Positions 1-64,000 of a stretch of 64,000 nucleotides of DNA are shown one piece after another. Origin of the DNA: Alphaproteobacteria bacterium LSUCC0396 (GTDB taxonomy: Bacteria; Pseudomonadota; Alphaproteobacteria; Puniceispirillales; Puniceispirillaceae); assembly GCA_041228345.1 (NCBI GenBank), contig CP166131.1, positions 1,853,001 to 1,917,000 on the forward strand. Direction: 5' to 3'. Below the pieces are notes generated by a model that had not been told where the DNA came from, did no database searches, and saw only the letters and a program-made list of their open reading frames with translations. Numbering within the stretch: position 1 is the first letter of the stretch; each line of letters opens with the position of its first letter. The translations under genes and the position numbers were made by a program.

Positions 1-1556
1 TATTATTTGCTGCGAATATGAATGATCCGGCGATTGCCAAACACCATCAGTCGATTCGGGAAGTTGGTGCACAAATTGGCGCGTCGCTTTTGTTTGTCGA
101 ACTCGAGCTTGCGCGCCTTGATGACGGCTATATTCAGACATTATTGGGCGATGCGGCGCTTGGCCGGTTTGCGCCATGGTTGCGGCGGGTTCGTGCGATG
201 GCTCCTTACCAGCTATCGGATGAGGCCGAAAAAATGATCGCCGAACGGGCACCAACTGGCGCCGGTGCGTGGGTGCGGCTGTTTGACGAGACAACAACGG
301 CGATGCGATTTGCCTTTCAGGGCGGCGAAGTGACCGAAGCTGAAATTCTGGATTCGCTATCCAGCCCAGATGCGGCCAAACGCAAAGAGGCCGGTCACTC
401 ATTGTCCGCCACCTTAAAAGACCATCAACGCCTATTATCGCTGGTGATCAATACCATCACCAAGGACAAGCAGATCGAGGATGGCTGGCGCGGTTTTTCG
501 CGGCCGGTATCATCGCGCAATCTGGCAAATGACGTTGATGATGTGGTTGTTGATGCGCTGGTGCAGGCGGTCAATGACCGTAATGCTGATTTATCGCATC
601 GCTATTACAGTCTCAAGGCTGGCTGGATGGGTAAAAAACAGATCGACTGGTGGGATCGGAACGCGCCCCTGCCGGGCGATGATGACCGGCATTATGACTG
701 GAGCGATGCCACGCAAATTGTGCTGGATGCCTTTCGCGGGTTCGATCCGGAAATGGCCGAGATTGCAACGCCATTTTTTACGCAGAACTGGATTGATGCG
801 GCACCGCGGGCTGGCAAGACATCAGGCGCGTTCTCGCATCCGGTTGTGCCATCGGCGCACCCATATATTCTGATGAATTTTGCCGGAAAATCCCGTGATG
901 TGATGACGTTGGCGCATGAGATGGGGCACGGCATTCATCAGGTGATGGCAGCTGATCAAGGCTATCTTATGTCAGATACCCCGCTAACGCTTGCCGAAAC
1001 CGCATCGGTGTTTGCCGAAATGCTGGCTTTCCGCCAGCTTGTCGATAGCCAAAGCGATCCCAAAGCGCGGCGGCTTTTGCTGGCTGGTAAGGTCGAGGAT
1101 ATGCTGAACACAGTTGTCCGGCAGATTGCGTTTCATAATTTTGAAACCGCGTTACATCATGCCCGTACCAAAGCCGAATTGACGGCGGAAGAGATTTCCG
1201 ACATTTGGATGGAAACCCAGCGCGCCGCCCTTGGGCCAGCGATCAAAACCGGCGATGATTACCGGCCGATTTGGGGCTATGTTCCCCATTTCATTCATAC
1301 GCCATTTTATGTCTATGCCTATGCGTTTGGTGATTGTCTGGTCAATGCGCTTTGGCAGAAATATCAATTGGCACAGGCCAGTAATGACGGCGGTGTGTTT
1401 ATCCGGAATTACAAGCATTTGTTAAAGGCGGGCGGCACCGAGCGTTATGATGTGGCGCTTCAGCGGTTTGATCTTGATGCCAGTAAGCCAGAGTTTTGGT
1501 CGCTTGGGCTGGATATGATTAGCGGGATGATTGACGAATTGGAAGGGCTGGCATAG
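1..1556 (+). CDS. pepF: M3-family oligoendopeptidase F (5' end outside window)
   Basis: Zinc metallopeptidase of family M3 that cleaves oligopeptides in the cytoplasm. The reading frame is open to the left edge (codons from base 3 read L-F-A-A-N before the first ATG at 18), and PepF proteins are usually about 600 residues, so the N-terminus lies outside the window. Counting from the ATG at 18, the zinc motif HEMGH is at about residues 300-304 and the third ligand Glu is in the TLAETASVFAE segment at about 327. The C-terminal helical part with PHFIHTPFYVYAYAFGD is typical of the family. Its stop overlaps the GTG start of the next gene by one base, so the two are probably co-transcribed. The exact substrate is not visible from sequence. 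Confidence 0.93.
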   Translation, partial: LFAANMNDPAIAKHHQSIREVGAQIGASLLFVELELARLDDGYIQTLLGDAALGRFAPWLRRVRAMAPYQLSDEAEKMIAERAPTGAGAWVRLFDETTTAMRFAFQGGEVTEAEILDSLSSPDAAKRKEAGHSLSATLKDHQRLLSLVINTITKDKQIEDGWRGFSRPVSSRNLANDVDDVVVDALVQAVNDRNADLSHRYYSLKAGWMGKKQIDWWDRNAPLPGDDDRHYDWSDATQIVLDAFRGFDPEMAEIATPFFTQNWIDAAPRAGKTSGAFSHPVVPSAHPYILMNFAGKSRDVMTLAHEMGHGIHQVMAADQGYLMSDTPLTLAETASVFAEMLAFRQLVDSQSDPKARRLLLAGKVEDMLNTVVRQIAFHNFETALHHARTKAELTAEEISDIWMETQRAALGPAIKTGDDYRPIWGYVPHFIHTPFYVYAYAFGDCLVNALWQKYQLAQASNDGGVFIRNYKHLLKAGGTERYDVALQRFDLDASKPEFWSLGLDMISGMIDELEGLA

Positions 1557-2956
1557 TGGCGGGAAATAGCACGCGGGACGCGGCAAGTACGCGCCAATTT
1601 GGTGGCCGTATTCGCCGATATGCAAAAGTAACCACGACAATGGGCGGGCTGGCGGCGCGGGTTGCCGGTGAACGCTATCTTGGGTGGGATATTGATCGCA
1701 GCAAACACGCGGCTGATCTGCGAGAGGCGCTTGGCGGGCTGAAAGGTCCGATCATGAAAGTGGCGCAGATCCTATCAACGATTCCCGATGCGTTACCCCC
1801 GGAATATGCCGAAGAGCTGGCCGGGTTACAGGCTGATGCGCCGTCAATGGGCTGGCTGTTTACCAAACGCCGGATGGCGGCCGAACTAGGGCCGGAATGG
1901 CAGCAGAGATTCGCCAGCTTTAGCCGGGAAGCAGTATCAGCGGCGTCATTGGGGCAGGTGCATCAGGCGGTGGCTATTGATGGCGCGCCGCTGGCGGTTA
2001 AATTGCAATATCCCGATATGCATTCAGCCATCGAAGCTGATCTCAAACAGCTGAAACTATTGTTCCAGATTTATGAGCGTTATGATTCGGCCATTTCAAC
2101 ATCAGATATTTATGATGAATTGTCTGAACGTCTTTTAGAAGAGCTGGATTACCGGCGTGAAGCGATGAACATGCAGCTTTACCGTCATATGCTTGCAAAT
2201 GAGGCAAAAGTACAGGTGCCCACCCATATCGCCGAATTATCGACCGACCGGCTTTTGACAATGAACTGGCTCGAAGGCCAGCGGCTCATGGCGTTTCTTG
2301 AGACCAATCCCGATCAGGAAACACGGAATGAAATTGCCAAAACAATGTTTCGCGTCTGGTATGTGCCGTTTTATTATTATGGTGTGATCCATGGCGACCC
2401 GCATTTGGGCAATTATTCGATCGCCAAGGACCATAGTATCAATCTGATGGATTTTGGCTCAATCCGCCTGTTCCGGCCGCAATTTGTCGCTGGTGTTATC
2501 GAGCTTTATAAGGCACTCCGCGACAATAACCGCGATCAGGCGGTTGATGCCTATGGGCGCTGGGGATTTGTCGGGCTGGATAATGAAGCGATTGATGTAT
2601 TGAATATGTGGGCCGAATTCATCTATGCGCCGCTTCTTGAAAACCGGGTTCGCCCGATTCAGCAAATGCGTGGTGGTCAGGCCGGACGTGACCTTGCAGG
2701 CAAGGTTCATACCGAATTGAAACGTATTGGCGGCATTAAACCGCCGCGTGAATTTGTGCTGACCGATCGGGCGGCTGTCGGGCTTGGTTCAGTGTTCATG
2801 CATCTTGGTGCCGAGGTGAATTGGCATGAATTGTTCCATGAATTGATTGATGATTTCTCGGTAGACGCATTGGCTGAACGGCAACGTAGCGCCGCCGCCG
2901 AGGTTGGCCTGCCAGACAGTCTGATTGCCGCTAACCATAGTGAAGCCAACGCCTGA
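1556..2956 (+). CDS. ABC1/AarF (UbiB-like) atypical kinase
   Basis: Atypical protein-kinase-like ATPase of the ABC1/ADCK/UbiB family, 466 residues, usually linked to ubiquinone biosynthesis or lipid quinone handling. The family signature is visible in order: the KxGQ-like segment LKGPIMKVAQIL (about 60-75), the Ala-rich loop AASLGQVH, LAVKLQYP with the ATP-binding Lys, the catalytic HGDPHLGNY and the metal-binding DFG in LMDFGSIR. It starts with GTG overlapping the pepF stop, so translational coupling is likely. It lacks the long C-terminal membrane helices of true UbiB, so I would not name it ubiB. The presence of a COQ9 gene further on fits a quinone role, but that is inference. Confidence 0.88.
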   Translation: MAGNSTRDAASTRQFGGRIRRYAKVTTTMGGLAARVAGERYLGWDIDRSKHAADLREALGGLKGPIMKVAQILSTIPDALPPEYAEELAGLQADAPSMGWLFTKRRMAAELGPEWQQRFASFSREAVSAASLGQVHQAVAIDGAPLAVKLQYPDMHSAIEADLKQLKLLFQIYERYDSAISTSDIYDELSERLLEELDYRREAMNMQLYRHMLANEAKVQVPTHIAELSTDRLLTMNWLEGQRLMAFLETNPDQETRNEIAKTMFRVWYVPFYYYGVIHGDPHLGNYSIAKDHSINLMDFGSIRLFRPQFVAGVIELYKALRDNNRDQAVDAYGRWGFVGLDNEAIDVLNMWAEFIYAPLLENRVRPIQQMRGGQAGRDLAGKVHTELKRIGGIKPPREFVLTDRAAVGLGSVFMHLGAEVNWHELFHELIDDFSVDALAERQRSAAAEVGLPDSLIAANHSEANA

Positions 2957-3049
2957 GCGCGTGATGGTGCGTTAGCCATGAAACGATGTATGGTCAAACA
3001 CTGCATCGCAAAAAAGACACAAGTAAGCGGCGGCCAATAATGGCGGCGT

Positions 3050-3074
3050 CACGCAAATGCGTGCATTTTGCGTG
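3050..3074. terminator. Hairpin between convergent kinase and pntB genes
   Basis: A perfect 8-bp inverted repeat, CACGCAAA and TTTGCGTG, with a 9-base loop lies between two convergent genes. There is no long T-tract, so it is only a candidate terminator. Confidence 0.35.
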
Positions 3075-3097
3075 CTGTTCAGATGATCAACGGCGAA

Positions 3098-4537
3098 TTA
3101 GCTGCTCGAGATAAGCGTTAAAAGCTGGTCGAGTGACGCCTTGGCATCACCATAGAACATGCGCGTGTTTTCCTTGAAAAACAGCGGATTTTCGATGCCC
3201 GAATATCCGGTGCCTTGGCCCCGCTTCGACACAAATACCTGCTTTGCTTTCCAGCATTCCAGAACCGGCATACCGGCGATTGGGCTGTTGGGGTCATCTT
3301 GTGCTGCTGGGTTTACAATATCGTTCGAGCCAATCACGATGGCAACGTCGGTGCTTGGGAAATCATCATTGATTTCATCCATCTCGAGGACGATGTCATA
3401 TGGCACTTTTGCTTCTGCAAGCAGCACATTCATATGCCCCGGAAGCCGGCCAGCAACAGGATGGATTGCAAAGCGCACGGTCTTGCCCTTTGCCCGAAGC
3501 CGTCTGGTGAGTTCGGCAACATTTTGCTGGGCCTGCGCCACCGCCATGCCATAACCTGGAATGATAACGATGCTTTCGGCATCGTCGAGGGCAGCGGCAA
3601 CGCCGTCAGCATCAATGGCGATCTGCTCGCCTTCAACTTCCATTTGCGGGCCAGCCGTGCCGCCAAATCCGCCAAGGATAACGCTGACGAATGAGCGGTT
3701 CATCGCCTTACACATGATATAGGACAGGATCGCGCCTGACGAGCCAACCAGCGCACCAACAACGATCAACAAATCATTGCCAAGGCTAAAGCCAATCGCC
3801 GCGGCCGCCCACCCTGAATATGAATTCAGCATTGATACAACCACCGGCATATCGGCGCCGCCGATGCCCATGATCAAATGATAGCCGATGAATAGCGCCA
3901 AGACCGTCAGAATGACCAGCGGCAATAACGCGCCAGATGTCAGATACCAAACAAGACAGGCCAAAGATGATACGGCCGCGGTGGCGTTCAATAGGTGTCC
4001 ACCGGGAAGTTTGGTTGCAGCTGATGTGACTTTGCCAGATAATTTACCATAGGCAATAACCGAGCCGGTAAAGGTGACGGCACCAATCCAGATACCAAGC
4101 GATGCCTCAACCCGTAAAATATTGATCTCGGCGCCAGATTTCTTTGCCAGCAATGCAGCAAAGCCCTCAAGTGCCTTCTTTGCCATGTCATCCATCGTCA
4201 TGACGTTGGCAAGCTCGAAATGCGCGTTAAACCCGACAAAGACAGCGGCCAGACCAACCAATGCGTGCATACCAGCAACCAGCTCTGGCATCTGGGTCAT
4301 TTCAACCTTCGATGCCAGTTGATAGCCGATAAGTCCGCCAATAGCGACCAATACAGCGGTTAGCTGCCATAAGCCAGCACCAGGCCCAATGACGGTCGCC
4401 AAGACCGCCAGCCCCATGCCAAAAATACCATACCATACTGCGCGCTTTGCACTTTCCTGACCGGATAGCCCGCCAAGTGACAGAATGAACAAAATTGCAG
4501 CGACAACATAAACAGCTGTGGTGAAGCCTAAATCCAT
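3098..4537 (-). CDS. pntB: NAD(P) transhydrogenase subunit beta
   Basis: Beta subunit of the proton-translocating transhydrogenase that couples NADH to NADPH exchange to the proton gradient. The protein has 479 residues: about nine membrane helices in the first 270 residues, then the soluble NADP-binding domain III with [13 protein letters not shown], the [14 protein letters not shown] segment, [12 protein letters not shown] and [18 protein letters not shown] chose the ATG at 4537 (MDLGFTT) because a strong GGAGG site sits just upstream; an ATG at 4573 would add 12 untypical residues and overlap pntA. It lies 13 bp after pntA in the same direction, so the two form an operon. Confidence 0.96.
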
Positions 4538-4550
4538 CGTTCTGGCCTCC

Positions 4551-6122
4551 TTAAGATTTCTGGAACATGGCAAGCATGCGACGTGTTACGAGGAAGCCGC
4601 CGAAAATATTAATGCCGGCAAAAAATACGGAAATTGCTGCAAGTACGGTCACCAAAAAGCTGCTTGAGCCGATCTGCAAGATAGCGCCAAGAATGATAAT
4701 CGATGAAATCGCATTCGTAACAGCCATCAACGGTGTGTGCAGTGAGTGGCTGACGTTCCAGATGACCTGGAACCCGACAAATACCGATAGGACAAAGACG
4801 ATGAAATGCTGCATGAAGCTGGCGGGTGCATAAGCCCCAACCGCCAGCAACAACGCGCCACCAATGGTCAAAAGCAAAACCTGATTTTTGGTCGTTTGCT
4901 TGAACGCCGCAATTTCATCAGCGCGGATTTGCTCGGCAGTACGCTCGGGCACTTTTTCCTTTGGCTTGGCGGCAATCGCTTGAACTTTTGGTGCAGGTGG
5001 CGGGAATGTAACTGACCCATCATATGTTACTGTCGCACCGCGGATAACATCATCTTCCATATTATGAACAGTCTGACCGTTCTTTTCGGGTGTCAGATCT
5101 GCCATCATATGGCGAATATTTGTTGCATAAAGGGTCGAGGATTGCGCGGCCATACGGCTTGGAAAATCGGTGTAACCGACAATGGTAACGCCGTTCTCGG
5201 TAATGACTTTCTCATTCGGAACGGTCAGATCGCAATTGCCGCCCCGCTCGGCCGCCAAATCAACAATGACCGATCCGGGTTTCATGGCCGCGACCATATC
5301 GGCCAGCCATAGCTTTGGTGCGTCTCTGCCCGGAATCAGCGCCGTGGTGATAACAATATCAATCTCAGGCGCTAATTCGCGAAACTTTTCCAACTGCTTT
5401 TCACGAAACTCAGGGCTTGATGGCGCTGCATACCCGCCGGTCGCGGCGCCGTCCTGCTGTGCCTCTTCAAAATCAAGATAGACAAACTCGGCGCCCATCG
5501 ACTCGATCTGTTCGGCAACTTCAGGCCGTACATCAAACGCATAGGTAATCGCGCCAAGCGAAGTTGCTGTCCCGATCGCGGCCAAGCCTGCAACGCCGGC
5601 ACCAACAATCAGCACCTTTGCTGGCGGAACTTTGCCAGCGGCAGTGATCTGTCCGGTGAAAAAGCGGCCGAAATTATTACCAGCCTCGATCACCGAGCGG
5701 TATCCGGCAATGTTTGCCATTGATGATAGCGCGTCCATTTTCTGTGCGCGGCTGATTCTTGGAACCATATCCATTGCGATGACATTGGCGTTATGTTTCG
5801 CGATCAAAGCCATCTGGTCTGTGTTTTGCGCTGGATAAAAGAACGATATTAGCAGCTTGCCCTTCGTCAGCAGCTTAACCTCGGCTGCTTCTGGCGGCCG
5901 TACCTTGGTAATGATGTCAGCAGTCTTCCACAGGTCTTCGGCGGTTTTGGCAATTTTGACGCCCGCCTTTTCATAGGCCGCATCAGAAAATCCGGCATCG
6001 ACACCAGCCCCTGACTGCACAAGACAATCATATCCAAGCTTTTGCAATTGTGTGGCACTGTCGGGCGTCATGGCGACGCGCTTTTCATCAACAGCTATTT
6101 CCTTCGGAGCACCAATTATCAT
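4551..6122 (-). CDS. pntA: NAD(P) transhydrogenase subunit alpha
   Basis: Alpha subunit of the membrane transhydrogenase, 523 residues. It carries the complete NAD-binding domain I (MIIGAPKEI at the N-terminus, Rossmann motif [22 protein letters not shown]) followed by a Lys/Pro/Ala-rich linker at about 385-415 and a membrane part with about four helices at the C-terminus. This is the single-chain alpha subunit as in E. coli, not the split PntAA/PntAB arrangement of Rhodospirillum. The ATG at 6122 was preferred over 6143 because family members begin with the M-x-I-G-x-P-K-E motif. Confidence 0.96.
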
Positions 6123-6267
6123 CTTGTAGGTTCCATCATGCACATAAAAAAGTCGTTTAGCCTCATTGTTTTGGCCGATTGGTTGTGACTATGCAAGCCA
6201 AAACCAAGACAAGCCAGAACCGAAGCTTTCCTGATTGCCGACAGGGCTTGGCTGCCTGCTACATATG

Positions 6268-6297
6268 AAAAAACCGCCAACTGGTTGGCGGCTTTTA
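6268..6297 (-). terminator. Rho-independent terminator downstream of rpsU
   Basis: A 7-bp GC-rich stem (CCGCCAA/TTGGCGG) with a 4-base loop is followed on the minus strand by a run of six T. It lies just after the rpsU stop, so it should end the rpsU transcript before pntA. Confidence 0.85.
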
Positions 6298-6328
6298 TGT
6301 TGTAGGACCTAACCAAGCTCTGCTTGGT

Positions 6329-6532
6329 CTAGTAGCCCTCGCGTTCCAAACGTTTGCGCATTAATTTGCGCACCCGACGGGTTGACTCGGCAGCCTCGCG
6401 CGCGCGGCGCTCGGATGGCTTTTCATAGGACCGGCGATTTTTCATTTCGCGGAACACACCTTCGCGCTGCATTTTCTTTTTCAGAACACGCAGTGCCTGG
6501 TCAACATTATTGTCTCTAACGGTGACGTACAC
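6329..6532 (-). CDS. rpsU: 30S ribosomal protein S21
   Basis: Small basic ribosomal protein of the 30S subunit, involved in translation initiation. The body ([42 protein letters not shown]) is a clear match to bS21. I place the start at the GTG at 6532, which gives 67 residues, the normal family length, with an AGGGA site about ten bases upstream. The longer frame from 6595 would add 21 residues that no S21 has. It is monocistronic and followed by a strong terminator. Confidence 0.93.
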
Positions 6533-6829
6533 GTCTTTCACATCCCTTCTAAAGATTGCTGATAATCCGTTTTGAGTAGGCGCGTTGTTTATCATAGCCG
6601 ATCATAAGTTGCAAACATTAAACCACCATCTTTCGTCGCCGGGCTGGCAATGCGCCGCAATATACCTATATAATGCTGAGGTATGATGCGAAGGCGATCT
6701 CGAAACGAGCCTTATATGATAAAAGGCAAGGCGGGGGCTTATATCGGGGGCTTATATCGGGGAATTGTCTCTAATATCGCAGCGTTTGGCGTAAACCTCT
6801 TATCCAAAGGAAATTCAAGGAAACCATCC

Positions 6830-7492
6830 ATGCAAGATGATTATTTCCAGCCTAATCCTTATGCTGTTGCGATTTTGCGTGCATCAATGCTGCATGTGCC
6901 ATTTGACGGATGGGGTGAGGCAGCGCTGCTTGCTGGTGCCGCCGATTCGGGATATGAGCCCGATGCTGTTCATGCGGCGTTCCCGCGCGGCGCGATTGAC
7001 GCAATCGCCCTTCATTCCCGTCTTGCTGATCACGCAATGGTTGAGGCGTTTATGGCGCTTCCGCAACGCCCTGATAAGGTGCATTTGACGATCCGTGCAT
7101 TGGTGCTTTTGCGGCTTGAGATCGCCCAGCCGGAAAAGGATGCGGTCCGTCGCGCGCTTAGTATATTGGCAATGCCAGTCAATGCGAAATTATCGGCCAC
7201 ACTATTATATGAAACAGTCGATGCGATGTGGCGCGCTGCAGGCCAGCGTGATACCAGCTTTTCTTTCTATACAAAACGGGGGTCTTTGGCCGCCGTTTAT
7301 AGTGCCACCATGTTGGCCTGGCTGGCAGATAATAGCGGTAATATAGACGGGACGGTTGCGTTTCTTGATCGGCGACTTGCCGATATTGCTCGCATCCCCA
7401 AAATTACCAAACCGGTGCGCACAATGATGGCGGCTGGTGAGCGTTTTGCCAGCGGCATAATCCAAGGTTTGGGTCGGCGGCATTCGCGCTAG
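6830..7492 (+). CDS. COQ9 family protein
   Basis: Homologue of COQ9, a lipid-binding helical protein that assists the ubiquinone biosynthesis hydroxylase step. The sequence shows the typical LRASMLHVPFDGWGEAALLAGAADSGY opening, which resembles a TetR-fold helix-turn-helix remnant, and the C-terminal amphipathic helix RMMAAGERFASGIIQGL-like end. I chose the ATG at 6830 (MQDDYF) with an AAGGAAA-type site upstream, giving 220 residues. The frame is open to 6683, but that extension (MMRRRSRNEPYM..) contains a short tandem repeat of CTTATATCGGGG and looks like leader DNA. Confidence 0.85.
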   Translation: MQDDYFQPNPYAVAILRASMLHVPFDGWGEAALLAGAADSGYEPDAVHAAFPRGAIDAIALHSRLADHAMVEAFMALPQRPDKVHLTIRALVLLRLEIAQPEKDAVRRALSILAMPVNAKLSATLLYETVDAMWRAAGQRDTSFSFYTKRGSLAAVYSATMLAWLADNSGNIDGTVAFLDRRLADIARIPKITKPVRTMMAAGERFASGIIQGLGRRHSR

Positions 7493-7713
7493 CCCGTTAT
7501 CCACCGTAACTCGTCAGTATCAGAGTATTCGTTCACTAGATTTTAGCCCCTCAACAGGAGCCGTCATAACCCTGCCAGCGAGATGCTTGAGCATGTTTTG
7601 CTGCATTGGACATTGGGCAGAAAATCGGTATAACGCGGTAAGATGTGCGGGGTGAGCCGCGATCAGATTTGTCGATCATCATCACCGGATGGTGATTACC
7701 AAAAGGAGCCTCT

Positions 7714-8631
7714 ATGCCGATTAGAGTACCTGATAATTTGCCGGCGCTCGAAGAGCTGCATGCCGAATCGGTTGATATCATGCCGCAGCATCAGGCGGTT
7801 AGTCAGGATATCCGGCCATTAAGGTTGCTTTTGCTCAATCTGATGCCGAAAAAACGCGATACTGAAATCCAGTTTGCCCGTTTGTTTGGGAATTCGCCGT
7901 TGCAGGTTGAAATGATCCTGATGACCACCGCTAGCTATACGCCGCGCAATACCGAGCCCGGCTATTTGCGCCGGTTTTATCGCCAGCTGGATGATGTGCG
8001 TGACGACTATTTTGACGCTTTGATCGTAACTGGTGCGCCGGTTGAAACCCTGCCTTTTGAAGAGGTGACCTATTGGCCGGAATTGACCGAAATCATGGAA
8101 TGGTCGCGCACGCACTGTTTCCGCCGGCTTGGCATTTGCTGGGGGGCACAGGCATTGTTGTGGCATTTTCATCACGTGCCGAAATATGAGCTTGGCGCAA
8201 AACTTTTCGGCATTTTCGAACATGGGCTAAGCGATGTTTCGGGCCGGTTGATGAATGGCTTTACCGATAGATTTCCAATGCCGGCATCGCGTTATACGAT
8301 GAACCGCAGTGAAGATCTGGCGGCGGCTGGTCTGGATGTTCTGGCCGAAGGCGGTGCGTGTGGTGCGGGAATGGTGCGTGATCCGGCAACGGGTGATCTG
8401 TTCTTGTTTAACCATCTTGAATATGACGCTACAACGCTTGGCGATGAGTATCAGCGCGATGTCGCTGCTGGTCTGAATACGGCCTTGCCGCAGAACTATT
8501 ATCCGCAGGATGATCCATCACAGCCGCCGATTAATAACTGGCGGCCCTTCGCCTTTTTGCTGATGGCAAACTGGATTAATGATCTCTATCAGGCAACACC
8601 GTTTGACCTGACTAGTCTTGGCAAAAAATAA
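7714..8631 (+). CDS. metA: Homoserine O-acyltransferase (MetA family)
   Basis: Transfers an acyl group from acyl-CoA to homoserine, the first committed step of methionine synthesis. The 305-residue length and the opening MPIRVPDNLPALEEL are typical. The glutamine-amidotransferase-like fold is marked by the catalytic Cys in LGICWGAQALL (about 142), the catalytic His in FNHLEYDA (about 235) and the Glu beside it. A good AAGGAG ribosome site precedes the ATG. Whether it uses succinyl- or acetyl-CoA depends on one active-site residue I cannot assign with confidence. It converges on purK with a 14-bp gap. Confidence 0.94.
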   Translation: MPIRVPDNLPALEELHAESVDIMPQHQAVSQDIRPLRLLLLNLMPKKRDTEIQFARLFGNSPLQVEMILMTTASYTPRNTEPGYLRRFYRQLDDVRDDYFDALIVTGAPVETLPFEEVTYWPELTEIMEWSRTHCFRRLGICWGAQALLWHFHHVPKYELGAKLFGIFEHGLSDVSGRLMNGFTDRFPMPASRYTMNRSEDLAAAGLDVLAEGGACGAGMVRDPATGDLFLFNHLEYDATTLGDEYQRDVAAGLNTALPQNYYPQDDPSQPPINNWRPFAFLLMANWINDLYQATPFDLTSLGKK

Positions 8632-8645
8632 TTAACTTGTCCGGT

Positions 8646-9749
8646 TTACGCCGGGTCCTTGATCTGCCGGTTTGTATGGCCCATTTTGCGGCCGGTTTTG
8701 GCCTCGGCCTTACCATAGAGATGCAGATGCAGGCCCTCGGTTTTGGCCAGCGCATCAAGCCGGGTCATATCCTCGCCGAGTAAATTATCCATCTGCCATT
8801 GTCCATAGCACTTGGTGCTGCCAAGCGGCATCCCAGCAACGGCGCGGATCAATTGGGTAAATTGCGAGCTGGCGCAACCTTCGATTGTCCAGTGAAACGA
8901 ATTATGCGGCCGCGGGGCGATTTCATTGAAAAGCAAGCGGTTATCTTTGGTAATAAAGGTTTCCAACGCCAAAAGACCGGTAACATTCAATGCCTCGGCC
9001 AGTTTTCGCACGGCATTTTGACCCGCGGCGACAATGGCATCAGGCAAATTGGCAGGGGCCACCGATGTTGCCAGGATACCGTTTTTATGGTCATTCAGGC
9101 TGGCCGGAAAAAGGGAAATACTAGTATCGGCGGCGCGCGCGACAAGAAAACTGGCCTCGGCGGTAAACGCAACCATTTCTTCGAGGATTGCATCATCAGT
9201 GCCAAGTGCGGCAAATGCGGCGTCTAAATTATCACCTTGCCGGAGCCGGATTTGCCCTTTGCCGTCATAGCCAAGCTGACACGTCTTCAACACCCCATCA
9301 CCATTGAGTTCGGCCATTGCATCCGCAAGATCAGCAGCAGTGGTAATTTGCCAAAAGGCGGGTGTTTCAATTCCAAGATCGCGCGCCAATGTCTTTTCTC
9401 GGATGCGATGCTGTGCGGTATGGAGAGCCGCTTCGCCCGGGCTGGCAAGGCAATGTTTGGCCAGAAACGTCATTGTGCTGGCGGGTACATTTTCAAATTC
9501 GCTCGTGACAGCATCAATTTGGCTAGCAAATACGGCAAGCGCGTCCAAATCATCATAGGCCGCCTCGGTGAAATTATGCGCGATGTCACCGGCCGGACTG
9601 TCTTTTGCATCGGGGGCATAAACATGCGTACGAAACCCCAGTTGGCTAGCCGCAATTACGAGCATCCGGCCAAGCTGTCCACTACCAAGAATTCCAATGG
9701 TTTTTTGCGGCGTATAGATCAATGGATTATTCCGGCGCTTCGGCGACAT
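8646..9749 (-). CDS. purK: N5-carboxyaminoimidazole ribonucleotide synthase
   Basis: ATP-dependent carboxylation of AIR in purine synthesis, cytoplasmic. The ATP-grasp protein has 367 residues: the pre-ATP-grasp Rossmann-like segment [13 protein letters not shown] near residue 18, the ATP-binding part ([23 protein letters not shown]), and the product-site segment [21 protein letters not shown] with the metal-binding Glu and Asn-like residues. Its start lies inside the 3' end of purE (23-bp overlap), which indicates translational coupling. Confidence 0.95.
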
Positions 9750-10221
9750 TATTGGTCTGGTGCTGACGCCATTCGACTAGCTTGTTGCCAAGCACCGGAT
9801 CGGATAATGCCAGTATCTGCACTGCCAGCAGGGCGGCGTTTTTCGCGCCGGCAACGCCGATGGCGAGGGTGCCAACAGGAACCCCAGCCGGCATTTGCAC
9901 AATTGATAGCAGCGAGTCCATGCCTTTCAACGAGGCGGATTCAATCGGCACGCCAAGCACCGGAAGATGAGTATGGGCGGCAATCATCCCGGGCAAGTGC
10001 GCCGCACCGCCAGCACCAGCAATGATCACGCCAAAGCCATTTTCATGGGCGGTTTCGGCAAAACCGGCAAGGCGGGTCGGGGTTCGGTGCGCGGAAATGA
10101 TTTTGACCTCATGCGCCGCGTCAAATTCAGCCAGAATATCAGCCGCTGCCTTCATCGTCGGCCAGTCCGATTGGCTGCCCATACAAATGGCAATGCGGGG
10201 GGAAGAGGGTTTAGCGGTCAT
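9727..10221 (-). CDS. purE: N5-carboxyaminoimidazole ribonucleotide mutase
   Basis: Rearranges N5-CAIR to CAIR in purine synthesis. The 164-residue protein shows the family hallmarks [15 protein letters not shown], the active-site loop [13 protein letters not shown] with the catalytic His, [12 protein letters not shown] and [27 protein letters not shown]. It is the first gene of a two-gene purEK unit on the minus strand. Confidence 0.96.
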
Positions 10222-10330
10222 AAAAGTCTCAATTCAAATCTTGGAATATCCGGAATGGAATTAATGATACGATAGCGGTATTTGGAGGCGGGTAGATGCC
10301 CCCGTCGCTAGCTTGCGCGATTTATCCCCC

Positions 10331-10546
10331 TCAGGCAATGATATCCGGCAAAATCCGGCTTCGTAATCGTGCCATCTCGTCCTTTAATACAAGCTTCCGT
10401 TTTTTAAGCCGTTGCAGTTTTAGCTGATCAAAAGGCAAAACCTCGCCAAGCCGTTCAATCACCGAGTCAAGATCACGATGTTCGCTTTCCATCGCTGCAA
10501 TCTGATGCTGGATATGGCGTTGCATATCTTCGGTGTCTTGGTCCAC
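10331..10546 (-). CDS. YdcH/DUF465 family small protein
   Basis: A 71-residue, charged, helix-forming protein. The pattern HRDLDSVIERLGE...FDQLKLQRLKKRKLVLKDEMARLRS matches DUF465 (YdcH), a family of small coiled-coil proteins without a settled function. It lies 36 bp downstream of the DUF1013 gene on the same strand and may share its transcript. Confidence 0.85.
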   Translation of the reverse strand: MDQDTEDMQRHIQHQIAAMESEHRDLDSVIERLGEVLPFDQLKLQRLKKRKLVLKDEMARLRSRILPDIIA

Positions 10547-10582
10547 ATACCGCTCCTTCGCGTCATGTGCGGGGTTTGCTGC

Positions 10583-11146
10583 CTATGGCAATTCCGACAT
10601 ATTTGAGACCTGCTCTTCGGTCTGGGTCGACCCACCAGCCTTTTCAATCGCGGCGTCCAGATCATCCTGCCGGCAAAGGCCCAGCATGGCTGGATGTTTT
10701 GCGGTGATATTGGCGATATTCCAATGCGACCGATCACGAATTTTCGCAATGGTTTCCTTGGTTGTGCCAATCAGTTTGATGATCTGTGAATCTTTCAATT
10801 CTGAATGGTGTTTGACCAGCCACATGATCGCATCGGGTTTATCGCCGCGCCGTGCAACTGGAACGTAACGCGGGCCCTTTGTACGCCGATTCGGTGTTGG
10901 CAGATTTGACGTTGCTAGCACCAGAACAGCCGTTTGATCAGCCTCGCAACGGTCAAGTTCTTGGCGGGTAAGCTGACCGTTCAAAATCGGGTCATAGCCT
11001 TGAATACCAACGCCGGCTTCGCCATCGGCAATTGACTGAACCTCTAGCGGATGAAGGTTGCAAAAGGCACCAATCTGGTCAAAAGACAACGCGGTGTTAT
11101 CAATCAGCCATACGGCAGTTGCTTTCGGCATTAATAATTGTGTCAT
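10583..11146 (-). CDS. trcR: DUF1013 protein, TrcR-type cell cycle regulator
   Basis: A 187-residue protein of the alphaproteobacterial DUF1013 family, described as the cell-cycle transcriptional regulator TrcR in Caulobacter. The N-terminal LMPKATAVWLIDNTALSFDQIGAFCNLHPLEVQSIADGE looks like a sigma-factor-like or helix-turn-helix region. The middle carries the conserved KGPRYVPVARRGDKPDAIMWLVKHHSELKDSQIIKLIGTTKETI, probably a second DNA-contacting helix pair. The Thr/Glu-rich tail is variable. The symbol follows family annotation; the regulatory role in this organism is inferred. Confidence 0.85.
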   Translation of the reverse strand: MTQLLMPKATAVWLIDNTALSFDQIGAFCNLHPLEVQSIADGEAGVGIQGYDPILNGQLTRQELDRCEADQTAVLVLATSNLPTPNRRTKGPRYVPVARRGDKPDAIMWLVKHHSELKDSQIIKLIGTTKETIAKIRDRSHWNIANITAKHPAMLGLCRQDDLDAAIEKAGGSTQTEEQVSNMSELP

Positions 11147-11353
11147 ATGTCTTACCTATTGCCGCCCTAGCCGGCGCCGCGATAGACATGGGCTAGCCAG
11201 GTGCGTTTCATTCATTGTGATTAAGTGAAAACGTCGCCGTATTATAGGCGTGATTGCACAATATTGCAAAGCCTGCCTTCCCCGAAGCCAATAAAAAGTG
11301 CAAATTGACAGCAAAACAACCTCAAAACCGGCGTTAAATTCGAGGAGCAGGTA

Positions 11354-11539
11354 ATGGATGATGAATTGGATCGGTTGAAACCAGCTGGATTGCCAGCTGA
11401 TATGCAGCGTTGGAATATCGAAGATTTAGACGCTTATGTTGCGGCAATGAAGGCCGAGATCGCGCATGTTAAAACGCTGATTGATGAAAAGACAAAAATC
11501 CAGTCAGCGGCGGATGCCCTTTTTGGCGGCGGTAGCTAG
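11354..11539 (+). CDS. DUF1192 family small protein
   Basis: A 61-residue protein with the DUF1192 pattern: an N-terminal LKPAGLPADM segment, a central NIEDLDAYVAAMKAEIAHVKTLIDEK helix that should form a coiled coil, and the terminal SAADALFGGGS typical of the family. A GGAG ribosome site lies about ten bases upstream of the ATG. Function is unknown. It is divergent from the trcR-like gene. Confidence 0.85.
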   Translation: MDDELDRLKPAGLPADMQRWNIEDLDAYVAAMKAEIAHVKTLIDEKTKIQSAADALFGGGS

Positions 11540-11560
11540 CCTTTCATGATACGCGAGTAA

Positions 11561-12550
11561 TTATGCTTTCGCCGGGCGCGGCAATGGCAGCATCCAATCG
11601 GGCAAGGCCAGTTCAGCCGCCTCGCCATTAACGCTCAGGCGATTATGTGCTTCATCGTCCAGGACAAGGTGAATGTCACTTAGCTTTAACAATGCCAAGC
11701 AAATCGAAGATGGGAGATCAGGTGAAGACTGGCTGTCACCACTCTGGCCATCATGATTCTGGCTGTTATTATTGGGCGTGGCAGATGCTGGGATGGTGTA
11801 TGGCGCTGAAGTTTTGCTGTTGCCGATGGATTTTTCGTTCACAATGATCTCACTATCAACCGGTGGCGGCGCCCCCCATACAATCAGCGGTACAAGGCGG
11901 CGTTTTACGAGGCCGCGATAGTGTGTTCGGGCGGTTACCTCCTGCCCGACATAACAGCCCTTGTCGAAATCAACCGCGCCAAGCCGGTCGAGTCCGGCCT
12001 CAAGCATCAATGCCCGTTCCGGGGTTAGATCAACCGGTCCTTCGGGAATGGCGGCGGCAATTCGTTTGGTGTGCCAGTGATCAATCCTGCCGCTTTTGGC
12101 TGGCAAATCACGCGCCTCGACAAGGCAATGGGTGCCAAGGCTGGAACTGCGCGGGTCGGGGCAGGCCATAATTGGGTTGATGCTGCCCAAAACCCCATCC
12201 ATATCCGGCGTTGGCACGCCCGGTATTAGCAGCAGCCTGATATCAGGTTCAACCGCCAGATCAATTGGACGCCGCAGTCGATAGCGGCGAAGCCGGGTAA
12301 ACAGATCATCGCGCCGCGTCGCATCACTTCGCAACAGAAACCGGCTCTTGCCAAGCCGGTAAACCATCATGTCGATCAATACGCGCCCTTGCGGGGTTAG
12401 CAACGCACTAGGGCGGCACGCGCCTACTGCCAGCGTTTCAACATTTGCCGTGATGATGGATTGCAAAAAGGCACAAGCCTCATCACCGGCCACCGTGATA
12501 AAACCGGTGTCGGGATGACAAATCAGGGCGTCTTCAGGCGTCGGTGTCAT
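11561..12550 (-). CDS. YgfZ/GcvT-domain folate-binding Fe-S cluster protein
   Basis: Homologue of YgfZ/IBA57, a tetrahydrofolate-binding protein that supports iron-sulfur cluster assembly or repair. The diagnostic motif KGCYVGQEVTARTHYRG with its conserved Cys is present (about residue 200), together with LLTPQGRVLIDMMVYR near residue 50. The protein has 329 residues. An Asn/Ser/Gln-rich stretch (about 250-280, PNNNSQNHDGQSGDSQSS) is a low-complexity insertion in the C-terminal barrel region that most homologues lack. Confidence 0.87.
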   Translation of the reverse strand: MTPTPEDALICHPDTGFITVAGDEACAFLQSIITANVETLAVGACRPSALLTPQGRVLIDMMVYRLGKSRFLLRSDATRRDDLFTRLRRYRLRRPIDLAVEPDIRLLLIPGVPTPDMDGVLGSINPIMACPDPRSSSLGTHCLVEARDLPAKSGRIDHWHTKRIAAAIPEGPVDLTPERALMLEAGLDRLGAVDFDKGCYVGQEVTARTHYRGLVKRRLVPLIVWGAPPPVDSEIIVNEKSIGNSKTSAPYTIPASATPNNNSQNHDGQSGDSQSSPDLPSSICLALLKLSDIHLVLDDEAHNRLSVNGEAAELALPDWMLPLPRPAKA

Positions 12551-12584
12551 TGATTTCGCTCGTTTGAAAATGGCGTTAAGGCAT

Positions 12585-13088
12585 TTACTCGATGATGGTC
12601 ACTTTGCCATGATAGGGGGCGATATAAAAGCGTCGTTTACTCGCCCAAAAACAGCGTTTTTCATCGGGCCAGATTTCTCGGTAGCTCGGCGTATCGGTGA
12701 AGTAATATGTCTGTGAGCAGCCAAAATAACGAACCGTGAACAGCTTGTCACCAAGGCTCAATTTGCCCCGATCGGTTCGCGAAATGCGGATTGCTGGCAG
12801 GCTAGATGAAAAACACTGCCCCTTTTTGTTGCTGCGGCAGGCGGTTTCAGTCGAGCCAAGCATCCTGATATACCGCAATCTACCCTCTGCAAGCTGAAAG
12901 CCCTCATCATCAAACATCTTGCATTCATCGTCCGGGGCGCGTTGCCGCTGGGCGAATTCACAACTAAACCAAAAACCGGGCCAGTCGTCGCCATCAACGG
13001 TAAAGCTCTTGGTGGCGGCAGATGCCGAATGCGGCGGCAACAGACCGGTAACAAGCGCGGCAATGATGATTAGGCGACGAAAATCCAT
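12585..13088 (-). CDS. Secreted protein of unknown function
   Basis: I do not recognise a family. The protein starts with a clear signal peptide (MDFRRLIIIAALVTGLLPPHSASA), so it is probably periplasmic. The mature part of about 140 residues has seven Cys, several in pairs around WFSCEF, DDECKMF, TACRSNKKGQCF, FGCSQ and EKRCFW, consistent with disulfides. I place the start at 13088; an in-frame ATG at 13100 would add four residues (MIDV) and abut the stop of the upstream MFS gene. The close spacing suggests co-transcription with that gene. Confidence 0.65.
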   Translation of the reverse strand: MDFRRLIIIAALVTGLLPPHSASAATKSFTVDGDDWPGFWFSCEFAQRQRAPDDECKMFDDEGFQLAEGRLRYIRMLGSTETACRSNKKGQCFSSSLPAIRISRTDRGKLSLGDKLFTVRYFGCSQTYYFTDTPSYREIWPDEKRCFWASKRRFYIAPYHGKVTIIE

Positions 13089-13100
13089 AACGTCTATCAT

Positions 13101-14417
13101 TCACAAAGGTTTTCGATAATGCAAGACAAGCATCGCCATGAGCTGAGCACCACCCGCAAGCGCAATATTCATCCCCAAAACCGCGCCAAGCCCAAGACCT
13201 GCATCAATCATCCACCCCATTAACATTGGCGATAGGGCTGAGGCAAATACTGCAACCGGCAAAAGCATCGCTTTGATCTCGCCCATATAGCGAGTGCCAT
13301 AAACCTCGGCTGTCAGGGCGGCGTTGGTTGCGTGCGGCATACCGATTGCCAAGCCAAACAGAATGAAAAATAGCGGCACGCCAATCTCAGCCGACCCCAA
13401 CCATAAGGCAAGACAGGCAAGGCTGTTCGGCAAAAGCGTATGCGGCGCAACGAGGCGTGCCGAAAACCGGTCGATCAATTGACCAATGCTTAAGCTGCCG
13501 ATAACAGCAAAAAGCGCATAAAGCGCGTAGCTTGCTGTCCATGTGGATAAGGCAACGCCTTTTGCCTCGGCTAAATAAATCTGGTGAAATAACAGACCGG
13601 TCAGAACAAAGGATGGCACTGCCGCCAGCCATATAAACGCCAGCCAGAAAGCCGGATCGCGAATAACCTCGGTGCGGCGCCACTGCTTTTTTTGGGGTTG
13701 AGCGTGGTCAGAGCCGGATAGGCCGGCACCGGATGCAGAATTATCAGACGAATTGACGCCAAGCCCTTCAAGGCCCTCGCCATCCTGCAAGCCGGTGCGC
13801 TGTGTAAGGTAACGCAGGAACGGCGCAAGGGTTATAAAAGCGATAGCCGGCAGGCCAATCCAGAGGCTGCGCCAGTCGAAAAAAGCCAGAAGTGCGACAA
13901 TGCTTGCCGGGCCGATTGACTCGCTAAGCGTGTGGCCAAGCTGAGCAATCGAAATAGCCCGCCCGCGCGCGGCGAAATAGCGCCGTGCCATTGCCGTTGT
14001 GTAAACATGTGTCATCATGCCCTGGCCGAACATGCGCAGTAGATACAGCCCCCCGACCAGCATCCAGATTGATGAAATCTGGCTGAACATGATCGCCGCA
14101 CAACACAGGCCGGTCAGGATGAGAAAGGCTAGTTTTTCGAGCCGCATCGTATCAGCAAGCTTGCCAAGCCAGATCAGGCTGATTGCACTGGCGGTAGTTG
14201 CGGCTGCATAATAGCTGCCAAAACCACCGTGACTTAGGTCAAGCGTGTCTCGGATTTGGGACGAAAATAGCGAAATGAAAAATGTTTGCCCCAATGATGA
14301 CCAAAAAGCCATCAACAGCCCAAAAAGCAAAAACCGCCATTCGGTTATAACAAATTCGCGGTTGCCGATTTGGCGTTTTGGCGAGGGTGATAAAAGTGAT
14401 GTCGGAGTGGGCGTCAT
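13101..14417 (-). CDS. Major facilitator superfamily transporter
   Basis: Integral membrane carrier with about twelve predicted helices, 438 residues. The loop-2 motif appears as WLGKLADTMRLEK, and helices 1-6 and 7-12 are split by a hydrophilic central loop rich in Ser, Gly and Asn (GVNSSDNSASGAGLSGSDHAQPQ) at about 210-240. The substrate cannot be told. The ATG at 14417 (MTPTPTS) is chosen; an upstream start at 14432 is possible. It is followed by the gene for the secreted Cys-rich protein. Confidence 0.85.
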   Translation of the reverse strand: MTPTPTSLLSPSPKRQIGNREFVITEWRFLLFGLLMAFWSSLGQTFFISLFSSQIRDTLDLSHGGFGSYYAAATTASAISLIWLGKLADTMRLEKLAFLILTGLCCAAIMFSQISSIWMLVGGLYLLRMFGQGMMTHVYTTAMARRYFAARGRAISIAQLGHTLSESIGPASIVALLAFFDWRSLWIGLPAIAFITLAPFLRYLTQRTGLQDGEGLEGLGVNSSDNSASGAGLSGSDHAQPQKKQWRRTEVIRDPAFWLAFIWLAAVPSFVLTGLLFHQIYLAEAKGVALSTWTASYALYALFAVIGSLSIGQLIDRFSARLVAPHTLLPNSLACLALWLGSAEIGVPLFFILFGLAIGMPHATNAALTAEVYGTRYMGEIKAMLLPVAVFASALSPMLMGWMIDAGLGLGAVLGMNIALAGGAQLMAMLVLHYRKPL

Positions 14418-14534
14418 GCCGCAGTTCAGCATGATGATGCGGCGCTGACAAGCGGCAAGATCATTTGCCTCTGCTATGATTAATTATATGGTTCGGGAAT
14501 GGTTCGCTGGGGACTAATTATTTTTGTGTTAAAA

Positions 14535-14565
14535 CTTGAAATAATATTCAGATGCTCCCACATCA
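14535..14565 (+). promoter_or_regulatory. Candidate heat-shock (RpoH) promoter for clpB
   Basis: CTTGAAA at 14535 is followed after about 15 bases by CCCACAT, close to the sigma-32 consensus CTTGAAA...CCCCAT. It lies about 235 bp before clpB, in the 360-bp gap between the divergent MFS and clpB genes, which holds no other convincing feature. Confidence 0.35.
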
Positions 14566-14798
14566 ATTGCATACCAGTGATCCTGAAATCGAGTGACAGA
14601 CCGACCGGTGTGCCGGTGCCTGCTGGGCTGTGCAATGGCGAAAATATTTTGGGAGTGGGCCGACTTTAGGCTGACCTGACTGTGCGCGAAGGCACGCTGT
14701 CTTTGGCGCCGCCGCAAAGGGGGCCGGGTATGCTCGGGGGCTGGGTATAAATGTGAATATTTACTAATATTAAGATTATCTGTCGGGGGATTGATGTG

Positions 14799-17402
14799 AT
14801 GCAAAGTGATAAATTTACCGCATTGGTGCGTAATGCCATTGGCGCGGCGCAATCGGCGGCTTTGGCGGCTAATCATCAGAAATTAACGCCTGAGCATGTT
14901 CTGTCAGCGCTGCTCAGCGACAATAATATGACGGTCAAAATGCTGTTGGCAAAATCTGGTGCGGATAGCGTGTCATTGTCGGTGCAGGTCAAATCCGCAT
15001 TGGATAAATTACCGCAAGTTACCGGCAGCGGTGCCGGTCAGCTGCAGCTTGATGCTGATCTGGCGCGTATATTTGCCGCTGTCGAAAGCGAGGCTAAGGC
15101 GCGCCATGACCAGTTCATTGCGGTTGATCTTTTGCTTCTTGCGATGGCGAAATCAACCGGTTCGGTTGGCAAAATTCTGAAAAAAGCCGGGGTTGAACCG
15201 GCGCCGCTATCGGCCGCGATTGACGAGATGCGAAAAGGGCGCACCGCCGATAGTGATGCTGCCGAAGATAGTTATGACGCGCTATCACGATACACCAGAG
15301 ACCTGACCGAGGCGGCCCGCAATGGCAAGCTTGACCCGGTGATCGGACGCGACGCCGAAGTGCGGCGTACGATCCAGATTTTGGCGCGCAGAACAAAGAA
15401 TAATCCGGTTCTGATCGGCCAGCCCGGTGTCGGAAAAACCGCCATTGCCGAGGGGCTGGCACAGCGTATTATCAATGCTGACGTGCCAGAGGCGCTGGCA
15501 AATAAGACCTTGCTGTCGCTGGATATGGGCGCGCTGGTTGCCGGTGCCAAATATCGCGGCGAGTTTGAGGAACGGTTGAAATCCGTTTTAAAAGAGGTGC
15601 AGGATCGCGACGGTGAGATCATTTTGTTTATCGACGAAATGCACCAGCTGGTGGGTGCTGGCAAAACTGATGGTGCGATGGATGCGTCAAATTTGCTAAA
15701 GCCGGCATTGGCGCGGGGTGAGCTGCGTTGTATCGGGGCAACGACGCTGGATGAATATCGGCAATATGTCGAAAAAGACGCGGCGCTTACGCGGCGGTTT
15801 CAGCCGGTGTTTGTTGATGAGCCATCGGTTGACGATACTATCTTTGTGCTGCGCGGGCTGAAGGAAAAATATGAGCTTCATCACGGTGTGCGCATAACCG
15901 ATGAGGCGCTGGTGGCGGCGGCGCGTCTGTCACATCGCTATATTAATGAGCGGTTTTTGCCCGATAAGGCGATTGACGTTATGGATGAAGCGGCCAGTCA
16001 CTTGCGGATTGAGGCAGATAGCAAACCTGCCGATCTTGACCGGACGGATCGCCAGATTATGCAGCTGAAAATCGAGCAGGCGGCCTTGCAAAAGGATGTG
16101 CATAAGCCCGATCTGAAACGGCTGGAGGCGATTGCAAAAGAGCTCGGTATGCTTGAACAGCAGTCTGAAATGCTGGGGGCGGCGTGGAATGCGATGAAGG
16201 CCAAAACAGCTGAGGTGGTTAGCCTGCAACAGGCCATTGAAGATGCGCGCCATGCGCTTGATGTGGCTCAGCGGCACGGTGACCTTGAGGCTGCGGCCGA
16301 ATTGACCTATGGAAAATTACCGGCTCTAACCCAGCAATTGGCGGCGGCCGAGGCGGCGGTTTCGGCGTCTGAATTGCTGCATGAAGAGGTCACCAGCCAG
16401 CATATTGCATCAGTGATCAGCAACTGGACCGGAATTCCGGTTGATAAGATGCTGGAGGGTGAGCGCGATAAATTGCTGGCAATGGAAAGCTATATCGGTA
16501 AACGCATTATTGGACAGGCGGACGCGGTTCGTGCGGTTGCGAATGCAACACGGCGCGCGCGCGCTGGCCTTGCTGACCCAAATCAGCCGATGGGCAGTTT
16601 CTTGATGCTTGGGCCAACCGGTGTTGGCAAAACCGAGCTGGCGAAAGCGCTTGCCGAGTTTCTGTTTGATGATGACACGGCAATATTGCGTATTGATATG
16701 TCCGAATATATGGAAAAACACGCGGTCGCACGTCTGATCGGTGCCCCGCCGGGCTATGTTGGCTATGAAGAAGGCGGCGCCCTAACCGAGGCGGTGCGGC
16801 GGCGGCCTTATCAGGTGGTGCTGTTTGACGAGATTGAAAAGGCGCATCCTGATCTTTTCAATATCTTGCTGCAGGTGCTGGATGAAGGCCGTTTGACCGA
16901 TGGCAAGGGGCGTCATGTCGATTTCCGAAATACCATGATTCTGCTGACGTCTAACATTGGTGCTGACCATCTTTTGGCGCTTGATGATGACGCGCCAGCC
17001 GAGGCGGCGCGGGATGAGATCATGGCCGAAATGCGAGGGATGTTCCGGCCGGAGTTTTTGAACCGGCTTGATGAAGTTTTGCTGTTTCGGCGGTTATCAC
17101 GCGATGATATGGGGGCGATTGTTTCCATCCAGATGGCGCGGCTGCAAAAGCGGCTCGACGAGCGCGGGATAAAACTTGTGCTTGATGAGGTGGCACAGAA
17201 CTGGCTGGCAATGAAAGGTTATGATCCACAATTTGGCGCGCGTCCACTGCAACGGGTGATCCAAACAAAGGTGCAAAACCCGCTTGCCGAAGCCTTGCTG
17301 GATGGCAGTTTCGACGATGGTGATGTGGTTGCCGTTGGGGTGGATAACGCCAGCGACCGGCTGGTTTTCAAGTGCACCACAAGACGGGCCGATGCCGGAT
17401 AA
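14799..17402 (+). CDS. clpB: ATP-dependent chaperone ClpB
   Basis: Hsp100 disaggregase that works with DnaK to rescue aggregated proteins, 867 residues. In order: the N-domain repeats ([14 protein letters not shown].., [14 protein letters not shown]), AAA1 with Walker [14 protein letters not shown] (about 208) and Walker [10 protein letters not shown], the long coiled-coil M-domain (about 410-520), AAA2 with Walker [14 protein letters not shown] (about 608), the pore loop GYVGYEEGG and the C-terminal D2-small domain. The ATG at 14799 with an upstream GGGGGA is preferred over the GTG at 14796. The absence of a ClpP-binding loop fits ClpB rather than ClpA or ClpC. Confidence 0.97.
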
Positions 17403-17522
17403 CCGCGCCGGTTATCTGCAAAATCTGAACTTTATTGACAATAATATAGCGGCGGTGAGACGGTTGCGACAATACTGATGAACAGATGCACAGGCGCATC
17501 TTTGTTGTTAAGGGTTGTTGTC

Positions 17523-18641
17523 ATGAAGCATCTGGTTTTTGGTCTGCTGATATCGTCTTTGTCACTTTTACCCTTGGCGGCATCTGCCGATCATCCGCCA
17601 AAACGACTATTGAGAAATTTTATGGCCTTCAGCCAGCTTGGTGAAACTGGCAAGCTGGCTGAATTTGATGTGAATGTCGCGGTCTATGGCGCGCGTCCGT
17701 CAGCTGCCGTTACGGTGGTGCCAAATGCAGCTTTGGATCAGATTTTTGCCGATAAATTTAACCTTGCCGCGATTGTTTTAAAGGGTGATGAGGTTGTTTA
17801 TGAGCGATATAACAGCGAAAAAAACATTGATAGCAACACCCTGTTGATGGGGATGTCGATGAGCAAGACTGCGGCGGCTGCCGCGGTTGGTGCGCTGTTA
17901 TGTGACGGCAAGATAAAGTCACTTGATGATAAAGCTGGCGCCTATTCCAGTTTTTTAAAAACGATCCCCCATGGTGATGTCTCGATCAAGAATATCCTGC
18001 AAATGAACAGCGGCGTTAGTCCAATTGGCCGGTCTGACGAAAAGCGTTTTAACCGAAAGGCGCGGGGCGTTGCAAAATTTGCCAGGGCGGCTGATGTTCG
18101 TGGTGCTTTGGCTTTCTATAAAGTGGCTGCCCGCACAGCCGGTCAGGAGGTGAACTATCATTCATCGGACACGCTGGCATTGTCGGTTCTGGTTGAGGAT
18201 ATTGCCGGCAAACCGTTAAGTGATGTCTTTCATCAGCACATATTCCAGAAATTCACCGGTGATGGCTATATGCATTGGACAGCTGATCAATCTGGCACCA
18301 CAGTTACGTTTTCAGACCTTGTGATGACAGCAAAAGATTGGGCGCGTTTTGGCCGGTTTATCATGACTGAAAGGCGCAATAATACCTGCCTTGGCGCGTT
18401 TTTTAGCGAGGGGATGCAAAATGCGGTAGCCACCCCAAAGCCGGATAGGAAATATGGCTATCAGTCATGGGTTTATCAGGTGGGTGGTCAGCCGGCCTTT
18501 GTTTTTCAGGGGCATGGTGGCCAGTTTCTTGTGCTGAACGATGCCAATGATACGGTGCTTTTGACACTGTCATTTAACGAGTCATACGCCGCTGGCAATT
18601 TGTTCAAGGATATTGCCCGATTTGCCGAAAAGCTGGATTAA
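17523..18641 (+). CDS. Secreted beta-lactamase-fold serine hydrolase
   Basis: Serine hydrolase of the penicillin-binding/class C beta-lactamase fold, 372 residues. A signal peptide (MKHLVFGLLISSLSLLPLAASA) indicates export. The catalytic SxxK is SMSK in MGMSMSKTAAAAAVG (about 120), the second motif is YHSSDT and the third is GHGG near the C-terminus. These are closer to esterase or 6-aminohexanoate-dimer-hydrolase relatives than to a true beta-lactamase, so substrate is open. I use the ATG at 17523, which has an AAGGG site upstream and starts directly at the signal peptide. Confidence 0.8.
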   Translation: MKHLVFGLLISSLSLLPLAASADHPPKRLLRNFMAFSQLGETGKLAEFDVNVAVYGARPSAAVTVVPNAALDQIFADKFNLAAIVLKGDEVVYERYNSEKNIDSNTLLMGMSMSKTAAAAAVGALLCDGKIKSLDDKAGAYSSFLKTIPHGDVSIKNILQMNSGVSPIGRSDEKRFNRKARGVAKFARAADVRGALAFYKVAARTAGQEVNYHSSDTLALSVLVEDIAGKPLSDVFHQHIFQKFTGDGYMHWTADQSGTTVTFSDLVMTAKDWARFGRFIMTERRNNTCLGAFFSEGMQNAVATPKPDRKYGYQSWVYQVGGQPAFVFQGHGGQFLVLNDANDTVLLTLSFNESYAAGNLFKDIARFAEKLD

Positions 18642-18721
18642 CCGCTTAACCGCCAGTAACAAGTGCCGATTGGCACCTAAAATTCGTGGTGTATTCAGGC
18701 CGTATTGTTTTCAGGAAAGGA

Positions 18722-18797
18722 TGGTGCTGCCAGCGTGATTCGAACACGCGACCTCACCCTTACCAAGGGTGCGCTCTACCGCTGGAGCTATGGCAGC
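18722..18797 (-). tRNA. tRNA-Thr (GGT anticodon)
   Basis: A 76-base cloverleaf on the minus strand: acceptor GCTGCCA/TGGCAGC, anticodon loop TTGGTAA between CACCC and GGGTG, T-loop TTCGAAT, and an encoded CCA end. The anticodon GGT reads Thr codons ACC/ACT. Confidence 0.97.
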
Positions 18798-18999
18798 ATC
18801 TCTTTGTCATCCGGGCGCTTTTATCAACGGCGCCTAGACCGAGGCGTCATCATGTGCCTCAAATTCGTGACAGGTACTAACAGTCTTGCCCCGAAATGAC
18901 AAGCGGAAATAGGCCGACCAATCATCACATAACGATGCGTAAAAGAACGCGATAATCAGCGCGATAAAAACTGGTGTCAGGGGATTGTCGAACCTGCGC
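18798..18999. other. Gap without visible gene
   Basis: About 200 bases between tRNA-Thr and the flavoprotein gene. I see no coding frame, repeat or clear terminator here. Confidence 0.5.
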
Positions 19000-20427
19000 C
19001 TAGAATTTCAATAAAAACCCTACCAGCCGGCGGGTTGCCGGTGAGAACAGCTTATTCGTGAAAAAGCTGCCAGCCGCCCGTTTACTGGCGTCACCATAGG
19101 TCGGGTAAGGGGCAATCAGGTTGGCCATACTGCCAATCTTGGCCTTGCTCGCAATCGCATGGCTCCAGGCTAAAATCATTTCGCCCGCTGCAGGTGCCAG
19201 AATTGATGCACCAAGAATACGTCCATCCTTGTGGGTGATGATCTTGATCATGCCTTCGCTGCGCTGCTCGGCAATTGCACGGTCATTGCCGGAAAGCGGC
19301 GCCCTAAGCAAGGTGATTTTTTCTGCGCCAAAACGGCTCTTTGCATCGTGATATCCAAGCCCAACATGCGCCAATTCCGGGTCGCAATAGGTAACCCATG
19401 GCACAACGTCATCATTCAGTTTTGCCGGTATCTTGAACAGGATATTGCGGATCACGATGCCCGCATGATAGCCCGCGATATGCGTGAATTGCTGGCGTCC
19501 GGCAACATCACCAATGGCGTAAACATGCCGGTTACTCGCGCGTAACCGCCGGTCAGTGATAATGCCTTTGCCATTATGGCGAACCTTGGCAGCGTCCAGC
19601 CCAAGATTGTCCAGCGCCGGTTCTCGCCCGACCGCCATTAATAAATGACTACCGGTCACTTGCTTGCCATTGGCAAGGCTGGCGGTAATGACAGATCGGC
19701 CCTTTCTTATGGATTTTGAGAGGCCGGTAACGCCAATTCCCTCAATTAGCTTTACGCCTGATTTGATTAATTCCTGCCGCAGGATCGCTACTAATTCCGG
19801 ATCGTCGCAGGTCATGATTTCGACGGCCTCAATCAGCGTCACGTTACAGCCAAGGCGCGCATGTGCCTGTGCCATTTCAACGCCGATTGGCCCGCCGCCG
19901 ATAATCAGTAAATGATCGGGCTTTTCGCGATCGGCGAAAATTGTTTCATTGGTGTGGTAATCAACCTCATCCAACCCGGGAATTGGGGGCAGCATTGGCC
20001 GTGAGCCGCTGGCGATTACGATATATTTTGCCCGCACTGATGCTGTGGCTGATCGCACCTCGCGCGGGCCGGTAAAATACGCCATTTCGGGGATAACGGT
20101 GACGCCAAGCGCTTCGAAACGGGCAATCGAATCATGCGGTTCGATCGTTGCAATAACGCTGGCCAAATGCGCTTTTACTGCGGCAAAATCAATTTGCGGC
20201 GGATTATTCTTGATGCCCATCGCCGCATTACCATTGGCCTGATAGGCTGCCTTGGCGGCGGCCAGCAACGCTTTGGACGGGACGCAGCCGCTGTTCAAAC
20301 AGTCGCCGCCCATTTTGCCGCCTTCAAACAGCACAACATTTGCACCCATCTGAACCGCACCTGCGGCAAGGCTTAGGCCGCCTGAGCCGCCACCAATCAC
20401 GCAAATATCGGTCTCAATCTGCTTCAT
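19000..20427 (-). CDS. FAD-dependent pyridine nucleotide-disulfide oxidoreductase
   Basis: Flavoprotein of the dihydrolipoamide dehydrogenase/mercuric reductase group, 475 residues. It has the FAD-binding GGGSGGLSLAAGA, the redox-active disulfide GGDCLNSGCVPSKAL (about 40-54), the NAD(P)-binding GGGPIGVEMAQAHARLG (about 180) and YAIGDVAG. The dimerisation domain is present, but the usual His-Pro-Thr catalytic motif near the C-terminus appears altered (PYPTYGDASKR). It lacks the N-terminal metal-binding domain of MerA, so mercury reduction is not implied. Its ATG at 20427 has an AAGGAA site and overlaps the upstream TVP38 gene by 14 bp, so the two are an operon. Confidence 0.88.
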   Translation of the reverse strand: MKQIETDICVIGGGSGGLSLAAGAVQMGANVVLFEGGKMGGDCLNSGCVPSKALLAAAKAAYQANGNAAMGIKNNPPQIDFAAVKAHLASVIATIEPHDSIARFEALGVTVIPEMAYFTGPREVRSATASVRAKYIVIASGSRPMLPPIPGLDEVDYHTNETIFADREKPDHLLIIGGGPIGVEMAQAHARLGCNVTLIEAVEIMTCDDPELVAILRQELIKSGVKLIEGIGVTGLSKSIRKGRSVITASLANGKQVTGSHLLMAVGREPALDNLGLDAAKVRHNGKGIITDRRLRASNRHVYAIGDVAGRQQFTHIAGYHAGIVIRNILFKIPAKLNDDVVPWVTYCDPELAHVGLGYHDAKSRFGAEKITLLRAPLSGNDRAIAEQRSEGMIKIITHKDGRILGASILAPAAGEMILAWSHAIASKAKIGSMANLIAPYPTYGDASKRAAGSFFTNKLFSPATRRLVGFLLKF

Positions 20428-21148
20428 TGCCGGGTTCCTTTTTGCGACATGTTTGAACCGCCCGCCAGCGGCGGGTGATGATTGGCAACAGCGATAAAAT
20501 TCCAAGCCCTGCCAAGGGCAACAGAATCTGCGGGCTGGTTAAAACACTAAGATCAGGTGTCTTGCCGGCGGCGAGGATATGATCAAAACCGCGTCCAACC
20601 GAAATATAAACCGCACTACCCGGAATAATGCCAAGAAATGTTGCAATCAGAAACTGGGGCAAGGGCATACGGGTCAGGGCGGGCACAATATTAACCACCC
20701 AGAATGGTGCGGCTGGCACAAGGCGCAGCGCCAACAAATAGAAAAAGGCATTTTCGGAAAAGCCAGCTTCTAATTTGTTGAAAAACGCACCGGCGCGGCG
20801 GCGCAGCAGGTCACTTAATAGCGTACGCGCCGCCACAAAAACCAGCCCAGCACCGGTCGTTGCCGCACCAACCACAAGCAGAACGGCAGGCCAGCCAAAG
20901 ATCGCACCGCCGGCAAGGGTAAGCAGGCTTGCAATTGGCAGTGAAAACGCCACCGCCAGACTATAGGCGCAAAAATAGACAAGATAGCCAAGCCACAAAT
21001 GATCAATGCTAAGGGATTTGATGGCTTCATAATGTTGGCTAAGAAATTGCCAACTGATCACCTGATTAGCACCACTGGCGAAAAATCCAACTAATCCGGC
21101 ACTTAAAATCACCGGCAAGAGAAACCGTTTTGCAGATGATGTTCTCAT
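20414..21148 (-). CDS. TVP38/TMEM64 (DedA-like) membrane protein
   Basis: Integral membrane protein of the SNARE-associated/VTT family, 244 residues with about six helices. The core motif is FSLPIASLLTLAGGAIFGWPAVLLVVGAATTGAGLVFVAARTLL followed by the re-entrant segment RLVPAAPFWVVNIVPALTRMPLPQFLIATFLGIIPGSAVY. Such proteins are often paired with mercuric-reductase-like flavoproteins, as here. A role in membrane lipid handling is inferred from DedA relatives. Confidence 0.87.
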   Translation of the reverse strand: MRTSSAKRFLLPVILSAGLVGFFASGANQVISWQFLSQHYEAIKSLSIDHLWLGYLVYFCAYSLAVAFSLPIASLLTLAGGAIFGWPAVLLVVGAATTGAGLVFVAARTLLSDLLRRRAGAFFNKLEAGFSENAFFYLLALRLVPAAPFWVVNIVPALTRMPLPQFLIATFLGIIPGSAVYISVGRGFDHILAAGKTPDLSVLTSPQILLPLAGLGILSLLPIITRRWRAVQTCRKKEPGNEAD

Positions 21149-21406
21149 CTCTCATGCCTCAGCTTTTGCCGGGGGGCTTGCCATGAGTTCTGCCGGGCTT
21201 GTTTGAGTGGCATGGTGGTGATCCTATCATTGCTAGATTTCATCTTAAAAGCGGCCTATAAATTGAAACAAGTAAATTGGAACAATAAAACAGAAACAGC
21301 GCTTGGTATGGCCGCCAAACACCGGATTCATCGGCCATAAATATGCCATAACATGATGCGAGACATGTGATAGGTAATATCGGGGGCGTGAAATAGGGAT
21401 GCAGTC

Positions 21407-21634
21407 GTGAGTGGTGATCAGCAAACCGGCAAGACAGCCGCACAACAGGCCAAGCAGGATTCTGCTGACCGGTTAGCCAGGGCGTTGCGGGATAATTTAC
21501 ATCGCCGCAAAGCGCAGGCGCGCGCCCGTAAATCAACCGATGCAGGCTTGGCAAAAAACAGCCCTTTAATGAGTGATGATGAGGCGGCAAGACAGCCTAA
21601 TCATCGTGATTTAACCCCAAAAAGCAAAGGCTAG
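21407..21634 (+). CDS. Small basic protein upstream of murA
   Basis: A 75-residue hydrophilic protein with a GTG start and a weak GGGA site. The core ADRLARALRDNLHRRKAQARARK is strongly basic and helical; similar short proteins precede murA in other alphaproteobacteria, though I cannot name a family. It ends 7 bp before the murA ATG, so it is probably translated from the same message. Function is unknown. Confidence 0.6.
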   Translation: MSGDQQTGKTAAQQAKQDSADRLARALRDNLHRRKAQARARKSTDAGLAKNSPLMSDDEAARQPNHRDLTPKSKG

Positions 21635-21641
21635 CAGGCGC

Positions 21642-22898
21642 ATGGATGGTTTGGAAATTAACGGCGGTACAGCGCTTCGCGGTGACATTGTTATCAGCGG
21701 CGCAAAAAATGCGGCCTTGCCGTTGCTATGTCTTGGCTTGATGGGCAGCGCGCCATTGGTGCTGGAAAATATGCCTGAACTGGCAGATACGATTTCGATG
21801 GAGGGGTTGCTGCGTCATCATGGCGTTGATGTTACACGCAATGGTAATACCGTGACCATGCAGGGCGGGGCGACAAATTATGACGCCCCTTACGAGCTTG
21901 TCCGCAAAATGCGCGCATCGGTGCTGGTTCTGGGGCCATTATTGGCGCGTTACGGCGAGGCGCGGGTATCTTTGCCCGGTGGTTGCGCTATTGGCACGCG
22001 GCCGGTTGATCTTCATGTTCGCGCGATGCAGGCGCTTGGTGCGGTGGTCGAGCTTGCTGATGGCTATATTCAGGCACGCGCGCCTGGTGGGGTGAGCGGC
22101 GGACGGGTTGTGTTTCCGATGGTCTCAGTTGGTGCCACTGAAAATGCGCTTATGGCGGCGGCGCTGGCAAGGGGGCCAAGCGAGCTGGTGAACGCGGCGC
22201 GTGAGCCGGAAATTACTGACCTTGCAAACTGCCTCAATGCGATGGGTGCAAAAATTACCGGTCAGGGCACTGACACGATCATGATCGAGGGGGTTGATGG
22301 CCTGCATGCGGCAAATTATGCCGTGATGTCTGACCGGATCGAGGCCGGAACATTTGCCATTGCGGCGGCAATGACTGGCGGTGATTTGACCCTGAAACGG
22401 ACCAAGGCACGAACGCTTGATGCGTTGTTGATGGTGCTGCGCGAAACTGGCGCAACCGTAACCGAAACCGATGATACGATTAGGGTTGTTGCGAATGGCC
22501 GCCCGATTGCTGCGGATATCACCACTGATCCGTTCCCCGGATTTCCAACTGACTTGCAGGCGCAATTCATGGCGATGATGTGCATTGCCGATGGCTCGTC
22601 ACGTATTTCTGAAACAATTTTTGAAAACCGTTTTATGCATGTTCCTGAATTGCTGCGCATGGGTGCTGATATTCAGGTTGATGGTGGCATTGCGATGGTG
22701 CGGGGGCGAAATGCGTTAACCCCGGCGCCGGTTATGGCGACCGATTTGCGAGCGTCGGTTTCGCTGGTGCTGGCGGCGTTGACGATTGAGGGGACAAGCC
22801 AGATAAGCCGCATCTATCATCTTGATCGTGGCTATAGCCGGCTTGAGGAAAAGCTTGGCAATTGCGGTGCGCAGCTGCGCCGTATCAAGGTGGCATAA
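21642..22898 (+). CDS. murA: UDP-N-acetylglucosamine 1-carboxyvinyltransferase
   Basis: First committed enzyme of peptidoglycan synthesis, transferring enolpyruvate from PEP to UDP-GlcNAc in the cytoplasm. The 418-residue length is normal. The opening INGGTALRGDIVISGAKNAALP, the Cys-bearing loop LPGGCAIGTRPVDLH (fosfomycin-sensitive Cys form), DRIEAGTFAIAAAMTGGD and FPTDLQAQFMAMM are all family signatures. It is followed closely by a DUF2948 gene and hisD in the same direction. Confidence 0.97.
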   Translation: MDGLEINGGTALRGDIVISGAKNAALPLLCLGLMGSAPLVLENMPELADTISMEGLLRHHGVDVTRNGNTVTMQGGATNYDAPYELVRKMRASVLVLGPLLARYGEARVSLPGGCAIGTRPVDLHVRAMQALGAVVELADGYIQARAPGGVSGGRVVFPMVSVGATENALMAAALARGPSELVNAAREPEITDLANCLNAMGAKITGQGTDTIMIEGVDGLHAANYAVMSDRIEAGTFAIAAAMTGGDLTLKRTKARTLDALLMVLRETGATVTETDDTIRVVANGRPIAADITTDPFPGFPTDLQAQFMAMMCIADGSSRISETIFENRFMHVPELLRMGADIQVDGGIAMVRGRNALTPAPVMATDLRASVSLVLAALTIEGTSQISRIYHLDRGYSRLEEKLGNCGAQLRRIKVA

Positions 22899-22900
22899 AC

Positions 22901-23374
22901 ATGTATAATCCGGATGGCCAACTTCGCCTTTTGGCGCGTGATGGTGATGATGTTGCGGTGGTGTCTGCATTATTGCAGGATGCGATCATTCCCGGCGCTG
23001 ACATGGAATATAACCACAAGAACAATCAGTTTATTATTGTTGCAAACCGGTTTTGTTGGGAAATCCCGCCGCTTGCTGGGGTGACAAGCAGTGCTGGCAG
23101 GCCGGTTCATGAACGCCGTCTCTGCGGTGTGCGGATTGGCAATGTTACGGCGGTACAGCATTATAACTGGCCCCAGATGCGGCAAGATACGCTGTTCAAC
23201 CTGCTTGCGCTTCGCCATGTGGATATGGCAGAACAGGCAGAGAAAAGAACCGGTCTCCAATTTGAGTTTTCGGGTGGTTCAAGCCTCCGGCTAACAACGG
23301 ACAGGATCGATATTACGCTTGCTGATCTTGATGCGGGTCACCCGACAAGTCTGCAGCCGGCGCATGATGTTTAG
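22901..23374 (+). CDS. DUF2948 family protein
   Basis: A 157-residue protein of unknown function conserved in alphaproteobacteria, normally placed between murA and hisD as here. Visible family features are LRLLARDGDDVAVVSALLQDAII, NRFCWE, ERRLCGVRIGNVTAVQ, LFNLLALR and the final FSGGSSLRLTTDRIDITLADLD. The ATG at 22901 follows the murA stop by two bases, pointing to coupled translation. Confidence 0.85.
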   Translation: MYNPDGQLRLLARDGDDVAVVSALLQDAIIPGADMEYNHKNNQFIIVANRFCWEIPPLAGVTSSAGRPVHERRLCGVRIGNVTAVQHYNWPQMRQDTLFNLLALRHVDMAEQAEKRTGLQFEFSGGSSLRLTTDRIDITLADLDAGHPTSLQPAHDV

Positions 23375-23411
23375 GGCGGCCCGCTGGGCGCTGGTGAAGT
23401 AGGATTAGGTA

Positions 23412-24707
23412 ATGGCTCAAAGGCTGGATTTTCGTTCCGCAGATTTTGCTGCGGATTTTGACGCGCTGCTGTCGGGCAAGCGCGAGCAAGATAGTGACGT
23501 GCATGATGCTGTTGCCAAAATCATTGCTGATGTGCGCGCGAATGGCGATCCGGCAGTGCTGGCGCTAACGGCACAATTTGATAATCTCAAAGCTGAAACA
23601 ATGGCCGAGCTAGCGGTCGGTCAAGATGAAATGGCCGCAGCGTTGGACGGGCTTTTGCCGGAACTGCGCGACGCGCTTGAGCTTGCGGCAGATCGTATCC
23701 GCAAGTTCCATGAACGGCAGTTGCCGCAAGATTTCACCTATGAGGACGAGGTCGGGGTCAAGCTTGGTATGCGCTTTGCGCCGGTAGATGCTGCCGGGCT
23801 TTATGTTCCGGGCGGCAAAGCGGCCTATCCGTCATCAGTATTGATGAATGCTATTCCAGCACTGGTTGCTGGTGTTGAACGGCGGGTTATGGTTGTGCCA
23901 GCGCGTGATGGCGAGGTTAACCCGCTGGTTTTGGCAGCGGCCGCGCTTGCCGGTGTCAGCGAGGTCTGGAAAATTGGCGGTGCGCAGGCGGTTGCCGCGC
24001 TTGCCTATGGAACCCAGACGATTGGTCAGGTTGATAAGATTGTGGGGCCGGGCAATGCGTTTGTTGCCGCGGCAAAGCGTCAGGTCTTTGGGCAAGTGGG
24101 TATTGATAGTATCGCTGGCCCGTCCGAAATTCTGGTGGTCGCTGATGCGCATAATGATCCAAACTGGATTGCCGCCGATTTACTGTCGCAGGCCGAACAT
24201 GACGAAGCGGCACAATCAATTCTAATCACCGATGATGCAGCATTTGCCGATGATGTTGCAACGGCCGTCGAGGCGATGCTGCCACAATTGGAGCGTGCCG
24301 CGGTTGCGGGTCAATCTTGGGCTGATAATGGTGCCATTATTACCGTGCCATCAATGGATGAAATGCCGGCGCTGGCCAACCGCATTGCCGCCGAGCACCT
24401 TGAACTGGCGCTTGATAATGCGGCTAGCTGGTCGGAAAAGATCCGGCACGCCGGCGCGATGTTCCTTGGCCGCTATACGCCCGAAGCGATTGGCGATTAT
24501 GTGGCCGGGCCGAACCATGTTCTGCCAACCGCGCGAACCGCACGGTTTTCATCCGGCCTCGGTGTTGCCGATTTTATGAAGCGTACAACGATGGTGGCTT
24601 GTGATGCTGATGGGTTTGCGGCCATTGCGCCATCAGGTGTTGCATTGGCGAATGCCGAAGGGCTTGGGGCGCATGCTTTATCCATGCGTATCCGAATGAA
24701 CCGATAG
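23412..24707 (+). CDS. hisD: Histidinol dehydrogenase
   Basis: Zn- and NAD-dependent enzyme that oxidises histidinol to histidine in the last two steps of histidine synthesis. The 431-residue protein contains YVPGGKAAYPSSVLMNAIPA, KIGGAQAVAALAYGT, VDKIVGPGNAFVAAAKRQVFG, IDSIAGPSEILVVAD, LSQAEHDEAAQSILIT and ANRIAAEHLEL. The Zn ligands Gln and His of the AQAEHD-type motif (here SQAEHD) and the catalytic Glu/His of AAEHLE are intact. Confidence 0.96.
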   Translation: MAQRLDFRSADFAADFDALLSGKREQDSDVHDAVAKIIADVRANGDPAVLALTAQFDNLKAETMAELAVGQDEMAAALDGLLPELRDALELAADRIRKFHERQLPQDFTYEDEVGVKLGMRFAPVDAAGLYVPGGKAAYPSSVLMNAIPALVAGVERRVMVVPARDGEVNPLVLAAAALAGVSEVWKIGGAQAVAALAYGTQTIGQVDKIVGPGNAFVAAAKRQVFGQVGIDSIAGPSEILVVADAHNDPNWIAADLLSQAEHDEAAQSILITDDAAFADDVATAVEAMLPQLERAAVAGQSWADNGAIITVPSMDEMPALANRIAAEHLELALDNAASWSEKIRHAGAMFLGRYTPEAIGDYVAGPNHVLPTARTARFSSGLGVADFMKRTTMVACDADGFAAIAPSGVALANAEGLGAHALSMRIRMNR

Positions 24708-24714
24708 GGATGTG

Positions 24715-25200
24715 ATGGCTTCGGACGGGGATCAAAAAGACCAAGACCGGCTCGTGAAGATTGATTTGGACGATGCTGGCAAACCCCGTCGGTCAGCCGA
24801 GGCTGAACAGGAACGCGCCATCGCGATCTATGATATTCTTGAAGATAATATGTTCCGCCTTGATGGGCAGTCCGGCCCCTATCATCTGCATCTTCGCCTT
24901 GAGGGGCGGCATGTCCATTTTGATATTCGCGAGGCCAATGACACACCCCTAATCCAGTTTTTTATGGCGATGGGGCCGCTGCGCAGTGTCATGCGCGATT
25001 ATTTCCATGTTTGCGATACCTATTATGATGCTATCCGGACGAAGTCGCCGTCACAGATTCAGGCTATCGATATGGGGCGGCGCGCGCTCCATAACGAAGG
25101 ATCAGAATTGTTGCAAGCCCGCCTTGAAGGCAAGGTGGAAACAGATTTTCAAACTGCGCGGCGCTTATTCACGTTGATTTGTGTTTTGCAAAGCCACTAG
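24715..25200 (+). CDS. UPF0262 family protein
   Basis: A 161-residue protein of the alphaproteobacterial UPF0262 family, function unknown. Conserved parts are the acidic opening, ERAIAIYDILEDNMF, GPYHLHLRLEGRHVHFDIR, MGPLRSVMRDYFHVCDTYYDAIR and AIDMGRRALHNEGSELL. The neighbourhood hisD, UPF0262, low-molecular-weight phosphatase and infA is conserved in the class. The ATG at 24715 is preferred over the GTG three bases earlier. Confidence 0.86.
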   Translation: MASDGDQKDQDRLVKIDLDDAGKPRRSAEAEQERAIAIYDILEDNMFRLDGQSGPYHLHLRLEGRHVHFDIREANDTPLIQFFMAMGPLRSVMRDYFHVCDTYYDAIRTKSPSQIQAIDMGRRALHNEGSELLQARLEGKVETDFQTARRLFTLICVLQSH

Positions 25201-25216
25201 GGGGCAATGACCTGAG

Positions 25217-25699
25217 ATGACTGTTGAAACATCAAAAGCCGATGCTGACCAGCCCAAGAAAAAGGGCGTGGGGGCTATCTTATTCGCCTGTAATCTCAAT
25301 GCGGTTCGCTCTGCGATGGCTGAAGCTATGGTGAAGGTAACCTTTCCGGGGCAAATTTTTGTTGATTCTTGCGGCGTTGCGCCCGGCAACCCCGACGGGT
25401 TCGCCATTGCGGTCATGGCCGAAATCGGCATTGATATGGGGGCGCATCAACCCAAATCCTTTGATGATCTGGATTCTGAATTTTACGATGTCATCATATC
25501 CTTTTCACCAGAAGCGCACGCCGCTGCAATGGAACTGACCCAGAGCATGGATTGTGAGACATTATATTGGCCGGTTGATAATCTTGCCGAATTAACGGGG
25601 TCGCGTGAGGAGCGTTTGCGCGCCTATCGTCATGTCCGTGATGACATTCAGGCCAAGCTAGAAAATTATCTAAATAAATCAATCGCAGTAAAAACTTGA
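25217..25699 (+). CDS. Low-molecular-weight phosphatase-like protein
   Basis: A 160-residue protein of the low-molecular-weight tyrosine phosphatase/arsenate reductase fold. The P-loop C-x5-R-S is seen as CNLNAVRS (about 27-34), followed by FVDSCGVAPGNPDGFAIAVMAEIGIDMGAHQPKSFDDL, where arsenate reductases carry a second Cys and phosphatases a similar spacing. The usual C-terminal DP acid loop is not obvious (WPVDNL may replace it). The biological substrate is unknown. It sits in the hisD-infA cluster. Confidence 0.78.
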   Translation: MTVETSKADADQPKKKGVGAILFACNLNAVRSAMAEAMVKVTFPGQIFVDSCGVAPGNPDGFAIAVMAEIGIDMGAHQPKSFDDLDSEFYDVIISFSPEAHAAAMELTQSMDCETLYWPVDNLAELTGSREERLRAYRHVRDDIQAKLENYLNKSIAVKT

Positions 25700-25757
25700 C
25701 CTTTTAGCCAAATTTGCGCATTCCTATGGCTCAATTTGATAAGATGGAAAGGCACAC

Positions 25758-25976
25758 ATGGCCAAGGAAGGCGTAATCGAGTTTTCAGGAACGGTAGCAG
25801 AATTGCTGCCAAACGCTATGTTTCGCGTCAAACTCGACAATGATCACGAGGTACTTGCTCATACGAGTGGCAAGATGAGAAAAAACCGCATTCGGGTGCT
25901 TGCTGGTGACCGCGTCAATGTCGAAATGACGCCTTATGACCTTAGCAAAGGCCGCATTACTTTCAGGTTCAAGTAA
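25758..25976 (+). CDS. infA: Translation initiation factor IF-1
   Basis: A 72-residue OB-fold protein binding the ribosomal A site during initiation. The sequence [69 protein letters not shown] is unmistakable. A GGAA-type ribosome site precedes the ATG. Confidence 0.97.
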
Positions 25977-26158
25977 CGGATAGGTTTTTGTAACAAAACC
26001 GCCCAGCCATGCCATTTAGGTGCCTGCATATGGCCCTTTGGTTGACATAACAATTTTTATGGCAATTCTTATGGCAGTCCTTTCGGTCGTTTTTAGTGCC
26101 GTCTTTTGATAATCTTCGGGCCTAGTCGTTACCTTAGGCGAGCAGGAGCAAGAGCGGC

Positions 26159-26803
26159 GTGCCAAACAAAAATCACCACCAAAACCAACAGCTTATTTTG
26201 GCCTCAGCATCGCCGCGGCGGCTGGATTTATTGGCGCAAATTCAGCTTATCCCTGATCAGGTTCTGCCCGCCAATATTGACGAAACCCCGCTAAAGGGTG
26301 AGCGGCCGGCAGATTATGCGCTGCGCATGGCGTGCCAGAAGGCGCATCATATTGTTACGGCGATAGAGCCAAAATTATCAACTGCCTTTGTGCTGGCCGG
26401 TGATACGGTGGTTGCTGCTGGACAGCGCATTCTGCCAAAGGCCGAAACTGAACAGCAGGTGCGCGCCTGTCTGGCCATCTTGTCGGGTCGCCGTCACCGC
26501 GTTTATGGTGGTATCGCGCTGCGGTTACCGGACGGCCAGCAGCGGCAGCGGCTGGTGATGAGCCATGTGCGGTTTCGGCGGCTTTCGGCGGCTGATATTG
26601 ATCACTACATTGAGCATGGTGACTGGCAGGGCAAGGCTGGCGGTTATGCGATTCAAGGTATGGCGGCGCGATTTATTCGTTCGATAGACGGTAGCTATTC
26701 CAATATTGTTGGGTTTAGTCTTTATGATATTGCGGCGATGCTTGACGCAGCAGGCTGGCAAAATCCGGGGCAAAAACACCCTCCATCTCCCCTAGCTGAG
26801 TAG
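26159..26803 (+). CDS. maf: Maf family nucleoside triphosphate pyrophosphatase
   Basis: House-cleaning nucleotide pyrophosphatase of the Maf/YhdE group, 214 residues. The diagnostic opening LILASASPRRLDLLAQI is followed by DETPLKGERPADYALRMACQKA, VLAGDTVVAAGQRILPKAE, LSGRRHRVYGGIAL and GKAGGYAIQGMAARFIRSIDGSYSNIVGFSLYD. The start is a GTG at 26159 that lies right before the conserved opening. It is followed by an RNase E/G-like gene and yacG, a common alphaproteobacterial order. Confidence 0.92.
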   Translation: MPNKNHHQNQQLILASASPRRLDLLAQIQLIPDQVLPANIDETPLKGERPADYALRMACQKAHHIVTAIEPKLSTAFVLAGDTVVAAGQRILPKAETEQQVRACLAILSGRRHRVYGGIALRLPDGQQRQRLVMSHVRFRRLSAADIDHYIEHGDWQGKAGGYAIQGMAARFIRSIDGSYSNIVGFSLYDIAAMLDAAGWQNPGQKHPPSPLAE

Positions 26804-26814
26804 GGCCGCTAGTG

Positions 26815-28083
26815 ATGCGCAGCCTTGCCGTTAAAAAGCTATATCTTGAAACCGCCCCGGGTCAGACGCGGCTTGGGTTTTTTGGGTCTGATGACCGCCT
26901 TCTTGATGTGTGGTTCGACGCGTGGCATCGTCCCAATCTGATGGAAACCGTCCATAATGTTCGTATCGAGCGGGTATTTGCCAGCCAGAATCGCGCGACC
27001 GCAACGCTTGCTGATGGTGTGGCAATAAGCATCCGGCTGCGTAAATCAGATGCTAGTCTTGTAAAGGTGGGCAGAATTTTGCCGGTCACCATCATCGCTG
27101 CCCCGCGGCATGGCAAGCCCTGGCAGGCGATGCTTGGTGCGCGCTTGGCCTCAGCTGGTATGATCCTTCTTGTTGGTGTGGCTGACGGTGCCAGCAACAT
27201 TGCGCTTTCAAACAATATTCCCAGCGAGGACCGCGCTGGCCTCACGGCGCGTTTGTTGGCGGAGGCGGGCTCAAAATTGCCATCAGGCTTTGGGGTGATT
27301 CTGCGGCGCGGCGGCAGCAAGCTAACCGATTTTACCGCGCCAGTATCACAGCTTCTTAAACAGTGGCAGGATCATGCTAATCCCATAGTCGCAGATCAAA
27401 CCGGCTGTATTTATGATAGCGGCGGTTTGCTGGAGCGGGCGCGGCGTCTTTTTGGTGATCTTCCGCTGATTGACGATCCGGCAGAGGCCGCCACGATCTC
27501 GGCATTGCTGGATGATGAAATTGCTGCCGCCTGCCAGCCAAAGACGGCGCTTTCGTGCGGCGGTAACCTATGGTGTGCGCAATCGCACGCCTTATGGTCG
27601 ATTGATCTTGATGGTAATGGCGTGACTGATTTTGACCGTGTGTTCAGCGAAGCGGCGATTGAGATACCCCGGCAAATGCGGCTTCGTGCTATGTCGGGCC
27701 CTGTGCTGGTTGATTTGCCGCGCCTTGCACCGGCAAAAGTTAAAAAATTTCGTCGCGCGCTTGAGACTGCGCTTGGTGATGATCCGCGCCAGCCAGATTG
27801 TCTGGGCATGACCCGCGGCGGATTGCTGGAATTGCAGGTCCCACATGGCGAGATGGCGCTCCATGCGGTGATGCAGGAACAGCCGGCACAAGATGCGCTT
27901 GCAGGGTTACGTTTAGTCATGCAGCAGCCGCCATTTAAGCCGGTTAAACTGGCGGTTAGCCGTGCTATGGCGGCGTGGCTTGAGGGGGTGGGGCGGCCCG
28001 CGCTCGATCACCTTGACAGACAGGTTCAGCTTGTTGTCTGGTCGGATGATACGCATAATCAGAGCGCGCATATTCTTGGCTAA
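26815..28083 (+). CDS. Ribonuclease E/G family protein (short, no Zn-link)
   Basis: Homologue of RNase G/E, endoribonucleases of RNA processing, 422 residues. The S1-like part is at the N-terminus (VHNVRIERVFASQNRATATLADGVAISIRLRKSD), and the catalytic half is marked by GGNLWCAQSHALWSIDLDGNG, where the metal-binding Asp is kept, VLVDLPRL and LGMTRGGLLELQVP. The Zn-link motif CPxCxG and the thumb-like C-terminus of RNase E/G are missing, and the family's ID-V-N-S-G loop is changed to IDLDGNG. Activity as an RNase is therefore likely but not certain. Confidence 0.8.
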   Translation: MRSLAVKKLYLETAPGQTRLGFFGSDDRLLDVWFDAWHRPNLMETVHNVRIERVFASQNRATATLADGVAISIRLRKSDASLVKVGRILPVTIIAAPRHGKPWQAMLGARLASAGMILLVGVADGASNIALSNNIPSEDRAGLTARLLAEAGSKLPSGFGVILRRGGSKLTDFTAPVSQLLKQWQDHANPIVADQTGCIYDSGGLLERARRLFGDLPLIDDPAEAATISALLDDEIAAACQPKTALSCGGNLWCAQSHALWSIDLDGNGVTDFDRVFSEAAIEIPRQMRLRAMSGPVLVDLPRLAPAKVKKFRRALETALGDDPRQPDCLGMTRGGLLELQVPHGEMALHAVMQEQPAQDALAGLRLVMQQPPFKPVKLAVSRAMAAWLEGVGRPALDHLDRQVQLVVWSDDTHNQSAHILG

Positions 28084-28093
28084 ATGGCGGTAG

Positions 28094-28342
28094 ATGATGA
28101 GTGACATGGATAATGACCAGCAATCGGCACTGGCAAAAAAGCTGCCAAAATGCCCGACTTGTGGAGCCCCAGCCGATTCCAAGGCACGGCCGTTTTGCTC
28201 GTCGCGCTGCGCTGATATCGACCTAGGTCACTGGTTTCAGGGAAAATATGCGATTCCGGCGGTTGATGCGGCCGATGACACGATTATCGAGGCGTTGCGG
28301 GCGACTGGTGATCTGCCGGTTTCAGATGATGGAGAGAGCTAA
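28094..28342 (+). CDS. yacG: DNA gyrase inhibitor YacG
   Basis: Small zinc protein that binds GyrB, 82 residues. Four Cys ligands appear as CPTCG (about 19-22) and FCSSRCADIDLGHWFQGKYAIP. The acidic C-terminal tail is typical. It closes the infA-maf-RNase-yacG run. Confidence 0.92.
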   Translation: MMSDMDNDQQSALAKKLPKCPTCGAPADSKARPFCSSRCADIDLGHWFQGKYAIPAVDAADDTIIEALRATGDLPVSDDGES

Positions 28343-28524
28343 TTCCTTTATCGCCGTTTAACAAATCTAGACATTGGTTTTTTGAGTGAATTCAGACTGG
28401 ACAGCAGCAAGCCAAGCGGCTATATCCGTCTGGTCGGGTGCGCACCGCGTTAGTTTCTGGGTAACGGAAAATGGGTGAGGCAGCGGCTGACCATAAAAGC
28501 GGTACATTCCTCGTCCGCAAAGAT

Positions 28525-28584
<60 letters not shown>

Positions 28585-28600
<16 letters not shown>

Positions 28601-28660
28601 CTTTTTCTCTTACATCACTGAAATATAAGCGTTTATCGTGCTAACAGCTCTGGTGACGCT
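28585..28660 (+). repeat. 76-bp inverted repeat, left copy (att-like)
   Basis: Covers the last 16 bases of tRNA-Phe, 60 bases of flank and the non-native start region of the integrase frame. It is the exact reverse complement of 30133-30208; identity ends at 28584/30209 on the outer side and 28661/30132 on the inner side. Confidence 0.9.
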
Positions 28661-28664
28661 CAAA

Positions 28665-29807
28665 ATGACGTACAAAACACGCCCATCACATTTACGTAAT
28701 CGCGATGGCATTTATCACTTTATCCGCCGTATTCCGGCCGACCTTCAAAGCCATTACCGGTCTGACCGCATTTGCTTAAGCCTCAGAACTAAATCTGCAC
28801 CCGCAGCATCTCGGGCTGCTGGCTCAATCTCTCAACGGCTCGATGACTACTGGTCTGGCCTACTTTTGCAAAAAATGGATGTTCCCGCCATTCACCTTCT
28901 TATCGGCAATAATGATGATGCAAAGCACGACAGCCCAACATTAAAGGAGGCGGTTGAGGTGTATTTGCTTTTGAAGGGTGACGCTACTAATCCAGTCTTC
29001 GCAAGAACAGCAAGACGGAATGGCCGCTATGTGATTGAAGCCCTTGGCAACAGGCCTATTACTGCTTACTCGTCTGCGGATGCGGCTAAGTTCCGAGATT
29101 ACCTATTTGAAAATAGCCTCAGTTTAGGCAGTGTGAGGCGAATATTTGGCTCAGTCAGGTCAATTATAAACCTTGTTATGCGAGAGCAAGGCATTGAAGG
29201 TACCAATGCCTTTGCGAGAACTTATATGCCCCAAAGGTATGACCAAAAGGAAAGACAGCCTATTCCTTCGGCTGCGCTCTTGGTACTTCAGCAGAATTGC
29301 AAGGATAAAGACGATGAAGCCCGCTGGTTAATTGCGCTTATTAGCGACACGGGGATGCGGCTAGCAGAGGCTGCTGGGCTGGCAATGAATGATATTTGTC
29401 TTGATGAAGAACTACCTCACATTTCTATCCGAACGCACTCTTGGCGAAGGTTAAAAACAAGAAGCAGTGAGCGTGTAGTTCCGCTCGTTGGTGCATCGCT
29501 ATGGGCGGCAAAGCGCCTGCATCAGAGGGGCGGCGCATTTGCCTTCCCGCGTTATTGTAATGAGCAAGGGTGCAATGCAAATTCAGCGAGTGCTGCATTA
29601 AATAAGTGGATGAAAGGGGTCGTTGGCAATGAATATGTTATCCACGGCCTTCGACACAGTCTACGAGACAGGCTTAGGGCAGTAGAATGTCCATCGGATA
29701 TAACTGACCAGATAGGTGGCTGGACGACAGAGGGTGTGGGCCACGGCTATGGCAGGGGTTATAATTTGGAGGTTATGGCCAAGTGGATGCGAAAAATTGA
29801 GGCGTGA
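28665..29807 (+). CDS. Tyrosine recombinase/integrase
   Basis: Site-specific integrase of the phage/genomic-island type, about 380 residues. The N-terminal arm SHLRNRDGIYHFIRRIPADLQSHY is typical of island integrases. The catalytic residues are visible: Arg in ISDTGMRLAEAAGL, a Lys-containing beta-hairpin region, HGLRHSLRDR (H-x-x-R), the Trp in QIGGWTTEGVGHGYG and the nucleophile Tyr of GYGRGY. I start at the ATG at 28665; the longer frame from 28638 begins inside the inverted repeat (MLTALVTL) and shares that N-terminus with the opposite-strand DUF1330 frame only because of the repeat. Location directly after tRNA-Phe supports island mobility. Confidence 0.9.
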   Translation: MTYKTRPSHLRNRDGIYHFIRRIPADLQSHYRSDRICLSLRTKSAPAASRAAGSISQRLDDYWSGLLLQKMDVPAIHLLIGNNDDAKHDSPTLKEAVEVYLLLKGDATNPVFARTARRNGRYVIEALGNRPITAYSSADAAKFRDYLFENSLSLGSVRRIFGSVRSIINLVMREQGIEGTNAFARTYMPQRYDQKERQPIPSAALLVLQQNCKDKDDEARWLIALISDTGMRLAEAAGLAMNDICLDEELPHISIRTHSWRRLKTRSSERVVPLVGASLWAAKRLHQRGGAFAFPRYCNEQGCNANSASAALNKWMKGVVGNEYVIHGLRHSLRDRLRAVECPSDITDQIGGWTTEGVGHGYGRGYNLEVMAKWMRKIEA

Positions 29808-29810
29808 GTT

Positions 29811-30104
29811 TTAATCAGCCACACCTTCAATAATCATAAAATCAGTGTCCGAACATTCGTCTCTAACAGCTTTTGCCGCCTGATACTCTTCGCTATGATA
29901 AAACGTGTTTGCGGCTTCTTTGCTCTCAAATTCAATCATCATTACGATACCGCTGACATCTCCTTCAAGTCTTTCAGCGTCTGGCCCTCGAGCAAGAACC
30001 TTGCCACCATATTTTTTTATGGCTGGACCAGCCATACCAGAAAATTGTTGAAATCTGTCTTGGTCAGTAACCCTAATGTTTGCAACTACATATCCTTTAG
30101 GCAT
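29811..30104 (-). CDS. DUF1330 family protein
   Basis: A 97-residue dimeric alpha-beta barrel (ferredoxin-like) protein of the DUF1330 family, function unknown. Features are PKGYVVANIRVTDQDRFQQFSGMAGPAIKKYGGKVLARGPDAERLEGD, then IVMMIEFESKEAANTFYHSEEYQAAKAVRDECSDTDFMIIEG. The ATG at 30104 has a GGAG site nine bases upstream. An in-frame upstream ATG at 30155 would add a stretch encoded by the inverted repeat and is rejected. The stop is three bases from the integrase stop (convergent). Confidence 0.85.
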   Translation of the reverse strand: MPKGYVVANIRVTDQDRFQQFSGMAGPAIKKYGGKVLARGPDAERLEGDVSGIVMMIEFESKEAANTFYHSEEYQAAKAVRDECSDTDFMIIEGVAD

Positions 30105-30132
30105 TTTACACTCCGCAAGTTTGAAATGCCCC

Positions 30133-30208
30133 AGCGTCACCAGAGCTGTTAGCACGATAAACGCTTATATTTCAGTGATGTAAGAGAAAAAGTGGTGCCC
30201 GGGGGCGG
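30133..30208 (-). repeat. 76-bp inverted repeat, right copy (tRNA-Phe 3' end)
   Basis: Perfect inverted copy of 28585-28660, including 16 bases of the tRNA-Phe 3' end. It does not extend into the rest of the tRNA, so no second tRNA gene exists here. Confidence 0.9.
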
Positions 30209-30537
30209 GGTTATGTTCCCGATGTAGGCACTTCTCAGCACTGTCGTATCAGCGTTTCTGCCAGTTTAGGTGTCACCTGTTGCAAGTCAACAGGCACGTT
30301 TTGTACGTCAGTTTGTGCACCAGTGGCTAGCAACCCAGCCGTTGCAAGCCCCCCATCAAAATATCAGACGGGGCGCCATTGCTATTACAGTGGGGCGTCA
30401 CTCACCGCTAGCCTTTGCGCTGGGCTTATTTTTCGATTGCCCTAGTGAACAAATCCGTTAATCTGACATCAGGCATTTAACCACCAACTTGTGCGCCTTG
30501 GCATCCTGCCTAAAGCACTAAAGCGGAGGATAGCGTT
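30209..30537. other. Gap of about 330 bases with one copy of a hairpin repeat
   Basis: No convincing gene. It holds repeat copy (a) at 30374-30430 and the GGAGG ribosome site of the following small ORF. Confidence 0.5.
30374..30432 (+). repeat. Degenerate island repeat, copy a
   Basis: Contains CGCCATTGCTAT (30374-30385) and GCTAGCCTTTGC (30407-30418), both shared exactly with copy c. The second block starts a short hairpin (AGCC...GGCT) followed by a T-run (TTATTTTT), so it may act as a terminator. Confidence 0.6.
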
Positions 30538-30723
30538 ATGACTAAGCACCACACTTCCCTATATGACGACAAGACTAACCCAGCGCCTGATGGCGTCCTC
30601 AAGCAGGAACTGGTCACCTTAGAGCAAACACCTGACGGCATCCGAATAACCCGCCTCAAGCGACGTTTCTCTGGAGAAGCAGTCAATAGCAGCTTTGAGA
30701 GCGAGCCAATAAGCCTAACTTAA
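30538..30723 (+). CDS. Small hypothetical protein (61 aa)
   Basis: A 61-residue hydrophilic protein I do not recognise. It begins with an ATG preceded by a strong GGAGG ribosome site at good spacing and ends just before a hairpin terminator, so it is probably expressed. The sequence is rich in Thr, Ser and charged residues with no membrane segment or Cys. It is an island gene and could be a regulator or toxin/antitoxin part, but nothing in the sequence shows this. Confidence 0.6.
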   Translation: MTKHHTSLYDDKTNPAPDGVLKQELVTLEQTPDGIRITRLKRRFSGEAVNSSFESEPISLT

Positions 30724-30730
30724 ACTAAAT

Positions 30731-30757
30731 AGGCCAGCCTTTGCGTTGGCCTTGTTT
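30731..30757 (+). terminator. Rho-independent terminator after the 61-aa ORF (repeat copy b)
   Basis: Stem AGGCCA/TGGCCT around a CAGCCTTTGC-type core, followed by TTGTTTTG. The sequence downstream (TGTGGCAGGGTTGAT, to 30772) also matches copy c of the island repeat. Confidence 0.65.
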
Positions 30758-30823
30758 TGTGGCAGGGTTGATGGAAGTATTAGGCTCAAACAGTGCAGGC
30801 TAAATGAATTTGGATTAGCGCTA

Positions 30824-31756
30824 ATGGCAAAGACAAATCTAACACATCACTTCACTAAAATTTCTGGTCAGGAGTGGCACTGGGTAGAACAGGGTACAGG
30901 AATTCCAATTGTACTACTCCACGGAATTCCAGAAAGCTGGCAGTGCTGGAAACACCAAATCCCGAGTTTAGCGAGGCAATTTCGTGTAATTGCACCAGAC
31001 CTTAAAGGTTATGGAAAATCTGGAAAGGGGGATGGTGACTACTCAATGACCTGTGTCGCAGGAGAAGTGCTTGCTTTATTAGATGCGATTGGCGTGGATG
31101 ATTTTCACCTAGCAGGGCACGACTGGGGTGTAGCTATATCAGATAATATTATTAGCCAGGCATCGCACCGAGTTAAGCGTTACATTAGATGCTGCTTGTC
31201 GCTCCACGAGTATGACCCACGGAACTCTCTACACCACCAGTGGAATGCTGAAAACCACCGGGAAGCCGCAAAGTTAATGAATTGTGCTGAGGCTTACGTA
31301 CGAGTTTGGTTTGAGAGTTCATGTAAACCGGAGCTTTTACCTCAACAGCAAGAACTAAATGAGATTATTGAAGAATTTTCTGAACCTGGAACTGGCGATG
31401 CTGTTTCTAGGTATTTCCGGGATATTCGTAAAAGTAAGCCAATAGATTTATCCAAATTTACAATGCCTATTCTTTACATCCATGGTGAACACGACCCTCG
31501 GCAACCGATAGAATACTGTCATGGCATGGAAGAACATTTAACTGGACTTCAAGCAATACTGGTAGTTGATTCAGGGCATTTCGTGACGAGAGAAAGACCA
31601 ACAGTTGTAACTAATGCCATGGTCTGGTTTCTAAATTCTATGCTGGCTTCTGGACTGCCAATTTTCGAAAGGTCAAGGCATTACGGTTTGCCAACTCGCC
31701 CAGCCAAAAAGCCAGAAACAAGTTTTGGCGTAAATGCTGTTACAACGAAATCATAA
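30824..31756 (+). CDS. Alpha/beta hydrolase, epoxide hydrolase-like
   Basis: A 310-residue alpha/beta hydrolase. The oxyanion motif HGIPES (about 32), the nucleophile elbow GHDWGV with Asp as nucleophile (about 108), and the catalytic His in DSGHFV (about 257) point to epoxide hydrolase or haloalkane dehalogenase relatives rather than to a serine esterase. I start at the ATG at 30824 (MAKTNLTHHF), where homology-like sequence begins; the upstream extension to 30746 comes from the terminator repeat. No strong ribosome site is seen. The A+T-rich codon use differs from the left core genes, fitting island origin. Confidence 0.82.
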   Translation: MAKTNLTHHFTKISGQEWHWVEQGTGIPIVLLHGIPESWQCWKHQIPSLARQFRVIAPDLKGYGKSGKGDGDYSMTCVAGEVLALLDAIGVDDFHLAGHDWGVAISDNIISQASHRVKRYIRCCLSLHEYDPRNSLHHQWNAENHREAAKLMNCAEAYVRVWFESSCKPELLPQQQELNEIIEEFSEPGTGDAVSRYFRDIRKSKPIDLSKFTMPILYIHGEHDPRQPIEYCHGMEEHLTGLQAILVVDSGHFVTRERPTVVTNAMVWFLNSMLASGLPIFERSRHYGLPTRPAKKPETSFGVNAVTTKS

Positions 31757-31787
31757 GATAATTTTTGCGTGGAGATAAATGTCATGC

Positions 31788-31861
31788 CGCCATTGCTATA
31801 ATGGTGGTGGCGCGAAAGACAGCTAGCCTTTGCCTTCGCCCTATTATGTGGCAGGCTTGAT
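31788..31861 (+). repeat. Degenerate island repeat, copy c
   Basis: Contains CGCCATTGCTAT (31788-31799), which forms a hairpin CCGCCATT/AATGGTGG, then GCTAGCCTTTGC (31822-31833) and TGTGGCAGGCTTGAT (31847-31861), the latter shared with copy b. It separates the hydrolase and GYD genes. Confidence 0.6.
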
Positions 31862-31885
31862 TGGTGAGAAAGGGAGTTTGATGAA

Positions 31886-32212
31886 ATGAGAGTATTATAC
31901 CTAGGAATGTATAGTGACGAAGGGCTTCAGGGCTTAGAGAGCAGCAGCTTGGCAAAACGCAAAGAAGCTGCCGCTTCAATCGCGAAAGCGGCTGGTGGAG
32001 AGCTGCTTGATTTGATGTATCTGCAGGGCGATTACGATATGGCGGCACTTATGGAATTGCCAAGTATCGAGTCAGCAAGTGGTCTGTTAAAAGCTGTAAA
32101 TGACTCGGGTGCTTGGGAAAACATGATGATGTTCCCTGAATTTGATTTGGATGAGGGGTTGAAGGCGATTAACGCTGTCAAGTCGAGCTATAAAACGCCC
32201 GGGCAAGAATAA
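31886..32212 (+). CDS. GYD-domain-like protein
   Basis: A 108-residue protein resembling the GYD family of small ferredoxin-like-fold proteins: LYLGMYSDEGLQGL, RKEAAASIAKAAGGELLDLMYLQGDYDMAALMELPSIESASGLLKAVNDSGAWENMMMFPEFDLDEGLKAI. The function of the family is unknown. A GGGAG site is about ten bases upstream of the ATG. A small perfect inverted repeat CAAGAAT/ATTCTTG covers the stop codon. Along with the nearby DUF1330 gene this makes two small alpha-beta proteins in one island. Confidence 0.75.
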   Translation: MRVLYLGMYSDEGLQGLESSSLAKRKEAAASIAKAAGGELLDLMYLQGDYDMAALMELPSIESASGLLKAVNDSGAWENMMMFPEFDLDEGLKAINAVKSSYKTPGQE

Positions 32213-32239
32213 AATTCTTGGTCTGAGAAGAGTTAAGAC

Positions 32240-32313
32240 GGTTCCATAGCGCAATTGGATAGAGCATCTGATTTCGAATCAGAAGGCTGGGCGTTCGAGT
32301 CGCTCTGGGACCG
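32240..32313 (+). tRNA. tRNA-Arg (TCG anticodon)
   Basis: A 74-base cloverleaf: acceptor GGTTCCA/TGGGACC, D-arm, anticodon loop TTTCGAA between TCTGA and TCAGA, T-loop TTCGAGT. The CCA end is not encoded (discriminator G then AAATG). It lies at the end of the first accessory block and would read CGA codons. Confidence 0.88.
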
Positions 32314-32710
32314 AAATGATAATCCGCTATTGCGGTTAAAGATCGGTTGAAACTGAAATTTTAAAATGAAAACACACCGGGCTAAAAGCTAGCGCTTTCT
32401 CACGTTCCGAGGACACAGATCCGCGGTCCAAGCGTCTCGGACCACGACCCTCTGGCCAAATCTGTTGAACTGGTTTTAGCTTTTATTATCTTTAACCCAA
32501 CTAAGGCATCAAACAACTTCACTATTTATTTAATAGTTTAGAAAATATGAGCCATTGCAAGCTGAAGCGAGCGCTCGTAGCATTGTTATGGCGAGGAAAT
32601 AGGGAGCTCAATTAACGATGCTAACAATAAAATTGCGTAACTGACGCCGCGACCATTTACCTCGACCAAGAGGAACACATTCCTGCAGCGTCTGTCGAAA
32701 TTTGCGGGGG
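32314..32710. other. Gap of about 400 bases
   Basis: I see no coding frame that stands up, and no second copy of the tRNA-Arg end. It is A+T rich in its second half. Confidence 0.5.
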
Positions 32711-33592
32711 TCAGTCCAAAGTTTGACCATCATAGTAAATTCCGTCATTGCGCTGAAAATACTGCCGCGCCAGCCAGCTGCACATACCATCCAATCCAGG
32801 GAATAACACTCTTTCAGTGATGTTCGATTGATCAAGTTTGTCACGAATCTCCCATTTAAGATCCGCAGGGATCACGATTTTCCTCCAGATATCGGGCTTT
32901 TTATGCAACCAGTCCGTCATCGGCTTGCAAGCGCCAATTTGCACAGAAAAGCATGCAAACTGGTTCACAATCCTTGAGCTAATTGAAGGGGGTTCGAAAA
33001 AAACGACCTGCTCTAATCGTGACGGATCGCTGACATTTTCCAGCGATTTTATGACGCTGGACAGCATTTCGTCCGTGAAGACGTGTGCGCCTTCGCGAAA
33101 AAGTCGCTCTTTCAAAGAGGCCTCCAGATGATCATGGGCCCGATGATAGTCAACCATCCAGATTGCGCCATCATGCTCCATGGATTCTAGATTGGCGCAT
33201 GCGAAATGCGCCGAGATCAGCGGCGAATACGTCCAGTCAAGAAGCCGGGTCGGGAGGCCGTGATGCTGGGCCAACGCAATCCAGTGCCAAAAGTTCTTGG
33301 GTTGGTCCTCCGACGCGCCCAAATGCGATTTGGCATACTTTATGAAATTGCGAAGCAGGTGCTTCTCCAGATTGACCTGTTTACCGCTGTTTCGAGACAG
33401 GCTTGGTGACAGCTCGTACTCGGCTCTGGAATGCCCCCTGAAAAGGTAGTGTGACCGGTGCCGTCTTATTTGCTGGTTCCAAGAGCTGTCGTGCAGGGCT
33501 TCCAGAAGCTCAACCCAAGTAGTCACCGTGACTGTACTTTCAGATAGCGACCGATTTAATATTATGTCTTCACGCGCTGGCCTGTTGTTCAT
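32711..33592 (-). CDS. FRG-domain protein
   Basis: A 293-residue protein with the FRG domain, named for its Phe-Arg-Gly motif: HYLFRGHSRAEYELSPSLSR (about 50), then FWHWIALAQHHGLPTRLLDWTYSPLISAHFACANLE (about 105-140). FRG proteins are often found in mobile and defence-associated loci, but a biochemical role is not settled. It is alone on the minus strand next to tRNA-Arg and divergent from the TRAP genes. Its C-terminus after about residue 220 has no domain I recognise. Confidence 0.82.
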   Translation of the reverse strand: MNNRPAREDIILNRSLSESTVTVTTWVELLEALHDSSWNQQIRRHRSHYLFRGHSRAEYELSPSLSRNSGKQVNLEKHLLRNFIKYAKSHLGASEDQPKNFWHWIALAQHHGLPTRLLDWTYSPLISAHFACANLESMEHDGAIWMVDYHRAHDHLEASLKERLFREGAHVFTDEMLSSVIKSLENVSDPSRLEQVVFFEPPSISSRIVNQFACFSVQIGACKPMTDWLHKKPDIWRKIVIPADLKWEIRDKLDQSNITERVLFPGLDGMCSWLARQYFQRNDGIYYDGQTLD

Positions 33593-33693
33593 TTCGGTTC
33601 CCCAAAAAACAGTTGCGATTTTTATAATAGCCTTGTCCTAGCAGATAATCTCAACAGAACAAAATTTTTGACACCTGAACCCTAAAAAACAAG

Positions 33694-33724
33694 TTGACTA
33701 GCCACCAAATTATGTTCGTATACT
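33694..33724 (+). promoter_or_regulatory. Candidate promoter of the TRAP operon
   Basis: TTGACT and TATACT are separated by 19 bases, about 46 bp before the TAXI receptor ATG. The spacing is slightly long, so this is only a candidate. Confidence 0.4.
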
Positions 33725-33769
33725 AACAAATAAAAAGTAAAATAGACAGCTTCAGCAAGGAGGAACACC

Positions 33770-34756
33770 ATGATTTTAAAGCGTAAGTTAACCATTGGCG
33801 CACTCGCCGCGGCGGCTCTATTCGCGGCTCATCCGGTGAGTGCAGCATCGAATATCACCCTTTGCGGCGGCAGCCCCGGAGGCCTTTGGTCGCTGCTCGG
33901 CGCGGGCCTTGATGCCGCCGTTCGCAAAATCGAGCCGGACACGACAGTTACATATCAGACATCCAGTGGTGGCTTTGCGAACATCGTTCAGGTGGCGCAG
34001 GGAAAATGCGACCTAGCCATTGTGCATGTCGCTGAAGTGGTGATCGCACAGCGTGGTGAAGAGCCGTTCAAAGAGCCGACAGGTGGCGTTGAGGCTGTTT
34101 CGATGCTCTATGACTGGGCTCCCATGCAATGGGTTATAGACAAAAACTATGCTCAGACAAATGGCCTAAACTCCATTGCCGACCTTGCCAGTTCCAAAGA
34201 ATCATTCGATTTGGTAGTGAATCGGCGAGGTATTTTGCCATCGATTCTGGCTGAGAAGTCACTTGCCGATGTTGGCGTCACGTTTGACGGCATCGAGAGC
34301 AAGAAAGGCAGTGTGCAATTCCAAGGTTCCGGTGGCGCATCCAAGATCATGCAAGATGGCAAGGCAGATGCCTGGGTTAATGCGACGTTCATCGGTAGTG
34401 GACAAATCAGGGCCATTGCCGAGAAACGTGAACTCACGCTGTTGTCTGTCCCGGACAAAACCATCGCGATGATGCAAGAAAAATACGGCTCTAAGGCTGT
34501 TACGATTCCGGCGGGTGCTTACCCATGGCTGGACAAGGAAGTGAAAACTTTCGGCGCTTCGGCCGCTCTTATAGCGGCTAAAGATGCAGATCCTGCCTTG
34601 GTCAAACTTGTGACTACGGCGATCTTCCAGAACCCCTCAGAGATCCAGGGCGTTCACAAGGCGATGCGCGCGTTCAACGGTGAACTGGCTGCATCCCTCA
34701 AGTCGTTCAAGTACCATCCAGTTGCTGCAGAAGTCATATCCGCAGCAGGCTTCTAA
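33770..34756 (+). CDS. TAXI-family TRAP transporter solute receptor
   Basis: Periplasmic substrate-binding protein of a TAXI-type TRAP transporter, 328 residues. It has a clear signal peptide (MILKRKLTIGALAAAALFAAHPVSAA) and the family core ITLCGGSPGGLWSLLGAGLDAAVRK, TSSGGFANIVQVAQGKCDLAIVHVAEV and GSGGASKIMQDGKADAWVNATFIGSGQIRAIAEK. A strong AAGGAGG precedes the ATG. The ligand is unknown; TAXI receptors bind organic acids such as glutamate in known cases. It is followed at 81 bp by the fused permease. Confidence 0.92.
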   Translation: MILKRKLTIGALAAAALFAAHPVSAASNITLCGGSPGGLWSLLGAGLDAAVRKIEPDTTVTYQTSSGGFANIVQVAQGKCDLAIVHVAEVVIAQRGEEPFKEPTGGVEAVSMLYDWAPMQWVIDKNYAQTNGLNSIADLASSKESFDLVVNRRGILPSILAEKSLADVGVTFDGIESKKGSVQFQGSGGASKIMQDGKADAWVNATFIGSGQIRAIAEKRELTLLSVPDKTIAMMQEKYGSKAVTIPAGAYPWLDKEVKTFGASAALIAAKDADPALVKLVTTAIFQNPSEIQGVHKAMRAFNGELAASLKSFKYHPVAAEVISAAGF

Positions 34757-34837
34757 GCAGACACCCATATGCGTCAGCCATGTTTCTGCAATGGCTGACG
34801 CAACACACCTTACCTTCTTGACAATGGAATAGGCCTG

Positions 34838-36748
34838 ATGGGTAGTGTCTTAAGTCTTCTATTTTCAACGGGACCGCGACGGCATTTGACCGGGTGGCTT
34901 TATTGGCCCGTTCGTATTTACACTGCTCTCTTCACGGTTTGGGTCCTTTGGGCCGCGGTCTTTTCTCGCACCGACGCGTTGTCGCTGACCGTTGTGTTCC
35001 TGTCTTTGATCTTTGTTCCGTCTTTCCTCCTTATTGGCGCAACGGAACGCGCAAACCCTTGCAAGCCCGGCGTCATTGACTGGCTCTTGTCCGCGCTGGC
35101 CGCAGTGTGTGCAGCCTATTTCATTTATTTCATTCCTGAGACCGCCTCTCGCATAAGTCTGCTTTTTGATTTGCGAGTGGATCAGTTTGTTATGGCGGGC
35201 ATATTAATCCTGCTGACACTTGAAATTACACGGCGAACAGTTGGCGTGTTTCTGATGATGATTGTTGTGGCATTCATCTTGTATAACCTCTACGGGCACC
35301 TTATCCGTGGCCAACTTGGGCATGGGTATATTTCGTTTTCGCATTTTATCGATATTAACGTCTACACAACGGACGGCCTGTTTGGCGTGCCGGTCCGCGT
35401 CGCGGCTACATATGCGTTTCTCTTCGTGATGTTTGGAACATTCCTGGAGAAGGCAAAGGGTGGTGACTTCTTTTTCGGGCTTGCGGCTGCGCTATCAGGT
35501 CGTTCGGTAGGCGGGCCTGCCAAGATTGCCGTTTCGTCCTCTGCTTTGTTCGGCACGATGTCCGGTAGCCCGACTTCAGACGTTGTCGCGACTGGTTCAA
35601 TTACCATTCCGATGATGAAAAGGCTGGGATACCGACCCGAACTTGCGGGTGGTGTCGAGGTGGCGGCCTCGACAGGGGGAAGCTTGCTACCCCCTGTCAT
35701 GGGCTCGGCCGCGTTTATCATGGCCGAGATGACCAATCTTGACTATGGAGAGATCGTGCTGGCAGCCTTGGTGCCTGCGCTTCTCTACTATCTCGGTATT
35801 TTCATCCAAGTACACCTCAGATCGGTTGCGCTGGGCCTCGCGCCTCTGGATGAAACAGAGGTCCCAAACCTTGCAGACACATTTCGGAAGGGGTGGATAT
35901 TTCTGGTTCCACTTGGTGGCCTTGTCTCCCTACTTGTTGTGGGATATTCCCCAACAATGGTCGCGGCCGGTAGCGCGTTTCTGGTTTGGCTGGTCTCTTT
36001 CTTAAGGCCCGAAACCAGATTAGGATTCAAGGGCACCATTGAGGCGCTGTCGGAAACCACGATACGCATGCTGGCCGTAACAGGGGCCTGCGCGGCCGCA
36101 GGGCTTGTCATAGGCGGAATCACGATGACCGGGTTGGCGGCGAAATTCTCTTTTGTCGCCTTTTCATTGGCTGGTGATCAGGTCCTTGTAACGCTTTTTC
36201 TAAGCGCCGTAGTAACTATCATTTTAGGGCTTGGTATGCCAACGCCCAGCGCTTACGTGCTCGCGGCTGTATTGGTGGGTCCAACCCTTGTGAACGACTA
36301 TGGCTTTCAAGAGTTGAATGCCCATCTCTTCCTTTTGTATTTCGCGGTTATGTCCGCCATGACACCACCAGTGGCTGTCGCCGCTTACGCGGCCGCTGCG
36401 ATTTCGGGCGCAAACCCACTGAGAATTGCGGTTATATCTATGCGATTTTCTATCGTTGCCTTCATTGTGCCGTTCATCTTTGTGCTGAACCCCCTATTGT
36501 TGACCCCAGTTGCAAGCCCCCAAGCGATTGCAGTGTGCTTGGCAACAGTTCTGGCCTGTACTCTGATCGCAGTAGCTTCGGAGATATGGTGGCTGGACAA
36601 GTTATCTGGGCCCATTCGGGCTGCAATGGTCTTGGCCGCCTTGGCACTGTCCGTCCCCTACATGAGTTGGAAACTTCTTGGAGCGTCAATTGGTCTGGGG
36701 CTGCTTATTCATTGCTACCGAGGATATCAAAACTACCGGTTCCAGTAA
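34838..36748 (+). CDS. TRAP transporter permease, 4TM/12TM fusion
   Basis: Single-chain membrane component of a TAXI TRAP system, 636 residues with about 16 or more helices. The N-terminal third corresponds to the small DctQ-like subunit and the rest to the DctM-like subunit, shown by GLAAALSGRSVGGPAKIAVSSSALFGTMSGSPTSDVVATGSITIPMMKRLGYRPELAGGVEVAASTGGSLLPPVMGSAAFIMAEM and GLGMPTPSAYVLAAVLVGPTLV. It pairs with the preceding receptor to import an unknown anion with sodium or protons. Confidence 0.93.
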   Translation: MGSVLSLLFSTGPRRHLTGWLYWPVRIYTALFTVWVLWAAVFSRTDALSLTVVFLSLIFVPSFLLIGATERANPCKPGVIDWLLSALAAVCAAYFIYFIPETASRISLLFDLRVDQFVMAGILILLTLEITRRTVGVFLMMIVVAFILYNLYGHLIRGQLGHGYISFSHFIDINVYTTDGLFGVPVRVAATYAFLFVMFGTFLEKAKGGDFFFGLAAALSGRSVGGPAKIAVSSSALFGTMSGSPTSDVVATGSITIPMMKRLGYRPELAGGVEVAASTGGSLLPPVMGSAAFIMAEMTNLDYGEIVLAALVPALLYYLGIFIQVHLRSVALGLAPLDETEVPNLADTFRKGWIFLVPLGGLVSLLVVGYSPTMVAAGSAFLVWLVSFLRPETRLGFKGTIEALSETTIRMLAVTGACAAAGLVIGGITMTGLAAKFSFVAFSLAGDQVLVTLFLSAVVTIILGLGMPTPSAYVLAAVLVGPTLVNDYGFQELNAHLFLLYFAVMSAMTPPVAVAAYAAAAISGANPLRIAVISMRFSIVAFIVPFIFVLNPLLLTPVASPQAIAVCLATVLACTLIAVASEIWWLDKLSGPIRAAMVLAALALSVPYMSWKLLGASIGLGLLIHCYRGYQNYRFQ

Positions 36749-36761
36749 TGCGATCTTTCCG

Positions 36762-36789
36762 TTGCAATTGCTTTAACCCCCATTATAAT
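36762..36789 (+). promoter_or_regulatory. Candidate sigma-70 promoter before the NadC-like gene
   Basis: TTGCAA (36762-36767) and TATAAT (36784-36789) are 16 bases apart and 30 bases ahead of the ATG at 36819. It would allow the two enzyme genes to be expressed apart from the transporter. Confidence 0.5.
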
Positions 36790-36818
36790 TGTTAGTACAC
36801 AAATGAAAGGAAGCTAAC

Positions 36819-37655
36819 ATGTTGCTTGACCTTCGCAAGATCAATAATTTGATCGACCTGTGGCTCGACGAGGATGTTAATTACTATGATCTGACAGCAA
36901 AGATCATGGTAGAAGACGAGGCCGTGGCCAATTTTGGTATGAATGCGAGGGAGCCCATTATTCTCTCAGGCCTAAAAATTGCAGAAATGGTCTTCAAGAA
37001 AATGGACCCCGACTGCAGCTTTGTAACAAACCATAAGGACGGCGACAGGGTTGAAAAAGGGGAGACTTTCGCAGTCGTCACCGGCAACGCACAGGGGCTT
37101 TTGACGGCAGAGCGAGTAGCCCTCAACCTGATTCAGCGTATGTGCGGGATTGCTGGCTTAACCGCACAATATGTCGACGCCATAGATGGCACCGGCGTCA
37201 CATTAATTGACTCACGCAAGACAACACCGGGTCTGCGGATGATTGAAAAATATGCGGTGGTTTGTGGCGGTGGCCGCAGTCATCGGCTCGGCCTGGATAA
37301 TGGGATCATGCTGAAGGACAACCACATTGCCGTTGCCGGCAGCATTACGGCGGCCGTTCAGCGCGCTAAAGCCTATGCGCCAATTCTAACCAAGATCGAA
37401 GTCGAATGCGATCGTCTGGACCAGGTCGAAGAAGCATTGGCAAGCGGCGTTGATGTTATCATGCTTGACAACATGAGCAACGAAGACATGGCAAGGGCTG
37501 TTGGAATGGTCGACAAACGAGTTCCGCTTGAATGCTCCGGCGGTGTGCGGCTTGAGACAATTCGGGCCAAGGCAGAAACCGGTGTGGACTACATCTCGGT
37601 TGGGCGCCTCACCCAGTCTGTAGCTTGCGTTGACATCGGCTTGGACGAAATCTGA
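36819..37655 (+). CDS. NadC-like quinolinate phosphoribosyltransferase family enzyme
   Basis: A 278-residue member of the quinolinate phosphoribosyltransferase superfamily, which joins PRPP and a pyridine dicarboxylate to give nicotinate mononucleotide. Family parts present: EDVNYYDLTAKIM, GLLTAERVALNLIQRMCGIAGLTA, the active-site run DSRKTTPGLRMIEKYAVVCGGGRSHRLGL, MLKDNHI, VEVECDRLDQVEEAL, VIMLDN and SVGRLTQS. It deviates from typical NadC: EDxGxGDxT is changed to EDVNYYDLT, N-H-R to S-H-R, and LTHS to LTQS. HRLGL recalls ModD. No nadA or nadB is nearby. The base accepted may therefore not be quinolinate (inference). An AAGGAAG site precedes the ATG. Confidence 0.85.
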   Translation: MLLDLRKINNLIDLWLDEDVNYYDLTAKIMVEDEAVANFGMNAREPIILSGLKIAEMVFKKMDPDCSFVTNHKDGDRVEKGETFAVVTGNAQGLLTAERVALNLIQRMCGIAGLTAQYVDAIDGTGVTLIDSRKTTPGLRMIEKYAVVCGGGRSHRLGLDNGIMLKDNHIAVAGSITAAVQRAKAYAPILTKIEVECDRLDQVEEALASGVDVIMLDNMSNEDMARAVGMVDKRVPLECSGGVRLETIRAKAETGVDYISVGRLTQSVACVDIGLDEI

Positions 37656-37686
37656 AGCTCAATTCTCTTTATTGGGGAGAGATCTA

Positions 37687-39735
37687 ATGCCTGGGACACT
37701 GTTTCTTGTGGTTGGGCCAAGCGGCGTTGGAAAAGACACTTTGCTTCACGGAGCGCGTGAAGCTTTGGAGGGTAGATGGTTTCGTTTCCCGCAACGGGTC
37801 ATAACGCGCCCCACCGACGCAGGAGGCGAAAACCACAAGCCTGCGACGGATGCGTCTTTTGAAGACATGGTTTCAAATGATGCCTTCCTGCATTATTGGA
37901 AGGCTCACGGACTCAGATATGGCATCCCGCGCGATATCATTGGTGATCTTGAGGCGGGCGTCAATGTGGTGGTTAACACCTCCAGAATGGAAGTCGAGGC
38001 TTTCCAACGCAAAGCGCCAAGAACGGTCGTAATTTGCATAAATGCGGCTAAGGACGTAATTGCGGCACGTTTGAGAGTACGTGGAAGGGAAACAGAAGAT
38101 GAGATCAGCCGCCGCCTCGAGAGAACTGTTGAGCAATCCGCTAATATCGAGAGTGCGGTAGAGATATTCAACGACACAACCGTGCAAGAGGGGACCGAGA
38201 GGCTGGTCGAGGTCATTGCTGGCTCTTGCGACCTTTATGCTGAAGCAAATGAGTTTCCCGGAGATTTCGCATCAAAAGCGCTTTGTTTGTTGCATTCTGA
38301 AAATCCAGTCGCGACGCGATTGCTGGCGGGGACAGAGAGGGTGGCCATTTATGCAAACGGCAAATCGATAACGGCCGATCTGGGGTGGACTGAAACTGCG
38401 TCATTTGTGAAGAGGGACATTTGTGCCGTATCTGAGAAGGTTCTGTCCACCTTAGGCGTTGAGCCAGGTCACCCCGTGAGAATCGAACGGTCACCCGCGC
38501 CCGAAAGTCGCGCTATTCTTCAAAAGAAGGTGCGCGGTGGTGAGTTGAACTCGAATGAAATCCACAGGATAGTCAGAGATCTTGTGGATGGAAGGTTCAG
38601 CGCTTCTGAAATTGCCGGCTTCTTGGTGTCGGCTTCGCGCAACCTGACAATTGACGAGGTCGTCGAATTGACAAGAGCGCGTGCACAATACGCACATAAA
38701 CAAAAATGGAACGCGGGTATTGTTGTGGACAAGCATTCCATGGGCGGCATTCCAGGCAATAGAGTCTCACCGATTATCATTCCGATCATTGCGTCTTTTG
38801 GACTGATCATGCCAAAAACATCATCTCGGGCGATCACTTCAGCGGCCGGAACGTCCGATGTCATGGAAGTACTTGCGAGGGTTGACCTTACCCCGGAACA
38901 GATGGCACAGGTTGTCAACAAAACCGGCGCTTGTATCGCCTGGAACGGCCGTCTGACGCACTCACCTGTTGATGACGTGATGAATTCCATCAACGGCCCT
39001 CTGGGCCTTGCCTCGGCGCTATTGGACACTTCCTCGATCTTATCCAAGAAACTGGCTGCGGGGTCGACGCATGTTCTGATCGATTTGCCGATCGGACCTC
39101 AGGCAAAAACGGTTTCACGGGAAGACGGCGAAAGCCTGAAGCAACTTTTTGAAACGGTTGGGGCTGGTGTTGGGCTTAAAGTTCATACCTACCTATCGGA
39201 CGGGACAAAGCCTGTCGGCCGTGGTGTCGGACCTGTACTGGAAACGATTGATGTGCTGAAGGTTCTGTCGAATGAAACGGATGCCCCACAAGACCTTCTG
39301 GAAAAATCGGTTCAGTATGCGGCACATATTCTTGAATGGACCGGAGCAGTCGACAGAGGCCAAGGGCATGGCAAGGCTATGAGCATTTTAACAAGCGGTG
39401 AAGCCTACGAAAAACTGCAGGAAATTGTGCTTGCTCAAGGCAGCCAAGCAAAAAAACTAAACCCTGGGCGATTTACATTTGAAATCGATGCGGACAGAAG
39501 CGGCACTATTGAAGAAATCGACATTCAGACGATCGCCGCACTCGCCAGAGCGGCCGGCGCACCGCTCGACAAGTCTGCGGGGGTCTACCTTTGCGCAAAT
39601 GTCGCGTCGACAGTTGAAAAAGGCCAAACATTATTACGCATTCACGCCTCTAGCCAAAAGGCACTTGAAGAAGCGGTCGCTAAAGTGAATGAAATGTCGT
39701 CGATTGTTCGAAAATGGTCTGAAGCGTCTTGTTAG
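37687..39735 (+). CDS. PhnN–AMP phosphorylase fusion (ribose 1,5-bisphosphokinase + nucleotide phosphorylase)
   Basis: A 682-residue two-enzyme protein. Residues 1-180 resemble PhnN, which phosphorylates ribose 1,5-bisphosphate to PRPP: Walker A GPSGVGKD (10-17), RVITRP, GENH, HGLRYGIPRDI, RVRGRE. Residues about 195-682 resemble archaeal-type AMP phosphorylase (thymidine phosphorylase family): a cradle-like N-domain at about 200-290, then KHSMGGIPGNRVSPIIIP (from 349), PKTSSRAITSAAGTSDVMEVL and TGACIAWNGRLTHSPVDD. AMP phosphorylase makes ribose 1,5-bisphosphate from NMP and phosphate, so one active site makes the substrate of the other. The ATG at 37687 has a GGGGAG site; an earlier start at 37630 would overlap the previous gene. 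No RuBisCO or ribose-1,5-bisphosphate isomerase is nearby. The catalytic order is inference; domain identity is strong. Confidence 0.9.
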   Translation: MPGTLFLVVGPSGVGKDTLLHGAREALEGRWFRFPQRVITRPTDAGGENHKPATDASFEDMVSNDAFLHYWKAHGLRYGIPRDIIGDLEAGVNVVVNTSRMEVEAFQRKAPRTVVICINAAKDVIAARLRVRGRETEDEISRRLERTVEQSANIESAVEIFNDTTVQEGTERLVEVIAGSCDLYAEANEFPGDFASKALCLLHSENPVATRLLAGTERVAIYANGKSITADLGWTETASFVKRDICAVSEKVLSTLGVEPGHPVRIERSPAPESRAILQKKVRGGELNSNEIHRIVRDLVDGRFSASEIAGFLVSASRNLTIDEVVELTRARAQYAHKQKWNAGIVVDKHSMGGIPGNRVSPIIIPIIASFGLIMPKTSSRAITSAAGTSDVMEVLARVDLTPEQMAQVVNKTGACIAWNGRLTHSPVDDVMNSINGPLGLASALLDTSSILSKKLAAGSTHVLIDLPIGPQAKTVSREDGESLKQLFETVGAGVGLKVHTYLSDGTKPVGRGVGPVLETIDVLKVLSNETDAPQDLLEKSVQYAAHILEWTGAVDRGQGHGKAMSILTSGEAYEKLQEIVLAQGSQAKKLNPGRFTFEIDADRSGTIEEIDIQTIAALARAAGAPLDKSAGVYLCANVASTVEKGQTLLRIHASSQKALEEAVAKVNEMSSIVRKWSEASC

Positions 39736-39776
39736 TAGCGGAGGAGGGACTCGAACCCCCGACACACGGATTATGA
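39735..39776 (-). other. tRNA-Met 3'-half remnant (att-like scar)
   Basis: On the minus strand this reads the 3' half of an elongator tRNA-Met: CAT in the anticodon position with the stem TAATCCG, variable loop, T-arm GGGGGTTCGAGTCCCTC and acceptor strand CTCCGCTAC. The 5' half is absent, so no tRNA can form. It begins on the last base of the stop codon of the fusion gene. Confidence 0.75.
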
Positions 39777-39838
39777 TAAAACTGCTTTAACTTTTCATAT
39801 TTGATTTCAGTTGTTTACAAGCACATAAATTAGGTGTG

Positions 39839-40366
39839 TTAAAATGACACGGCGTTGCCAGCCAGCCTAGTTCCATAAGCATCTGTGAGAGAATACAAAG
39901 CTATGCATAACCCATTGGCAAGCGCCAACAACAGCTCTTTTTTGTGAAATCCATCCCGCCGTAATTGTACCAAACCATATGTAACAAGTCCGGCGCATAT
40001 TACAGCAATACCTAGAGCAGTGTCTTTTGACACCTCAGACCCAAAAAGTCCCAGACTAATCACAAAAACAAATAATGGTGCTGATCCTCTTGCTACGGGA
40101 TAAATGCTACTTAACTGGCCAATAGTGTATGCTTTAAATAGAGATATGTTATAGCCTGTTTGAATGGCAGCGCTGAGCAAAACTACCGGTAAAACCTCCA
40201 ATCTCGGTATCCCTGCGATGGCCAAACCAGCTAACGCTAAGGGCAGACTGGTAAAAAAAATAGCCATGACAGCAACTGGTTTATCTGGAGCAGACTTTAA
40301 AATCAGATTCCAAGTTGCATGGAGTAACGCTGAGGCCAGCAAGAGAATAAAAATTGCCTGTTCCAT
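39839..40366 (-). pseudogene. Truncated EamA/DMT-family transporter
   Basis: The 175 residues have about five helices and the EamA fold (ALLHATWNLILKSAPDK, YPVARGSAPLFVFVISLGLFGSE, VTYGLVQL). Intact EamA carriers have two repeats and about 290 residues; this one stops in the second repeat (YGTRLAGNAVSF). The truncation point is about 60 bp from the tRNA-Met remnant, so the gene was probably cut by the recombination that made the junction. Loss of function is inferred. Confidence 0.75.
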
Positions 40367-40679
40367 TTAGGACCCCTCAACATAAAGCTCTAATAAAAAA
40401 TACGCCATGCAGACCAACCCACGCCACCATAGTTGCGACCAGTCAACAAAAACAAAAAATAGAAAATAAATAGTGATTTTTTTTACTCATGAATTGATCA
40501 AATCTAACGACGCCGCTCAAACAAATTCCACTATGATACTTTGATGGTTTATGCATCAATCTTTGGATTTAGATTGCCCGGCTATAGAAATGGGGAAGGA
40601 TAAGTCATCTCTCATTCTCACAGTTTAAGCTTTGGTCACCGCCAGATCGGTGCTTTGTCATAGCTGTCAATTGTCACAG
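40367..40679. other. Gap of about 310 bases, A+T rich
   Basis: No gene is seen between the EamA fragment and the phosphate-transporter remnant. Confidence 0.5.
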
Positions 40680-41330
40680 TTAATTTTTGTCTACTAATCT
40701 CGAGTCAAGAAGTTCACCCTCACGCGATAGAATAGGGTAGGCGATAGTAGCTATTTGGCTGTTGAACTCCTTGAAAGCAAGGCTGGTTTCAAGGTGTAAG
40801 TCGCTCGTCTCAAAACTTTCAGACAGTCCAGCGGCAAGGCGTTCTAGATGTCGTTTACGGCTTTTCCGCTAGTGGCGAGAGAGTTTGGATTTTTCTTCTA
40901 CTAACTGGCGTGCAATGTCTACGTCACGTGAGATCAGCACGTTGTTTGCAAGTGAAATGTTGGCAATGATGTGATCATGCATGCTTTCCAGCTCAGCAAG
41001 ACCTTCAGCGGAAAAGTGAATGCCTTCTGTCTGGCGGCTTAGGGTGAGCGGCAAAAGAGTTTTGGCAACAATATTTCCTGCAGCTTCGATCGCAATAGCG
41101 AATTCGATTAAATTCCGGAGCTGGCGGCTGCGGCCCCTTGACGTGATTTCTTTTGAGAGCTCGCTCGAATATTCACGAATGCCATCAAATGCACGATGAA
41201 GTCGCTCGTTATTTTCAAGGATCTTTTTGCTTCGTTTTTTATAATATCTCTCGAATAACTGCATTATCGGGAGCATCATCTCTTGGGTAATGAGGAGCAT
41301 GTTTTGAATTTCACGCTGGATGCATGTCAA
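40680..41330 (-). pseudogene. Remnant of a Na/Pi-cotransporter C-terminal (PhoU-like) domain
   Basis: The minus-strand frame from about 41330 encodes the PhoU-like cytoplasmic tail of a NptA/YjbB-type Na/phosphate cotransporter (RLHRAFDGIREYSSELSKEI, LIEFAIAIEAAGNIVAKTL, FSAEGLAELESMHDHI, LERLAAGLSESFETSDLHLETSLAFKEFNSQIATIAYPIL). A TAG codon at 40869-40871 splits it, and the frame continues intact for 62 more codons to TAA at 40680. The membrane domain that should precede it is missing. Homologous-looking sequence continues a little upstream of 41330 without a start. It is thus a pseudogene truncated at its 5' end with one in-frame stop. Confidence 0.75.
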
Positions 41331-41539
41331 TGCTAGTGGGGAGGAGCGCTTTCGGCCTGCATATGGACGTGAGGAGATCTAACCATCCAAAAATGTTCTT
41401 TGAAGAATGTGGGTTGTTAAAGAAGAGAGTAAATAAGAATTTTTATTCTTTTGCACCCTTCTATTATCAAATTCGCTTCATTAATACTCACTTTCCTGTC
41501 AACGTGAATGCTTCAGGCCTAGCGAATTGAAAAGCCAAA

Positions 41540-42790
41540 ATGCAGCTAATAATTTCTCTCTCAGCCCTGCTTTTATCAGTCATGCTTGTGCAAATGGGCA
41601 TAGGTGCCCTGAGACCGTTTGACAGTGTTTCTGGAGCTGTTCTAGGCTTTACCAGTGTTGATATTGGGCTTGTCGCATCTGGACATTTTGTCGGCTTTTT
41701 GGTTGGATGTTTAATTGGGCCAAAACTGGTTTTCCGGGCGGGTCATTCTCGGGCTTTTGCTATCTTCACGGCTTGTGGCGTTATATCGATAATCGCACAC
41801 ACAATTTATGCTGACGCATATTACTGGACTATAGCGCGCATATTTGGTGGTTTCGCGGTTGCAGGTTGTTACACGGTTATTGAAAGTTGGCTGCAAGCAA
41901 AGGCCAGAAATAAAATCCGTGCCCGAGTTTTTTCGATTTATCGGATCTCTGATTTTGCCGGTCAGATTCTAGCAAATAGCCTGATAGGTGTTTTGACCCC
42001 TGCAAGCTACATATCTTACAATATGCTCGCAATGATAATGTGTCTTGCACTAATTCCACTAGCTTTTACCCTAAGTAAGGAGCCTGCTCTTCCAAAAACA
42101 AATATATTTCAACCATTTATTGCCTATAAAGTATCGCCCCTTGCCACTCTGGGTGTAGTGGTTGCTGGCGTTTCGAGTGCGGCTTTTGGATCAATTGCGC
42201 CGTTATTTGCAAAAGATCTAAACATGTCTTACATGGAAATGTCTTATTTTTTGACCACTGCAGTTGTCGGTGGGATTGTCGTCCATCCTCCAGCAGGTTT
42301 TCTTGCCGACCACCTTGATCGCCGTTTGGTTCTGATGGTTTTTAGCGTTTTGTCTACGATTGTGTGTTTGGCGATTGGTAGCGGGCTAGTTGACCTAGCT
42401 GCGCATGGCTATAGCGCTCAATTGCTATTTGCGTTCCTATTTGGGATATGCACTTTTCCTATTTATTCATTGTCAGCTGCACACGCAAATGATTTTGCAC
42501 CTCCAAATCAAATGCTCAACCTCAGTGCATCTTTAATTTTTTTCTACGCTCTTGGCGCTATTATTTCCCCAATCATTGCTGGCTTTTTGATAGGCATGCA
42601 TGGAACGTTATATCTTTTTATCCATATCTCAATGGCGCATATTGTTTTGATAATTTTCACTATTGCTCGCTCTATCGCTCGGCCAGTGTCCAAAGATGAC
42701 AAGCCGTATGTTTATTATCCTCGGACAACAATGTTTATCGCAAATATAATTCGTGTGCGTAATTTAAAGGGCAAAAGAGATAAACATTAA
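41540..42790 (+). CDS. MFS transporter (YcaD-like)
   Basis: Major facilitator with about twelve helices, 416 residues. The pattern MGIGALRPFDSVSGAVLGFTSVDIGLVASGHFVGFLVGCLIGPKLVFRAGH..RAFAIF and GGFAVAGCYTVIESWLQAKARNKIRARVFSIYRISDFAGQ resembles the YcaD group of putative exporters. Substrate unknown. The C-terminus is basic (NLKGKRDKH). It faces the enoyl-CoA hydratase gene convergently and its context does not reveal a role. Confidence 0.85.
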   Translation: MQLIISLSALLLSVMLVQMGIGALRPFDSVSGAVLGFTSVDIGLVASGHFVGFLVGCLIGPKLVFRAGHSRAFAIFTACGVISIIAHTIYADAYYWTIARIFGGFAVAGCYTVIESWLQAKARNKIRARVFSIYRISDFAGQILANSLIGVLTPASYISYNMLAMIMCLALIPLAFTLSKEPALPKTNIFQPFIAYKVSPLATLGVVVAGVSSAAFGSIAPLFAKDLNMSYMEMSYFLTTAVVGGIVVHPPAGFLADHLDRRLVLMVFSVLSTIVCLAIGSGLVDLAAHGYSAQLLFAFLFGICTFPIYSLSAAHANDFAPPNQMLNLSASLIFFYALGAIISPIIAGFLIGMHGTLYLFIHISMAHIVLIIFTIARSIARPVSKDDKPYVYYPRTTMFIANIIRVRNLKGKRDKH

Positions 42791-42880
42791 TAGGTAAGAG
42801 GGTTTAATATATAAATAGATGCGTGCAGCTGAATTGTCAGAACTTTCCGTCTTTCCGGTTTCTTGGGCAATAAAGAAGAC

Positions 42881-43663
42881 TCAACAACCTTTCCAGACAG
42901 GGTCTCTTTTTTCAGAAAAAGCACGAGCTCCCTCGAGCTGGTCTTCAGAATTATAGAGTTTTTCAACAGTTGGTAGTTGGCTTTTAGTAACCCGGTTTAG
43001 CGCATCTTGAAAATTCATATCCTCTGCCATACGAACCACTTCTTTTATGGCTGCATAAACAAGAGGTGGGCCAGAGGCTAAAAGCTGGGCTATTTCTCGT
43101 GCTTTTTCCATAATTTGATCTCTGGGATAAATATGGTTAACCAGACCCCATTTAGCGGCTTCATGAACATCAATCCAGCGACCAGTTAGCAGCATCTCCA
43201 TTGCGATATGATAAGGGATGCGTTTCGGTAACTTGATAGAAGCTGCATCTGCAACTGTGCCTGAGCGAATTTCGGGGAGAGCAAAAGTTGCGTGTTCCGC
43301 AGCCAAAATAATATCGCAAGAGAGGGCCATCTCTAGCCCGCCACCGCAACAAATACCGTTTACGGCACAAATTAATGGCTTGTTCAGATGCGGCAATTCC
43401 TGCAATCCACCAAAACCACCAACGCCGTAATCACCATCTACAGCATCGCCTGTTGCCGCTGCTTTCAAATCCCACCCGGCTGAAAAAAATTTATCACCAG
43501 CGGCGGTGAGAATAGCCACTCTTAGTTCTGGGTTGTCGCGGAAACCGAGGAAGACTTCTCCCATTTGCCTGCTGGTCACCAAATCTATAGCGTTGGCCTT
43601 TGGCCGATCGATCGTCACTTCTAAAACATGACCATTGATTTGAGTTTGAATGGGGCTAGGCAT
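42881..43663 (-). CDS. caiD: CaiD-like crotonobetainyl-CoA hydratase / carnitinyl-CoA dehydratase
   Basis: Enoyl-CoA hydratase family member, 260 residues, very close in pattern to CaiD, which interconverts crotonobetainyl-CoA and carnitinyl-CoA: LEVTIDRPKANAIDLVTSRQMGEVFLGFRDNPELRVAILTAAGDKFFSAGWDLKAAA, and the ending RAFSEKRDPVWKGC. The oxyanion loop CCGGGLEMALSCDI is present; the catalytic Glu region is EIRSGTVADAA. The ATG at 43663 gives the best GGAG spacing and overlaps the upstream gene by 8 bp, so it is the last gene of the operon. The name rests on pattern similarity and on the carnitine genes upstream. Confidence 0.88.
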   Translation of the reverse strand: MPSPIQTQINGHVLEVTIDRPKANAIDLVTSRQMGEVFLGFRDNPELRVAILTAAGDKFFSAGWDLKAAATGDAVDGDYGVGGFGGLQELPHLNKPLICAVNGICCGGGLEMALSCDIILAAEHATFALPEIRSGTVADAASIKLPKRIPYHIAMEMLLTGRWIDVHEAAKWGLVNHIYPRDQIMEKAREIAQLLASGPPLVYAAIKEVVRMAEDMNFQDALNRVTKSQLPTVEKLYNSEDQLEGARAFSEKRDPVWKGC

Positions 43664-45695
43664 CTGCATTTTCTCCAATCCGAATAAGCGCGTCCACTGC
43701 AACTGCTGACTTGGATGTCAGGATCAGCGGATTAATTTCAATTTCAGCCAAACTAGCACGTCTGTCTAGCACACATGTCTGCATCGCCAGCACGGCCTTG
43801 ACTAGGGCAGGTTTATCAACCGCCGGCTTGCCACGATAGCCTGTCAACATGGGAGCTAATTTAAGCTGCTGAAGAGCGTTCAGAATATCATTCTGATTGA
43901 CGGGCAATGACAGGCTTACACTGTCTCTGAGTAACTCTGTAAATACCCCGCCCGCAGCGAGAGTAAGCACATATCCGTGCGCAGGGTCACCAACAATTCC
44001 GACAAGCAATTCAACAATTGAATCAGTTATAAATTCTTCGATTATATAACGTTGTTGATCCATTTCTAACATTGCTCTTTTCAGCTCAGTTTGATCCGAA
44101 AGCCCTATTATAACCCCTCCGACCTCCGACTTATGAGCCTCACCAATGGCTTTAAGAACAACAGGATATGGAAAGGGCAAGGTTGCTGGCAACTTGTCTT
44201 GAGCCACCACTATATAATGCGGTAAATCAACGCCATAATCCGACAAAATAGCTTTTGACGTTATCTCATCTAATATATGTGTTTGGCCAAGGCGGGGCGC
44301 CGCAATTACAGATGCTTCAGGTGCTGGATGAACTGAGGCTACTGACGCAATAGCTGCTAGCCCAACCTCTAGACCACACAACGGGACAAGGCCCGCCTTA
44401 GCTATTTGTAAAGCGCGATCTTCCGGCATGTTTTCAGGGAGAGAGGCAAGCAGCGCAACGGCTTTAGAGGTGCGCTTTTGTGCTATCCGCGCCGCCTCAA
44501 TAACACAATCCCATGCGGCACCATCACATCTATCTGCGCGCGGAAAATCCACCACAATGATACCAAAATCGATGGGAGCATCAAGAATTGCACTATAGAC
44601 ATCAGCCATTGCGGGCAAATTGCCCCAAACATATGTATGATAATCTAACGGATTAGCTAAGGCGACCTTCTCACCCAAAACGGATCGTAGACCGTCTCGT
44701 TGGGTTTCGGTCAGTGCTGGGAAAACGACCCCGTTCTGCTGCCTGTGTGCAGTGTCCGCCATCAAACTGGCTTCTCCACCGGAGCATGAGGCTGAGACCA
44801 GTCTTTTGCCGGTCAGTGGACCAACTTGGTGCAGAATTTTCAGAGCCTCAATCATCTCAGCTAGACTATTAACCCTAGCTATACCAAGGCGCGCTAGAAG
44901 CGCATCTGCCGATGTCGCGCTGCCTGCTAATGAAGCAGTATGGGAAATGGTTGCTTGCTGCGCCTGTTCTGACCAGCCAACCTTCAAAGCAACAATAGCT
45001 TTGTTACGCATAGAAGCATGGCGCGCCAAACTTTCAAAATCATCTAGATCACCAATACCTTCAATATAGAGTCCTAACGCCGTTACCCGCGGATCATCTA
45101 ACACTGCCCGCCCCAATGCCGCCAAACTCGTTTGCGCCTGATTGCCTGCTGTCAGTGCATAGGCGATGGGCAGACCGCGCTGTTGCATAGATAAATTAAT
45201 CATTATGTTGGAGCTTTGCGTGACAATAGCCACACCAGTATCAACAGCTCGCCCACCATGCTGGTCCGGCCAAAGGCAAAACCGATCAAGGTAATTCACA
45301 AAACCGTAGCAATTAGGCCCGATGATAGGCATTCCACCTGCCGCATCAATCAGCGCGGACTGCAATGTGGCGCCATCAGCATCTTCTTCTTTGGCCTCCA
45401 GAAAACCAGAGGCAAAACATACAGCACCGCCAGCACCTTTTGCGCTCAGAGCTCTCACCTGGTCAATAGTGGCGAACCGGTTCACTCCAATAAAGGCTGC
45501 GTCTGGAGCGCTCGGCAAATCACTTACTGAGCGATAAGTAGAGACGCCGGCTAAGGTTTCTGCGGTGGGATGAACCGCAAAAATCTGACCCTCAAAACCA
45601 AGTTTTTGGCATTGGTCTATAACTGAACGTCCCCATACCCCGCCACCGATTACCACAACATTTTTTGGGTTTAATAATCGGCGCAAGTCAGACAT
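43656..45695 (-). CDS. NDP-forming acyl-CoA synthetase
   Basis: A 679-residue acyl-CoA synthetase of the ADP-forming type, which links acid, CoA and NTP through a phosphohistidine. Domain order: CoA-binding Rossmann (VVIGGGVWGRSVIDQCQKLGF, about 10-130), a succinyl-CoA-ligase-like part with the phosphorylated His in TISHTASLAGSATSADALL (about 250), and an ATP-grasp domain at 470-675 (VVLKAIGEAHKSEVGGV, YIIEEFITDSIVELLVGI). The acid is unknown; in this operon a quaternary-amine acid such as gamma-butyrobetaine or crotonobetaine fits. It lies 18 bp after the acyl-CoA dehydrogenase gene. Confidence 0.87.
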   Translation of the reverse strand: MSDLRRLLNPKNVVVIGGGVWGRSVIDQCQKLGFEGQIFAVHPTAETLAGVSTYRSVSDLPSAPDAAFIGVNRFATIDQVRALSAKGAGGAVCFASGFLEAKEEDADGATLQSALIDAAGGMPIIGPNCYGFVNYLDRFCLWPDQHGGRAVDTGVAIVTQSSNIMINLSMQQRGLPIAYALTAGNQAQTSLAALGRAVLDDPRVTALGLYIEGIGDLDDFESLARHASMRNKAIVALKVGWSEQAQQATISHTASLAGSATSADALLARLGIARVNSLAEMIEALKILHQVGPLTGKRLVSASCSGGEASLMADTAHRQQNGVVFPALTETQRDGLRSVLGEKVALANPLDYHTYVWGNLPAMADVYSAILDAPIDFGIIVVDFPRADRCDGAAWDCVIEAARIAQKRTSKAVALLASLPENMPEDRALQIAKAGLVPLCGLEVGLAAIASVASVHPAPEASVIAAPRLGQTHILDEITSKAILSDYGVDLPHYIVVAQDKLPATLPFPYPVVLKAIGEAHKSEVGGVIIGLSDQTELKRAMLEMDQQRYIIEEFITDSIVELLVGIVGDPAHGYVLTLAAGGVFTELLRDSVSLSLPVNQNDILNALQQLKLAPMLTGYRGKPAVDKPALVKAVLAMQTCVLDRRASLAEIEINPLILTSKSAVAVDALIRIGENADA

Positions 45696-45713
45696 GCCAA
45701 TTGCCTTCCCGGA

Positions 45714-46874
45714 TTAGGCGCCCAGTGGACGCAAAAGATCGCGACTGATGATATGACGTTGAATTTCAGAGGTGCCATCCCAAATCCGCTCGACCCTTGC
45801 ATCACGCCAAAAGCGTTCAATTGGATAATCACTCATTAATCCCATACCGCCATGTATCTGCAAGGTGCTATCAGTCACTCGAGCCAGCATTTCCGTTGCA
45901 TAGAGCTTCGCAGATGCGATTTCACGATTAGCAGGCAAGCCTTTATCTAACCGCCACGCTGAAGCAAGAGTTAGATAATCTGCGGCATCAATCTCAGTCA
46001 GCATATCGGCCAACTGAAAACTGACACCCTGGAATTTGCCAATAGGCTGGCCAAATTGTTTACGGTTTGCGCTGTAATCAAGCGCATAATCAAAACAGCG
46101 ACGGGCTCGACCGACACTCATTGCGGCAACTGTTATGCGCGTTGCGTAAAGCCATGTACTCATCAACTCAAAGCCACCGTCAACTTCACCAAGAACCTGT
46201 GCGTTTGGCAGTCGGCAGTCATTAAATTCCAGAACCATATTTTTATAACCTCGATGGCTGACTGACTGATAACCATCACGAATGGTAAATCCCGGTGTTC
46301 CACGATCTACAAGGAAAGTTGTAATTCGCTTTTTGGGTCCTCGTGGGGTATCCTCCTCACCTGTCGAGACAAAGACAATCAAAAAATCTGCGTGTTCCGC
46401 ACCAGAAATAAAATGCTTGCTGCCATTCAAAATCCAGTCATTACCATCACGTACAGCGGCGCATTTCATCGATCGCACATCAGAACCAGCATCGGGCTCC
46501 GTCATCGCCAGCGCATCCATCTTCTCGCCACGAACCGCTGGCAAAAGATAGCGCTCAATTTGCTCACCTTTACATGCCATTAGGATATTTTGTGGTCGAC
46601 CAAAAAAATGTGTGAGTGCCATAGAGCCACGGCCAAGTTCACGTTCAACCAAGGCAAATTCTAGATGGCTTAGCCCAGCACCACCAACAGACCCTGGAAA
46701 ATTACAGGCATAAAATCCTAGGTTGCGGGTTTTATTGATTATGTCTTTGGCAATTTCCTTTGGCACTTCACCTGTTCGCTCAACCAGATTTTCATGTGGA
46801 TAGATTTCTTTTTCAACAAAGCTGCGCACGGTCGTGACAATCATCTTCTGTTCTTCAGATAAACCAAAATCCAT
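45714..46874 (-). CDS. Acyl-CoA dehydrogenase (candidate butyrobetainyl-CoA dehydrogenase)
   Basis: FAD-dependent acyl-CoA dehydrogenase, 386 residues: MDFGLSEEQKMIVTTVRSFV, the FAD-binding MTEPDAGSDVRSMKCAAVRDGNDWILNGSKHFISGA and the C-terminal helical bundle with LQIHGGMGLMSDYPIERFWRDARVERIWDGTSEIQRHIISRDLL. The catalytic base position of the common Y-E-G-T motif holds Asp here (WDGT). By context it would oxidise gamma-butyrobetainyl-CoA to crotonobetainyl-CoA. The ATG at 46874 is chosen because the family starts with MDFxLSEEQ; it is 31 bp after the carnitine dehydrogenase gene. Confidence 0.86.
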   Translation of the reverse strand: MDFGLSEEQKMIVTTVRSFVEKEIYPHENLVERTGEVPKEIAKDIINKTRNLGFYACNFPGSVGGAGLSHLEFALVERELGRGSMALTHFFGRPQNILMACKGEQIERYLLPAVRGEKMDALAMTEPDAGSDVRSMKCAAVRDGNDWILNGSKHFISGAEHADFLIVFVSTGEEDTPRGPKKRITTFLVDRGTPGFTIRDGYQSVSHRGYKNMVLEFNDCRLPNAQVLGEVDGGFELMSTWLYATRITVAAMSVGRARRCFDYALDYSANRKQFGQPIGKFQGVSFQLADMLTEIDAADYLTLASAWRLDKGLPANREIASAKLYATEMLARVTDSTLQIHGGMGLMSDYPIERFWRDARVERIWDGTSEIQRHIISRDLLRPLGA

Positions 46875-46905
46875 CTCGTTGCCCCTTATTCTTTCCAGTC
46901 TGCCC

Positions 46906-48294
46906 TCATAACAATGCAAGCGCTTCAGCGACCGGGCTCAGCGGTGCGCATGATTTACGCGTTACAAGGCTAACATGTAGCAGAAACTGCTCACATGAAG
47001 CCAATAGTCTATTATCGTCAGCCCGCTTCATCTGATGGGCCAATTTTAGTTTTTTGCCATCAGCCATCATTACTTCTGTTTCTACAATCACTGCGTCGCC
47101 GGCATGCGTTTCCTGCACGTATTTAATTGCTGTCTCAACTGTAAAGTAGCTATAACCGCCGGCAACATATGTTTCATTCATACCGATGCTTGCCAAAAAA
47201 CTATCTGCGGCATCAGAAAAAACCTGTCCATAGCGGCTTTCATTCATATGGCCGTTATAATCCGTCCAGTCGATTGGAATGATACGGGAAATGGTGCGGG
47301 ACGCGCGTGCGGCTTTCGCCGGTAGAGAAATTGTCTTCTCATGCGCTTTGATTAGCTGGCCTGCGGCACTTCCCTGCTGTTTAAGAGCGCGCATCATAGC
47401 GACCAAATTATTATCTCGTAAACGCTCTAACGCACGTATCGTCATTGCCCCTGACTGGGCATCAGACTGACTAGCAATTTTTTCAACAAGCTCTTCGGTT
47501 AGCTCAGGCACATCCGTGAGCTTGGTCCAAGGCCATTTCAGAGCAGGCCCAAATTGTGAGAGAAAATGTGCCATCCCTGCCTCACCGCCAGCGATGCGAT
47601 AGGTTTCAAAAAGGCCCATCTGTGCCCAGCGCAAACCAAACCCATAGCGGATCGCATTATCAATTTCTTCAGTGTTTGCTATGCCGTCCTTGATCAGCCA
47701 CAGCCCCTCGCGCCAGACTGCTTCTAAAAGGCGGTCAGCAATATGGGCATCAATTTCCTTTCTTATATGTAGTGGAAATAGCCCAACCTTTAAGAGGGTT
47801 TCTTTTGCCGCGGCAATTTGACCGGGCCCAGTTATAGGACTTGGTACAAGTTCAATCAATGGCAAAAGATAAACCGGATTGAACGGATGACAGACCATGA
47901 TCTGTTCTGGACGAGGACTACCTTCTTGCAATTCGGATGGCTTGAACCCTGAGGTGGAAGAGGCTAGCACTGCGTCCTCTGGGCAATTGGCCTGAATTTC
48001 AGCAAATACCTTTTGCTTCAGCTGAAGCCGTTCCGGCACAGATTCTTGGATATAGCTTGCATTTTGCACGGCCTGAGCAATTGTGTTGCACAGACGTATG
48101 TTACCCTCAACAGGTAGACTTGTTTCATAAAGCATCGGCAAGGCATGACGAGCATTAACCAATACATCGCTGATTTTGCGTTCTGCCTCGGGATCTGGAT
48201 CGTAAAAAGATACGTCCCAGCCATTTAAAAGGAATCGTGCTAGCCAACCCGCTCCAATTACACCGCCACCGATAATCGCAATTGTCTTTGTCAT
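46906..48294 (-). CDS. L-carnitine dehydrogenase / betainyl-CoA thioesterase fusion
   Basis: A 462-residue bifunctional protein. The N-terminal part (1-320) is a 3-hydroxyacyl-CoA-dehydrogenase-type NAD enzyme: IAIIGGGVIGAGWLARFLLNG, SSTSGFKPSELQEGSPRPEQIMVCHPFNPVYLLPLIELVP, which fits carnitine 3-dehydrogenase. From about 338 a hotdog thioesterase follows: IDWTDYNGHMNESRYGQVFSDAADSFL. This same fusion is known as L-carnitine dehydrogenase/betainyl-CoA thioesterase (CdhA-CdhB) in other bacteria. It would make 3-dehydrocarnitine and later release glycine betaine from betainyl-CoA. The ATG at 48294 has an AAGGAG site; it is ten bases after the cleavage-enzyme gene. Confidence 0.9.
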   Translation of the reverse strand: MTKTIAIIGGGVIGAGWLARFLLNGWDVSFYDPDPEAERKISDVLVNARHALPMLYETSLPVEGNIRLCNTIAQAVQNASYIQESVPERLQLKQKVFAEIQANCPEDAVLASSTSGFKPSELQEGSPRPEQIMVCHPFNPVYLLPLIELVPSPITGPGQIAAAKETLLKVGLFPLHIRKEIDAHIADRLLEAVWREGLWLIKDGIANTEEIDNAIRYGFGLRWAQMGLFETYRIAGGEAGMAHFLSQFGPALKWPWTKLTDVPELTEELVEKIASQSDAQSGAMTIRALERLRDNNLVAMMRALKQQGSAAGQLIKAHEKTISLPAKAARASRTISRIIPIDWTDYNGHMNESRYGQVFSDAADSFLASIGMNETYVAGGYSYFTVETAIKYVQETHAGDAVIVETEVMMADGKKLKLAHQMKRADDNRLLASCEQFLLHVSLVTRKSCAPLSPVAEALALL

Positions 48295-48304
48295 TATCCG
48301 CTCC

Positions 48305-49216
48305 TTAGCCGTGTGGCGCACGCTTTATCAGTTTGAGCTGCTTACGCACCTCATCGGGACCAATCACGCGAGCGCCCATTGCCTCAATAATGGTCTTTGA
48401 GCGGGCGACCAGCTGTTGGTTAGTAGCCAAAACACCTTTGTCCAGCCAAAGATTATCTTCCAGCCCAACTCTAACATGACCACCGGCTAAAACAGCCGCT
48501 GCAACATAAGGCATCTGATGACGTCCCAGTGAAAACGCAGAGAAGGTCCAGGTTTCAGGCACGTTATTGACCATCGCCATGAAGGTGTTGAGGTCATCTG
48601 GTGCACCCCACGGAACACCCATGCAAAGCTGAACAAGCACATCCGGTTTTAGCACGCCGTCAGCAACTAGTCGCTTGGCGTACCATAAATGGCCAGTATC
48701 GAACGCCTCAACCTCGGGCTTCACCCCGAGCTCAGTCATCATCCGGCCCATTTCCATCAGCATGCCTGGGGTGTTTGTCATCACATAATTTGCTTCGGCA
48801 AAATTCATAGTTCCACAATCAAGTGTGCAAATTTCGGGCAGACATTCCGCCACATGCGCAACACGTTCCACTGCACCGGCCATGTCGGTGCCTGCCGCCA
48901 GTGGTAGAGGGTTTTCTGTGCCGCCAAAAATCATGTCCCCGCCCATGCCTGCTGTCAGGTTCAACACTACATCCACCGCTGAGTCACGGATCCGGTCCGT
49001 AACTTCACGATAATAGGCAAGATCACGGCTCGGCCTGCCTGTTTCTGGGTCACGCACATGGCAATGAACAATCGCAGCTCCTGCTTTGGCGGCAGCAATG
49101 GCGCTTTTAGCAATTTGTTTAGGGCTGCGCGGCACATGTGGACTTCGATCCTGCGTCCCACCGGATCCTGTGATTGCACAGGTAATAAAAACCTCTTTAT
49201 TCATAATTAATGGCAT
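48305..49216 (-). CDS. Beta-keto acid cleavage enzyme (dehydrocarnitine cleavage)
   Basis: DUF849/BKACE family, 303 residues, a Zn-dependent TIM-barrel enzyme that cleaves beta-keto acids with acetyl-CoA. The Zn-binding HCHVRD and the barrel motifs LNLTAGMGGD, EICTLDCGTMNFA, PEVEAFDTGHLWYAKRL and GGHVRVGLEDNLWL are present. With the adjacent carnitine dehydrogenase it should turn 3-dehydrocarnitine into acetoacetate and betainyl-CoA (CdhC role). A GGGGGAG site lies five bases from the ATG at 49216. First gene of the operon running to 42881. Confidence 0.9.
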   Translation of the reverse strand: MPLIMNKEVFITCAITGSGGTQDRSPHVPRSPKQIAKSAIAAAKAGAAIVHCHVRDPETGRPSRDLAYYREVTDRIRDSAVDVVLNLTAGMGGDMIFGGTENPLPLAAGTDMAGAVERVAHVAECLPEICTLDCGTMNFAEANYVMTNTPGMLMEMGRMMTELGVKPEVEAFDTGHLWYAKRLVADGVLKPDVLVQLCMGVPWGAPDDLNTFMAMVNNVPETWTFSAFSLGRHQMPYVAAAVLAGGHVRVGLEDNLWLDKGVLATNQQLVARSKTIIEAMGARVIGPDEVRKQLKLIKRAPHG

Positions 49217-49487
49217 TTGGCTCCCCCCTTTGGTCAGTTTAAATAATCACCTTTCAGTTTTATTGTAAACGGCTGTAAAGATAACAGTATAACTCCGGCA
49301 CAACCGACCCATCTGCCGAATGAATTGACCATTTATCGTCTATGCTTTAACACGTTTTAGGCCTTAAGCTTACAGGGATGCACCATCATGCTCTGCGTCT
49401 TTAACTGGAGCAAAGGCTAAGCAAATTGACTTTTCTAGGATCGCTTCGGCGTGGAGATTGCTCTTCTGGAAAACCCTTGCCTATATC

Positions 49488-51125
49488 CTATGTTTCAGCA
49501 TCTAAAATTGTCGCGCGAAGGGCTTTCTTATCAATTTTTCCAACACTCGTTTTGGCAATTTTGTCAACGATATCTATTCGGTTAGGCGATGCCCATTTTG
49601 ATATAACACCAGCGGCAATTGCCTCTTTATATGCTGCCTTTATCATCTCTTGAATGATGGGTTTGCGATCAGATGCGGCGATCTGGCTTGACTTATCTTG
49701 TACCACCAGCAACATGGGACGCTCACCCCATTTTGAGTCAGGAATACCAATCGCTGCAACTTCAACAACACCCGGGACGGTTGATGCGATGCTTTCAAGA
49801 GTCAAAGATGAAATCCACTCGCCACCAGATTTTATAACATCTTTGACGCGGTCCGTAATAATAAGGTTACCTTGTTCATCAAATCTGCCCACATCTCCCG
49901 TATGCATATACCCACCTCGCCAAAGTGCTTTTGTTGAAACTTCATCCTTTAGGTATGCCTTGTTCAACCACGGAGCACGGGCGACAATTTCCCCAACACT
50001 TTTGCCATCACGAGGAACATCATTCATTACCGTATCGACAACACGCAGCTCTACCATTGCCGCGGGTTGCCCAGCTTTTAGCCTCGCTTCAATGTCACTC
50101 TCATCATTTGGATCTAGATGCGCGACCGTCAAGAAGGGGCACGTCTCAGAGAGACCGTAAGCGGAAAATAAATTGATGCCTCTAGCTAATGCCTGTTCTG
50201 CTAGCCCTCGCGGTAATGCTGAACCGCCGATAACCACTTTCCAATTTGACAGATCAGCTGAGGCTGCGGCATTGCAACCCAGTAACATATGTAGAACGGT
50301 TGGAACACAATGCGAAAACGTAACCCGATGCTCACAGACAAGTTTCATCAGCCTGTTTGGATCATAGCGGCCTGGGTAAATTTGTTTTAAGCCAAGCATG
50401 GTTGCGGCATAGGGAAAGCCACATCCATGCACATGGAACATCGGTGTAATCGGCATATAAACATCACGACCATGAAAGCGATTACTTGCCGACATTGGTC
50501 CCAATGTTGCCAAAATACCCATCGTGTGCAGAACAAGTTGGCGGTGTGAATAAGCAACCGCCTTTGGATCACCAGTTGTACCTGTTGTGTAAAATGTTGT
50601 TGCCCGTGTGTTTTCGTCAAAGTTGGGGAATGAGAAATCTGAATCGGCTTCTAAAAACAATTCATCAAGCACCGCTTCAAGTTGAAGGGTTGTATGAGGC
50701 AATTCACGATCTGGCGTATCACGCATTATGATCAAACGAACATCTCGTTTGACTTGTGGTATGATTTCCTCAAGCAATGGCAAAAAATCAACATGAACTA
50801 GAATAATATCATCTTCTGCGTGGTCGATCGTATAGGCGATTTGCGACGGCGAAAGACGTATATTCACAGTATGCAATGTCGCGCCCAACATTGGCACCGC
50901 AAAAAAACTCTCGAGATACCTGTGCGTATCCCAATCCATTATTGCGACGACACTACCGTGTCGAACGCCGAAGCGTCTCAATATCTGGCCAAAGCGACTA
51001 AGGCGGTTGATAAATTCAACATAGCTGTAAGAGCCAAGCCCATCGCTGATAATCTGCTGCTGCGGTGCTTGCTGTATGGGACCGTTAAGCAATGTTCTGA
51101 TAAGTAGAGAAAATTCAGAACTCAA
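49488..51125 (-). CDS. AMP-forming acyl-CoA ligase
   Basis: A 545-residue member of the adenylate-forming CoA ligase family. The P-loop TFYTTGTTGDPKAVAYSH, the adenine motif SAYGLSETCPF, the TGD motif GYMHTGDVGRFDEQGNLIITDRVKDVIKSGGEWIS and the catalytic Lys in KTSVGKIDKKALR are intact. The start is probably TTG with a GGGGGA site. In context it may activate gamma-butyrobetaine, crotonobetaine or another acid; long-chain fatty acid is also possible. It lies 271 bp upstream of the carnitine operon in the same direction. Confidence 0.86.
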   Translation of the reverse strand: MSSEFSLLIRTLLNGPIQQAPQQQIISDGLGSYSYVEFINRLSRFGQILRRFGVRHGSVVAIMDWDTHRYLESFFAVPMLGATLHTVNIRLSPSQIAYTIDHAEDDIILVHVDFLPLLEEIIPQVKRDVRLIIMRDTPDRELPHTTLQLEAVLDELFLEADSDFSFPNFDENTRATTFYTTGTTGDPKAVAYSHRQLVLHTMGILATLGPMSASNRFHGRDVYMPITPMFHVHGCGFPYAATMLGLKQIYPGRYDPNRLMKLVCEHRVTFSHCVPTVLHMLLGCNAAASADLSNWKVVIGGSALPRGLAEQALARGINLFSAYGLSETCPFLTVAHLDPNDESDIEARLKAGQPAAMVELRVVDTVMNDVPRDGKSVGEIVARAPWLNKAYLKDEVSTKALWRGGYMHTGDVGRFDEQGNLIITDRVKDVIKSGGEWISSLTLESIASTVPGVVEVAAIGIPDSKWGERPMLLVVQDKSSQIAASDRKPIIQEMIKAAYKEAIAAGVISKWASPNRIDIVDKIAKTSVGKIDKKALRATILDAET

Positions 51126-51330
51126 TTGTCATTCCCCCTCAACAACAATAAAAGCCATCAATAAACCATTACATCTGGGAACGTGCTATGACAATCATTT
51201 ACATAGAGGCTCGTGATAATGACGAACAGGTTGATGCACGCCGAGCAAAGGGAAAATGATCAGGTCAGTATCTTAAAAATCTTTTATTTTTCGGGCTTTA
51301 AAATTCAAACATACTAATGGTTAAAGCTGC

Positions 51331-53004
51331 CTATCGTTGCTTTAATTGCCAGTCTGGGTGTCTAAAAGGCCTATCATTAGCCGGGGCTAAAAGCGGTTTC
51401 CCCAAAATGTGATCAGCGGCTTTCTCGCCAACCATGATTGATGGTGCGTTCAAATTGCCGTTGGTGATACGCGGAAATAACGATGAATCCGCACAAAACA
51501 GATTCGTTGTGCCAATAACACGGCAGTCTGGGCTGACTACAGCCAAGGGGTCATTTTTGGCACCCATTCTACAGGTCCCGCACGGATGATAGGCTGACTC
51601 AGCTTCGTTCTGAATAAATGCGTCCAAATCTGCATCCATTACCGCGTTCGCACCCGGTTGAATCTCGTGATCGTAAAATGGACGCATCGCCTCTTGCGCC
51701 AGAATTTCACGGCTAAGTCGCAATGCCTTGCGAAATTCAGGAAGATCATCTGGGTGAGAAAGATAGTTGAATTTTATTTCAGGGGGTGTGTTTGGGTTTG
51801 ACGATTTAATCTTCACATGGCCTCGTGACTTGGACCGCATTGGCCCAACATGAAGCTGGAACCCATGGCCGGCCGCTGGTGCAGTGCCATCATAGCGAAT
51901 AGCTACTGGCAGAAAATGATACTGAATATCAGGATAGGTAATGTTTTTGTCTGATCGGATAAATCCAAGTGTTTCAAACTGATTCGAGGCGCCTAAACCA
52001 GACTTGAAGAATAGCCATTGAGCAGCGATGAGGGCCTTTGAGATGGGATTGAGGTGTTTATAAAGTGTTACCGGTTTTCGGCAAGCAATCTGAAAATAAA
52101 CCTCAAGATGGTCCTGTAGATTGCCTCCAACACCCTTTCGATTGGCGATGACCTCTATCTCAAACCCTTTAAGGGTATCGGCACAGCCAATGCCGGACCG
52201 CTGCAAAATTGTTGGACTTGCAATCGCACCTGCACACAGGATCACCGCCTTTTGAGCGATAATATCTTGGCATTTGCCCTTGCGCCAAACTCGAACACCA
52301 ACGGCGCGTCTTCCTTCAAAAAGAATTCGGTCTGCCAAAGTTCGGGTAAAAAGCCTGACCTTTCTTTTTTTTATTGCAGGCTTCAGATATGCGTTGGCCG
52401 TGGACCACCGGCGGCCTTTCCAAACCGTCATGTCAGCTGGCCCAAATCCTTCCTGACGATAGCCATTATAATCAGCAGTTACTTTATAGCCGGCCTGCAG
52501 GCTTGCTTCAACAAAGGCATGATGGAGCGGGTTATCGCGTGGCCCTCGGGTAATATGCAACGGCCCATCATTGCCTCGCCACGGAAATTCGCCGCCATGC
52601 GATGTTTCCATGCGTCGGAAATATGGTAGGACGTCAGCATAGCCCCAACCAGCTGCCCCAAGGTCACGCCAGTGATCATAATCTAAGGGGTTGCCCCGGA
52701 CATATATCATCCCATTAATGGAAGACGACCCTCCGATCACTTTGCCGCGCGGGCAAACGAGCGAACGGCCGCCAAGGCCTGCTTCGGGTTCAGATTTGTA
52801 GCCCCAATCATAGCTAGACATGTTCATTGGATAGGACAAAGCGGCTGGCATCTGAATGAAAGGGCCAGCGTCACTGCCGCCAAACTCGATAACAGCGATT
52901 GAACCTTGCCCTGCAGTAGCCAACCGATAGGCAATGGCCGAACCGGCGGATCCAGATCCGATGATCACATAGTCAAATTGATATGGTGTCGCTGTAGAGG
53001 TCAT
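51331..53004 (-). CDS. GMC oxidoreductase, choline dehydrogenase-like
   Basis: FAD-dependent glucose-methanol-choline family enzyme, 557 residues. Features: [57 protein letters not shown], the active-site His in [10 protein letters not shown] and the final [19 protein letters not shown]. These resemble BetA, which makes betaine aldehyde from choline. Other alcohols cannot be excluded. I start at the ATG at 53004 (MTSTATPY); an ATG further upstream (53043) is less likely. It is next to the carnitine genes, which make betaine by another path. Confidence 0.88.
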
Positions 53005-53211
53005 CAATGGTTCATCTATGTTCCTGTAAACTATTACACACAACCTAGCCTTTATCCTTCCGAAAGCTCAAAAGAAATCGAAGCGGATGACTTTGATTGC
53101 CCCATAGTTGGATCCAAAGATAGGATTCCTTTAATTTTACAATCATTGGTATAGTGGTTACAAAATTTTTGACCAGGACAGAGTTTTGAATTTTGGTTGG
53201 GGGAAGGTGCG

Positions 53212-54573
53212 ATGAGACGTTTTGCAGAGCCTGCGCAGGAAATAGATATCATCCATGAAACAGATGTACTAGTAGTTGGGTCTGGCCCGGGTGGCCTCGC
53301 CGCAGCATTATCTGCCTCACGCGCAGGGGTAAAGACAACCCTTGTCGAACGCTTTGGCTGTTTTGGTGGAAACATAACAACTGTGGGTGTTGAGGGGTTT
53401 GCATGGTACCGACACGAACAGACTGTTGAGGCTAATGGAATCGGCCGTGAATTTGAAGAACGTGCAAAGGACATGGGGGCGGCCGTCCCTGAAAGCCAGA
53501 GCTTATCTTACGAGCTTGACAGCGAAGGGTTTAAATTGGTTGCCGACAAGCTGGTTCAAGAGGCAGGAATTCACCCCATGCTTCACCGGATGTTTGTAAA
53601 GCCTATAATGCAAGGTAACGAGATAGTTGGCATCATCACAGAATCAAAGGCTGGGCGAGAGGCGTTGCTGGCGAGAATTGTTATCGACGCAACGGGTGAT
53701 GCTGATGTTGCTTACCGCGCCGGTGCACCGACAACGAAACCACCAAAAGAAGCACTTCAAGCTGCAAGTGTTATGTTCCATTGCGCTGGCTTGGACAAAG
53801 CCAAATTTATGGAAGATGTAAAGGCTAACCCACAGACATATGCAGACTGGTCAACTGGAGAATGGTCAGTTGAGACCGATGGCAAAGAAGATAAAATGTT
53901 CTCGCCTTTCCTAAAAAGACCATTCGAGCAAGCCCGAATAAATGGCCTTATACCTGCGGACTTGTCAACCATCTCAGGTACTTGGGGTGCGGTTCATGAT
54001 ACTGGCGAGATGACCTATATGAACCTTGTTCATCTAGCTGGCTGCGATGGGACTGACCCGGATGACCTGACCCATTTTGAGATTGAGGGGCGCAAGCAAG
54101 CCATGCTAGCAATCGAGGCTTTGCGAAAATACGCCCCTGGTTGTGAGGCCATACGGTTACGTAATTTTGGTATGACAATTGGTATCCGCGACACAAGAAA
54201 AATTGATGCGCATTATAATATGCAGGAAAATGATGTACGCCATCAGGCACGATTTGACGACAGCATCGGTATTTATCCTGAATTCATTGATGGCTATGGT
54301 ATTCTAATCCTTCCAACAACGGGCAGATATATGCATATCCCTTATCGATCATTAATTCCAAAGTTGGTAAAAGGCTTGTTGGTAGTTGGCCGTGCCACCG
54401 GCGGAGACAAAGTCGCGCATGCCGCAACACGCAACATGGCTTGTTGTGCAGTTTCTGGACAGGGGGCAGGTGTTGCAGCAGCTGTTGCGTTAAAATATAG
54501 TCGGGATCTTGAAGAAATTAACATCAGTCTTGTGCAAAATGAGCTACTGCGCCAAGGGGTCCGTATTAATTAG
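53212..54573 (+). CDS. FAD-dependent oxidoreductase (FAD_oxidored family)
   Basis: A 453-residue flavoprotein of the FAD_oxidored (pfam12831-type) group. Dinucleotide-binding VLVVGSGPGGLAAALSASRAGVKTTLVERFGCFGGN at 20-55; IVIDATGDADVAYRAGAP and the later KGLLVVGRATGGDKVAHAATRNMACCAVSGQGAGVAAAVAL are typical. The substrate is not known. The ATG at 53212 has a GGGGGAAGG site; the track-like start at 53197 (TTG) is less likely. It is divergent from the choline-dehydrogenase-like gene. Confidence 0.82.
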   Translation: MRRFAEPAQEIDIIHETDVLVVGSGPGGLAAALSASRAGVKTTLVERFGCFGGNITTVGVEGFAWYRHEQTVEANGIGREFEERAKDMGAAVPESQSLSYELDSEGFKLVADKLVQEAGIHPMLHRMFVKPIMQGNEIVGIITESKAGREALLARIVIDATGDADVAYRAGAPTTKPPKEALQAASVMFHCAGLDKAKFMEDVKANPQTYADWSTGEWSVETDGKEDKMFSPFLKRPFEQARINGLIPADLSTISGTWGAVHDTGEMTYMNLVHLAGCDGTDPDDLTHFEIEGRKQAMLAIEALRKYAPGCEAIRLRNFGMTIGIRDTRKIDAHYNMQENDVRHQARFDDSIGIYPEFIDGYGILILPTTGRYMHIPYRSLIPKLVKGLLVVGRATGGDKVAHAATRNMACCAVSGQGAGVAAAVALKYSRDLEEINISLVQNELLRQGVRIN

Positions 54574-54583
54574 GTTTGGGTAG

Positions 54584-54605
54584 CTAACTTAAAAGTTAGG
54601 CTTTC
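54584..54605. terminator. Candidate bidirectional terminator
   Basis: Perfect inverted repeat CTAACTT/AAGTTAG with a two-base loop between the convergent FAD-oxidoreductase and phosphodiesterase genes. It lacks a long T-tract on either side. Confidence 0.35.
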
Positions 54606-54662
54606 GTAAACATGATTGTTCCAGCAGGATTTTCGGGACGATTATTCAACCGGTGGCAACAT

Positions 54663-55544
54663 CTAAATCCGTTCCGGATAATCACTCATCACCATATCAA
54701 CACCCAAATCAAAAAGATCTTTGGCATCGCTTGGATCATTGACAGTCCAGGCCCGTATTTTGATACCTTGTTGATGAAAAAGCATCACGTCAGTTGATGT
54801 GGAGATCAATTTGCGATCGAGGTGGACTGCCTCTACTGCCAGATTGGTTTTCAGGAAATTTAAATTCTCCGGGAAAAAACTATGAATACTGGCAATGCGG
54901 ATGTGTGGGGCAAAAACCCTAAAATAACGAAGAAAATCTATGTTAAAACTTGATACAATAATCGTTACTTTTGGGCGAATCTGCAATGACGCTGCGAGCA
55001 GCTCAGCTGAGCGATATTCGCGATTACCATGGCATTTCATTTCAAGAATCAGTGCCATATCATGCTTTTTTGCCCAAGAGAGCAATGTTTCCAAACGCAA
55101 TACTTCTTGGCCAACAAATTGGCCTCCTTTCCAAAGACCCGCATCGGCATTCTCGAAGTCTTTCCATTTAGTATCCGAGATCAGTTTGTTGCCGGCAACG
55201 GTCCGGCCTTGAACTTCGTCATGGAAAACAATTAAGGTTTCATCAGAAAGCATGCTGATGTCAGTTTCAATCCACTTTAAGCCCGCATGCCTCACAGCGT
55301 CAAATGCGATGAGAGTGTTCTCGGGGTATTGTCCTGACATTCCCCGGTGCGCTATGACCCTTTGTGCTTTCATCTCGGGGCTAAAGATTTTCCCTGTCGG
55401 CAGCATCTTATCGGCTTTATCTCCATTAAGTGCGAATGATGGCATCATTTCAGGCGCGAAAGCGAAAAAAAACACTGCGAAAGCGAACCCGGCTTGAGCT
55501 CCACGATAGCTCAATTGGATCAGGTAGTTGTAAATTTTTTTCAA
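54663..55544 (-). CDS. Glycerophosphodiester phosphodiesterase, exported
   Basis: A 293-residue protein of the GDPD family, which hydrolyses glycerophosphodiesters. A hydrophobic N-terminal segment (AGFAFAVFFFAFAPEM) suggests export or membrane anchoring. Catalytic residues follow the family: VIAHRGMSGQYPENTLIAF with the His-Arg, WIETDISMLSDETLIVFHDE with Glu-Asp and His, and the ending WTVNDPSDAKDLFDLGVDMVMSDYPERI. It could release glycerol phosphate and head groups such as choline, which would link to the betaine genes (inference). Confidence 0.88.
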   Translation of the reverse strand: MKKIYNYLIQLSYRGAQAGFAFAVFFFAFAPEMMPSFALNGDKADKMLPTGKIFSPEMKAQRVIAHRGMSGQYPENTLIAFDAVRHAGLKWIETDISMLSDETLIVFHDEVQGRTVAGNKLISDTKWKDFENADAGLWKGGQFVGQEVLRLETLLSWAKKHDMALILEMKCHGNREYRSAELLAASLQIRPKVTIIVSSFNIDFLRYFRVFAPHIRIASIHSFFPENLNFLKTNLAVEAVHLDRKLISTSTDVMLFHQQGIKIRAWTVNDPSDAKDLFDLGVDMVMSDYPERI

Positions 55545-55621
55545 TATGCATATGAATTAAGTTAAACAGCCTCATTTTATTTTGTTTTTCGCCCGGCTTT
55601 TAATTTAGCCTTCGAGCTGTA

Positions 55622-56398
55622 TCATTGCGATGTTCCTACTTTTGGATCTGGGTTTTCGGTATGTCCGTCAACCGCGATAACCTGGCCAGAGATTCGGCCA
55701 GCGACATCAGAAGCAAGAAACACAGCCATTGCGGCAATGTCATCCACAGTTACAAAACTACGCATAGACACGCCCGCTTCGTAAGCACGGCGTACCATTT
55801 GAGGTTCAGTACCTTTCTGGACTGCTTCTTTAAGGAGCACGTTATCCATTCGTGGCCCGTCCACACAGCCAGGTGCAATCGCGTTCGCGCGGACACCGTA
55901 GGGGCCTGCTTCCATAGCCAGGGTTTTCATAAACCCATGTATCGCCCATTTGCTGGCACAATAGGGTGACCGATACGGAAACCCATATAACCCTGCGGTG
56001 GAAGACGTGAAGATGACTGCGCCTTTTCGCTGCTGCTTCATCATTGGGAGCGCACCTTGCACTGCGAGAAAGGCGCCTTCCAGATTGACCGCGATACAAT
56101 CCCGAAACGCCTCGATTGGCTGATCTTCTATGAGAGCGGTTGGGCCCGATATACCCGCATTAGCACAAAGCACATCAAGGCCAGTCCATTCTGTCAAAAT
56201 ACGATCAAACAAATTCTGCATTGCGGTAGCATCGCGAACATCAACTCGATCGTATCGCCATCTTGCTGAGAAATCAATTTTTGAAAGGGGTAATACATCG
56301 ATCACCCATACATTTGCACCGGCCGCGGTAAAGGCTTCTGCAAGGGCATGGCCGATGCCTGAAGCGCCAGCTGTGATCAATACTTTTTGACCATTCAT
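55622..56398 (-). CDS. Short-chain dehydrogenase/reductase
   Basis: Classical SDR of 258 residues: NAD-binding TAGASGIGHALAEAF (about 8-22), NAG motif CANAGISG, the catalytic Ser in FTSSTAG and YCASKWA (Y-x3-K). The C-terminal VDGHTENPDPK is typical. Substrate unknown; the context (ureohydrolase, isomerase) gives no firm hint. Divergent from the ureohydrolase gene with a 241-bp gap. Confidence 0.87.
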   Translation of the reverse strand: MNGQKVLITAGASGIGHALAEAFTAAGANVWVIDVLPLSKIDFSARWRYDRVDVRDATAMQNLFDRILTEWTGLDVLCANAGISGPTALIEDQPIEAFRDCIAVNLEGAFLAVQGALPMMKQQRKGAVIFTSSTAGLYGFPYRSPYCASKWAIHGFMKTLAMEAGPYGVRANAIAPGCVDGPRMDNVLLKEAVQKGTEPQMVRRAYEAGVSMRSFVTVDDIAAMAVFLASDVAGRISGQVIAVDGHTENPDPKVGTSQ

Positions 56399-56639
56399 TC
56401 TGTCATCCTCTGTTTTTTATATTTGTTGCACCGCTGTAATTAAATTGCATCAATTAATATGAAGGTAAGTCGCTGGCGCAAGTCAGTTCCGTAAGAAAGG
56501 AGATGAAGAAAAATTAAGCGTGGCAAATGCAATCTTGAAAATGATCAGTGAGAAGAAAAAATAACGAAAGTTAAAGATTAACTGGCGTGTTCCGGACCGT
56601 TATGCAAAGGTTTTTGTCGTTTAGAGCAGGAGACACTTA

Positions 56640-57611
56640 ATGCGTAACGATCCATTTTTCCAACCGGTGTCGGCGCTTGAGATGCCGCGCTTTGCTGGAA
56701 TGCCAAGTTTTATGCGGTTGCCGCACCTCAGTATGGATTCTTCAGAAATTCATCGTGTTGATATGGGGCTTGTTGGTGTTCCTTGGGATGCGGGCACTAC
56801 TAACCGACCTGGGCCTCGACACGGACCTCGTCAACTTCGGGACCTTTCAACAATGATCCGTGCGATGAACCCAGTAACTGGAATTAATCCGTTTCTGATG
56901 GTAAACTGTGCTGATCTCGGCGACGTTGGCCCTAATCCTATTGATTTACAAGACAGCCTTGAACGCATAACAGCATTTTACGCTGATTTAAAACACCGCA
57001 ACATCACACCAATGACTGCTGGTGGTGACCATCTGGTGTCATTGCCAGTTTTGCGTGGCTTGGTAAAAGATAAGCCTCTCGCGATGATTCATTTTGACTC
57101 GCACACAGATTTGTTTGATAGCTATTTTGGGGGGTTTAAATACACACATGGCACGCCCTTTAGACGGGCCATTGAGGAAGGTCTACTGAACCCAAAAAAG
57201 GTTGTGCAAATTGGTATTCGCGGCACAGCATATAATTACGATGATATTGAATGGGGCGAGGCGCAAGGTGTGCGCATCATCCGTGTCGACGAGCTATTTG
57301 ATCGCGGAATTCCTTCGGTGATGGAAGAGGCGCGTGCCATCGTCGGAAATTCTCCGACATATTGTTCTTTTGACATTGATTTTGTAGATCCAACCTTTGC
57401 CCCTGGCACTGGAACGCCAGAAATTGGCGGCCCCAATTCTTTTCAAGCACAACAAGTTATTCGCGCGTTGAGTGGCGTTAATCTTGTTGGTGCGGATCTT
57501 GTTGAAGTTTCGCCGCCTTTTGATCCCTCTGGTGGCACTGCGTGGCTGGGTGTGTCCTTGATGTTTGAATTGATGTGTGTTTTGGCAGAGGCAATCAATA
57601 AGCGCCGTTAA
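56640..57611 (+). CDS. Agmatinase/guanidino-acid ureohydrolase family enzyme
   Basis: Binuclear Mn (or Ni) ureohydrolase of the arginase/agmatinase family, 323 residues, which hydrolyses a guanidino compound to urea. Metal ligands appear in GGDHLVSLPVLRG, the DSHTD motif and SFDIDFVDP. The N-terminal GVPWDAGTTNRPGPRHGPRQLRDLS is closest to agmatinase and guanidinobutyrase types. The exact substrate is undetermined. It overlaps the isomerase gene convergently by four bases, and an unusual membrane di-iron gene and a dipeptide-type importer follow. Confidence 0.86.
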   Translation: MRNDPFFQPVSALEMPRFAGMPSFMRLPHLSMDSSEIHRVDMGLVGVPWDAGTTNRPGPRHGPRQLRDLSTMIRAMNPVTGINPFLMVNCADLGDVGPNPIDLQDSLERITAFYADLKHRNITPMTAGGDHLVSLPVLRGLVKDKPLAMIHFDSHTDLFDSYFGGFKYTHGTPFRRAIEEGLLNPKKVVQIGIRGTAYNYDDIEWGEAQGVRIIRVDELFDRGIPSVMEEARAIVGNSPTYCSFDIDFVDPTFAPGTGTPEIGGPNSFQAQQVIRALSGVNLVGADLVEVSPPFDPSGGTAWLGVSLMFELMCVLAEAINKRR

Positions 57612-58459
57612 CGGCGCTCCAGATCAGACCAGATCTCTGTTACCCAGCTTTTAATTTTTAGAGCTTCTTCCCAACGGTTGGACAATTCCTGGCCAGTCGC
57701 ATCAGTCATGGCATATTCTGGCGGGCCGAGTTCACACAGGAAAATACAGTTACCGTATGGGTTGCGTTGGCGCCAGCTTATCAATCCGTCACGCCACCAT
57801 TTTTTGAATAATTCGACCCATTTTTGATGTTGAGGAAAATCCAACTGAAGTTGGATTTGCTGGCGGCTGGCGACACGCCCTTGAAAACTGTCTGACCTTT
57901 CAATAATGCGATGGATCATCCCAGCATCACGGTCGGCGAGTGGTAGCTTGAATTCGCGATCAACGACAAAATGCGACAGATCCGCACAAAGCCGCATTTC
58001 CGGTACCGCATCCAGCAAACATAAAGTGGCGTATAGGTCGTTGGTTATGCAATTTCGGTGCGTTTCAAACTGGATTGGCATGTCCAGCTTTTCAGACATC
58101 TCCACCCATTTGCGTATCACCGGGATCATTCCATCAACAGACAGCGGCATCACTTGACCGATCACATCTACAAAGGGTGCGCCAAAATCTTTTGCCATTA
58201 ACAAGTTGTCATGCAGCGAGTCGATGGTTTTGGGAAAGGCAACGATTAGGGGGGTGAGTCCGCAACGTTCCATGTGGGGCCGAATCGCGTGCGCCTGTTC
58301 CACATCGCCTGCGCCAAGGTCAATCGCCATGCCATCATAACCGGCTGACGCTACCATCTCGCATATCTCATCAAACGGTAAAATAACGCCGCTTTGATCA
58401 TGCGGCATCATCGCCCAAAGCGAGGTATAAAACTTTAAGTGCCGTGTTGCGGCGGTCAC
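57608..58459 (-). CDS. TIM-barrel sugar phosphate isomerase/epimerase-like protein
   Basis: A 283-residue protein of the AP-endonuclease-2/xylose-isomerase-like TIM barrel fold: FDEICEMVASAGYDGMAIDLGAGDVEQAHAIRPHMERCGLTPLIVAFPKT, MPIQFETHRNCITNDLYATLCLLDAVPEMRLCADLSHFVVD. The conserved Glu, His and Asp for a metal are in QFETHRN and ADLSHF. The substrate is not evident. It is three bases from the desaturase-like gene, pointing to one operon. Confidence 0.8.
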   Translation of the reverse strand: MTAATRHLKFYTSLWAMMPHDQSGVILPFDEICEMVASAGYDGMAIDLGAGDVEQAHAIRPHMERCGLTPLIVAFPKTIDSLHDNLLMAKDFGAPFVDVIGQVMPLSVDGMIPVIRKWVEMSEKLDMPIQFETHRNCITNDLYATLCLLDAVPEMRLCADLSHFVVDREFKLPLADRDAGMIHRIIERSDSFQGRVASRQQIQLQLDFPQHQKWVELFKKWWRDGLISWRQRNPYGNCIFLCELGPPEYAMTDATGQELSNRWEEALKIKSWVTEIWSDLERR

Positions 58460-58462
58460 CTG

Positions 58463-59443
58463 TTACGCTTCCAACTGAATATGTTTGCCATTGCCGGTCG
58501 GCACCACCCAGACTTCGTTGGTTGGCCATTGGCTTTCATCTTTTTGGGTAAGCTTGCGGATGACTTCAATTTGAAATTCGATCCATCCCATTCGATGTAC
58601 TGGTCCCGCAATCGCCTCAATTTTGTCATTTAGTTTGCGTAATTGCCAAAATGGTACAGAAGGGTAACTATGATGCGCGGTGTGGTAGGGCATCTGCCAG
58701 CATAACCAGCGCATCAACGCGTTAGTGCGCGTAGATCGGGTGTTATTCAAAATATCAGCTTCATGCGATAGCCCAAGATGCTCTATGGTGTTTTGTAACT
58801 GATGCACAGGTTTGGTCAAAAGCATCGGAAACAGCCAAAATGTTACCACAGCCCAGCTTTCCAGATACAGAGAAATCAAAAAAATCAGCCCATAACCGGC
58901 AAGATGCCATCGCGATTCTCTAATAATTTTACCCTCATGCGTTGCCCCGATATAGGGCTCTATAATAATGCCGCGCGCCCTGCGAATGATGCCGATGAAA
59001 CGATTTCGCCAATAAGTAATGCCACTCATCCACAGTAAGTAACTGCCGAGTGTGTAGGGCGCACGGGTCAATTCGCCATCGCGTTCCCAATCTTGTGTCC
59101 AGCGGTGGTGGGCAAAATGCATGACCTGATCATAGTCGCGGGGAAACAGCATGATAAAGCCAATTACACGGCCAAAAAATTCATTTAGATGTTTTGTTTT
59201 GAAAACTGTCCAGTGAGATAACTCGTGCTGTCCGGCATAAAGGAAGTTGATGGCAATGCCGAGCATTGCACCGGTGAGAAGAACCCACCAGCTGCCAAGC
59301 GCCAGATAATGGACATAGCCAAGCGCCAAAATCGTGCCAAAATGGCTACCGATTTGCAGAAAGCCAAAGACATCGGACTTTGTATTCAGTTTTTTTAGTT
59401 CGCTTGGTTGCAAAAGCTTTCGCGTGGAAAATGACTCTTCCAT
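58463..59443 (-). CDS. Membrane di-iron fatty-acid desaturase-like protein
   Basis: A 326-residue integral membrane protein of the fatty acid desaturase/hydroxylase superfamily. The three His boxes are HELSH (about 85), HFAHHRWTQD (about 125) and HTAHHSYPSVP (about 260). About four membrane helices lie between them. The enzyme may desaturate or hydroxylate a lipid or a small substrate. It shares a transcript with the isomerase gene and is placed next to an importer, which hints at a catabolic oxygenase (inference). The ATG at 59443 follows an AAGGGG site. Confidence 0.85.
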   Translation of the reverse strand: MEESFSTRKLLQPSELKKLNTKSDVFGFLQIGSHFGTILALGYVHYLALGSWWVLLTGAMLGIAINFLYAGQHELSHWTVFKTKHLNEFFGRVIGFIMLFPRDYDQVMHFAHHRWTQDWERDGELTRAPYTLGSYLLWMSGITYWRNRFIGIIRRARGIIIEPYIGATHEGKIIRESRWHLAGYGLIFLISLYLESWAVVTFWLFPMLLTKPVHQLQNTIEHLGLSHEADILNNTRSTRTNALMRWLCWQMPYHTAHHSYPSVPFWQLRKLNDKIEAIAGPVHRMGWIEFQIEVIRKLTQKDESQWPTNEVWVVPTGNGKHIQLEA

Positions 59444-59496
59444 GGTATACCCCTTTACCAAATTTGAAAAAAACTGATCCCATGTCTCAAAGAGTG

Positions 59497-61167
59497 TCAG
59501 CTCTCATTCATTTTTTCAATAGCTGCGTCCCCGATGTTGTCAACGCCGCGGCTAGCCAGCAGATTATCCAGCCAGTCCGGATCCATATTTGGCACCGAAC
59601 TCAACAACAGATCGGTATAGGCATGATGTGGAGGCTTGAACATATCATTTTTTGGCCCCGACTCGACAACAACGCCATCTTTCATCACTACCACTTCATC
59701 GGCAATTGCACGTACGGTTGATAGATCATGTGTAATCAACATAAATGACAATTGCATCTTATCTTGAAGGTCAGTCAAGAGCCGCAAAATGCCCTCAGCT
59801 ACAAGTTGGTCAAGAGCGGAGGTTACCTCATCACAAATGATAAATTTTGGCTCTGCCGCTAGGGCCCGGGCAATACCTATACGCTGCTTCTGGCCGCCAG
59901 AAATTTCTGCCGGATATCGGTCAATAAATTCAGTAGGTTCAAGTTCAATCTGCGCAAGCAATTCTTCGACACGCCGACGCTTTTCACGGCCGGTTAATCC
60001 CAAATAAAATTCGACAGGACGCCCAATAATTTCGCCAATTTTCTTGCGCGGGTTAAGCGCTGTATCTGCCATTTGGTAAATCATCTGCATCTGCCGCAAT
60101 TGCTCATTTGAACGTTGCCGGTAATCAGGTTGCAAGGCCGTGCCATCAAAACTGATGCTGCCAGTCAGCGGTGGTAGCAAACCGGTTATACAGCGGGCCG
60201 CGGTAGATTTTCCAGACCCGGACTCACCCACGACAGCTACGGTGCGCCCGGCGTGAATGTCAAAACTCACGTCACGGACAACGGGGTCATTCATGGCATA
60301 GGCGGCTGTCACATTCTTTAAGCTGATGACAGGGATAGCACCGGTTTTGGCGGGTGGCTTTTGCTTGCGTTCAAAGCTCCGCACCGCCCAGAGCGATTTT
60401 GTGTAGCTTTCGCGCGGTGATTTCAGCATGGCACGGGTGGTGTTTTCTTCAACTTCATCACCGCGAAGTAAAACTTTGATACGATCGGCCATTTGCGCGA
60501 CAACGGCTAAATCATGGGTAATGTAAATAGCGGCGGTTGAAAATTGTTTAACAATGTCGCGGATTGCGGACAACACCTCGATCTGTGTTGTCACATCAAG
60601 TGCTGTTGTCGGCTCATCAAAAATAATGAGATCTGGCCGGCAGGACATTGCCATAGCAGTCATGGCACGTTGCAACTGGCCGCCAGAAAGTTGATGCGGA
60701 TAGCGAAACCCGATCATTTCGGGTTGTGGTAACCGTAACCGTCTATAGAGATTGATTGCATCGGTCTCGGCATCAATGCGGCTAAATTTTCTGTGAAAAA
60801 CTGGCGCCTCAGTATGCTGATTAATTATTTTGTGTGATGGATTAAAACTCGCGGCTGCAGATTGCGCAACATACGCAATGCGGCTACCCAGCAACTGGCG
60901 CCGTTTTTCAACAGTTGAATTAACAAGATCAATACCATCAAACTCTATGCTGCCCCCAACAATTTCGCAACCATCACGCGTAAAGCCCATCCCAGCAAGT
61001 CCCAGAGTAGATTTGCCGGCACCAGATTCGCCAATCAGACCAAGCACTTCACCAGGATATAGATCAAGGCTCACTTTATTGATAATACGGCTCCGGGTTT
61101 CGTCACTAATACCATCAATTTGCAGATCACGAATTTTGAGCAGCGGCTTGGCGTTGGTCATGCTCAC
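59497..61167 (-). CDS. Dipeptide/oligopeptide-type ABC transporter ATPase, two domains fused
   Basis: A 556-residue protein with two complete ATPase domains, corresponding to DppD and DppF in one chain. Walker A motifs are GESGAGKSTLGLA (about 47) and GESGSGKSTAARC (about 315); signature motifs LSGGQLQRAMTAM and ISGGQKQRIGIARAL; Walker B DLIIFDEPTTALD and FIICDEVTSALD. It overlaps the permease gene by four bases and powers the importer coded by the next two genes. Confidence 0.92.
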   Translation of the reverse strand: MSMTNAKPLLKIRDLQIDGISDETRSRIINKVSLDLYPGEVLGLIGESGAGKSTLGLAGMGFTRDGCEIVGGSIEFDGIDLVNSTVEKRRQLLGSRIAYVAQSAAASFNPSHKIINQHTEAPVFHRKFSRIDAETDAINLYRRLRLPQPEMIGFRYPHQLSGGQLQRAMTAMAMSCRPDLIIFDEPTTALDVTTQIEVLSAIRDIVKQFSTAAIYITHDLAVVAQMADRIKVLLRGDEVEENTTRAMLKSPRESYTKSLWAVRSFERKQKPPAKTGAIPVISLKNVTAAYAMNDPVVRDVSFDIHAGRTVAVVGESGSGKSTAARCITGLLPPLTGSISFDGTALQPDYRQRSNEQLRQMQMIYQMADTALNPRKKIGEIIGRPVEFYLGLTGREKRRRVEELLAQIELEPTEFIDRYPAEISGGQKQRIGIARALAAEPKFIICDEVTSALDQLVAEGILRLLTDLQDKMQLSFMLITHDLSTVRAIADEVVVMKDGVVVESGPKNDMFKPPHHAYTDLLLSSVPNMDPDWLDNLLASRGVDNIGDAAIEKMNES

Positions 61168-62339
61168 TCCCTTAGCCCTGAGGTTCGGTGCAGCATCCAG
61201 TCAACAACAAAATTCACCGCGACTGTAAGCAAAGCAATAGCGCTTGCTGCCATCAATGGTAAGGCCGCGGTAAGCGGGCTGAAAACGGCAAAATTAATGA
61301 ATTGTGCAAGATCTTTCACCATGGTACCCCAATCAGCCAAAGGTGGTTGAATGCCAACGCCAAGAAAGGATAGCGAGGCGATTGTCAAAAAGACAAAACA
61401 AAATCGCAATCCAAATTCAGCTAGGAGTGGGGCAAATGCGTTTGGCAAAATCTCATTAAAAATAAGGTAGGGCATTTTTTCACCACGCAATTTAGCGGCT
61501 TCAAAAAAATCCATAACCACAATATTCATTCCGACAGCGCGCGAGAGTCGAAACACCCGCGTAGCATCTAGTACGGCTATAATTAGAATCATATAGATCG
61601 TTAAAAGCCATTTTTCTGAGCCAGCCCATGCAGAGGCAATGGTCATCAATAAAAGTGCAAAAATCAATTGAGGGATTGACATGAGCATATCAACTATCCG
61701 CGATAATGCTTGATCAAACCAGCCGCCTAATGCTGCTGCCAGAAATCCAAAAAATGTACCAATCAAAAAAGCAAGGCATGTAGTTATAAAGGCAATTCCT
61801 ACTGTATTTTGTCCACCGTATATGAGGCGGGATAGCAAATCGCGTCCAATTTGGTCAGTGCCCAAAAGGTGTGCGGGATCGCCGCCTAAATCTGGGTTGC
61901 CCCCGGGCAGAACATTTACTTTTGCAAAAATTTCAGCTTGACCATAAGGAGCTAACCAGTCGGCAAAAATGGACATGATCGCATAGCCGATGATGATGAT
62001 TATGCCAAGTGCGGCGGTTACCGGCATCTGCCGAAACATTTTGCGACTGCCATCTGTGCCAAAATGCTGTCCGGCCAAGCGGAATAGATAACCGGCAATG
62101 CCAAGGCCGATAACGCCTTGAACAAACCATTGAAAAAATATCAGCTCTTTGACGAAATACAGCCAGCACATCAGATAAATTGTGGCTATGGCAATTGAAT
62201 ATCCGAAAGCGCCACCTAGGCTCATGCCGGTACAGGCATGTTGGATCGGCGCAATCGGGACGCGGCGACCAATAGGCCGCAGCAAAAGGCTCATTGCAAT
62301 AATAAATACCAGCCATATCAATCCACTTGTCCCCGTCAT
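61164..62339 (-). CDS. ABC transporter permease (DppC-like, extended)
   Basis: Membrane permease of the dipeptide/nickel family, 391 residues. The core from about 110 on (LADWLAPYGQ..HLLGTDQIGRDLLSRLIYGGQNTVGIAF, then ARVFRLSRAVGMNIVVMDFFEAAKLRGEKMPYLIFNEILPN with the EAA loop) is DppC-like. About 110 extra residues at the N-terminus hold about three more helices, unlike the usual 300-residue DppC. It follows the DppB-type gene closely. Confidence 0.88.
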   Translation of the reverse strand: MTGTSGLIWLVFIIAMSLLLRPIGRRVPIAPIQHACTGMSLGGAFGYSIAIATIYLMCWLYFVKELIFFQWFVQGVIGLGIAGYLFRLAGQHFGTDGSRKMFRQMPVTAALGIIIIIGYAIMSIFADWLAPYGQAEIFAKVNVLPGGNPDLGGDPAHLLGTDQIGRDLLSRLIYGGQNTVGIAFITTCLAFLIGTFFGFLAAALGGWFDQALSRIVDMLMSIPQLIFALLLMTIASAWAGSEKWLLTIYMILIIAVLDATRVFRLSRAVGMNIVVMDFFEAAKLRGEKMPYLIFNEILPNAFAPLLAEFGLRFCFVFLTIASLSFLGVGIQPPLADWGTMVKDLAQFINFAVFSPLTAALPLMAASAIALLTVAVNFVVDWMLHRTSGLRE

Positions 62340-62350
62340 TCTGCCGTCTC

Positions 62351-63346
62351 CTATTTTGGCATTCGCAAGCGTGGGTTTGATAAAATTGCCATGATATCGG
62401 CGAGCAAATTTAGAAGAATGTAAGCTGAAGCAAAGACCATGCAGCAGGCCTGCACTACTGGGATATCCCGAATCTTGACACTATCAACAAAAAGTTGACC
62501 GATGCCGGGATAGACAAACACCACCTCAACCACCACAACGCCTGTGATTAAATATGCCAAGTTCAAAGCAACCACATTGATGATTGGTGCCAACGCGTTG
62601 GGTAAAGCATGCACAACAATTACCCTGAATGGGCTAAGTCCTTTTAATCTTGCCATTTCGATATAGGGAGATGCCAGTAAATTAATGATGGCGGCGCGGG
62701 TCATGCGCATCATATGGGCTGTAACAACAAGTGTAAGTGTCAGCGCAGGCAATAAAGTTTTTTCAAGTCTCTCACCAAAGCTCATGCCATCAAAAATATT
62801 AGACAGTGATGGCAGCAATGGGTTTAGGACGGCAAGAACGAGAATAAGAATATAGGCAACAAAAAATTCCGGGCTTGAAATTGATGTCAGGGTGCTGACA
62901 TTCGCAACCCGATCAAACACTGAATGGCGGTATAATGCTGCAAGGATACCAATGATCAAAGATATCGGGATAGCAATTACTGCGGTGACGCTTGCCAGAA
63001 ACACTGTGTTGGCAAAACGTGGCGCCAGCTGTGTCGCGACACTGCCGTAATTAGAGCTACTATTTTCACCAACATAAGCACTAAAATTGGCTTGCGCAAA
63101 GCTGGTGCCAAAGTCACCCCTAGCTGCTCTGAGAAGCCAGTCAAAATAACGAGTGGCAATCGGTCGATCAAGACCAAGATCGGCGCGGATTGCGGCAACT
63201 GCTTCTGGCGTCGCGGCTTGGCCAAGCAGCGCTTGTGCAAAATCACCTGGCAACATGTTTACCGCCATGAAAATGATGATCGACACAAGGAATAGTGTCA
63301 GAACCCCTAGTCCGAGACGCTTTAATATAATCGATAGAATGCCCAT
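62351..63346 (-). CDS. ABC transporter permease (DppB-like)
   Basis: A 331-residue permease of the dipeptide-type importer. It has the opening LKRLGLGVLTLFLVSIIIFMAVNMLPGDFAQALLGQAATPEAVAAIRADLGLDRP and the EAA loop RAAIINLLASPYIEMARLKGLSPFRVIVVHALPNALAPIINVVALNLAYLITGVVVVE. About six helices. It is directly upstream (12 bp) of the DppC-like gene and downstream of the binding-protein gene. Confidence 0.91.
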   Translation of the reverse strand: MGILSIILKRLGLGVLTLFLVSIIIFMAVNMLPGDFAQALLGQAATPEAVAAIRADLGLDRPIATRYFDWLLRAARGDFGTSFAQANFSAYVGENSSSNYGSVATQLAPRFANTVFLASVTAVIAIPISLIIGILAALYRHSVFDRVANVSTLTSISSPEFFVAYILILVLAVLNPLLPSLSNIFDGMSFGERLEKTLLPALTLTLVVTAHMMRMTRAAIINLLASPYIEMARLKGLSPFRVIVVHALPNALAPIINVVALNLAYLITGVVVVEVVFVYPGIGQLFVDSVKIRDIPVVQACCMVFASAYILLNLLADIMAILSNPRLRMPK

Positions 63347-63478
63347 GCGACCTAGTTTGTTTGATTGGACTGCGATATCAGCTATCCAAGATCAGGTTGA
63401 AGTCAAGCAACGTAGTATGTGGCGGTTTCACACAAATTAGAGAACCTGCGTGAAACCGTTTGTTTTTTTGCTAATCGA

Positions 63479-64000
63479 CTAGGCGAACCACCAACGCTTA
63501 GAAATTCGTGAATTATCCAGCATCCACAAATTACCAACTTTCGGCCCATGAGCCAGCTTTGTTGAGGCAGCGTCCAGATAGTTCTGATACATCGGAATTA
63601 TTGTACCGCCCTCTTGAGAACACAGTGACTGCATTTCGGTGTAAATATCGCGACGCTTAGCGCTATCAAGTTCTGACCTGCCTTGTTTCAAAAGTGATTG
63701 GAACCTCTCATTTTCCCAACCGGCTTCGTTCCACGGCTGGCCACTTTCATACGCGGTCTGGAACATCCAGTCTTCGGTAGCTCGTCCTGACCAATACGAC
63801 GCGCACCAAGGCTTTTTCATCCAAACATTCGACCAATACCCATCGGCTGGTTCCTGAATAACATTGATGGTAATTCCACATTTTGCGGCTGAGTTAGAAT
63901 AGAGTTGTCCGGCATCTGTCGCACCGGCGAATGCGCCCTCTGATACATGCAGGTCAAGCTTTAGATTACCCAAGCCAGCCTTATTCATATGGAATTTTGC
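63479..64000 (-). CDS. ABC transporter substrate-binding protein (N-terminus outside window)
   Basis: C-terminal part of a family 5 (oligopeptide/dipeptide type) binding protein; about 174 residues are visible. DLHVSEGAFAGATDAGQLYSNSAAKCGITINVIQEPADGYWSNVWMKKPWCASYWSGRATEDWMFQTAYESGQPWNEAGW is typical of the second lobe. The reading frame is open to the right edge, so the signal peptide and first lobe lie outside. It belongs to the same importer operon. Confidence 0.88.
   Translation of the reverse strand, partial: AKFHMNKAGLGNLKLDLHVSEGAFAGATDAGQLYSNSAAKCGITINVIQEPADGYWSNVWMKKPWCASYWSGRATEDWMFQTAYESGQPWNEAGWENERFQSLLKQGRSELDSAKRRDIYTEMQSLCSQEGGTIIPMYQNYLDAASTKLAHGPKVGNLWMLDNSRISKRWWFA

Follow-up and report, generated by a model that had tools for sequence, protein, structure and literature searches.

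The window, a stretch of 64,000 nucleotides from the genome of Alphaproteobacteria bacterium LSUCC0396, contains genes for a TAXI-type receptor, a fused TRAP permease, a quinolinate phosphoribosyltransferase (QPRTase) of the NadC family and a PhnN–phosphorylase fusion. The four genes lie side by side on the same strand with open frames (positions 33770–39735). Coordinates and family models confirm the adjacent, co-directional arrangement described in an earlier, sequence-only reading of this DNA. The set, referred to here as the cassette, and its surroundings comprise the following features.

32711–33592, minus strand: FRG-domain protein, divergent, an accessory gene conserved with the cassette (PF08867, 100 bits)
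33714–33727, no strand: palindrome GTTCGTATACTAAC, candidate BpsR-type MarR operator upstream of the TAXI gene (matches elsewhere)
33770–34756, plus strand: TAXI-family TRAP solute receptor, proposed quinolinate receptor (TIGR02122, 114 bits)
34838–36748, plus strand: fused TRAP permease (TIGR02123, 554 bits)
36791–36804, no strand: operator-like site GTTAGTACACAAAT, weaker, with 2 mismatches, upstream of nadC (palindrome scan)
36819–37655, plus strand: NadC (QPRTase) of the cassette clade (TIGR00078, conserved residues, tree)
37687–38229, plus strand: PhnN domain of the fusion, a PRPP-forming ribose 1,5-bisphosphate phosphokinase (TIGR02322; domain end approximate)
38308–39735, plus strand: NMP-phosphorylase domain of the fusion, proposed NaMN phosphorylase (TIGR02645, NF003338)

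The reading frame of the fusion spans positions 37630–39735, and translation more probably begins at the ATG at 37687, which is preceded by GGGGAGAG. Comparison of the window with the L002 and L003 loci gives dN/dS values of 0.06–0.11 for the TAXI, TRAP and NadC genes and 0.14–0.22 for the PhnN and phosphorylase halves of the fusion, indicating purifying selection on the cassette genes. General decay of the window cassette was rejected on these values, which are well below 1, and residue 456 of the phosphorylase is the remaining warning sign.

Identity of the cassette enzymes

The transporter proteins exceed the cut-offs of their family models (84 bits for the receptor and 321 bits for the permease), and the best solved relatives of the receptor are TAXI-type receptors. 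The window NadC scores 322.2 bits against the nadC equivalog model TIGR00078 (cut-off 198.4); a ModD identity is ruled out by a score of 101 bits against a modD cut-off of 179. R133, K134, H155, R156, K166, E196 and D217 are kept in all 12 cassette NadCs, with positions matched to the human numbering by motif. We take the substrate-binding positions of QPRTase to extend beyond human H160, R161 and K171. These three belong to the substrate-binding residues of the human enzyme in the available text of PMC4726147. The sequence-only reading held that changed motifs in NadC (EDVNYYDLT, SHR and LTQS) argue against ordinary function. The letters were read correctly, but the binding residues are kept and the nadC cut-off is far exceeded. 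SHR occurs in three of the 12 cassette NadCs, and 15 of the 31 other NadCs examined share the glutamine of LTQS. On this spread and the retained binding residues, we reject the view that the changed motifs mark a new NadC specificity. The base handled by the cassette NadC is most likely quinolinate, as judged from the nadC model and the conserved substrate-binding residues.

In the fusion, the PhnN half (residues 22–197 of the reading that starts at 37630) scores 178.9 bits against TIGR02322 (cut-off 156). The phosphorylase half exceeds the cut-offs of TIGR02645 (484 against 435 bits) and NF003338 (564 against 434 bits) and falls below that of the AMP phosphorylase equivalog TIGR03327 (417 against 535 bits). 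The fused phosphorylases form one clade (100/100) and differ from 24 stand-alone relatives by M-to-R, G-to-N, L-to-H and I-to-N replacements, clade-wide differences of the kind that a changed base would be expected to give. The window phosphorylase itself deviates at three positions that are invariant in all 35 relatives compared. One of these is residue 456, a glycine where the arginine preceding the SILSKK motif stands in 35 of 35 relatives; this arginine corresponds to a base-contacting arginine of thymidine phosphorylase. The missing arginine and the two other changes count against a quinolinate-catabolic model.

The AMP phosphorylase of the archaeal pentose bisphosphate pathway, with the solved relative 4ga5, belongs to the same wider phosphorylase family and yields ribose 1,5-bisphosphate. 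In the archaeal pathway, as far as the available text describes it, ribose bisphosphate is passed on to an isomerase and Rubisco (PMC9700705), whereas the PhnN domain fused to the cassette phosphorylase would return it to PRPP. Loci from Zhengella and Parahaliea encode a stand-alone phosphorylase and a PRPP-synthetase homologue; NadC was not seen in the stretches examined from these two.

Recurrence of the cassette and its link to nicotinate degradation

A genomic-context search, as the sequence-only reading had proposed, finds all four genes together in five other loci besides the window; a lack of such co-occurrence would have refuted that reading's proposal. Each of the 12 fusion loci examined has NadC beside the fusion, and the transporter is interchangeable: TAXI–TRAP in six loci, a receptor with a TTT-type annotation in one, NMT1/ABC in two and MFS in two, with none seen in the remaining one. 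An FRG gene is present in seven of the 12 cassette loci and SIR2_2 in two others, and neither was seen in three. The FRG gene has a dN/dS of 0.09–0.13, and an AlphaFold model of its protein from a three-sequence alignment has a mean pLDDT of 32. Some of the automatic gene calls in GC-rich loci have wrong frames, and BLAST or Pfam served as a second check on the key genes. Phage carriage was rejected, as the 14 phage records that match NadC are all below 60% identity. An integrative element bounded by repeats was also rejected; of four direct-repeat families, none resembles the att sites of tRNA genes. The cassette seems to be a transferable gene set that would import quinolinate and convert it to nicotinate as food.

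In three relatives, genes for nicotinate degradation lie next to the cassette (loci L141, L108 and L111). The L141 run (genome G801) begins with an FAD subunit, a Mo hydroxylase, 6-hydroxynicotinate reductase, a gene that we take to be UPF0280 (hypothetical in NCBIfam), two AA_synth genes and an enamidase, and continues through FdxA, ferredoxin reductase, MarR and FRG to TAXI, TRAP, NadC and the fusion. 6-Hydroxynicotinate reductase adjoins NadC in L108 (G785), and a gene matching 6-hydroxynicotinate 3-monooxygenase 5eow (1.3e-170) lies one MFS gene from NadC in L111 (G720). The window genome carries its own nicotinate cluster (L140), with a reductase at 69% to that of G785 and an enamidase for which ENAMIDASE 2vun is the top PDB match (6.5e-105). 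The Mo hydroxylase belongs to the xanthine-oxidase family, with nicotinate dehydrogenase 3hrd among its matches, not as the best. No nicotinate genes adjoin the Pacificitalea and Variovorax cassettes.

The reductase occurs in five of nine cassette hosts and in neither of two further genomes that lack the cassette; it was not found in the cassette hosts G795, G664, G720 and the MAG G802, which counts against the catabolic reading. It is also common in any case, being present across the class in 68 of 385 genomes, including all three fusion genomes of the sample (Fisher p = 0.005, with two class samples of 385 genomes taken as identical). The sister genome G024 has the reductase and lacks the cassette. 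Nicotinate degradation pathways start from nicotinate. Those that run via 6-hydroxynicotinate, through reductase and enamidase or through the NicC branch with BpsR, share downstream genes and a BpsR-type regulator with cassette loci, and the cassette would add an entry from quinolinate through a nucleotide cycle. The available part of a paper on SAR116 contains no mention of nicotinate or NAD.

A BpsR-like MarR regulator is encoded in six of the 12 cassettes; that of the Paraburkholderia cassette matches BpsR (6pcp/6pco, 3.5e-52). BpsR dissociates from DNA in response to 6-hydroxynicotinate, according to the available text of PMC6837509. All four 6-hydroxynicotinate residues of BpsR (Tyr15, His23, Arg26 and His32) are found in the MarR proteins of L040 and L111. 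Those of L002, L003, L108, L110, L148 and the window genome itself keep the tyrosine, the arginine and the second histidine, with His23 replaced by phenylalanine or tyrosine, and the Variovorax MarR lacks the pattern. No MarR gene lies beside the window cassette.

An exact copy of the 14-bp palindrome GTTnGTATACnAAC precedes the window TAXI gene, and another lies in the nicotinate cluster L140 of the same genome. At up to one mismatch, the chance expectation is 0.06 for the window, which has a single match at that level, and 0.03 for L140. At the same level, the palindrome occurs in the window and in seven of 33 other sequences of at least 6 kb, all of them cassette or nicotinate loci, a count that includes both L002 and L141 from one contig (G801). 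The palindrome was picked by eye from the window and then tested on the other sequences. Because 115 of the 149 sequences scanned are shorter than 6 kb, more weight attaches to the count among the longer loci than to the one across 148 loci. At up to two mismatches the palindrome is absent from cassette loci L106, L110, L111 and L040, and it is also absent upstream of the MarR gene of the window genome. The site upstream of nadC has a counterpart in L002 (position 9159, two mismatches) and is weak, as the TRAP gene itself contains another two-mismatch match, at 36230. The available parts of the BpsR literature contain no BpsR operator sequence for comparison.

A proposed nucleotide-carrier cycle and its alternatives

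In the proposed scheme, the TAXI–TRAP transporter would import quinolinate, and NadC would convert quinolinate and PRPP to NaMN, CO2 and PPi with the loss of one carboxyl group. The phosphorylase half would then split NaMN with Pi into nicotinate and ribose 1,5-bisphosphate, and the PhnN half would use one ATP to remake PRPP, which would thus act as a carrier regenerated in each round. The net reaction would be quinolinate + ATP + Pi → nicotinate + CO2 + ADP + PPi. Nicotinate would enter degradation through the hydroxylase, 6-hydroxynicotinate reductase and enamidase, and a BpsR-type MarR repressor would co-regulate the cassette and nicotinate degradation. We infer the transporter substrate, NaMN as the phosphorylase substrate, the cycle and the repressor role; the identities of the genes, their linkage, the separate NadC paralogues of some hosts and the common palindrome are read from the DNA itself. 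The gene context supports the earlier proposals that a pyridine-type acid is imported and that the fusion makes PRPP for the NadC enzyme. What the proposal of a base-ribosylation pathway missed is that the product is most likely released from its nucleotide form as nicotinate; the set would instead constitute a catabolic decarboxylation cycle linked to nicotinate degradation.

NAD synthesis offers a different use for the same NadC reaction. In line with the remark of the sequence-only reading on missing nadA, the window genome gives no NadA match, and none is found in the 61 genomes of the family. NAPRTase and NAMPT are likewise without a match in the window genome, and NadD is present. Imported quinolinate could therefore be salvaged for NAD, with NadC forming NaMN, NadD and NadE completing the synthesis and the fusion supplying PRPP from AMP or other NMPs. 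Salvage has been put forward in the literature for a Bordetella-type set: Bordetella Bug27 and Bug69 bind quinolinate in vitro with sub-micromolar affinity, and in Variovorax and Jezberella the bug27 orthologues adjoin nadC and phnN, in a set read as NAD metabolism or salvage (PMC11452294, available text). In that set NadC lies beside PhnN and a periplasmic receptor, as in the cassette, and the Variovorax sp. SRS16 locus looks alike. The window receptor is of the TAXI–TRAP type, unlike the Bug receptor, and the available part of the description (PMC11452294) mentions neither the PhnN-fused phosphorylase nor FRG/SIR2 nor nicotinate catabolism. G801, G412 and G664 keep a second, distant NadC that adjoins NadA (PF02445, 346–371 bits), with NadB also alongside in G801 and G412, so that the cassette NadC is spare for NAD in these three hosts and the copy linked to NadA, as in a NadABC de novo operon, is a separate one. 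Among the 61 family genomes, 28 of them of high quality, a full-length QPRTase was found only in the window genome, as a single copy (G055 gives a 62-residue match), and the others manage without as far as this search shows, which counts against salvage. The cassette NadC is the sole QPRTase found in G000 (the window genome), G125, G785 and G795, and a second match in G720 reaches just 24 bits. The enzyme is thus the only NadC of its genome, a finding that the sequence-only reading would have counted against its proposal if the enzyme were also a normal NadC; with NadA absent, it stands outside the normal de novo route. Linkage, regulator type and palindrome all point to nicotinate degradation, and salvage as the main function is rather unlikely.

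Two further explanations are far less probable. The NadC-like enzyme could attach another pyridine or aromatic acid and form a new nucleotide, as the sequence-only reading supposed. Dedicated transporters and the placement of the cassette NadCs in a distinct tree group (90/87) with some group-specific residues would suit such a role, which is very unlikely given that all the substrate-binding residues checked are retained, that the nadC equivalog score is 322 against 198, and that no further enzyme suited to a new nucleotide was seen conserved with the cassette. Alternatively, the cassette could be a defence or stress module centred on NAD, in which FRG or SIR2 consumes NAD and NadC with the fusion restores NaMN. 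That would suit the presence of FRG or SIR2_2 in nine of 12 cassette loci; Frg has been assigned to the ART superfamily as a possible NADase (PMC9503650, available text). The transporters and the nicotinate-catabolism linkage fit such a module poorly, three of the 12 cassettes show neither gene, and it is the most improbable of these readings.

The adjoining nicotinate genes, separate NadC copies, BpsR-like regulators and common palindrome favour catabolism, and the cassette is probably a quinolinate-catabolic module that feeds nicotinate degradation. Slightly better than evenly balanced is the more specific claim that PRPP serves as a catalytic, regenerated handle and that, to support growth, quinolinate is decarboxylated to nicotinate in a closed cycle of three steps by NadC, NaMN phosphorylase and PhnN. 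In the window organism, NaMN may in addition be drawn into NAD synthesis via NadD, and catabolism and salvage may both apply, as NadA and NAPRTase matches are missing. As far as our searches reach, the literature contains no earlier description of a catabolic nucleotide-carrier cycle of this kind, in line with the earlier remark that no described pathway with this gene set was known.

If the proposal is correct, an enzyme of NAD biosynthesis would have become catabolic through its pairing with a carrier-recycling fusion, and the PhnN–phosphorylase fusion would gain a function. Several TAXI–TRAP, ABC, MFS and Bug transporters still without assignment would have a candidate ligand, and nadC genes in genomes that lack nadA would need a different reading. 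Quinolinate, usually viewed as an intermediate or a neurotoxin, would be a bacterial food source.

Composition, recurrence and origin of the cassette

The cassette consists of genes for a TAXI receptor, a fused TRAP permease, a NadC-family enzyme and a fusion of PhnN with an NMP phosphorylase. All four genes are intact and, as the sequence-only reading stated, codirectional at 33770-39735 of the window, and the names that this reading gave them agree with the family models. ATG at 37687 is the likelier start of the fusion gene, and dN/dS is well below 1 in every cassette gene (window versus its two nearest relatives). One further gene flanks the cassette:

32711-33592, divergent, directly upstream of the cassette: FRG-domain gene (family model)

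The occurrence of the four-gene set elsewhere was confirmed by a context search, which located the same genes in the loci L002 and L003 and in Pacificitalea manganoxidans, among others. L002 and L003, from the genome scan, are close copies with identical gene order (fusion identity of 84% and 80%, respectively). A plasmid search retrieved P. manganoxidans, with the identical four-gene set, together with Variovorax sp. SRS16 and Paraburkholderia sp. 22B1P, and samples of 385 genomes of the class and 398 of the phylum yielded genomes G125, G412, G785, G664, G795 and G720. NadC adjoins the fusion in all 12 fusion loci, and TAXI-TRAP genes are present in six (window, L002, L003, Pacificitalea, G125 and G795). 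The Variovorax cassette carries a receptor annotated as TTT type in place of TAXI-TRAP, the transporter genes are NMT1/ABC genes in G412 and Paraburkholderia and an MFS gene in G664 and G720, and no transporter was seen at the G785 locus. Close NadC relatives without an adjoining fusion occur in Paracoccus zhejiangensis, G130 and G490. FRG is found in 7/12 fusion loci and SIR2_2 in 2/12. The SIR2_2-domain proteins (L106:6622-7824 and L111:5479-6684) are alike and adjoin the fusion at the place of FRG elsewhere; both families have been tied to NAD in the literature. In the region L003:6246-9761, the fusion gene is truncated at the 3' end (619 codons) and lies near an integrase-like gene. The L003 MAG is labelled Flavobacteriaceae, yet the closest relatives of its cassette are alphaproteobacterial.

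The window organism belongs to a family that we take, from genome size, to be SAR116. Its NadC is 90% identical to that of L002, which lies in a 6.9 Mb genome, and the cassette was likely acquired horizontally. At 28525-29807, a tRNA-Phe is immediately followed by a gene that by eye resembles a tyrosine integrase; a search for direct repeats of the tRNA on either side found none. Judged by eye, 42881-48321 presumably encodes an acyl-CoA synthetase, an acyl-CoA dehydrogenase, an enoyl-CoA hydratase and a 3-hydroxyacyl-CoA-dehydrogenase/thioesterase fusion, resembling a carnitine-type catabolic cluster.

NadC, the fused phosphorylase and the proposed cycle

The sequence-only reading took changes in the NadC motifs as a sign of a new base. 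This argument does not hold: the window enzyme scores 322 bits against a NadC model cut-off of 198, SHR is a sub-group trait of 3/12 cassette NadCs, and the Q of LTQS is also present in 15 of 31 other NadCs. All substrate-binding positions checked are kept. In human QPRTase they include H160, R161 and K171 (PMC4726147); the remaining positions were mapped by motif. Judged by sequence, the window enzyme is an ordinary QPRTase. Cassette NadCs group together, P. zhejiangensis among them (support 90/87), and the NadCs that are linked to NadA in these hosts fall outside this group.

The 12 fused phosphorylases form one clade versus 24 stand-alone enzymes (support 100/100). Fixed differences (fused/stand-alone) are 351 R/M, 439 N/G, 444 H/L and 452 N/I, several changing from nonpolar to polar or basic, and would suit a carboxylated pyridine. 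Counting against the cycle proposed here, the window phosphorylase has Gly at 456, where 35/35 others have Arg, and shows further deviations at 389 and 409. In this cycle, NadC would convert quinolinate and PRPP to NaMN, the phosphorylase would release nicotinate and ribose 1,5-bisphosphate from NaMN, and PhnN would convert ribose 1,5-bisphosphate to PRPP.

Elsewhere, a stand-alone NMP phosphorylase is directly followed by a PRPP-synthetase homologue (L004:9896-12342, L005:9803-12330 and L043:7944-10324), which may be another, PhnN-independent way of making PRPP from NMP ribose. At L004 and L005, a gene presumably of the metallo-beta-lactamase fold is present too.

Nicotinate genes and a shared palindrome

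The cassette stands at the end of a gene run in G801, the genome that contains L002; the run opens with a Mo hydroxylase, 6-hydroxynicotinate reductase (named from how its relatives are annotated in public records) and enamidase (named from PDB 2vun). NadC adjoins the reductase gene in G785, and in G720 one MFS gene separates NadC from a 6-hydroxynicotinate 3-monooxygenase (5eow, 1.3e-170). Some 1.1 Mb from the cassette, the window's own genome likewise encodes this reductase and enamidase, along with a Mo hydroxylase. Against a link to nicotinate degradation, the reductase was not found in four of nine cassette hosts (G795, G664, G720 and MAG G802) and also occurs in a sister genome that has no cassette. 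Its presence in 3/3 fusion genomes of the class sample (p = 0.005) gives modest support because the reductase is frequent (68/385). At L140:8542-9549 (the own-genome nicotinate cluster), L141:8853-10865 and L108:11655-13790, the reductase is accompanied by a UPF0280-type protein and, in L141 and L108, also by paired AA_synth (PF06684) proteins.

A BpsR-like MarR gene adjoins six of the 12 cassettes (L002, L003, L040, L108, L110 and L111). The MarR of the own-genome nicotinate cluster is 48% identical to that of L002, and BpsR itself is very near the Paraburkholderia cassette MarR (3.5e-52). According to PMC6837509, 6-hydroxynicotinate relieves DNA binding of BpsR. A 14-bp palindrome precedes the TAXI gene of the window. 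It recurs without mismatch in the nicotinate cluster of the window's own genome, at two sites in L002 (one ahead of TAXI, the other at the promoter of enamidase/ferredoxin) and at one site in L108, ahead of the conserved portion of the MarR gene there. Sites with one mismatch precede TAXI in L003 and Pacificitalea, and others lie near NadC and the reductase in G785 (two) and in the G412 nicotinate cluster (one). At ≤1 mismatch, the palindrome occurs in the window and 7/33 other sequences of ≥6 kb, with L002 and L141 being the same contig, and each is a cassette or nicotinate locus; it occurs in 7/23 promoter regions scanned. With one mismatch allowed, chance alone would give 0.06 hits in the window and 0.03 in L140. 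No palindrome at ≤2 mismatches was found in the cassette loci of G125, G795, G720 and Paraburkholderia.

Proposed catabolic role and possible NAD supply

The nearest published report is PMC11452294, which describes quinolinate binding by Bug27/69 and interprets bug27-nadC-phnN neighbours as NAD metabolism. No cycle like the one proposed here is described in the titles or abstract openings of the quinolinate and nicotinate papers surveyed, a set mostly without subscription literature. Quinolinate salvage for NAD is the main rival of a catabolic role. Searches of the window's genome returned nothing for NadA, which the sequence-only reading had called missing, for NAPRTase or for PnuC; NadD is present. 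Among the 61 family genomes, many of them incomplete, the window's QPRTase is the only full-length one; G055 has a 62-residue match passing the cut-off, and a same-species MAG (94% complete) yielded none. By the models used, NadA and NAPRTase/NAMPT were found in 0/61 and PnuC over the cut-off in 0/61 (seven weak matches), and NadD is kept in 56/61, including 28/28 of high-quality genomes.

NAD supply may be part of the cassette's role, because four hosts, including the window's, have no other QPRTase and the second match in G720 reaches only 24 bits. In G801, G412 and G664, a second NadC adjoins NadA, with NadB there too in G801 and G412, so in these three hosts the NadC of the cassette is surplus to NAD synthesis. 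Gene linkage and these surplus NadCs point to a catabolic role for the cassette, tied to nicotinate degradation.
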